A stretch of 37,443 nucleotides of DNA from Calocera cornea HHB12733 (taxonomy: Eukaryota > Basidiomycota > Dacrymycetes > Dacrymycetales > Dacrymycetaceae), in assembly GCA_001632435.1 (NCBI GenBank), contig KV423926.1, forward strand, positions 3,176 through 40,618, in the 5' to 3' direction. Below, in pieces: positions 1 to 37,443 of the stretch. Below the pieces are notes generated by a model. The model was not told where the DNA came from and did not search any database. It saw only the letters and a program-made list of their open reading frames with translations. The first letter of the stretch is position 1. Each line of letters starts with the position of its first letter. The position numbers were made by a program, and so were the translations under genes.

Positions 1-3000
1 GGTTCTGTAGCACTAACAGTTCTGCGCGTTCTTCCCGGCTGAAATCACTGTTGGAGCCATGTTGGGGCTTCCCGGTTAAACAAGCAAGCAAGTGATTCTT
101 CAGGCGTAAGGTGAACAGCTGGTGACGGCTGTTAACTGCCATGGGACAAGATGTGTCAAGTGACAACTCACCTGACGCATCCTGTCATTGGGCACCTCGT
201 GCTCCCAAAGCGTCAAGTTGGACCACTCGCGCGTGCTGACACCCATGTGGTATTGTGTGGCCGGATCCCCCATGCCCGCCTTGTCCTCATCAGCCACCGC
301 GGGTGGCCGAGATGGCAACATGCCCTCCGGCCCCGTGTGGAGTGCGGTGCGCTGCAGTCTTCCCACCCGACGCTCAATCTTGGCCACGCCGGTCACGTAG
401 TCAACCTTGCTTGATCGTCGGTAGTACTCTTTCACATGACGATGTGCGAGTTCACCCTACTAGTGGTCAGAACTGGCATCGGATGGCATTGCACTCCCTG
501 GGCTTACTGGTTCCGTAGAGTAGTTATCCATGGTACCCCGAGCACGAATGCATTGGCTGTAATCACCAATAAAGTGCCATTTAGGTGTCCTCAAGCTGAA
601 CTGCACGGGCGTTTTTGGCGGCTTGGCCTTCGGGCCGTTTTGGGACAGGAGCAGTGTCAGGTCGCTCCTCTGTCAGGTTGCAGCCACGCTTGCGCTTCTG
701 AGGTCCAGATGAGCCATTGACTGGTTTGACAGGATCCTCTTTGGGAAGTTCATATGTTGTGTAACGGACACAGGTCTCTGACTGGAAGCGTTGCATCAAG
801 TGACCCAGTCGCGTGGTAACCTGGTCCATCCGTTCCAAGGTGTCGCCGCCCACCATACACATTTTGGCCAGGCTATGCAGGAGTGTCAAGTTGTACAGGA
901 GGGACATGACCAGTTGATTATCGGGTTCTGGAATCAACCCTTCAAACACTGGTATGGTGCACTGTCAGGTAGTTGAAGTCAGCCACCTGACACAGGCATC
1001 ATCTGGACATGAACGTGCCTGTAGAAGATCCTCGTAGTCTTGGGCCACCAGACGAGACAACTTGGATACTCCATGAGAATCAAACGTCCTGATGGTCCCT
1101 CGTCCAAATGTTGGAACTTGAAGGTAGCGGAAATCTAGCATTATGATCGCGCGAGGTCCCACTGCGTGAAGAATTCGAATGAGGTGCTCCAGTAGTGATT
1201 TCCATACCCTGAGCTCAATCTCATGCATCAAATCGACAGGCAACATGTCAAAAACATTGAAACCCAGCGGTCGTAGCTTGCTAAATGTGTTCTATGCAGA
1301 AATTTATGAGACATCATGGATGTGTCAGGTGGGGTTTCACGCACCGGCACAGGCAGGTAGGAACACGATTTGAGAATGGCTTCCACTTTACTTGAGCCAA
1401 CGGTCAATCCTTGGTCGTAAATGGCGTCATAAGCCAAGGATACATCATATTGACGGGCGTGATTATCGACTCGGGCATTGTTGAGGCGAAGTCGCTTGTC
1501 CCGCACGCTTCCCATCCGGAATATCTCATTTTTGGGAACCATACAGCATGGGCACGGTGTTCCACCCATTTGCCGTATGGTGGCCAGCAGTGTCCTACAT
1601 ATTCAATTGATCAGTCTTTTGACTTCTGACTGGTCACTTGGTCACTTGACACACTTCTCAGGGTAGTCTGCACAATAGGCGAAAACGCGGAAGAACACGC
1701 GGCGCTCAAACCCATCTCCACATCTCATGGGAAATCCATTCTTGTAGCCCTCCATGAAGTCTGAGTTGAGTAGGGTGTCCCAGGCGGCATGCATCGTGAT
1801 ACTCTTGAGGTGTGAGAGCAGTCTAGAGCTGGGTGCGCGGCCCGTGCGTGCAAAGTACTCTTTGTGGAAAGAGTTGGGAATCTACATCCAAGTGTTAGGT
1901 GAGGATGGGAGGGTCATGAACTGTGGGAGCGTACCGTGGGGAAGTGAGCAAAGTGGTGGCATGCACCTGACGTAGGGCTACACCTCTCCCTCACTGACTG
2001 ATTAATGAACATAGCATATCCAGGCCAGAGATACGAATGCCCAAACTGCGTAGCTTGAGTGGCATCAGACCAGAAGCAGAAACCAAGAATCACCCGGGGA
2101 AGATCGCAGTTGTTGGGCGGCAACGACAAAATGCTGCGGAACTCCTCCAACATGTAATCTCCAGTGAATCCTTCAGAGAACACACGTTGATCCGGTTGCT
2201 GGGAAGTTTCGGCATGCTTCCAAAGCCCGAAGGGCTCCCAATGGAAGGCCGTGGAGCGCGGGTCATTTTCCACCACGTCCCTGGCCAGCTGTGTCAGGTC
2301 ACGGAAATGGAAGCCTGGTACCAGGTAATCCCAATTCCCATTCCCCTTGCCCAAAGGCACCTTCAACCTCAATACCCTGGTCTTCCACTCCGGGCCATAT
2401 TGGAACGGTCCATAGGAAGGGACGGCCTCATCGAGTTTCCAAAAACTGGCACGCCAGTTGACATGGCAAAGTTTATTGGCATCAAACCCCGGCATCCGAA
2501 AGAGCAAAGAAAGGCGCTCCAAATCGGCCAAAGACTTGACTTGACCATTCATCCAGTGCTGAGCAAGCAAGAATGCCTCTCGATTGGGCCAGGGGGAGTA
2601 TGCGTCAGGTGGAATCTGGCGCTGAGCGTCAAGTTGTTGAAGAAGCATCTTGGGGGCGGGAAGTCGCCGGAGGACGTATGTGGGCTGATTGGAAGCCATA
2701 TCCTGGTCATCGGGGATACTGACATTGAGTGTAGGGGGGGAGTGCACAGTTTCCGGCTCACCGCTCAGCAAGCTTTCCAACTCTGCATCGAGGTCTGGAA
2801 TGCAGAGCGGCCTTTGGAGGTACTTGCGATAGAGACCGAATCGATTGGGCTGGCTCTGCCATTCAGGGCACCCCAAAGACGTCTCTGTGTCTGGCATCCG
2901 GGACGGACTCAGGCTGTTAAGAGTGTCTGTCAGGTGCGGCGGAGGCTGCAGTGCAGGGGGATCGGCGTTGATCGTGGGCAAGAGGGCGGTGGAGACACTC

Positions 3001-3538
3001 CTGGCGGAGCTCTTGGGAAGATAGTCTTGGAATCATGCGGGGAGGTGGTTCCGATTGGCACGAGTGGCTCGCGGAATGTCACTTGACACAGGTTGATCCA
3101 ATAGGGGAGTGGGCAGGGCGCTGATTGGAACATAATGCCAGTGGAGACCTTGAGGCATTACATCATGGAAGGCATGGTCGGAGTCTCGGCTGGATTCGTC
3201 TTGCATATTCTCTTGGGGAGTATTCGAAGTGTCCCACCTGACACTTGACTGCAACCCAACATGACCGGTCAGCCGCGCCAGATTACCATAGTTAACAGAC
3301 TCACATCTCCTTCCCACATCTCCCCTTCAGTCTCCCCTGCCAGTGAAAGCTGTCGCTTGGGGTTGGAGTGCAACCTCACTCGGTCACGGGCTCTTTTCTC
3401 CAGGAGTTCGCGAGCGAAAAGGTCACCGTCATCCACCTCGTGCTCCCGTGCGAGAGCGTGAACTGGACACGCTCTCTGATGTAAGCTGTGCTTGCCCCGG
3501 TTGGCAAAGGATGCCCCACAAGCACATGACCATATCAT
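1..3538 (-). CDS. Plavaka-type transposase (3' end outside window)
   Basis: Cut-and-paste DNA transposase of the Plavaka group (CACTA-related). The start at 3538 opens a C2H2-like zinc finger (CAC-G-ASFANRGKHSLHQRACPVH). Family landmarks follow: FCFWSDATQATQFG and SGACHHFAHFP (about 2.1-2.0 kb), GGTPCPCCMVPK (about 1.56 kb), VDLMHEIELRVWKSLLEHLI (about 1.24 kb), VPTFGRGTIRTF and DYEDLLQ (about 1.1 kb), then GELAHRHVKEYYRRSSK (about 0.43 kb). They appear in the order usual for the family, read right to left. About ten short introns are needed; most give an in-frame join. One (1018-962) has GC-AG borders. The last visible exon near 1-50 still matches the family, so the protein continues beyond the window. 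No inactivating stop is required in this model, so the gene could be functional. Exon joins near 3.3-3.0 kb and 0.68-0.60 kb are my least certain. Confidence 0.88.
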
Positions 3539-3782
3539 GAGAGTATCAAGGTATGTTGGATGATGAAGAACCAACAAGGGGATAATGGAATCGTATTTGG
3601 AGGGGCAAGCTTTGGGAAGGACCACGACACGTCAGGTGCACCCTTGTCAGGTCGAGTCTCGGTGTGTCATGTGTGGGGGGGACTCTGGTACAGTGTACTC
3701 ATGGCTTCCTCTCCCATGACTAATTAGAATTCCCATGCATGAGTGAGGAATTCCACAGATGATGCGAGAAGGTTCCGTTGTT

Positions 3783-3893
3783 TTAGGTGCCGTAGTGTCA
3801 GGTCACCCCTGACCTAACGTTAGGTGCCGTTGCGTCAGGTCACCCCTGACCTAATGTTAGGTGCCGTTGTGTCATGCCCCCCCTGACCTAACA
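3783..3893. repeat. Three tandem 37-bp units carrying the element-1 motif
   Basis: Units begin at 3783, 3820 and 3857, each opening TTAGGTGCCG. Each contains GTCAGGTCA and CCTGACCTAA in inverted orientation; the third unit is diverged (GTCATGCC). The array lies between the divergent starts of the transposase (3538, -) and the DUF6698 gene (4013, +), so a shared control element is a reasonable inference. Confidence 0.9.
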
Positions 3894-3901
3894 CACGTGA
3901 T

Positions 3902-3942
3902 CGCAATCAGTGATAAGCGATGATTTGTTTACACTGATTGCG
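3902..3942. promoter_or_regulatory. 11-bp perfect dyad in the bidirectional promoter
   Basis: CGCAATCAGTG (3902-3912) and CACTGATTGCG (3932-3942) are perfect inverted repeats with a 19-base spacer. They lie 70 bases upstream of the DUF6698 start. The dyad could be a protein-binding site or hairpin; its function is not shown by sequence alone. Confidence 0.6.
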
Positions 3943-4012
3943 CTGGAGTGTGTGTCAGGTATGAAATGGACGCAGGAGGGGGGACCGGCCTGGCCCTTCC
4001 ATCGCCAGTGTC

Positions 4013-5590
4013 ATGTCATCTACCCCCATCCCTCCTAGCTCCACACTGGTCTCCTCCTCCCCAGGAGACTTGTCGTCTCCCCTTCCGCCATCGTCTCCCA
4101 CGGCAGCCTTCGCACATCAGGCTGCCAAGAGGAAGCTCCAACAAGCCGACTTGCTAGATGCTTCCAAGCGACCAAGGTAGGTGTCCTTTAACCCTTTCAG
4201 AACGACTTGACACAATTTGGGGTAGGACCGAATTCTGCCCCTTCCGCAATGCCGGCAAGCACATTGGGCAAGCCTTTTCTCTCTTTGGGAACATCGAGCA
4301 GGCTCTCAGAGATGGAAGGGAGTTCTTGGAGGTGGATGACCTCAATGACATTGAGGACGAGGAGTCCGTTTCCAGCCTTGTGTCAAGTGGCCGTCTCTGA
4401 TGCTGTATGGCTAGGATTTGGGAGAGTGTCCAATTGTACCGGAATATTGCCACAGTGATCCCGGAAATAGAGGATCACATTGCAAGTTGTACTCCTGGAG
4501 TACTGGCTGATGTTGCCAATTGGGTACGCCACTGGCCATGGTTGCACTTGACACTTGCATTGATGATGCCCCAGATCGAGGTGGGCCGCTGCGTTGGGCG
4601 GACCAACGACACGGCAACATGCAAGGAGATATGCATTGACATCTTGGGAGCTGTGGAGGGCTCTGGCATGACGGAAGGTCTGCATCGCAAGCGGAAGGCA
4701 GAATGCGGGTACAACCACCACATGACAGGGCGCTATCTGTGTCCAGTGGACCTGGCCAAGGAGTGGGAGGATCCCGAGTTTGGGTGAGCAGACTACCCTC
4801 AGCTGAATCACCCGCTGACCCCAATCGGTCTTCAAGGTGTCGAGCTAAGCTTCAGGATGGCCTGCCGATCATGAAGCTTAACGAAGAGACCAACGTCGAG
4901 GAAGAAATCGTGACGAACGAAGAAAATTTCCCACTCTTCTTGTACAAGAACAGAGAGTGCAACATGAACAAACTCACGGAAGGACTGATGGAGAACGAAT
5001 TTCTTTTGAGAGTACGTGATTCATTGGTATGTGAGAATAATGCCAGTACCTGACACAAGACCAGATGGGCATTGGCATCTTCATTTCACCATCTGTGGCT
5101 ACATTTTCGGTTTCAACAGGACCAAAAGGGTTAAGAAGTGCCAGACAGGGCAAGGCTGGACGCCACAAGATGACTGAAATCACCGTCGAGGCAATTGCCT
5201 ATGTAGCCATGCAGGTGTGTTAAGTGTGCTTGACACGGCGAAACATGTCCTGATTTTGGGCAGGCTCGCCTCGCGCTTTCTTCGGATGAACAATTCCATT
5301 CTGGGGGCCAAGGGAACTTCTCTTATCTTCTCTTCTACAACACTGTTGTCGATGTGCTTAGAAGTGACACCTTTGCACCCTTCTTGCCTCATGTGTTGGC
5401 CGTATGGAACCGGTCAGTGATGCACCTGACACATGACATGCTTATTTATTATCTACCCAGGCGACTTTTCCCGGATGAAACCAAAGCGAGACGGGAGCAC
5501 AAGAGCATGAGTAGTGGAACCGCTTTGAAGCTGCTCCGTCAGCTGTGCAAGGAGAACCAGATAGCTGGGAGGAGGAAGGATGTGTGGTAG
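4013..5590 (+). CDS. DUF6698-family protein carried by the Plavaka element
   Basis: Eight exons join in frame: 4013-4176, 4226-4381, 4415-4523, 4575-4783, 4837-5011, 5065-5214, 5264-5412 and 5461-5590. They give 413 aa. The N-terminus is Ser/Pro-rich with a basic patch (KRPR near residue 54). The DUF6698 core shows as GYNHHMTGRYLCP and EWEDPE, then FPLFLYKN, then IFISPSV, LRSARQGKAGRHKMTEITVE, AIAYVAMQ and a C-terminal region ending in VLAVWNR. In fungi this domain is a frequent companion of DNA transposons; its biochemical role is unknown to me. I chose the ATG at 4013 because the upstream ATGs at 3961 and 3966 open frames that do not join. Six of the seven introns contain the element motif YTGACAC or its complement. 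The 33-nt second intron (4382-4414) is unusually short, so that join is less certain. Confidence 0.85.
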
Positions 5591-6084
5591 TTTCTAGTCA
5601 ATATATGATTGTCACCCTGTGATCGGAGTGCGATGGAACCTGACACTAAGTGACCGCGGGATTGGCAGGTGGTGTAGATGCAGCACCTGATGTTCGGAGT
5701 GTTATGTCAAGTCACCTGACACATGTCTGGACGTGTCTGCATGACCTGACAGAGACACGACCAGTGATTGACAAGACGGATGAGCATCCAATCAGTACTT
5801 GCCAGAGTACTTCACACAGGCTCGCGCTTATCCGCCCTGGCAACCCTGACCAAGCTGTGTCAGGTGCCATATTATGACACAAAGCAATCAGTGCCTGACA
5901 CCCTGCCAAGCACAGCCCATCATGCGGCATGATGACATTGGCCCGGGAGCAAATGACAGGCATTGTTAACCCGGCGCAGGTGGTTACTAGGCCTTCTCAG
6001 GGACTTTTCAGATGGCCAGGCCTGACAGCCCTGACGGGTCTGATAGGGCCTGCCCAACCCTGAACATATCGCTGCGCGACTGTA
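5591..6084. other. Non-coding tail of element 1
   Basis: No convincing gene. The segment 5,640-5,895 is dense in the element-1 motif, for instance TGTCAAGTCACCTGACACA at 5704-5722. From about 5,900 to 6,084 I see no motif copies, no clear terminal repeat, and no similarity to the host repeat block that begins near 6,085. The true right end of the element should lie here. Confidence 0.5.
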
Positions 6085-6564
6085 GATGTTGGACACAAAG
6101 GGGAATGGCTATATAGAAGCCGCCACGCTGTCTCGGAGCCCTCCATGGAAGCGATATGCTGTAAATGATGAGTTTGTTTCATGTCAGAACTGCAACCCAG
6201 CGCAGAGCAATACCTGAATCCCATTGAAACACAAAATATGGACTGGCCAGCCTCTTGCTACATCGGACGTGACATTGCCACGTCAGATGTGGACTGCCCA
6301 AGTCCTGGAGATTCTTCGGACAAGACAGAGTATAGTCCTTGAACAAAGTCTGTACATAGTGATCAGCGCCACATCGATACTATTCTTTTTCAGTGTGCTT
6401 ATGAGTAGTCGAACGGCCCAATGCAGAACAGAACGACAAGAACCACTCTCTGGCCGTGTGTCACGATCGACGAGAAAGTCGTGCGAAGCCGACGATATAG
6501 TATCGAGGTTTCTTCAGAACGACGAGAAACCAAAGCAAAGTCTCAGTGGGATTATAAGACGATG
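6085..6564 (+). pseudogene. Relic: TATA block plus protein-kinase C-terminal remnant
   Basis: This stretch is closely similar to 12,800-13,280. Shared landmarks are GGGGAATGGCTATA (6100-6113), a CATGGAA..CGATATGCTG tract, and ATGGACTGG followed by CATTGCCACGTCAGATATGG-like sequence. The last matches the C-terminal end (MDWPMYISLWWHCHRYGFP) of the kinase at 28.3-29.8 kb. The reading frame here is broken, so I read it as a decayed 3' end of that kinase family. The TATA block also occurs upstream of APH copies 2 and 3, which suggests a lost APH copy lay to its left where element 1 now sits. Confidence 0.55.
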
Positions 6565-6945
6565 AATTTGTGATATATACTGTTTGTGGGTGTGATGGTT
6601 CACTACTATCATATAGTCAATAACTGAAGGGCAAGTGGACGGTGGCGAAGACCACTGGCACGGGGCGCTCCTGCGCAACTAAAAGGACGGCCGCGCCACT
6701 CTATCCGCAATCATTCCACCCAAATGCCATGTCTGCTTGTCGATTGATATCCTACGGTGCCTCCCGCTATAACCCAGCCGCTCGCACCCAGTGTTGGCCT
6801 GCGTGTATCATCGATGCACCTGCTGAATTGCTGAACGGGAATACGTAACTTCATTGGGCATGCCCCGTCGATGCGTAGCAGCCTGGTCGTCTAGGTGATC
6901 AAGGCCCTACTAGTATATCCAGTCCTGTTCAGGCACGAGCACCGT

Positions 6946-7312
6946 ATGGTGGAGAAGCTAGCGTACATCGAGCAGCATATGAAGCAGATGCTGCGGAAGG
7001 CACAGCCGGGGAAGAGGAGCGGCAGGTGGAGGATGCGAGAGCAGGACAGCCGCACACGCAATCAGCAAGGTGCGCACCATCCATGCTTGAACGTCAGAAC
7101 TGTTCTCACTCAATACCACAGATGTTCTACGCCACGGGATTCGCAGCATCAGCCCTGCAGCACAGCTCCGGTGTGGGTTTTGTCGCGCCCTGAAATTTTA
7201 CGACCTCGATTACAGCGCGCTGCCGAAGGGGCACGTCACACTCCCGCGTCACCGCATGTATGGCGCTGCGATCATTAGCTACAATGCACCCCTACATGCG
7301 CAACAGTGGTGA
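6946..7312 (+). CDS. Small two-exon gene of unknown function, copy 1
   Basis: The exons 6946-7069 and 7122-7312 join in frame to 104 aa. Exon 1 has a helical, charged start (LAYIEQHMKQMLRK) and a basic RSGRWRMR stretch. Exon 2 ends YGAAIISYNAPLHAQQW. The intron starts GTGCGCACC and ends CACAG. A second, frameshifted copy lies at 13,656-14,040 with the same intron position, which supports this being a real duplicated gene. I do not recognise the family. Confidence 0.5.
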
Positions 7313-7790
7313 ATCATGGGTCGACGAAGCTACAAGGCCTGAGCCATGCAGGTATCCTGCGAATCTCGGCGTTCGTCTCGGTAATAGAGCGAGTTGGATC
7401 ACCGTCGGCGCAAGAGCTTCCATAGCCTTACTGGCACATTTGATCGAGTGGCAGCCAGGAGTGGGTTGGATCATGGGATAAGAGCGTAATGGTCCCAGCG
7501 GACTATGGCAAGAGTGCGGCGTATGGGTAGCTGTTTATTACGAGCGTGGCGTCGAGGTGGACAACGGTCGACGAGCCAAACGTCGGCGTCCTCGTCTGCT
7601 ATCGAACATTTCGTCCGAACACCCTCTGTGCTCTAACCCGTACGCCGCTACCCCGTAGCGGTCTGTCCCGCCGGTAGGCTCAAAGGGCATCACAATAGAG
7701 GTAATAGCATTACGCATGAAACATGCATAGACCACTTGAGCTGAGCCTGTCACTCGCCACCTTGGTGACCGCCATAGCTCAGCTCCCCCG
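7313..7790. other. Spacer with decayed coding remnant
   Basis: The minus strand at about 7,560-7,480 reads like LDATLVINSYPYAALLP, then a stop, then SAGTITLL. It aligns with the same small block found 3' of APH copies 2, 3 and 4 (near 10.84, 15.42 and 32.80 kb). It is broken here. The remainder shows no gene. Confidence 0.35.
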
Positions 7791-9373
7791 TTATCCTGCC
7801 AGTGTCGCGTCGTCGTCCCAGTCGCCCGCAAAGAATTCCTTGATCCTTAGGTCGCCAGGATCGGGAATCCACGCATTCTCCGCCAAGTTGAGCAAGTGCC
7901 GTGCCGTGCGGCCTTGTTCATGGGCGTGCCGGAACCCGGGGTGCTCCAGCAAGAACTCGAGGAGCACCATGAGCCACTCTTCTGAGACATCTTGAATGAA
8001 GGGAGTTTTTGCGCGGACGAACGCAGGCACGGATTGCATACCCTCAAAGTCCAGGAATCGGAGCTTGATGACCTTCTCCTCTTGGAGGACTGCGATGACG
8101 TTGTGTAGGCTCCACATATCGCAAGCCCAAGGACCGTTGACACTGAGCGGACCATCAAACAAGCTGTCCGGGACTTCATCGATGATTTGTTTGACACGCT
8201 CAATGTTCGCTTGATCGATCGGTAACTCTTTGCCCGGCTGAGGCTGGTAAAGCATGCAGCCTTGAGCCACGCTCTTGAGCCATTCTCGTACGTCGTCCCA
8301 TGGACCAAGATCCTTTGGCGGGCCGATAATATACGGATTCTGCAAGCCTTTGAGTGTGACCATCCTACCCACCCGGATATCCAGGTCGCTCTCCGAGAGG
8401 TTTCGAATGCCCTCTATACTGCCGATAATCTCTAGGCTGCCGATTCGGGGGAGCTGTATGTCGAAGACCTGGAGCATGCACTGGGAGAGTTGGAAGAACG
8501 CGTCGCGCTTGCCTTCCTCGGAGAGATTCTCTAGAACTTCAATGAGAGGGACACCTGGGACCTGGCTTCCTAGTCAGACGACGACGAGCCATCAAGGGGA
8601 GACGCGTACGTATTCTTGCAGGGTCCACACTCCGCCCACCAGATTGTCCTTATCTTCGTCAAACGCGTAGACAGCAGGAACGGGCAGGTTTTTCTTGAAT
8701 AACGCGATCATAGATGCAAGCTACTCGAGCTCGTGAGCCAGATGTTGCTCATCTTATCTGCAATCTAACCTCGGATCTCTCTTTGTATTCCGGCCAAAAT
8801 GGGTGCCTGTGCTGGAACTCGTCAAAGACGGCAGATGTGATCCGGACAGCGTATGTTTTCTGGAGACGGGTTTTGAGCGTAACCACCTGAAAGTGATCAG
8901 AAATGAGATGCTGGACGGTGGATGAATCGCGCTTACAACATGAGACGCTCCTATTCGTGGCAATGAAAACGTAGAAAGATACGGAAGCAAGGGAGACGCA
9001 CCATAGCTCAGGAACGCGACTTCCCGGCTTCTATCGTGCTCATCCGGCAGCCGGTTGTTCAGAGCGAGTGCGATATTGTGGAGGTAGATGTGCGGAGGCC
9101 ATACATTCTGGGCACGAGTCAGTCATTGTCATGGGAGACGGGTCCAAGTGTGCCGCTCACGCGACCATCTTCGAGGAAGACTGGGCGGTCGTCGCTGTAA
9201 TAAAGATGACACAACTGCGCTGCACACTTGTGAAGACATACCCAAGCGTGGACTGCATTCGTTGCGATTGTCTGGGAGGAAGCAACGCGCTTGAGTGTTC
9301 GCACTGGTGTTACAGCCGAAAATCCCCGGCAGCGGTGAATAGCTCTGCAAAACAGCCCAAGAAGACGTTGCAA
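7791..9373 (-). CDS. APH/choline-kinase-like protein, copy 1
   Basis: Probable member of the aminoglycoside phosphotransferase-like kinase superfamily. Six exons line up with copies 2-4: the YYSDDRPVFLEDGR exon, an IYLHNIALALNNRLPDE exon, a 14-nt microexon (about 8938-8951), a VVTLKTRLQKTY exon, a LFKKNLPVPAVYAFDEDKDN exon and a 257-codon last exon. The last exon carries GPWACDMWSLHNVIAV and FLDFEGM, which stand where the family has its catalytic HxDxxxxN and DF(D/E) motifs. The expected catalytic-loop His is not visible. Exon 1 has a 2-base CG insertion relative to copies 3 and 4 that shifts the usual ATG out of frame; an upstream ATG at 9373 is in frame and is the start given. The substrate is unknown, and the start is doubtful. 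Confidence 0.7.
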
Positions 9374-10250
9374 TGAGTTGATAGATTCTCTAAGCGAGCA
9401 TACGTTGCGAGCGACAACAACAGCCCCATCGCCCTAGTCGTTGTTTACCCTCAAACCGTTTACCCTCAAACCGTGACGCGTGTTGCGGCCCTCACGCGAT
9501 GTCCGCCACCTGTTGTCGCCTACTCTCCTTCCATCATCAGCAACCATGCGCGCTTATTGACTCATCTCATACTAGTCGTTCTGACTGGATCTCTGGCATC
9601 CCGGTTTCGCCGAACATATGGCACTGTATGATACGACGAAGGCCCGAAGAACGTACACAAGACGCCGGCCATGACGGCCCGCCGTGCGGGGAAAGCGGAA
9701 AGCGAGCACCCATCGAAGGCCTATGCACTGCCTACGTTATTCGCGAGCATTGCTTGCGACGCTCCGGCCACGGAGACCGGACGGCTTACAACGTTGCTGA
9801 GTAGAGCGCCGATATCCGGCGGAACAGTTGGTTTATCAAGGGCCAAGGACGAGCATCCCGTGCAGGTTATGCGTGAAACCCGGAGGCGATGCGGCTTGCT
9901 CCAGAGGCTACGTGCAGCTACGATCAGGCCAATGCATGACAGAAGAGGAGGAGAAGATATTGCAGAAGGGATGATGACAAGAGGTGTTAGAGGGGATGAG
10001 GCGAGAGCTATGGGAGGCGGAGTCGGTCAGGCCGTACCGTATCCACGTGCGCATCCTCGGTTGATCTCCCTCCTTTTCTCTAACAGTCTCCAAGTTCAGT
10101 CACTGGCGCCTCTCCATCGTTTCGTCAAAATCAGTTCAAGCCACCACTGCGAGGCATGTCCCCCGTAACTTTCCCCTCGACAACTGTGCCCCACCGTGAA
10201 ACGAGAGTTACCCTGTTCTCCGAGGAAGAAGAGCTACACCGCTTCCAACT
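9374..10250. other. Repeated upstream block (block P), copy 1
   Basis: No convincing gene. About 9,460-10,100 is similar to 31,390-32,050 and 34,800-35,400. Shared landmarks include CCATCATCAGCAACCATGCGCGCTT-like sequence near 9,530, GGCATCCCGGTTTCGCC, a purine-rich GAGGTGTTAGAGGGGATGAG stretch and a CTCCCTCCTTT tract. In all three cases a kinase N-terminal ORF follows on the plus strand, so this is likely its promoter and 5' region. Confidence 0.55.
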
Positions 10251-10536
10251 ATGACAACGGAGCACAACCTCATCGCGGCAGCCACAGCTCTGGCGTCACC
10301 CATTAAAGTGCGATCCAAGGCGGACTATCTGAGTGCCGATCCCGCGCCTCCCGCTGAGCCTGCGCCTTCCGCGGAGCCCGTATCGCTCAATCGTCACAGA
10401 GAACACCTTCCCCCTCTCCCCGGCTGAGCGTAACTGGGTCAGCCTCTACAAGCGTCTGGGAGTGGCAGGGTGTCGAGTGCGGCCCCGTTGTTATTCAGAG
10501 CGGGTTGGATCAGGGGTTGGCAAACAGCCTGAATGA
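10251..10536 (+). pseudogene. Truncated protein-kinase N-terminal fragment, copy 1
   Basis: ATG at 10251 opens MTTEHNLIAAATALASPIKV with a Pro/Glu-rich tail. One frameshift near 10,380 is needed to enter ENTFPLSPAERNWVSLYKRL, followed by RPRCYSERVGSGVG. This matches the conserved lead segment (LERxGYxLRxRYxPGWVxSW) that precedes the kinase domain at 28.4 and 35.7 kb, but the kinase domain is missing here. Similar fragments occur near 14.87 and 32.20 kb. Confidence 0.6.
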
Positions 10537-11198
10537 TTGGGAGCACCGCTCTGCATGGTCGTGCGCCTGTTGTAGGCGTTATCGTCTCTGCGCTGATCTC
10601 ACAAATATTTACCACCCAATATCTGCAATGTCTCTGAGGCAGCATCAGATACTCGACAAGGCGTACCACGTCGATTCCCTACTGTCGTGACATCACCTGG
10701 GTATGTGTGTAATGGAGAACCAATGTGCCCCAGCACAGGAAAGCAGATTGCCGGCTCAACATGAGCAATGGACGTCCCGCATACTCTCCGACCGCTACGA
10801 GCGTAACGGTCCAAGGCGATGATGGCAAGATCTGGCCGCACGAGCCGTTGTTCTTTACGAGTTCGACGTCCGAGTCGTCTGCGCTCCACCATTTTCGTCC
10901 GACGCGCCTCTCCACTGGGGGTCGCGCTTAGGAAGGTTTGGCACAGGCAACAGTCTTAAGCTAAGTCGGATGGTTGGTCGGCAAAGCGACACTGTTTCTC
11001 AGGAAGATAATCGCGAAAGGGCCGCAACGCCCGAAACAGGCTTAGCCACACCCCGTTGGTGCGCTGTACCACTGTTATACTGTACTGAGAGAGTATCACA
11101 ATACAGGTATTGGAATTTTACTCGTAGAACGTGTATAGACCACTTCGTACAATGCTGTCACTCGCCGCTTTGGTGATCATCGTCGCGCACCTCCCGCG
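10537..11198. other. Spacer with conserved minus-strand remnant
   Basis: The minus strand at about 10,880-10,790 reads DVELVKNNGSCGQILPSSP then WTVTLVA. It aligns with LNDPFVGTDYMYQYAEILQP then GTVTLVA at 32.8 kb and with a decayed copy at 15.4 kb. It shows a shared ancestral coding segment of unknown function downstream of each APH copy. No other gene is supported. Confidence 0.4.
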
Positions 11199-12678
11199 TC
11201 ATCCTGCCAGCGTTGCCTCGTCGTCCCATTCGCCGTCAAGGAATGCCTTGATTCTTGCGTCGCCACCACCGGGAATGTCAGCATTCTCGGCCAAGTTGAG
11301 CAAGTGCCGTGCGGTGCGGCCTTGTTCATAGGCGTGTCTGAACCCGGGATGTTCCAGCAAGAAGTCAAGAAGCAACTTGAGCCACTCGTCTGGGACACCT
11401 GGAAGGAAGGGGGCTTGACCCCGGACAAACGCAGGCACCGATTGCATACCCTCAAAGTCCAGGAAGTGGAGCTTGATGACCTTCTCGTCTTGGATGACTG
11501 CGATAACGTTGTGCAGGCTCCACATGTCACGAGCCCAAGGACCGCTCACACTGAGTGAACCACCAAGCAAGATGTCCGGTGTTTCGTCGATGATTCGTTT
11601 GACGCGCTCAAGGTACGCTTGATCGATTGGTGGTAAGGGCTTGGCCGGGTCAGGCTCGTAGTTCATGCAGCCTTCAGCGACACTCTTCAGCCAATCTCTT
11701 ACGTCGTCCCATGGACCACAATCCTTCGGTGGGCCGACAATGAACGGGTTCTGCAGGCCCTTGAGTGTGACCATTTTCCCTACGCGGATATCCAGATCGC
11801 TCTCTGAGAGATTTCGAATACCCTCGACATTGCCGACGATCTCCAGGCTGCCGATTCGGGGGAGCTGTACGTCGAAAACCTGGAGCATACACTTGGAGAG
11901 CTGGCGGAACGCATCGCGCCTGTCTTCTAGGGAGAGTTTACGAAGGGCCTGATTTAGTGGACAACCTTGGATCTGGATTCCCAGTAAGACGTTGAGCAAG
12001 TGATCGAGGGGAGACGCGTACGTATTCCTGCAGGGTCCACGCTCCGCCCACCAGATGGTCCCTGTCTTCGTCAAACGCGTATACGGCGGGAACGGGGAGG
12101 TTTTTCTTGAATAGCGCAATCATGGATGCAACCTACTCATGCATGTTAGCCATAAGTTGCATATCCTGTCTGGAATCTTACCTCCGATCTCTCTTTGTGT
12201 TCCGGCCAGAATCGGTGGGTGCGCTGGAACGTTTCAAAGACGGCAGAGGTGATTCGGACTACGTATGTTCTCTGTAGAAACGTTTTGAGCGTAACCACCT
12301 GATAATGGTCAGAAGCTGAATGAGAGACCGTGGGTGGATCGCGCTCACAACATGATTTGATCCTGTGCATGACAATGAAACGGTGGAAAGGTACGGAACC
12401 ACGGGGAGCGCACCATAGCTCAGGGGTGCGACTCCCTGGCTTCTATCGTGCTCATCCGGCAGGCGGTTGTTCAAGGCGAGTGCAATGTTATGGAGGTAGA
12501 TGTGCGGTGGCCATATATTCTGTTCATGAGTCATTCATTGACTCGTTGTCTCTGGGAGACGGTCCAAGTGTGCCGCTCACGCGATCACCTTCCATGACCA
12601 CCGGGCGGTCGTCGCTATAATAAAGATGACGCAACTGCGCTGCTGCACACGTGTAGAGACATACGCAAGTGTGGACTG
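11199..12678 (-). CDS. APH-like kinase protein, copy 2 (5' end broken)
   Basis: Same six-exon layout and product as the other copies. The last exon (11199 to about 11,985) carries DMWSLHNVIAVIQDEKVI and FLDFEGMQSVPAFV. The microexon GATCAAATCATGTT lies near 12,345-12,358, and LFKKNLPVPAVYAFDEDRD is near 12,060-12,115. Splice borders are intact throughout. In exon 1 (about 12,580-12,678) a CG insertion (CAGCAG-CG-CAGTTG) moves the usual ATG out of frame, and I find no ATG upstream before a stop in the correct frame. Either the start lies in an unrecognised exon or this copy is a pseudogene. The TATA box at 12,823 is about 145 bases upstream and could serve it. Confidence 0.65.
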
Positions 12679-12799
12679 CATTCGCTGCGATGTTTGTTGG
12701 AGGATCGAGATGCTTGCTAAGTGTTAGTCAAAGGACCGGCAGAGGGACACGACAGACTCACGCAGCCTCGGGACCATAGCCGAAAGTGAGTTGGCGGCC

Positions 12800-13320
12800 C
12801 GCTGGAGACAAAGGGGAATGGCTATAAATAACCCACCACGCTGTGTCGGAACCCTGCATGGAACCGATATGCTGTTTTGTTTCATGTCAGAACAGAAACG
12901 CAGCGTAGAGCAATACCTGAATCCCATTGGTACACAAGATATGGACTGGTCCGCCTCTTGCATGAGGTGGCATTGCCACGTCAGATATGGACTGCCCAGA
13001 TCCTGGAGATTCTTTGGACAAGACAGAGTATAATCCTTGAATATGGTATGTATAGTGATCAGCATGACGTCGCTGCCATTCATCCTCTCTGTGCTTATGA
13101 GTAGTCGAACGGCCCAGAATGACACGCCTTAGTATCCGGGGGCTGATCTCCAAGCACTCTTTCAGTATATGTGATCGACGAGAAAGTCGCGCGAAGCCGA
13201 CGATATAGTATCGAGGTTTCGTCAGATCGACGAGAAGCCAATGGGAAGTCTCAGTGGGGTAATAAGACGATGAGTAGTACTGTCTGTGCCAGCGTGACGG
13301 TGATGGTTCGCTACTGTAGC
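12800..13320 (+). pseudogene. Second copy of TATA block plus kinase C-terminal relic
   Basis: Matches 6,085-6,564 over most of its length, including GGGGAATGGCTATAAATA (12,814-12,830), CATGGAACCGATATGCTG, and a stretch reading MDWSASCMRWHCHVRYGLP that corresponds to the C-terminus of the 28.3-kb kinase. The catalytic part of the kinase is absent, so this is a fragment. A shared GACGAGAAAGTCGCGCGAAG tract (6,468 and 13,178) follows. Confidence 0.55.
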
Positions 13321-13655
13321 TAGTCACTCCAACTGGCCCGAAGTGCAGACGGTGGCGAACTTGGTGACGCTGCGCTCAGGCTCCTGCTCGAAAGGTCGGC
13401 CGCGCCACTTCTGCTTATCCGCAAATTTCGTCACACTATGTCTGCTTGTGGATTGATATCATACTGTCCCTCCCACTATAACCCAACCTCTCGCACCCGG
13501 TGTAGGCTTGGTACATTATCGTACCTGCCGAACTGCTGAACGCGAATACGTAACATTATTGAGCATGCCCCGTCGATGCGCAGCAGCGTGAATCGTTTAC
13601 ATGATCGACGCGCTGGATCCAGTCCTCCAACTCGATATCCAAGCACGAGCACCAT

Positions 13656-14040
13656 ATGGTGGATAATCTAGCCTACATTGAGCAGCGTATGGAGCAGATG
13701 CTATCAAAGACAGGGCCGGAGAGCAAGAGCGGCAGGTGGAGGAGGCGTGAGCGGGACAGCCGCATCCGAACAGCAAGGTGCGCACCATCCGTACTGGAAC
13801 CTCAGAACTGTTCTCATTCACTATCACAGATATGCTACACTACGAGCTTCACAGCGTCAGATTTGCAGCACTGCTACAATGTGGGTTTTGTCCGGCTCTG
13901 GATTGTCCGACCGCTTCGACATCACCGCGCTGCCGAAGACGCACCGCACGGGCTCGCCTCACCGCATATATAGCGCTTCTCATCAGATATAATGAACCCT
14001 CGCACGTCCAACAGTGTCCAAATTGGAGGTGATACGACAA
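13656..14040 (+). pseudogene. Small gene of unknown function, copy 2 (frameshifted)
   Basis: Homologous to 6946-7312. Exon 1 starts MVDNLAYIEQRMEQMLSK and the intron again starts GTGCGCACC and ends CACAG. Just before the donor this copy has CGCATCCGAACAGCAAG where copy 1 has two more bases, so the joined frame is shifted. The original frame of exon 2 (DMLHYELHSVRFAALLQCGF) is still readable, which marks a recent loss. Confidence 0.5.
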
Positions 14041-14485
14041 CTCTGAGCCTGTTGCAGCAACCGTTCGTAAAATGGTCGGGACTGGGATGCGTTGCGCCCC
14101 TCTGACATTGGGGGCAACTCCGGGACCATTGTGGTGAACGGCACGTCGAACAGCCTAGTCGTATTGAGCGAGCTTATATCGCTCAGTAGATTCGAGCTCC
14201 GCAGTACCGGCTGCCTTGCTGAATAGCCCGAATACATGTACCGGCGTACCCATCTATCCTATCCTCGCCATACTCTGTCTTACCCGCAACTGAATACAGG
14301 CGCCGTTGTGAGTTCCTCTCACATCACACCCAGAATCTCCCTCACTGGCCTACCCTAGTAATCTCCCGTTGCTGCTTCTCGATTCAATGTCTCAATCGAA
14401 GCCAGTCTTGTGTACCGCTGCAAGGGCACGCCGCGCTATGGCATGTCGCCATCAGTTAGCCGAGCGCAAAATACCCCCAATCCTT
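14041..14485. other. Gene-free spacer
   Basis: Short ORFs on both strands, none with family support or a conserved copy elsewhere in the window. No repeats or motif enrichment seen. Confidence 0.4.
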
Positions 14486-14492
14486 CGAAGAC

Positions 14493-14820
14493 ATGTCAGA
14501 GCTCCATCAACTATTGCGGAGGCCGTATCCACGGAGCGACCGTGTCGCCAGAGACCAGCATTATCTCATGAAGCGGGCACTGCGCAGAAGTCCTCGCCCG
14601 CCGCTTAAGCGGACTCGGACGTACATGCACTGTACGGACATAGGATACCGCAGGGGAGCTGGATCTTCCTCGTCAAACGGCTGGAAGCAGGATAGAGCCT
14701 ACGGCCTGGCCCGAACTGGACGGATCAAGTCTTTGGTGGGGACCAAGAGGAAGCCCAGGATATTGCGAGGAGAGCGTTCCAATAGGCGTGAGTGCGCCAA
14801 GCGGAATGGTCACTGGCGCT
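14493..14820 (+). pseudogene. Protein-kinase N-terminal fragment of the 28.3-kb type
   Basis: MSELHQLLRR near 14,493 corresponds to MSDLHHILKTA at 28,332. The DNA then keeps landmarks of that gene: GGACTCGGACGTACATGC, GAAGCAGGATAGAGCCTACG, ACTGGACGGATCAAGTCTTT, GACCAAGAGGAAGCCCAGG and a donor-like GTGAGTG. Frame is not preserved through the GW(V)xSW segment. No kinase domain follows. Confidence 0.5.
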
Positions 14821-14852
14821 TCTGACACTATCACTAGAGCGTATCGGTCAGC

Positions 14853-15104
14853 ATGGATGTGGTTCGTGTCCCCGACAGGGTCTTCACCTTCGGACTGCCG
14901 ATCCCGCGCGTTCCGCCGAGCCTGTGTCTTCCCGCGAGACCGTATCGGTCAACCTCGATAAGGAGAACACCTTCCCCGTCCCAGAAGCCGTGCAGAACTG
15001 GGTCAACGTCTACAAGTGTCTCGAAGGGGCCGGGTATGTGCGGCGAACCCGTTATCATCCAGAGTGGGTTAGATCAGGGGTTGGAACGAAAGGAATGTGA
15101 TTGA
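14853..15104 (+). pseudogene. Truncated protein-kinase N-terminal fragment
   Basis: One frame reads DKENTFPVPEAVQNWVNVYK, then LEGAGYVRRTRYHPEWVRSG before a stop at GTKGM. It parallels the fragments at 10.25 and 32.20 kb and the lead segment of the full kinase genes. The catalytic domain is absent. It lies in the same position relative to an APH copy (15.8-17.3 kb) as the other fragments do. Confidence 0.55.
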
Positions 15105-15828
15105 TTGCGAAAACAGCTTCGGCATGAGCGTGAGTCTGTTGTATGCTTTTCGAGCTCTGCCCTGATCTGTCTCGTAATGTACCAATATCATGGATGCCGG
15201 ATGTATCTGCGAGGGCTCCCAGACAGCATCAAACACTCAACAGGGCTGTTTCGTTCGACGTCGATTCCCTACAGTCGTCACGTCACCTGGGTATGTGTCT
15301 GATGGAGACCCAAGGGTGCTCCAGCAGAGAAAAGGCGCCTTCTCAACTGATACCTGCTCAACGAAGGCATCAGTAAATGTCGCATAGGCTCTCTCACGCT
15401 GCCATCGTAACGGTCCAAGCGGACGGTGGCAAGATCTGGGTATACGAGCGGTTGGTTCTCACGAGCGGGCCATTGAGGTGGACGACCGGCGACGCGCTCA
15501 ACGTCAGAGGGTCGTCTGGGATTCACCGTTTCGTCCGGGCCGCCTCTCGATCGGAGGTCGCGGTCAGGAACGTCCGGCACATGCCACGCTGTGGAGCTAA
15601 GTTGGACCGTTCGTCGGCAAAGTGACTCCGTTGCTCGGGGAGATCTTCGCAGAAAGCGCTGCCACGGTCGAAGGGCGCTAAGCCACGCTCCGTCGGTGGG
15701 CTGTCCCGCCGTTAGGATGAGTGGGTATCACAATACAGGAAATATAAGTACAGGTAGAATGTATATATACCACTTGAACCGACGCTGTCACTCGCCACCT
15801 TGGTGACCGCCATCGCTCAGCTCCATCG
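15105..15828. other. Spacer with decayed minus-strand remnant
   Basis: The minus strand near 15,480-15,390 reads LNGPLVRTNRSYTQILPPSA then WTVTMAA and a stop. This is the third copy of the small segment found 3' of every APH gene. CACCTGGGTATGTG near 15,287 is shared with 10,696. No intact gene is supported. Confidence 0.4.
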
Positions 15829-17298
15829 TTATCCTGCCAGCGTCGCCTCGTCCTCCCATTTGCCCTCACGGAATTCCTTGATCCTTGCGTCGCCGGGATC
15901 GGGAAGCCATGCACTCTCGGCCAAGTTGAGCAAGTGTCGTGCGATGCGGCCCTGTTCATGGGCGAGCCTGAACCCGGGATGTTCCAGCAGGAACTCAAGA
16001 AGCACCTTGAGCCAGTCTTCTGAGACATCGGGAAGGAAGGGGGCTTGACCCCGGACAAACGCAGGCACGGATTGCATACCCTCGAAGTCCAGGAAATGAA
16101 GCTTGACGACCTTCTCGTCTTGGACGACTGCAATGACGTTGTGCAGGCTCCACATATCGCGAGCCCAAGGACCGTTGACACTGAGCGGGCCGCCGAGCAA
16201 GCTGTCCGGGGTTTCGTCGATGATCTGTTTGACGCGCTCAATGTATGCTTCATCGGTGGGTGATTCCGTGCCCGGCTCAGACGGGTAAAGCATGCAGCCT
16301 TCAGCCACACTCTTCAGCCATTCTCTTACGTCGGCCCAAGGTCCCAAATCCGTTGGTCGGCCGACGATATATGGATTGTCGAGGTCTTTCAGTGTGACAA
16401 TTTTCCCCACGCGGATATCCAGGTCACTCCGTGAGAGGTTACGAATGCCGTCGACGTCTCCGACGATCTCTAGGCTGCCGATTCGGGGGAGTTGTATGTC
16501 GAAGACCCGGAGCATACACTGGGACAGCTGCCGGAACGCGTCGCGCGTGTCTTCTGGGGAGAGTTGTGCAAGGATCCGGTTGAGAGGATAACCTTGGATC
16601 TGGATTCCCGGTTAGAGGTTTGGCATACCATCGAGGCGAAACGCATACGTATTCCTGCAGGGTCCACGCTCCGCCAACTAGGTTGTCCTTGTCTTCGTCA
16701 AACGCGTAGATGGCGGGAACGGGGAGGTTTTTCTTGAATAGCGCAATCATGGATGCAACCTACTCAAGCATGTCAGCCAAGAGTTGCATATCCTGTCTGG
16801 ATTCTTACCTCGGATCTCTCTTTGTGCTCCGGCCAAAATGGGTGTGTGCGCTGGAACGTTTCAAAGACGGCAGAGGTGATCCGGACGACGTATGTTTTCT
16901 GGAGCAGGGTTTTAAGTGTGACCACCTGAGACTAATCAGAAGAAGGTTGATGGGCAGTGGGAGGATCGCGCTTACAACATGAGACGATCCTGTGTATGAC
17001 AATGAAAAGGTGGAAAGGTATAGAACCAAGGGGGACGCACCATAGCTCAGGAACGCGACTTCTCGGCATCTATCCTGCTCATCCGGCAGCCGGTTGTTCA
17101 GTGCGAGTGCAATATTATGGAGGTAGATGTGTGGGGGCCATATATTCTCGGCACGACTCGGTCACTGTCGTTGGGAAACGGCCCAAGTGCGGTACTCACG
17201 AGATCGTCTTCCATGACGACTGGGCGGTCGTCGCCATAATACAGATAGCGCAACTGCTGTTGGATACGCGTATAGACATATACAAGCGTGGACCACAT
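15829..17298 (-). CDS. APH/choline-kinase-like protein, copy 3 (intact)
   Basis: Six exons (17298-17200, 17146-17041, 16989-16976, 16925-16809, 16759-16649, 16599-15829) join in frame to 405 aa. The length fits fungal APH-like kinases. The N-lobe shows YVVRITSAVFETF and, after NLPVPAIYAFDEDKD, the hinge-like VGGAWTLQEY. The C-lobe has DMWSLHN at about residues 297-303 and LDFEG at about 319-323, which stand where APH proteins have HxDxxxxN and the metal-binding DF(D/E). The loop His is not conserved and the D-to-N spacing is one residue longer than usual, so activity is uncertain. A 14-nt microexon is kept in all copies. Substrate unknown; probably cytosolic, with no signal peptide or membrane span seen. 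Confidence 0.8.
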
Positions 17299-17466
17299 TT
17301 GAGCCGAGGTTTCTGGGACGATTCCAGGTGCTTGAGTGTTCGTGAATGGACAGACGGCGAGCTCGATGTACAAGATGCTGGCGTTGAAGTTAGGGAACCG
17401 GGAATTGGGTCCGTGGGCGGACCGTATCCCAATTGGGTCGGGCAGCGCGTGGGCGACAAAGGGGGT

Positions 17467-17482
17467 ATGACTATATATAATC
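17467..17482. promoter_or_regulatory. TATA-type promoter block upstream of APH copy 3
   Basis: CTATATATAATC at 17,471 sits about 175 bases upstream of the APH copy 3 start. It lies in the same sequence context (ACAAAGGGG..ATGxCTATA, then TGTCTCGGAACCCTGC) as the TATA boxes at 6,110 and 12,823. The box reads as TATA on both strands, so direction is undecided. Confidence 0.45.
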
Positions 17483-17595
17483 CCGACGTGCTGTCTCGGA
17501 ACCCTGCCAGCACCGTACTCACAAACCACCATTGTCCGGGTGATTGGCACCATCCAACAGCTCAAAGGCGACTACAACGACGAGAACGAGGAACG

Positions 17596-17760
17596 ATGAC
17601 CACAATGCCAACTCTCACTGCTCTTAGCAGGTCCCAGTCGCAGTTGTGGCACAAGACGGACCAGACGAGGGCGGGCATGTATCGGATTGTTAATGGAAAG
17701 AGGTACAGGTGCAAGGTGTCTCGTAGGTCCATCCCACTTGATCCCGTGAATGAGATTTGA
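17596..17760 (+). CDS. Hypothetical 54-aa ORF
   Basis: Starts MTTMPTLTALSRSQSQLWHK and has a basic C-terminal half (KRYRCKVSRRS). It follows the TATA block at 17,472 at a distance plausible for a transcript. No relative is visible elsewhere in the window. It may be non-coding. Confidence 0.2.
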   Translation: MTTMPTLTALSRSQSQLWHKTDQTRAGMYRIVNGKRYRCKVSRRSIPLDPVNEI

Positions 17761-17997
17761 TTTCTGGATAGATAGAAATGCGGAAGACAACAAGGTGATA
17801 TTTAGTGTGTTCAGATACTGCATGCCACTTGCTAATGTATCGGCTAGCCTGGTGCCGGGAAGGACTGGGAGGACTACTGGGAGGAGGTTTGAAAGGGAGG
17901 GCTGGTGAAGTGAGAATAGGAGGTGCAATGAAGTGCCACATCGATGTACAGTACTCGGTACCAGTATGCGAACGTGTGAAATAGCTCCGGGACCCTA

Positions 17998-18002
17998 TAC
18001 TA
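17998..18002. repeat. Target-site duplication TACTA (left)
   Basis: Direct repeat of 27830-27834, immediately outside the left terminal inverted repeat. Two of the five bases (TA) are palindromic and could be read as part of the inverted repeat, so the strict evidence is three to five bases. Confidence 0.75.
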
Positions 18003-18024
18003 CCGAAGCCCTAACTGGACAGCT
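18003..18024 (+). repeat. Left terminal inverted repeat of element 2
   Basis: Begins CCGAAGCCCTAACTGGACAG and ends CT; perfect inverted match to 27808-27829. Confidence 0.9.
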
Positions 18025-18232
18025 CGACCCCCGCGGGAAAGCACCCTTAACTGCGGTGATAAGATAATCCCTTTTGGCCGCATTACGGAAAATGTGGGTG
18101 CAGATTCCTCCTTTCAAACTCAGCTTATCGCTTGAGCCTCCTGGTCGACCGTCAGCTTACCGTTGCTTGCCAGTGTTTGCTCTCTCTCGCCCACTGTCCG
18201 CCGTCCTCGACCACTGTCTCAGCCTCAACCCT

Positions 18233-20217
18233 ATGCCGCCCCCGGCGCCCCTACCCATTCTTCCCCTCCCGGAGCCACCCCCCTTCCTCAACAAACTGCC
18301 CGCCAACAAGAACAAGTACATCCTTTCCTCGGCGATGCGCTTGAACCCCGACCAGGACTTGCTCCCAGCGGTTCCTGGTGGGCCACTTCCTCGTGAAGAC
18401 CGCCGCTTGTGGGCCCACTTCCACACTGTTACGGCCGCGTTCCTCGATGACAAGCATTGCCACCTCTGTTGGCATTTTCGGACATACGCGAAGGCCCTGT
18501 CGCCTGCGAACTGTGACTATCCTGGTCGATATCTTCTTGGTGAGCCCGTACCTGTACTCTTTGTACTTGACCAGGAGCTAAGTATATTTAGTCTGTTGCT
18601 ACCACGCAACCCATCCGAGCTATGACTGCAACTACAGAGGTGCGCACCATCCCCTGGTCTTGACCAGGAGATACTAATCTCATACAGAACTCGAATTCCA
18701 TGCTGAGCGTCGCATCAAAGCTCGACAGCCCCTGGTCGCGCCCCCTGGGCCCATCTACTTCCCCCCTGGGCACTCGGCGCAGTGGCTCCCTTTGCGACAC
18801 ACCCGTACCGCTCGCATGGTACGCGTCTGGCGTGAGCTGTCTCCCGAGCCGGTATCCGACCAGGAGGAATCCGATCCAGGACAGTCCGTGGACGCCAGCC
18901 AGGCCGAGTCGGACGAGCTCTCGGACGACCAGATGCAGAGCGATCCAGAGGATGAGGACATGCCAAGCGATCAGGATCCTGAGTCTGACCAGGAAATGGA
19001 CGAAGAGCCGCAATCGGACCACGACGTTCACGCCGACCAGGAGGAGCTTTCCCTGGTTGTCCCGCCCGCGATGCAGACCCATCACGAGCAACTTGACCCT
19101 GGTGACCTGGTCTTCCCCTACCAGGCGCACAACGACCAGGGAATGCTCGAGCCCACCGACCTGGTTGTATCCCCCGAGGCGCATGCCGACCAGGAGGAGC
19201 TGGAGCATGGCGACCTGGTCCTCTCCCCCGAGCCGGATGCTGAACCCGAATCTTCACCCCCTCGCCCGATGACCCATCTTCAACGGTGGGAGAACATGCA
19301 GGCGATCGTCAACGAGTATTGGAACGCGCAACAGTTCAACGATGAGGACAAGATGCGCCAGAGCATCCTCAAGCTGAAGGCAATCGAAGTTCACAAGATC
19401 GCCGTCAACTTCGAGAACCCCCAGGAGCTGACCGTCGGTCTGGTCGATGAAATCCTGCGCCGGCGTAGGAATCTCATCGACCCAGTTCCTGGTTTGGCCC
19501 AGGCCTGGGCCAAAGCTCATGCGGTACGTATGACAGCCGACCAGGAGTCACTCGCGCTGATTGTTCAAGCAGACGGTTATCAATGAAGACATGTACGACG
19601 CCGAGCCCATTCCTCGCCGAATGAACAACCTCCTGGCCTATTTCCGAGGTGATGGCCTCCCATTCGCCCTGCCGTTCCTTTATGAGCTCCTGGTCGAGAC
19701 CAGGCTCCTGGGCGAAACGATCCACCAGGAGTGTCTCCGCCTACTTACTCCCCTGGTGTGCATGTACTCCTAATTCCGTCACTGGCATCCACTAACCAGG
19801 ATTTAGGGCCGGTGTCCGGACCAGGCTGAGGCTGCGCGCCCGGATGACGAAGGCAAGAAGCGTCGCATGGACGACATGTACAATTACCTGACCTCAAGCG
19901 ACTGGCAACCCTTCATCGAGCGCGGCCATACGGTGTCCAAGGCCAGGTTCCTCCGCGATTTACTGGCACTCAAGCCCATGCAAAACTCGTATGCCCAGCT
20001 CAACATTCCCTGGAGAAAGATGGTCGATGCCGCGGATGAGGCGATTGACTTCATCAACAACGTGATGGATGCCCTGGACTTCCGGGCCGATCGCCTCTCT
20101 GAGGAAACGCTGGCAAGGGGCCAGGCTCTCCTGGACGAGGTCACGCCTGCCAATGCACGAACACAAGCTTGGCCTGGTGGACCAGGAATAGGTTTCATGG
20201 TTCCTCCTTCCTACTAG
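18233..20217 (+). CDS. Element-2 protein A (unknown function, paralogue of D)
   Basis: Five exons (18233-18539, 18592-18639, 18688-19523, 19570-19755, 19807-20217) give 595 aa. The N-terminal part is Pro-rich, then LPANKNKYILSSAMRLN and a Cys/His patch (HCHLCWHF, CC near residue 105, CNYR). The middle, about residues 160-300, is acidic with recurrent DQE and DLV triplets, which are in-frame translations of the element motif. The C-terminal part holds LLAYFRGDGLPFALPFLYEL and AQLNIPWRKMVDAADEAIDF. Protein D shares the ends of this architecture and two intron positions. All four introns carry the motif. An upstream in-frame ATG at 18092 is possible; I prefer 18233 because D starts at an equivalent distance from its conserved block. 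Family not recognised; a DNA- or chromatin-binding role is inference. Confidence 0.8.
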
Positions 20218-20468
20218 TTCTCTTCTCCTGGTTGTGTACCCTTAGTTAGGCATCGAATGCATTCCTTCGTTGGTCCATTCCAGGGCCTCAGTGCACCACT
20301 GTTTCCTGGTTAGTCATCACCTCCGGCTGTCTCCTTGGACCGACCAGGAGACAGTTCATCAGTGTATGAATCTGGTCACGCAGCTTCATACTGGTCGGTG
20401 GACCCTAAGGCTCCAAGTCCTGGCAGGTAGACTGATTCATTACCAAATATCATACCAGGACTACATAA

Positions 20469-22351
20469 CTACGTGTGTTGGGTCAGAGCTACTACAGGTA
20501 ATTCATCTTCATTCCCATCCTCCGAAAACGTGTCGCTATGGGCACCAGGATTCCCTGGTCGTTGACCATCCTGGGATGATATCACCTCGCGCAGACCAGG
20601 ACCAACCATGCCTGGGCCCCGATGTGCTTCGCCTGGGAGCACTTCGACATATTTGTGCTTGACCATTGCTTCGCGCAGCGCTCTTTCCTGGGCAACCTCA
20701 AAGATCTCGGGGAGTTCGCGGCCCGAAATCGTCTGGAGTCCCTCCAACATCATGAGGTACACACCCCAGAAAGATCCCCGGTTCACCTGAGGCTCACCCA
20801 GCACTGATCTTATATGTCACTAGTGGTCAAGCACAGGGAGACCAATTCACGTACGACCATACAGCTGTACAGCATGCTGGTTGAAGAGGTCTGGGACCAA
20901 TTGGAACACTTCGTGACCAGGAGGGGCATAGATCTCTCCCACGGCAGAGAGCTGCTCCTTTGAGACAGCAATCTATCGGCCGGAGTGAGATACAAAATTA
21001 CCAGGTGGTAAGTGACCAAAATCCTCACCTGGTAATTTCTATATGGACCATATTCTTCGGGCCGGCCCAGGAGCTCCAATGGAAGCTCAGCCGGCATGGC
21101 CTTGTGGTGGTCTTGGCGCGGCCGACTGGCACTGTGAATGCGAGCAAAACGATCCAAGTCTGCCTGGATCATGGGGACGGCAAGCCAACGGAATAACATC
21201 CTGGTCTCTGGATATGAGATTCGTCCATAACCCAGGAAGTAACAATGCGCACAGTTCCATGGGCTCGGAAGGGTCATACCACCCTTCCATGAGCCCGTCC
21301 TCGAACATTCTCTCCCAGCCCTCAGACCACTGTTGGCGTAGTTTTGACCAGAATATTTCCGGTTTAATATTCGTATGGCCTCGCATCCACTGATGTTGAA
21401 GAGTGCCCACCAGGGAGGGATCAAGTTGCCGACGAAGCGTGGTCTGCGCATTTGCTACACCATGGTTCTCTGTGCCAGGGTCGCTCTGGGTGAGCATTGG
21501 GATTCCTGGTCTCCAGTCAATACCCACAATAGATCGCATTCCTGGTTGGCGCACCTCCTATTTGCGATGCCGCCTCCAGGTAGTACCTGGTGATCAACCG
21601 TGGGTTGGAGTTGGTCCACCACACTTTGAGCCATAGGACCGCATTGGAAAAATTCTCTATTCCAACGTGGAGAAAGAGACCAAATCGTCGCCATTTGTCG
21701 TGCTGGTCCATGGACCACCGCTCGTGTGCTCCGGCACTCCAATGCACTGCCTTCTTGAGGCGTCGCGCCAGGCGCCGCTTGTTGCCGACAGGGTCAACCT
21801 GCTGCTGATATGCCTGGACTAGGTGTCTGACCAGGAACCATCAGTTCCAGGTCAGGACATGCCTGCAAGAGTATGCGCACCGAGAGACCATAATGCTCGC
21901 ATCCCTCAGGTGGTCCCGCATCGACTTTGCACCCAGTTGATTGGCTGAGTGCTCACGGAGCATCTCAATGAAAGGGGCCACTGTCTCCAGGTTATGTCCT
22001 TGCTGCCTGGTGGACAGGTAACCCCACTGTTTTCGGCGCCGCTGCAGAGTTTTGGTCCTATTGGGAGGGTTCAGATGCCCGACCAGGTAGGAGTTCCTGG
22101 TTGAAATCCACTTACGACAACGTCCATTGATGCAACTGCAGATCAACATCCTTCTTGATAGCGGCAAGCATGTTCTTGTCCCCATACCCATACTTGTAGT
22201 ACTTCTCCACCAGGGGACGAAGTACATGGTCGGGTACTATAGCAATAAGATGTGGTTAGACATGCTTGTGCCAAGGGGTGTTACACCACATACCAGTCTC
22301 CCGGTACTGATTTGGCCGTCGGGTTGTATGCTCTTCATCAGCACTGTCCAT
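20469..22351 (-). CDS. Integrase-core (rve/DDE) transposase of element 2
   Basis: Eight exons (22351-22294, 22236-22116, 22057-21881, 21826-21555, 21505-21253, 21200-21029, 20972-20855, 20803-20469) join in frame to 501 aa. An N-terminal helix-turn-helix-like part ends in TKTLQRRRKQWGY. The catalytic core has SMDQHDKWRRFGLF (Asp near 159), TQSDPGTENHGVANAQ (Asp near 218) and GHTNIKPEIFWSKLR (Glu near 259), a DDE triad. It is followed by LFRWLAVPMIQADLDRF and the C-terminal IYAPPGHEVFQLVP. These match the integrase-core protein family widespread in Agaricomycetes. The likely role is strand transfer at the terminal repeats with a 5-bp stagger. Five of seven introns contain the motif, and introns at 21554 and 21252 end exactly as GAGACCAG before GA. 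The catalytic residues are all present. Confidence 0.9.
20993..21038. repeat. 13-bp perfect inverted repeat spanning an integrase splice donor
   Basis: AAATTACCAGGTG and CACCTGGTAATTT flank about 20 bases. Both arms contain the element-2 motif. On the minus strand the right arm overlaps the splice donor of the intron 21028-20973, so an RNA hairpin could mask or present it. Confidence 0.75.
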
Positions 22352-22902
22352 CGTGGTTGTGAAGTAATAGTGGTCCACCTGGCCCCCCAGGCATGAATAT
22401 CACTTGTGAGAGTGCTGTGGGACGTGATTGCAGATGATCACGTGGCAGAATGGCGACCAAAGCAATTGGACATCCTGGTGGTCCATGACGTGATCAACGG
22501 AAGTTTCAGGACCCTCCAGGAAACCCGATAAATTCCGATAAATGGCGCCATGTGGATAGACCAGGGTCTGCCCGGCCCATGGACAGCTAGTTGGAAGCAT
22601 GTGAGCTGTCCACGGCAGCGGATTCCTGGTGTCCCAATTGGACCGGAGCCTGGCCAACCACAACATTGAGGAACTATTCCCTGGTCGATTGCCATTCTGT
22701 TGGACCAGGGGGCTCGCACGGTGGGCTGGTCTCCTCTGACAAGTCAACGAGACCAGGATCAGGTCAGAGCGGGGTCTGAAAACCAGGACATAGAAATGTG
22801 AGCGCAGCAGTGCATGCAAATCCTGGAATGCATCGCTCTCCTCCCATCATTCGTCTACACACACTGTAGCCATTCCTGGTTCGCCTTTGGCCGCTCAGCT
22901 GC
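22352..22902. promoter_or_regulatory. Divergent promoter region of integrase and alpha kinase
   Basis: No supported coding sequence. The region separates the integrase start (22351, -) from the alpha-kinase start (22903, +). It carries about eight copies of ACCAGG/CCTGGT, for instance near 22,462, 22,558, 22,627, 22,680, 22,706, 22,753, 22,782 and 22,875. Confidence 0.55.
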
Positions 22903-25765
22903 ATGGAAGAAATCATGCCCATCCTGACGGGGTGGGAAGGTAGTCTGTGTGAACGTCGCAGTTGCCACACAATCATTGGGCCCAATGACCCATTCCAGGT
23001 CATCCGGCCTCTTGGTCCAGATGGGGTTGCGCTTGCTCCCCAGAGGGTGTGCCTGCCCTGTTTTCAGCATTACCAGACCAAGCCTGGCACTCTTCGACGT
23101 GCTCCTGGTGGAGCCAGCGGTCCCCCAGGCAGTTCACAGACTGTGACTGCACCCCATCCATTCAGTCCGGATGCTCTAGCAGAACTGCGCAAACAAACTG
23201 CCAGTGCCCAGCGGATACACTTTCCAAGTGAGTGATTCACCCGACCAGGTATTCCTGGTGGCTAACACTCATCAGGTGGAAAGTCTCCAGTGAGAGCCAT
23301 TGGGTTGCAGCTTCAACCCCAATTCCCATCCGATCCGACTGGTCTGTTCACTGGATTGGCGACTGCCCATTTACCAGGAGCCAACACGTTGGCAAGCTAT
23401 CAGCAAAGTCTTCAACACAGTCTGGGTACTACAGGGCCAATTCCTGGTGCCCAGGCGTTGGGGTACAACTCCAACCATGCATCATACCATCAGAATCGTC
23501 AAATGGTCCGTATGACGGTCTCGGGGCCCAAAGCAGAATTGGTACGGGTAAATGCTTCGGTACAGCACCTGGTGGAGGGCAAGACCAAACCGAAGCAGTT
23601 GGGGGTACGTTGGATCCTCTGTTCCAACCAGGAATCGCTCCTAACTGTCGTCCAGAACACCTATGAACGACTCAACAGTGTTCCAGCTGCGCTACTCCCA
23701 GCTCAACTCAAGCAGTATCTCTTCACAGAGCTGTACCGGAAGATCCAACGCGATACGGCAAATTACGCGTTCAATCTCATTGACTTTGAGCTGTGTGGTC
23801 CTGGCCTGGCCGACCTGGAGAAGCATCCCGATATCCCACCTATGTATGACCAGTGTTTCCGCGAGGTGGTGAAGAATGGCATCTCCAGTCGAATGTTCAT
23901 CCCCAACCAGCTAGTTGAGGTTTTTCTCCTAGTCAAGAAAGAGGTGTGGCCGAATGTGCAGATGTGGATGGAGGATGCGGTAAGTAGGCTCGCGTACTCT
24001 GTCTAGCTCCTCCATCCTGGTGCTGATACCACCCAGGAGTTGCGTCGAGAAGGATCCGCTGGCTCTCAGAGAGAAATCATCCCACCAGGAACTGAAGGAC
24101 ATAGTGGTCTGACCGCCCCCGGAGTGCACCAGGAAGAGATACATGAGTTGGGCCCACGAGACCCCACACAAATGGGTGCTAATAAAGTGGGTGCATTCCA
24201 CGACCAGGGTTCTGATGCTAATATCCTGGTAGCATTTTCGAGCTATCGATAGTATCACACCTCGAGCCCAGAAGCGGATGAATCCCATGGTGGAAGTCAG
24301 CCCAGACGAAGTGGCCATCCGCAGGGCGCTCATGGGTTCAGACCACAACAAAGTGTCCCGCACCACAGGTGTGTTCAATACCTGGTCCTGGAATGGCAGA
24401 ACCAGGACTGACTGCCTGCAGGCACAATAACTGGACATGGCCAGTTCCTGCCTATTCCCGTCGTTGAATGGCACACCCTGGTGCACACGTTCAGTCGGCT
24501 CGAGATTGACTACGACAGGCTTGGCTGCGAATCAATTCTCCGCGTGAACGAGCATGCCCATAACATGCTGGGCCATCCTGGGACATTCAAAACGGCCCAT
24601 CCAGCACAAATCACTCTTGCCGAACTCCCGGTCCAGTGGGAACATCTTTCCACTCAGCCTATGCCGGTCTCCCGGCGTACCTCAGTCGCTGCGAAGCGTT
24701 ACTTTATCCGTGCCCAACGTGGTGGCTCCCGTATTCGAGCATCGATTCAAGTGGAGACCCGTTTTCTCGAACAGGAAGCCAACTTGCTTTACTGGGCGAC
24801 GAGCCTGCATGAGCTCTGCAAGGCATTTGTATCGGATTATCAAAGAACCCATCCTGGTTCATCAGCAAGCCATTTGGAGATCCCGGACACGCGAATGGTC
24901 CTGGGTGGCTTATTCCAATATGGACAAGGAAGTGATGAAAAGCGCAGGGGACTGGTCATATTGATTGAGGAATTGGTGACCCGGACGGAGACCAGTGGCC
25001 CAAAGGGGACTGAGTTTCTCAAGTTTATCAGTAATTCGTCGCCTATCCCACGAGAGACTGAAGGTGCCCCTGGTCTTGTTGGTCGTTTTTTGTCGTTCTG
25101 TCAACACATTCAATATGTGAAGACAGGCGGACATGCATTTATTTCAGATTACCAGGGTGAGCAACCCATGCAAACTAATACCCTGGTTGAAGTTGACCAG
25201 TCTACAGGATCTCTAACCCTGTTAAGTGACCCGCAAATTGTCACGAATCCGTAAGTTTACCCCAATCGTCACCAGGGATTACTCCTGGTCACTTACTTCA
25301 TGCCATAGGGAATTGGGTGCTATCTTTGGTGACGGCAATGTGAGTACGGCCTTCCATGATTTTCAGCGGCTGCACAAGTGCAACGAGTACTGCCAAGCCT
25401 TCGAGCTTGAGCCATTACAGACTCGCCGAAGTGAAGTCATAGTCAACAACTCCCTGGTCGACCAGGACTCGAGCGCTAGCCTGCCTTCGGTGAATGAGGT
25501 GATGAACCAAGCACTCGCCACCCAAACCGATCCTGGTAGGTCACCACTATTTGTGCCTTCACCTTGGGACCAGGACGAAATGCCTCAGACTGTGCAGAGT
25601 CGGTCGACACCAGCGATGACTGCTGACCAGGAAGAACAAGCGGGGATTTTGTCCAGTGGCCCCATAAAAGCAAAGCGAAACCCAGCCCCTGGTCGTCAAA
25701 GTGCGCGATTGATGGAAAAGAAAGCTGCAAGGCAGCCAGAGCCCAGTGAGCGTGTGGATGAATGA
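22903..25765 (+). CDS. Alpha-type (atypical) protein kinase, transposon cargo
   Basis: Seven exons (22903-23227, 23276-23604, 23656-23979, 24037-24228, 24272-24368, 24422-25250, 25309-25765) give 850 aa. The C-terminal third is an alpha-kinase domain: VAAKRYFIRAQ with the nucleotide-binding Lys near 514, FISDYQGE with the catalytic Asp near 665, LLSDPQIVTNP near 692, FGDGNV, and the zinc-binding signature HKCNEYC that fits the family's H-x-C-x3-C. The N-terminal part has paired cysteines (LCERRSC; VCLPCFQHYQTKPGTLRRAP), a likely zinc module. A basic tail (PIKAKRNPAPGRQSARLMEK) may aid nuclear entry. Alpha kinases phosphorylate Ser/Thr in helical targets; the target here is unknown. Nearly all introns carry the element motif. 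The extreme 5' end is the weakest part of the model; an intron starting near 22,939 is possible. Confidence 0.88.
25451..25464. repeat. 14-bp palindrome CCTGGTCGACCAGG (copy 1)
   Basis: Perfect palindrome made of two head-to-head element motifs. It is inside alpha-kinase coding sequence, read as SLVDQD. The same 14-mer recurs at 27,080-27,093. Confidence 0.9.
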
Positions 25766-26048
25766 GCCGATTAGACACTGCCTGGTTCCAGTCGATTTGT
25801 TCATGTACAAATCCTACATACTTCACTAGGAATATGAACTGTTGTGATTCCCTATGAAGCCTCTAACCCTGGTCGCCATGCGTAGGTGTGGTTCCCAAAC
25901 CAGGAATGAATTGCATTGCTAAGAGAAGTATTGCTAACCGTAACTAAAGTACCTACCATACAAGTTCCTGGTCTCCGACCACCAGCGAAACAATCCGAAC
26001 TCACTAAACCATTTGGAAACCCTGGTCGGGAACCAGCCCTAGCCCCAC

Positions 26049-27549
26049 TCACTTCGAACGCCGACCAGGGAAATGCTGATTGGCTGGGGCGAGACCAGGA
26101 TAGTTGGCAGGTGGTTGACGGAGCGGCTCAACTTCACCCCTGGCTTCCCTTTCCGCACGAGTGCGGTCACGGCGCGACGAGCTCGGGGCGATCTGCTCCA
26201 TGACCAGTTTCGCGTCGCGAAACTGCTTCTCAGTCATGCGATCGGTGCGGAAGTTTGTGCGTTCGAAGAAACGGTCCGTCACGGCGATGCGGTGGTCCAC
26301 GATGTTCAGGCACTTCTGCCAGTTGATGTTGAGTTGAGCGTGCGCGTCGTGAAGTTGCTTCATGAGTAAGATTTGGAGAACGATGAACTGCTTGGGGACG
26401 GCGTGACGTTGCTCAATCATGGGCTCCGGGTTGCTGATACCCATGAAGTTGGAGAACTGGTCCATGCGTCGCTTCCAGTAGTCGTTAGCCGGCCTGGGCC
26501 AGTCTCCCATCTCTGGAGGTCGCTGGCCCTGATTCCTGGTGAGATTGCAGACCAGGACGAACAAGAATAAGACGCACCAAGGTCTTAAGCTCAGTCAGCA
26601 GCGCCTGGTTGACGTCCTCCGCCAGGAAGCGATAGTCTTCCAACATCTCTCGAAGGAAGTAAGCCGCAAACGGTAGACCACTGGGTGTGCGAAAGTGCGC
26701 AATGAGCTCGGCAGCGCGCTGGTCCCAGTCAATGTGGCCCAACCCCGTCGAATCGTCCTACAACAAGTCAGAAGGGGGAACTCGGGGTAAATGACCAGGA
26801 CGCACCGGATGGGGAGCACCTTCCTGGTCATCCTCATCGTCCAGGTCATCCTCATCGTCCGAATGCAGATAATTGGCCGGGTTGCGCTCCACAGCGGGAG
26901 GGGGCGCGCGAACGGGACCAACGAACCCCAGGCCGTGGAGAGTAGGACGACGGAGGACCCAGTGCGGCCTGATGCCGGCAGGAAAGGTCTGCGCTTTGCG
27001 AGGGATAACCAGGGGTAGACGACGCGTGCGCCGCCAGTGACGTTCAGTCATCGTTTCTGTAAGAAGCGTGAGTAACTGATCCTGGTCGACCAGGAATTAA
27101 CGAGTGCGCACCTCTATACCCGCAGTTAACATACATGTCTTCGTAGAAGGGGCATACTGGTCCAGATAAGGTAAGTGAGAGACCAGGAAGGGAGGAGAAC
27201 GGTGCGCACTATAGATGGGCACGGTCCAGTGCGGCGTAAGCTTAGGGAGCTGCGGGACGACCTTGGGAGGCACGAAGTGGAAGCACATCACTTCCGAATC
27301 CTTGTACAGGTAGCGAACGTTGACAGTGAGGAGCAGTGGTCGGGGATCGTCGCGGTCATAGTCCTCGTATCCGGCCCTCAGAAGTGTGCGGCCGAGCAAG
27401 TACTGATGGCGTGGACCAGGAAGTAAAGCGAGCAACGTTTCGATTTCCTGGTTGGTGAGATTCTCCTTGTCCGCGAGCGGGTGATCGGGAAGCGGCGGTC
27501 CCAGGTCGGGCGGCATGAGCACCGCATTCGGTTCGGGTAAGTCGGCCAT
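26049..27549 (-). CDS. Element-2 protein D (unknown function, paralogue of A)
   Basis: Five exons (27549-27210, 27156-27112, 27056-26806, 26757-26578, 26528-26049) give 431 aa. It parallels protein A: LLALLPGPRHQYLLGRTLLR, a Cys patch (MCFHF; ICPFYEDMYVNCGYR), an acidic stretch (SDDEDDLDDEDDQEG), LIAHFRTPSGLPFAAYFLRE and AQLNINWQKCLNIVDHR. The intron after the CGYR/CNYR exon and the one after the LKTL/LTPL segment sit at the same places and phases as in A, so the two genes arose by an ancient duplication. D lacks most of A's acidic repeat region. It reads inward from the right terminal repeat. All four introns carry the motif, one as a perfect 14-bp palindrome. Function unknown. Confidence 0.82.
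27080..27093. repeat. 14-bp palindrome CCTGGTCGACCAGG (copy 2)
   Basis: Identical to 25,451-25,464 but inside the second intron of gene D. The equivalent intron of gene A has a spaced version of the same palindrome (CCTGGTCTTGACCAGG, 18,654-18,669). Confidence 0.9.
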
Positions 27550-27735
27550 GTTGACCAGGAGAGGGGAAAGACAATGAGCCCAGGGGAGGGGTAAGACAAT
27601 GAGACGAGAGCTGGAGTGTGCTGGCAGGCGACCAGGTATATGCGTGCCCTGGGCGAAAATTGAAAGTCCGACCGAGCGGAAGCATCTGGAAGAAATGATT
27701 TTCGCCTTATCTAAAGGCCGAGATGGGTGGCGCGT

Positions 27736-27780
27736 CAGCTGTCCAGTAAGACCCGTGGCTGGAAGCCCTGGGTGGACAGC
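27736..27780. repeat. Subterminal TIR-like copies at the right end of element 2
   Basis: AGCTGTCCAGTAAGAC (27,738) repeats the terminal AGCTGTCCAGTTAG. GAAGCCCTGGGTGGACAGCC (27,761) is the same sequence in inverse orientation. Together with the terminal repeat the right end has three copies, while the left shows only one. Confidence 0.7.
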
Positions 27781-27807
27781 CAGGACCCGGGAACAGACGA
27801 AAACCGA

Positions 27808-27829
27808 AGCTGTCCAGTTAGGGCTTCGG
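27808..27829 (-). repeat. Right terminal inverted repeat of element 2
   Basis: Reverse complement of 18003-18024 over all 22 bases; ends GGGCTTCGG. Confidence 0.9.
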
Positions 27830-27834
27830 TACTA
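27830..27834. repeat. Target-site duplication TACTA (right)
   Basis: Direct repeat of 17998-18002, immediately outside the right terminal inverted repeat. Confidence 0.75.
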
Positions 27835-28331
27835 TGCTGTGCCGGAGGTTCTTTTCATATGGGCGAAGAAAAGTATCCCGGGGTGCCGCCACATCTTCAA
27901 TTGGCCATGAAGACAAACCTGGTATAATTCCGGGTCTGGTGCCAACACAGTTGAGCTATCTTCTGGAATCCCCTCCCAAATGCGTCGAGAATCCAGAATG
28001 CTCTCCCATATACGGCGTCTCAGTACTTTCTAAGCCATCAGTACACGGCTCAGGCCAGAAAATAGCGAAATCGGTATATGGGGTCCTTCTATGTCACCCC
28101 AGCAATGTATATGTCCGTACTTGCGCTTCGGACTCACAGCCTGAGAATTTTATAACGGATTGTTCTGTAGGTCTTGTTCTCACTAACATACGGTCCGAGA
28201 TGTTCCAGTCTTGTTGAAGCGCCTAATAACTGTCAATTTGGAAAGTCTCAAAACATAGCACCCAGTGACACGACACGATACCGTATCTTTCCGCCTGTTA
28301 GTGAAAACCTAAATACTTCCAATTATCTGAA
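27835..28331. other. Gene-free spacer right of element 2
   Basis: AT-richer than its surroundings, with no conserved ORF. It presumably holds the 5' flank of the kinase that starts at 28,332 and was joined to about 17,997 before element 2 inserted. Confidence 0.4.
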
Positions 28332-29769
28332 GATGTCAGATCTCCACCACATTCTCAAGACGGCCATATCTGCAGAGCATTCGCGTCACAAGGCACTAGT
28401 ATCGTCTGCGCAATCACTGAGAGTTCTCTGTCCGCCGCTAGAGAGGACGCGGACGTCAATGCGCCCGCCATACGGGCATACCAGAGCGGAGACAAATTGG
28501 GCACTCCTCGATGAACCCCTGGAAAGAGCAGGATTCAGGCTACGCCCTCGCTACCGAACTGGATGGGTCAGGTCTTGGGTAAGGACCAAGAAGAAGCCGA
28601 AATCTTGTGAGGACAGTATTCGAATTGGAGTGAGCTCGCTATATACAATGACTTTCGTTCGCCGTTGACCCTATTGCAGAGCGTTGCCATCATAATGGAT
28701 GCCCGTCCGCATCTCGCTCGGATGGTGCTCAAGTTCTATTGAAAATGTTGCATGATGATGATCGAGATGGACCAGAGCTACAGGCGCTGGAGTACTTCTC
28801 CGATCGGTCTCGAGCTCACGACCCCTGCAACCACTGTCTTCCTTTGCTCGACTGCTTCTCCTTTCCGAGCGCTCGGAACGTTTTCGAGAGTCAATGGTGG
28901 AACCGCTCCTGCGAGACTGGATATATCCGCCCTTCTTGATGGTTGCAGAAGCTTCATGTACTTCAGGCGATCGAGGTACGCCTTCGTCGTCATACTGTAG
29001 CGGAGCTACCTTAGCTTACGAATTACCCACTTTCTAAGGTCTGGAGTATATGCACGCGCACAATTTCTTCCCTGGGCAAGCAGCTAGGCTGTGCACTCGC
29101 CTACTTGATCTTAGGAAAGGATACTGTAGGCATGTTCATAGCGGGAACATCATGATGGATGCCAGGCATCTATATCCAAAAGGCTTCCATGGGGCTTTCA
29201 ACTGGAGCTCGCGAGCTAGCGAGCGAGCGAGAGGCGGTCCTCCCCGAACGCGGTTGCAAGTCCCTATCAAGTACTACTGGATTGACTTCGGATCCAGCCA
29301 ACAAATTCAGGGAGAAGACCGACTTGTTTCTCCGGGGTGGGTGGCTTTGCGAGCACCCGAGATGGATGGTGGAGACGACACAGGATACGACCCGTTCAAA
29401 GCAGATGTGTACGCCCTGGGTCTAACTCTGCTCACGGAAATCGAGGTGAGAAGTGCAGTCTATTTACTTCTACAGTCAGCTAACGCACGAACAAAAGGAC
29501 GTGTCGGCCTGGAGTTTGTCATTCCCACCTTAATTGGAATGATAGCCGAAAGCCCGAGCAATCGACCTACGATGGAGGTGAAATCGTCTTTCAAGAATAT
29601 GCTCTCGAAGTTGACGCCCAAAGAATTGCGGAAACGAGTTTTCTGGCCGGATAGCGATAATCCTTTTGCACACACAATGGACTGGCCGATGTACATCAGC
29701 TTGTGGTGGCATTGCCACAGATACGGATTTCCCAAGGATGTTTGGCCGCATACAGCTCAGGCTGGATGA
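28332..29769 (+). pseudogene. Fungal protein-kinase-like gene, probably decayed
   Basis: Starts MSDLHHILKTAISAEH. A family lead segment follows (LERAGFRLRPRYRTGWVRSW, then CEDSI), then an N-lobe (DGAQVLLKML, then ALEYFSD and DPCNHCLPLLDCF) and MVEPLLRDWIYPPF. The C-lobe has GLEYMHAHN, HSGNIMMDARHLYPKGFHG, YYWIDFGSSQQI (DFG present), LRAPEMDGGDD, YDPFKADVYALGL and the tail MDWPMYISLWWHCHRYGFP. Frame changes near 28,710 and 28,888 are not explained by introns. The catalytic HRD is replaced by PGH if the GC-AG intron ending at 29,129 is used. I read it as a pseudokinase or a recent pseudogene. Relatives of its N- and C-terminal ends are scattered through 6-15 kb. Confidence 0.7.
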
Positions 29770-30223
29770 ACATGACATGGACGACTTTCTTGACGCCTTT
29801 CCATGTATGATACTCACAACCATGCCAATATCATTCCTTCAGAACTTAGCTGAAAGGATCGAGTGATTGACGGAAGGATGAGAATGTGGTGGGGCCGACG
29901 TGCAACGACCATGGCTGAACTGCACAGTTCGGGGCGAGAACGCCTTCAGTCGTCGTCATCAAGGGAGTGGAGCAGGTGGGAGCACTGTCGCATTGTCTAT
30001 CTACCAAACCCCTCAACAAACGATGATGAAGATATCTCAAAAGAGAGCTATTTCCGTCGTCTTCGCAGTCAGTGCTGGAAGGCAGCACCTGCAGTAGAGT
30101 GGGGTCATCATAGCACCGCTCGTCCCGAACAATCTGCTCGGCTGCTCCGGAGAGACGAGCCACTCGAGCGCACGCTGCGTGTATTGCTAAAAGCTCCTTC
30201 GCCGGCGGTTGTATCTCCGGAAA
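29770..30223. other. Spacer with two overlapping unsupported ORFs
   Basis: A plus-strand ORF (29,863-30,285) and a minus-strand ORF (29,846-30,163) overlap. Neither shows a family, splice structure or a second copy. Both may be chance. Confidence 0.35.
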
Positions 30224-31294
30224 TCAGGTTCTCAAGTCGATTTCAGGCTTGTGGCGCAGCCCGGCCTCGACGCGCTGCGGGTTGAAGAACTCGAGCTGGT
30301 AGACGTGTTTCCTCGCCTGCCGCAGACATCAGTCTGAATCCTTCGGATTGTTCGAAAACGCACCGTCGGGACGAAGTATATGGAAAGATCATCCGACACC
30401 TTATGGTATTTCGAGACGAGAACGAGGACATTTTCCATGGAGTGTCGCTTTTTGTCGTTGACTAATTCGAAGATGCCGTCGCCTCCAACGAACTTGCTGA
30501 GAGCCGCACGAGCGCTCGATGCCCATCGTTTCTAATGAACTCAGCAAATGCATATGACAAGCAACGAGCAGGTTGGTTACCTGCTGTACGTCGGAGACCA
30601 CGTTCGACATCACCCCTAGCGGGATGATGTGGCAGAGTTCAAGCTCCTCCTCTCCTGGATCCACAGTCGGATCCAACACCGTGAGCTGGTTCTCAGGAGA
30701 TCGCGCATCAACGTATCCGGTAATGGGGCACCGATAATTGTGTCGGCGGAGGGCTTGAGTCTGGTGTTGAGACGTGGGGGAGCTGTAACGTGGATCCACG
30801 CACCAGGTTGCGGCTTGCCGTGTACTTTGTCGGCGCCTGTTCGATCAGACTCATCAGTTCGTCCCGCTTCTCCTCAAAAGATGGACGAGAAGGGTGTTCT
30901 GAGGCCACAAATGTCCTATGGATTCCGGTGCGCCTGACTAGAGCAAAGCCAGAGCCGATATTCATTAGCCGCCATGAAAGGAGAGCATCGCGCTGAGACT
31001 TACAAATATATACAAAGTGGACGTACCACAAGCGAGCAAGCTTGTAGAAGCTTTCGATATCGTCTCCACAACCGGAGATCGATTGAGCCAGATCGTCCCG
31101 TACAGCCTGCGGGCATTCGATCAGTAGTCGTCCGAGGATCCGTGCCAGAACGATATCGCCCTCCTCTCCAGGCCTGGGAGACCGCTCCTGCTGGCGACAG
31201 TGTGCATAGGCGTGCACGACGTCGAGGCGAGGTTGGAGCTCGTCGGGTCCGGTAGAGGTTCCGCATGAGAGCCGACGTGGCGACGGGGAGCCAT
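30224..31294 (-). CDS. HNH-nuclease-domain protein (basidiomycete family)
   Basis: Reads LDVVHAYAHC, then DIVLARILGRLLIECP, HPSRPSFEEKRDELMSLIEQ, TQALRRHNYRCPITGYVD, LELCHIIPLGVMS, SMENVLVLVSKYH and a tail LEFFNPQRVEAGLRHKPEID ending at 30224. The RCPITG, CHIIP and N..H elements are those of the HNH nuclease domain (HNH_2 type) that is multi-copy in Agaricomycetes. Introns near 30,927-30,996, 30,754-30,797, 30,543-30,591 and 30,317-30,384 join in frame. The obvious start (31,294, MAPRRHVGSHAEPLPDP) is in a different frame from the rest and no intron can bridge it. Either there is a frameshift near 31,245 or the start is elsewhere. The biological role of the family is not established; catalytic residues look intact. 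Confidence 0.75.
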
Positions 31295-32203
31295 GTTACA
31301 GTATAGTTGACTCTGCGATGGATGCAGTGGGAGGGTGCTGAGGAAGAGCGATCGATCAGTGCCGCACAGTGCCGACACGGTCTGCGGCGCGTTGGCCTCG
31401 TGGCCGCGTCGCGTCCGTCACGGCTGTTGCGAACGCGCTCTTCGACGCTGCGGTCCCCCTATCTGCTGTCGTCTGATTCATCATCAGGAACCATGCGCGC
31501 TTTTCGACTCGTCTCGGACTGTCAGTCCCGACCGGATGCCCGGCATCCCGGTTTCGCCCAATGGATGTCATTCTATTGCTGCGACGAATACCCGAGTAAT
31601 CTGCACAACAAGCCCATCACGCCGTTTCCGCTATGCCGGCAAACATCTCGTCTCTCAAAAGGCCTCTGCGATGTCCAAGTTACTCCCGAGGACAGTTGCG
31701 ATACTCCGACTCCTTGGCTTACAACTGAGCGGGGCGGAGCGGCGATGGCTCATGGGCCAGGCGGATGATCAAAGGCCAAGGACCCGTAGCTTCTGCAGGT
31801 TACGAACGCAACCCGAGGCGGCATGGTCGGGTTGAGATGCGACATATAGAGGTGATGGGGCCAAGGTGGAATAGAGAGCGGAGTGAAATAGAGGCCAGTG
31901 AGGAGGGTGTCAAGAGGTGTTAGAGGGGGTGGAGAGGGTGGGGCGAAAACTGGAAGACATGCCGTGGGTACCTAAGCCACACCTCATCAACGTGCGCTTC
32001 CTTGGATGATCTCCCTCCTTTATCTGACATTCGGCAAACCTCAGTAACTGGTATATTCGCTTTAACTCGCGATATTGTGCCGAGCCTCCCATTGCGAGAC
32101 ACAAACAACAAGGTTCTCCTCGATAACTCTCCTCCACGGGACACGTTACTGCGACGCGTATTGCCCTTCATCTCCTTGCAGTCTGCGAGCTACGTTCCCC
32201 ACT
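31295..32203. other. Repeated upstream block (block P), copy 2
   Basis: No convincing gene. Shares CATCATCAGGAACCATGCGCGCTTTT, GGCATCCCGGTTTCGCC, GAGGTGTTAGAGGGGGT and TGATCTCCCTCCTTTATCTG with 9,460-10,100, and looser similarity with 34,800-35,400. Confidence 0.55.
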
Positions 32204-32480
32204 ATGACAATGGAGGGCGACTTGATCAGGGCTGCCGCCGGTCTGGCGTCACCCAGCAAAGTACGACCCAAATCTGACCATCTGAGTGTACCTCTCGCCG
32301 AGCCTGCACCGATCACACCGATAACATCTACGTCATCACCGCGAGCGAGCGCAACTGGGTCAACCTCTACAACGGTCTCGAAGGGGCAGGGTATGTCCTA
32401 CGAACCCGTCATCCTCCAGAGTGGGTTGGAGCAGGGGTTGGAACCAAAGGAATGTGGATGATTGCGAGGATAGCTTCGGC
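32204..32480 (+). pseudogene. Truncated protein-kinase N-terminal fragment
   Basis: Starts MTMEGDLIRAAAGLASPSKV, close to the fragment at 10,251 (MTTEHNLIAAATALASPIKV). A frame change near 32,325 leads into ERNWVNLYNGLEGAGYVLRT, then RHPPEWVGAGVGTKGM. No kinase domain follows. Confidence 0.6.
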
Positions 32481-32528
32481 ATGAGCGTGAGTTTGTCGTA
32501 TGCTTTACTAGCTCTGCGCTGATCCGTC

Positions 32529-32876
32529 TCAGAATGTCCCAAGCATCGTGCATGCCGTATGTCTCTGCGACGGCTCCCAGTCCCAGATAGTATCAGATAC
32601 TCCACAATGCAGTGCCGTACGACGTTGAGGCCCTACTGTCGTCAACTCACTCGGGTATTTGTGTGATGGCGGAACGAAGAGCGCCGAAGCACACGAAGGA
32701 AGTTTCAATCCCGGGTGATCCGTTTCAACAAAGCCATCAATAACTGTTCCACAAGTCTCTCGCGCTACGAGCGTAACGGTCCCAGTGGATGGTTGCAAAA
32801 TCTCCGCGTACTGGTACATGTAGTCGGTTCCTACGAACGGGTCGTTGAGGCGCATCACACCCGACGAGCTCGACAT
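32529..32876 (-). CDS. Hypothetical 115-aa ORF, best-kept copy of a repeated segment
   Basis: Open from MSSSSGVMRLNDPFVGTDYM through YAEILQPSTGTVTLVARETC to a stop at 32529. Broken relatives lie 3' of APH copies 1, 2 and 3 (near 7.52, 10.84 and 15.43 kb) and conserve the pattern LxxxLVxN..Y..ILPPS..TVTLVA. Family not recognised; it may be an exon of a larger lost gene. Confidence 0.35.
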   Translation of the reverse strand: MSSSSGVMRLNDPFVGTDYMYQYAEILQPSTGTVTLVARETCGTVIDGFVETDHPGLKLPSCASALFVPPSHKYPSELTTVGPQRRTALHCGVSDTIWDWEPSQRHTACTMLGTF

Positions 32877-33191
32877 CGGAGTTGTCTGCTACAGTAGGGG
32901 ACACATTAATTGCGAACCGCTTCTCGACTGAGGGCCGAACTAGCAGAAGCGGAGGCGGGGCAATTGCACCCGTTGGAGGGCAAAGCGACTCCCTTGATCG
33001 GGACGAGAATGGCTAAAAAGGGGCGCAACGTTCCAAACGCGCTTACCCAGGCCCAGCTCGTGGGCTGTCCCGCGATTAGGTTGAGGAGACATCACCATAA
33101 AGGCAATATAATTACGCGCAGAACGTATATAGGCCCGTTTCAGCGACGCTGTCAACCGCACCTTGGTGACAGCCATCACTCAACTCCCTAG

Positions 33192-34658
33192 CTATCCTGC
33201 TAGCGTCGCCTCGTCGGTCCAGTTGCCCTCATGGAAAGACTTGATCCTTGCGTCGCCGGGCCAGGAAAACCAAGCATTCTCGGCCAGCTTGAGCAAGTGC
33301 CGTGCTTTGCGACCTTGTTCATGGGCGTGCCTGAATCGGGGATGCTCCAGCAAAAAGTCGAGCAGGACCTTCAGCCACTCTTCTGGGACATCGGGTAGGA
33401 ACGGGGTTTGCCCACGGACAAACGCCGGCACGGATTGCATACCCTCGAAATCCACTAAGTGGAGCTTGATAACCTTGCTGTCTTGGACTACGGCGATGAT
33501 GTTGTGAAGGCTCCACATGTCACGCGCCCATGGACCGTTGACGACGAGCGCGCCGCCAAGCAAGCTCTCCGGTGTTTCGTCGATGATCTGCTTGACGCGG
33601 TCAATGTTTTCGTAATCGATCGGCGAGTCCTCGGATGGCTCGCGCCGGTAGAGCATGCAGCCTTCAGCCACACTCTTCAGCCATTCTCTTGCGTCGTCCC
33701 ATGGACCAGAATCCTTTGGTGGGCCGACAATATACGGATTCTGGAGGTCTTTGAGTGTGACCATTTTCCCCACGCGGATATCCAGGTCACTCTCCGAGAG
33801 GTTTCGAATGCCCTCTATCCTGCTGACAATATCTAGGCTGCCGATTTGGGGGAGTTGTATGTCGAAAACCTGGAGCATACACTGGGAGAGCTGGCAGAAT
33901 GCGTCTCGCGTGTCTTCTGGGGAGAGCTGTGGCAGGACGTGTTGGAGAGAACAACCTCGGATCTAGATTTCCAGTAAGACGTTGATCGGTCACCGAGGGG
34001 ACATCCACACATATTCCTGCAGGGTCCACGCTCCGCCCACCAGATTGTCCTTGTCTTCATCAAAGGCGTACACGTGAGGTACGGGGAGGTTTGCCTTGAG
34101 TAGCGCAATCATGGATGCAACCTACTCGACCATGTGATAAAGATGTTGCCCCATCCTATCTGGAAGCGTACCTCCGATCTCTCTTTGTGTTCTGGCCAAT
34201 ATTGGTGCGTGCATTGGAACGTTTCAAAGACGGCAGAGGTGATCCGAACGACGTATGTTTTCTGGAGCAGTGTTTTGAGCGTAACCACCTGAGATGATCA
34301 GAAGCAGACTGATGGACCGGGAGCGGATTACGCTTACAACATGAGCCGAGCCTGTTTGGTACAATGAGACTGGGAAACTAGAGAACCGCGGGAGACGTAC
34401 CATAGCCAAGGAACGCGACTTCCCGGCTTCTATCGTGCTCATCCGGCAGCCGGTTGTTCAGCGCAAGTGCGATATTATGGAGGTAGATGTGCGGCGGCCA
34501 TATATTCTGCGCATGAGTGAGTCGTTGTTGCCCGGAGACGGTCCAAGTGGGCTGCTCACGCAGTCCTCTTCCATGACCACCGGGCGGTCGTCGCCATAGT
34601 AAAAATAGCGCAACTGCTGCTGCACATACGAAAGAATATATTCAATTGTGGACCACAT
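33192..34658 (-). CDS. APH/choline-kinase-like protein, copy 4 (intact)
   Basis: Same six-exon structure as copy 3, starting MWSTIEYILSYVQQQLRYFY and ending DEATLAG at 33192. The microexon GCTCGGCTCATGTT is kept near 34,331-34,344. LKANLPVPHVYAFDEDKDN precedes VGGAWTLQEY. The last exon has DMWSLHNIIAVVQDSKVI and LVDFEGMQSVPAFV. All splice borders are usable and no stop interrupts the frame. As in the other copies the catalytic-loop His is not visible. It lies on the far side of element 2 from copies 1-3. Confidence 0.8.
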
Positions 34659-34699
34659 TCGGGGTGAGGGTCTTGGGATTTTGCTTGAGTGTTGGTCAA

Positions 34700-35520
34700 A
34701 GGCGGACGTGGGCCGCGTCGAGTCCGCCGACTAAAGCTAGCCCCAGGCGCGGCATAGGGAAGGAAGGCCCTTGGTCATCGGAGTGTTTACCAGCGGAATG
34801 CGCCGCGTCGCGACCCTCACGGCTTTGACCGGGCAACTTTTCCTTGCGAACGCGCTCTGCAACTCTGCAGTCCGCTGTCTGTTGTCGTTCACTTACTCGC
34901 ACTCCATCATTAAGAACCATGTGCAATGGTCGACTCAGATCGAACTGGTCGTGCCGACCTGATCGCCGGCATCTCGATATCTCCGATTAGATGGCACTGT
35001 CTCGACGCGACGAGGGCCTGAACATCCGCACAACTAGCCCATCACGAGGTGCCGCCGTACCACGAAAGCCGGTCGGCCATCGAAAGGTCCTTGCGATTCG
35101 CGATCACAGATCGTTGTCAGGCCTCGCAGACGAGCCACGCACAGCTTGGCTGAGCGAAGCAGACTTTCGGGCGGCTGAGGTGGACGATCAAAGGGCATCA
35201 TGAGCAGTCTGGGGAAGCTGTGGAAGGACGGCCAGCGGCGGCAATCGCGGAATGTGAGGTGACATTGAGAGGTGACATGTCCAAGGAGGTATTGAAAGAG
35301 GATGGGGAGGGTATCAGAGGGCGTTAGGGCGGATGAAAGCTGGAGGAGATGGAACAGGCCAGGAAGGCCAGACGATATCAGCTGTCATCATCTCGCTCGA
35401 GTCCCCTCCTGTGACCAAGATTCCTTTAACGAAGCAGCACAAGCATCAGCAACACCAACTTCAGCCTTGATCGTATTCAACTTACTTATCGACCCCTCCA
35501 ACCTTGCTGTTCGCACAAGC
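34700..35520. other. Repeated upstream block (block P), copy 3
   Basis: No convincing gene. Weaker similarity to 9,460-10,100 and 31,390-32,050: GTCGCGACCCTCACGG, CTCCATCATTAAGAACCATGTGC, TGGCACTGTCTCGACGCGACG, and a purine-rich stretch near 35,270-35,350. It ends at the start of a kinase-family gene, as the other copies do. Confidence 0.5.
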
Positions 35521-36909
35521 TATGTCGTCGACCAGCCTGGATTCAAACACCCGCCCAGTACCACCGTCTTATCCCTCGCCTCCCCGATCAATGTCTTCTC
35601 AGCCTGTTGACCAGACTTGCGATGACTCCCGAGCCATCTGTCCAAGAGATGTGAACGCGCCTTTCGGTCTCAGTACTGGCGAGCAGAAGTGGAGCCTGCT
35701 ATACCCAGCTCTGGAGCGACACGGCTATCTTCTGAGGGAGAGGTACAGACCTGGATGGGTCGGATCATGGGTGGGGAAATGGTGGAAGAGGGCAAATAGA
35801 TGCGAAGACAGCATTGGCATATCGGTGCGTTTGGATCGAACTACTGGCCTCGTAACCCGTGCTCATGCAATTTCAGCACGGTCTTATGGCCATGGATGCG
35901 CGAAGGAAGAGCGATGGCAAGTAGGTCTTGCTCAAACTCTGGTCTGCTGGCTTTCAGGACGTCAAGGAACTGCCTGTTCTGCGATTTTTCTCCGAACCTC
36001 CGCGCTGCAACGACCCGAAGAACCATTGCATTCCCCTGCTAGAGGCGCTGGATTTGACGGAATCTCTACATGAGGAGATATTGCAAGCAGCTGAGCCAGG
36101 GCTCCTTCAGCGGACCATGTCCCGTTTCCGTCGTATCCTTGTCGAACCTCTTCGCGATTGACGGTCACCCGAATTCGTCATGGTAGCTGAAGGTCGCGAG
36201 TTTGTGCAGCACTGTTTGGAGGTGCGAGGGACGTTCTGTTATACCCTTGAAACCGCCTGACTCTCTACATAGTGACTCGGAATCATGCCCTCCAATAATG
36301 TTGCCCATGGGTGCGAGGCTCGTGTTGTAGCTCCCTACTATCTAATCGTATCCCTCGAGATATCCTTAGCGACAACGTCCGCATGGATGCCCCTTAGTCT
36401 CTATCCGTGAAGTACTACAGCGACGTGCTGCATATGTGCCAGCTTTGAAGGGCGCATGCTCCTCCGAACCACTGCTACTGCGATCCGGCTACTGGAGCTG
36501 CGGGTAGGCGGAGACGGCATTGAGTATGCTCCCCCCAAAGCAGACATATGCGCTCCAAGTCATACACCTCTCAAGTACTTTATGGTGAGCCTTAGTACTG
36601 TATCTCCCAGCTCGATCTGAAGTGCAAACAGTTGCGTCCCGACATCTGGCTATTCTCACTATATTCCAATTCATGATCGCAGACAAGCCTGAGGACTGAC
36701 CCACATCCGAGGACTTGCGGCAGCTGCGACGGCAGACGATCTCGCTGCTCGCGAAGAGCATTAGGAATTGTCTTGAAGGTGGAGCAGAGACGCTAGACTG
36801 GTGCCTTGCGAGTATGTCCAGTATTGGAAAGAATATGCTCGCATGCTTTGGCATGCCTACAGATATGGACCACGGAAGGAGATTGTGAAGGCTGGCAGCC
36901 GCGATCATT
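35521..36909 (+). pseudogene. Fungal protein-kinase-like pseudogene
   Basis: Starts MSSTSLDSNTRPVPPSYPSP. It has the family lead LERHGYLLRERYRPGWVGSW then NRCEDSIGIS, followed by an intron 35,826-35,877. The N-lobe continues MDARRKSDGK, a TAG stop at 35,922, then VLLKLWSAGF, VLRFFSEPP and DPKNHCIPLLEAL. A second in-frame stop (TGA) follows ILVEPLRD near 36,160 where the 28.3-kb relative has Trp. Later pieces (NVAHG; ILSDNVRMDA near 36,365-36,395; EYARMLWHAYRYGPRKEIVK near the end) keep the order of the kinase C-lobe but with stops. It is dead by several independent lesions. Confidence 0.65.
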
Positions 36910-37114
36910 AGAGGTGCAGAGGCTCTGAGGCTGTTGCACGCTACTCATCTACACTGAGATATATATTCTCATCATAAACATGAAGGTAGTGAATATGATG
37001 TATTTGCTTTCCTGTGATACAGCGAGAGAAATGAGCCGATCATTGTGGGCCGTAGGAGGGAGCAAATTTAAACAACGGCGGGGTGCCTACGGTAACCAAG
37101 ACACTTCCCGTCCC
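36910..37114. other. Gene-free spacer
   Basis: AT-rich with ATATATATTCTCATCAT-like sequence. Presumably the 3' flanks of the kinase pseudogene and of the minus-strand gene at the right edge. Confidence 0.4.
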
Positions 37115-37249
37115 TTATTCCAGCTCCTCCAAAACCCTCTCTAGGTTGCGCTGGGCCGCGACAACATCTTCCATTGAGCCCAAAGTGGGATCCAGAGCAT
37201 GGGCTTCGAAAGCGGAGTCGGAGAAGGCCCGTGTCTCCTTCAGTACATC
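37115..37249 (-). CDS. Last exon of an unidentified minus-strand gene (5' part outside window)
   Basis: Reads DVLKETRAFSDSAFEAHALD, then PTLGSMEDVVAAQRNLERVL and a TAA at 37115-37117. An acceptor (CAATAG) lies at 37250. Upstream, an 18-nt exon (YKSQAS) between TAG and GTGAAG near 37,308-37,325 would join in frame. Clean codons and a helical C-terminus suggest a real conserved gene, but I do not recognise the family. Confidence 0.55.
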   Translation of the reverse strand, partial: DVLKETRAFSDSAFEAHALDPTLGSMEDVVAAQRNLERVLEELE

Positions 37250-37443
37250 CTATTGAACAGGGAACATCAGCCGAGGCACGTTTCTCCGTGTACGTATGCG
37301 TACTTCACTGAAGCTTGACTCTTGTACTAGGCTGAGAGTGAGAGGGCCTGATAAGGGACCTGGCCCGTGCGAGAGGTCCGTGCGCCCTGGCATTAGTTTA
37401 AATAGCTACCTATCCTGTACCTACCCGCCTTACGCGTTTGCAA

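What the first reader, a model, noticed from the sequence alone, without database searches (positions are those of the whole stretch)
18140..27640. Element 2 is saturated with one private motif, ACCAGG/CCTGGT, placed in almost every intron
By eye there are about 100 copies in 9.5 kb, some twenty times chance. Of the 24 or so introns I could model in the four genes, about 19 contain it. Conserved exons (19,860-20,160; 24,490-24,840) have none. This is a pattern kept by selection on non-coding space, not simple repeat expansion. The likeliest meaning is recognition of the element by one of its own proteins (A, D or the integrase). Splicing control and anti-silencing are the main options.
Basis: partly seen in the sequence, partly recalled or inferred. 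Interest (0 to 1): 0.92.

Follow-up and report, generated by a model that had tools for sequence, protein, structure and literature searches.

The report
Private DNA passwords in fungal transposons
In a jelly-fungus genome, related jumping genes each carry their own short DNA word, planted dozens of times in introns and other loosely constrained stretches and swapped for a different word in sister lineages, which looks like a self-recognition code that lets each element act only on its own copies.

Summary
Element 2 (18001-27831; 24-bp inverted repeats) is an IS3EU-like transposon of Calocera cornea with an integrase-like transposase, an alpha-kinase and two paralogous orphan proteins (A, E). 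It holds 104 ACCAGG/CCTGGT (10.6/kb; genome sample about 0.5/kb); 19 of 21 modelled introns touch one.

Relatives make it a strong finding. Two ~70%-identical copies (possibly halves of one element) share the word and keep its sites about three times more often than other 6-mers (introns: 15/27 versus 50/693). Four more distant copies are strongly enriched for other words: ACCAGT, ACTAGC, ACGACCA, AGCCGGC; the first three also occupy most of the homologous introns located. Four words are variants of one nine-mer. A Harbinger element nested in one copy (AGGATGCGC) and a Plavaka element in this window (TGTCARGT) have words too.

Best explanation: selection maintains a family-private double-strand DNA code read by an element-encoded protein, most likely for anti-silencing as in Arabidopsis VANDAL/VANC. 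Conservation and lineage-specific switching are shown; reader and function are inferred. Splicing control is disfavoured (16 sense, 14 antisense); 53 of 104 sites are exonic, so "non-coding only" is wrong.

The parts
18001..27831 (.). Element 2, complete IS3EU-like DNA transposon carrying the private word ACCAGG (104 copies)
   Evidence: 24-bp identical inverted termini, flanks CTATAC/CTATGC; gene content
18001..18024 (+). left terminal inverted repeat TACCGAAGCCCTAACTGGACAGCT; preceded by CTATAC
27808..27831 (-). right terminal inverted repeat, identical over 24 bp; followed by CTATGC (5 of 6 match)
18233..20217 (+). gene A, 5 exons, 595 aa in my model (CALCODRAFT_480175, 594 aa), orphan protein; 4 of 4 introns hold ACCAGG
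20470..22351 (-). DDE integrase-like transposase gene, 8 exons (start of exon 1 approximate); 5 of 7 introns touch the motif
   Evidence: PF24764 E 2.1e-10 in P0007; models
23140..25765 (+). gene D, alpha-kinase domain protein (5' start not settled); 6 of 6 modelled introns hold the motif
   Evidence: PF02816; model
26049..27549 (-). gene E, 5 exons, paralogue of A (34% identity over the C-terminal domain, introns at matching positions by eye); 4 of 4 introns hold the motif
18540..18591 (+). intron A1 with ACCAGG at 18570 (example; the full list of 21 introns is)
18653..18668 (.). example of a divergent motif pair CCTGGT-N4-ACCAGG inside intron A2
18859..19220 (+). acidic low-complexity stretch of gene A dense in exonic motifs
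19860..20160 (+). conserved C-terminal domain exon of A: no motif
24490..24840 (+). conserved kinase-gene exon stretch: no motif
1..5920 (.). neighbouring Plavaka (CACTA-type) transposon with its own private word TGTCARGT (25 copies in 1-5950; none in the other 31,493 bases); left end outside the window, right limit approximate

Best explanation
Element 2 and its relatives carry a family-private DNA recognition code. A short double-stranded word (GACCAGGA here) is planted roughly once per 100 bp, in either orientation, wherever protein coding allows: in nearly every ~50-bp intron, between genes and in weakly constrained exons. Point mutation creates the sites and selection keeps them; when a lineage's reader protein changes specificity the set is rewritten, partly at the same places (GACCAGGA, GACCAGTA, GACTAGCA, CGACCAACA). 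Dense binding along the whole element would mark it as self. The likeliest use is sequence-specific anti-silencing, i.e. lifting host repression on own copies only, as VANC does for VANDAL. Shown: enrichment, confinement to the element, site-specific conservation, lineage-specific words in homologous introns. Inferred: protein reading, A/E as reader, anti-silencing. The confidence given is for a private code read by an element-encoded protein; anti-silencing as its use I put at about 0.5. The first two rivals differ in the use, not in the code.
For: Density and sharpness. Sites kept in copies of about 70% identity: versus C155 27 of 45 ungapped sites (60%) against 20% of all 6-mers, versus C219 29 of 53 (55%) against 15.5%; introns alone 15 of 27 against 50 of 693 other 6-mers, Fisher p 3e-10. 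Few element-2 sites fall in alignment gaps (4 of 49; 1 of 54), so most arose by substitution. Word-by-element table: ACCAGG 10.2-10.6/kb in C13, C155, C219; ACCAGT 7.9 in C43; ACTAGC 3.0 in C26; ACGACCA 4.8 in C5; AGCCGGC 3.3 in C142; background for these words 0.13-0.51. Homologous introns that could be located hold the lineage's own word: C155 9/10, C219 5/5, C43 11/12, C5 7/8, C26 7/11. In-place replacement: 5 of 13 ACTAGC of C26 coincide with one of 42 aligned ACCAGG sites, against 1 of 23 other look-alike words; C43 6 of 44 ACCAGT against 1 of 18, weaker (random placement would give about 0.6 for C43). Sharp switch of word at the border of a nested element. A/E domain found in all 7 places with a strong word and in 0 of the 5 others and 0 of 15 background loci. 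The host probably methylates transposons: CpG observed/expected 0.64-0.97 in the elements examined against 0.98 in 150 kb of background, with TpG+CpA up in most, and DNA methylase domains are present.
Against: No binding, methylation or expression data. The model of protein A is poor (mean pLDDT 45.6) and its C-terminal domain (64.9; the only part fold-searched) has no significant structural match. C155 and C219 may be two halves of one element, so the conservation test may rest on one relative. C82 has a moderately enriched gapped word without a detectable A/E gene. C142's word is in only 2 of 9 located introns, C82's in 4 of 10. In C5 coincidence with element-2 sites (2 of 24) is no better than for look-alikes (2 of 33). 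C275, C47, C65 and C127 have no clear word. The table is not perfectly diagonal: ACCAGT is 2-3 times background in C13, C155, C219, C26, C5, C275 and C47, and ACGACCA about 4-6 times in C13, C155, C219 and C43. CpG depletion does not separate elements with and without a word (C275 0.75, C47 0.74, C13 0.74; one of 15 background stretches 0.70), so any escape is incomplete. Only 12 of about 28 places were read, mostly the most similar to element 2.
Confidence: 0.75

Rival explanations
1. Transposition-linked recognition: the words are internal binding sites of the transposase or a helper protein (assembly, transposition enhancer, or marking self DNA against self-insertion), not anti-silencing.
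For: Words are element-wide and lineage-specific, as transposase or helper specificity would be; the nested Harbinger element carries DDE_Tnp_4 and a protein with a sub-threshold DUF6818 match, a possible helper.
Against: The word is absent from the 24-bp terminal repeats, the first and last copies lying 139 and 195 bp inside; strong words go with A/E, while C275, with an annotated 490-aa transposase and no A/E found, has no clear word, though only 9 kb at a contig end was read there.
Confidence: 0.2
2. Element-wide transcriptional control: an element-encoded factor binds the words as dispersed activator (or auto-repressor) sites for its four genes.
For: Intergenic density is 11.4/kb, and 9 sites lie between 22352 and 23139, between the divergent transposase and kinase genes.
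Against: Introns are the densest class (27.5/kb) and exons hold half of all sites; about 100 sites are more than promoter control should need.
Confidence: 0.15
3. Splicing control: an intronic RNA signal.
For: 19 of 21 introns touch the motif and four sites overlap splice sites.
Against: Both orientations relative to the transcript, 16 and 14; 74 of 104 sites are outside introns; homologous introns of other lineages carry different words.
Confidence: 0.03
4. Neutral cause: repeat expansion, biased mutation or gene conversion between copies spreads the word.
For: Each element has a dominant word, as a mutational signature would give.
Against: Almost no tandem structure; identity peaks over the 6-mer and drops beside it; neighbours with the second to fifth base changed are 0.13-1.6 fold, ACCTGG (3.2) excepted; homologous introns in one genome carry different words.
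Confidence: 0.02

Closest known systems
VANDAL transposons and VANC proteins (Arabidopsis; Hosaka 2017 PMC5735166, Sasaki 2023 PMC10398659; passages seen)
   Same: Short family-specific words at high density inside the element, notably in introns and intergenic DNA; related elements use different words (YAGTATTAY for VANC21; AGTTGTCC/AGTTGTAC for VANC6); self-restricted action.
   Different: Here fungal IS3EU-like (plus Plavaka and Harbinger), not Mutator-like; [quoted passage not shown] no VANC homologue seen; demethylation untested.
IS3EU/GingerRoot DNA transposons (PMC10045372, PMC12730594; passages seen)
   Same: TA..TA ends, about 6-bp target duplication, integrase-like transposase; alpha-kinase and transposase in opposite orientations (stated for TET+ families).
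   Different: Two extra paralogous proteins A and E; no TET/JBP gene in my four gene models; TIR 24 bp (over 30 bp in the TET+ rust elements); no private word code in the passages seen.
TnpA of maize En/Spm (recalled; one search found no held paper)
   Same: Element-encoded protein binding many short sites, linked to demethylation (recalled).
   Different: Sites are subterminal, not element-wide (recalled).

Membership tests
IS3EU superfamily | TA..TA termini with inverted repeats | tested here: met
   TACCG...CGGTA, 24-bp perfect TIR
IS3EU superfamily | 6-bp target site duplication | tested here: inconclusive
   CTATAC versus CTATGC, 5 of 6 match; no empty site or second boundary found
IS3EU superfamily | integrase-like DDE transposase of the IS3EU clade | tested here: inconclusive
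   PF24764 integrase core E 2.1e-10; no tree with reference IS3EU transposases was made
IS3EU superfamily | alpha-kinase gene opposite to the transposase (stated for TET+ fungal families) | tested here: met
   PF02816 gene on +, transposase on -
VANDAL/VANC anti-silencing | family-specific short word dense in the element and changed in relatives | tested here: met
VANDAL/VANC anti-silencing | words accumulated as tandem repeats in one orientation | tested here: not met
   52 plus and 52 minus; spacing as random; 88 of 9,860 bases tandem
VANDAL/VANC anti-silencing | Mutator-like element encoding a VANC homologue | tested here: not met
   transposase is integrase-like; protein A has no match in the Pfam copy and no hit but itself at E<=1e-3 among the 7,998 candidates scored; VANC itself was not compared directly
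VANDAL/VANC anti-silencing | element-encoded protein binds the word and removes methylation | not testable with these tools
   needs binding and methylation data

The most novel reading that the evidence does not exclude
In this fungus DNA transposons of at least three superfamilies (IS3EU, Plavaka/CACTA, PIF/Harbinger) independently write private, element-wide DNA words into introns and tolerant codons and rewrite them when lineages split: a general self-address code for mobile DNA, evolved convergently with plant VANDALs and forced by a host silencing system that acts on whole elements.
Probability: 0.4. Interest if true: 0.95.

Novelty: new variant of a known kind. Interest (0 to 1): 0.87.

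Why it matters
Sequence-specific self-recognition of a whole transposon was known to me only from plant Mutator-like elements. A fungal counterpart, built by point substitutions in introns and codons, with at least five words among related elements of one genome and a tree to set them on, makes the co-evolution of a DNA-binding protein and about 100 scattered target sites directly readable: one can see which bases change, where, and beside which protein changes. It would also give new natural DNA-binding specificities, show that introns of transposons serve as storage for recognition sites, and suggest that element-wide anti-silencing is common outside plants.

Tried and rejected
Splicing signal: rejected on orientation, exonic sites and different words in homologous introns. 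Tandem-repeat expansion: rejected by masking. Fixed or even spacing of sites: C13, C155 and C219 no more regular than random placement (CV 0.98, 0.90, 0.90 against 0.97-0.99); short divergent and convergent pairs exist but are few. Structure of protein A: low confidence; fold search of its C-terminal domain gave no significant match. PDB sequence search: one chance-level hit, E 5.5. PF28346 is listed as a precomputed domain of P0127, but the Pfam copy held here gave no match. Apparent words AAATCAT (C127) and ATACCAA (C65) are tandem arrays and vanish on masking. An apparent frameshift in the transposase was my misreading of an intron; the annotated protein is open. A search for ends in the other loci found none; most fetched stretches may stop short. 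The first protein alignment of A/E fragments was too poor and was not used for folding. Other species: their DNA is not held; only protein relatives of the transposase and kinase were seen. Literature searches: searches found no paper; some searches gave listings of which I opened only the papers named in Closest known systems; no title or abstract start told of fungal word codes.
Full report
Where it is. The window lies on contig C13 (342,448 bases) of a 32.1-Mb genome. Database names of its proteins identify the host as Calocera cornea HHB12733, a dacrymycete basidiomycete.

Observation. There are 104 ACCAGG/CCTGGT between 18140 and 27640, 52 per strand. First-order Markov simulations give 7.3 +/- 2.7 (300 runs). 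Eighteen 10-kb stretches of the genome gave 97 in 180 kb, about 4.8 kb of it N, two of them overlapping the window's ends. The extended consensus is (C)GACCAGGA. GACCAGGA occurs 33 times in the element and 1,778 times in the genome. Single-base neighbours with the second to fifth base changed are 0.13-1.6 fold relative to the rest of the window, except ACCTGG (3.2); outer changes are up: CCCAGG 4.8, ACCAGC 2.9, ACCAGT, GCCAGG and TCCAGG about 2 fold, so the CCAGG core may tolerate some variation.

The element. Inverted 24-bp repeats TACCGAAGCCCTAACTGGACAGCT bound it at 18001 and 27831, flanked by CTATAC and CTATGC. Four genes have open spliced frames: A (+), an integrase-like transposase (-; PF24764), D (+; alpha-kinase PF02816; its start is not settled) and E (-). 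A and E are paralogues (34% identity over the C-terminal domain) with introns at matching places by eye. Kojima reports TA..TA ends and usually 6-bp duplications for IS3EU and, for TET-bearing fungal IS3EU, transposase and alpha-kinase in opposite orientations; element 2 fits, though I made no reference tree.

Where the word sits. Introns 30 sites in 1,092 bases (27.5/kb, four of them overlapping an intron edge), intergenic 21 in 1,846 (11.4/kb), exons 53 in 6,893 (7.7/kb; 12.3/kb in A). Of 21 introns 19 touch it and 18 contain it whole. In introns 16 are sense and 14 antisense. Exonic copies use several codon frames. I read this as a double-strand DNA signal put wherever coding permits.

Relatives. 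The genome holds 22 transposase-like and 23 kinase-like matches (candidate lists were capped near 24), about 28 distinct places by my count. After masking tandem repeats the top words of each were compared with 19 background stretches; the highest background scores were GTGTCA/ACCTGAC, which belongs to the Plavaka element of this window, and runs of C. Results: C13, C155, C219 ACCAGG (102 vs 4.9 expected, 44 vs 2.5, 55 vs 4.4); C43 ACCAGT (69 vs 4.4); C26 GACTAGC (21 vs 0.5); C5 ACGACCA (43 vs 1.2); C142 AGCCGGC (31 vs 1.3). C82 has a weaker gapped word, CTGN7AGC (38 vs 5.9). C275 shows a hint only; C47, C65, C127 none. In the cross-table each strong word is highest in its own element by 5 fold or more; ACCAGT is 2-3 times background in several relatives and ACGACCA about 4-6 times in C13, C155, C219 and C43. 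Written side by side with their flanks, four words are variants of one nine-mer: CGACCAGGA, CGACCAGTA, CGACTAGCA, CGACCAACA. A FastTree of kinase plus transposase joins the ACCAGG copies (support 1.0) with C43 as sister (0.83), then C26 and C5; C82 groups with C275 and C47 (0.92), C142 near them without support (0.12); C65 and C127 lie outside. The transposase alone pairs C43 with C26 (0.50) instead.

Selection. Against C155 (71.6% identity) 27 of 45 ungapped motif sites are intact versus 20% of all 6-mers; against C219 (68.6%) 29 of 53 versus 15.5%. In introns 15 of 27 versus 50 of 693 for 6-mers away from motifs. Identity rises over the six bases (0.76-0.89) and is 0.47-0.80 beside them. Sites not shared are balanced by sites elsewhere, so density stays at about 10/kb: conservation with turnover. 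Between lineages the word is replaced partly in place: 5 of 13 ACTAGC in C26 fall on one of 42 aligned ACCAGG sites, look-alike words 1 of 23; in C43 6 of 44 ACCAGT against 1 of 18 look-alikes, a weaker contrast; in C5 the test is negative, 2 of 24 against 2 of 33. Homologous introns that could be located carry the local word in 11 of 12 (C43), 7 of 8 (C5, either of two forms), 7 of 11 (C26, counting ACYAGC), 9 of 10 (C155), 5 of 5 (C219), but only 2 of 9 in C142 and 4 of 10 in C82; ACCAGG was in 0 of 27 introns of the four places without a clear word. Introns were located by extrapolating exon matches, so their edges are approximate.

Confinement. In C219 and C155 the ACCAGG stretch ends abruptly and AGGATGCGC begins. 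The two halves fit one ACCAGG element split by an insertion between kinase and transposase, across a contig break (inference); if so, C155 and C219 are one relative, not two. The insert encodes a DDE_Tnp_4 transposase, i.e. PIF/Harbinger type, and its word recurs elsewhere in the genome, e.g. on C179. The Plavaka element at window 1-5920 (PF18759) has TGTCARGT 25 times against none in the other 31,493 bases, and 5 of 6 presumed introns of its DUF6698 gene hold the core of it. So three superfamilies show private words.

Who reads it. A profile of the A/E C-terminal domain hits only the window (A and E), C155, C219, C43, C26, C5 and C142, the places with a strong word, and none of C82, C275, C47, C65, C127 or 15 background loci. 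The fetched stretches may miss genes at their edges, relatedness alone could cause part of this, and C82 has a moderate word without A/E. In the whole genome weak A-like matches also lie on C41, C72 and C19, where the word is unknown. A is nearly an orphan and its predicted structure is poor. Plavaka and Harbinger words need other readers.

Function. DNA methylase domains are present and the transposons are CpG-poor relative to background (0.64-0.97 versus 0.98), so the host probably methylates them; depletion is alike in elements with and without a word. Dense private words on the whole element then make sense as anchors for a self-restricted anti-silencing protein, as with VANC. That step is inference; transposition-related or transcriptional uses remain possible.

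Noticed in passing
window 1-5920: Plavaka (CACTA-type) transposon with a DUF6698 gene and its own private word TGTCARGT, 25 copies against 0 in the other 31,493 bases; sequences sharing its word pairs recur on many contigs.
   Followed up: partly
L003:1069-4185 and L023:6586-8677: PIF/Harbinger-type element with private word AGGATGCGC, sometimes as the palindrome AGGATGCGCATCCT, nested in an ACCAGG element that seems split over two contigs.
   Followed up: partly
L028:320-8226: C142 element also has about 10 interspersed copies of a CAGCAAGATTACATACCA-like sequence, partly within ~120-bp repeats.
   Followed up: no
L026 (C82), whole: Gapped dyad word CTGN7AGC (38 vs 5.9 expected) and a 174-bp tandem array at 8667-9181.
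   Followed up: partly
L031:1797-2170; L032:7359-7898: 8-bp-unit tandem arrays (such as TATGTTGG; TCATGATT) in the C65 and C127 stretches, whose elements have no dispersed word; perhaps closer in form to VANDAL repeats (speculation).
   Followed up: no
G000 C41:164562-164945: A-like domain (37% identity) without a transposase or kinase match on that contig; could not be fetched.
   Followed up: no
L025; G000 C26:228585-239618: Around the C26 transposase and kinase an E-like gene lies on the side where element 2 has A, and an A-like gene 4.6 kb beyond the kinase; swapped order or a second element.
   Followed up: no
G000 C49:9728-10072 and C100:113531-113803: Two TET/JBP-like matches below the Pfam cut-off.
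   Followed up: no
window 3783-3892: Three 37-bp tandem units containing GTGTCAGGTCACCCCTGACCTAAC inside the Plavaka element.
   Followed up: no
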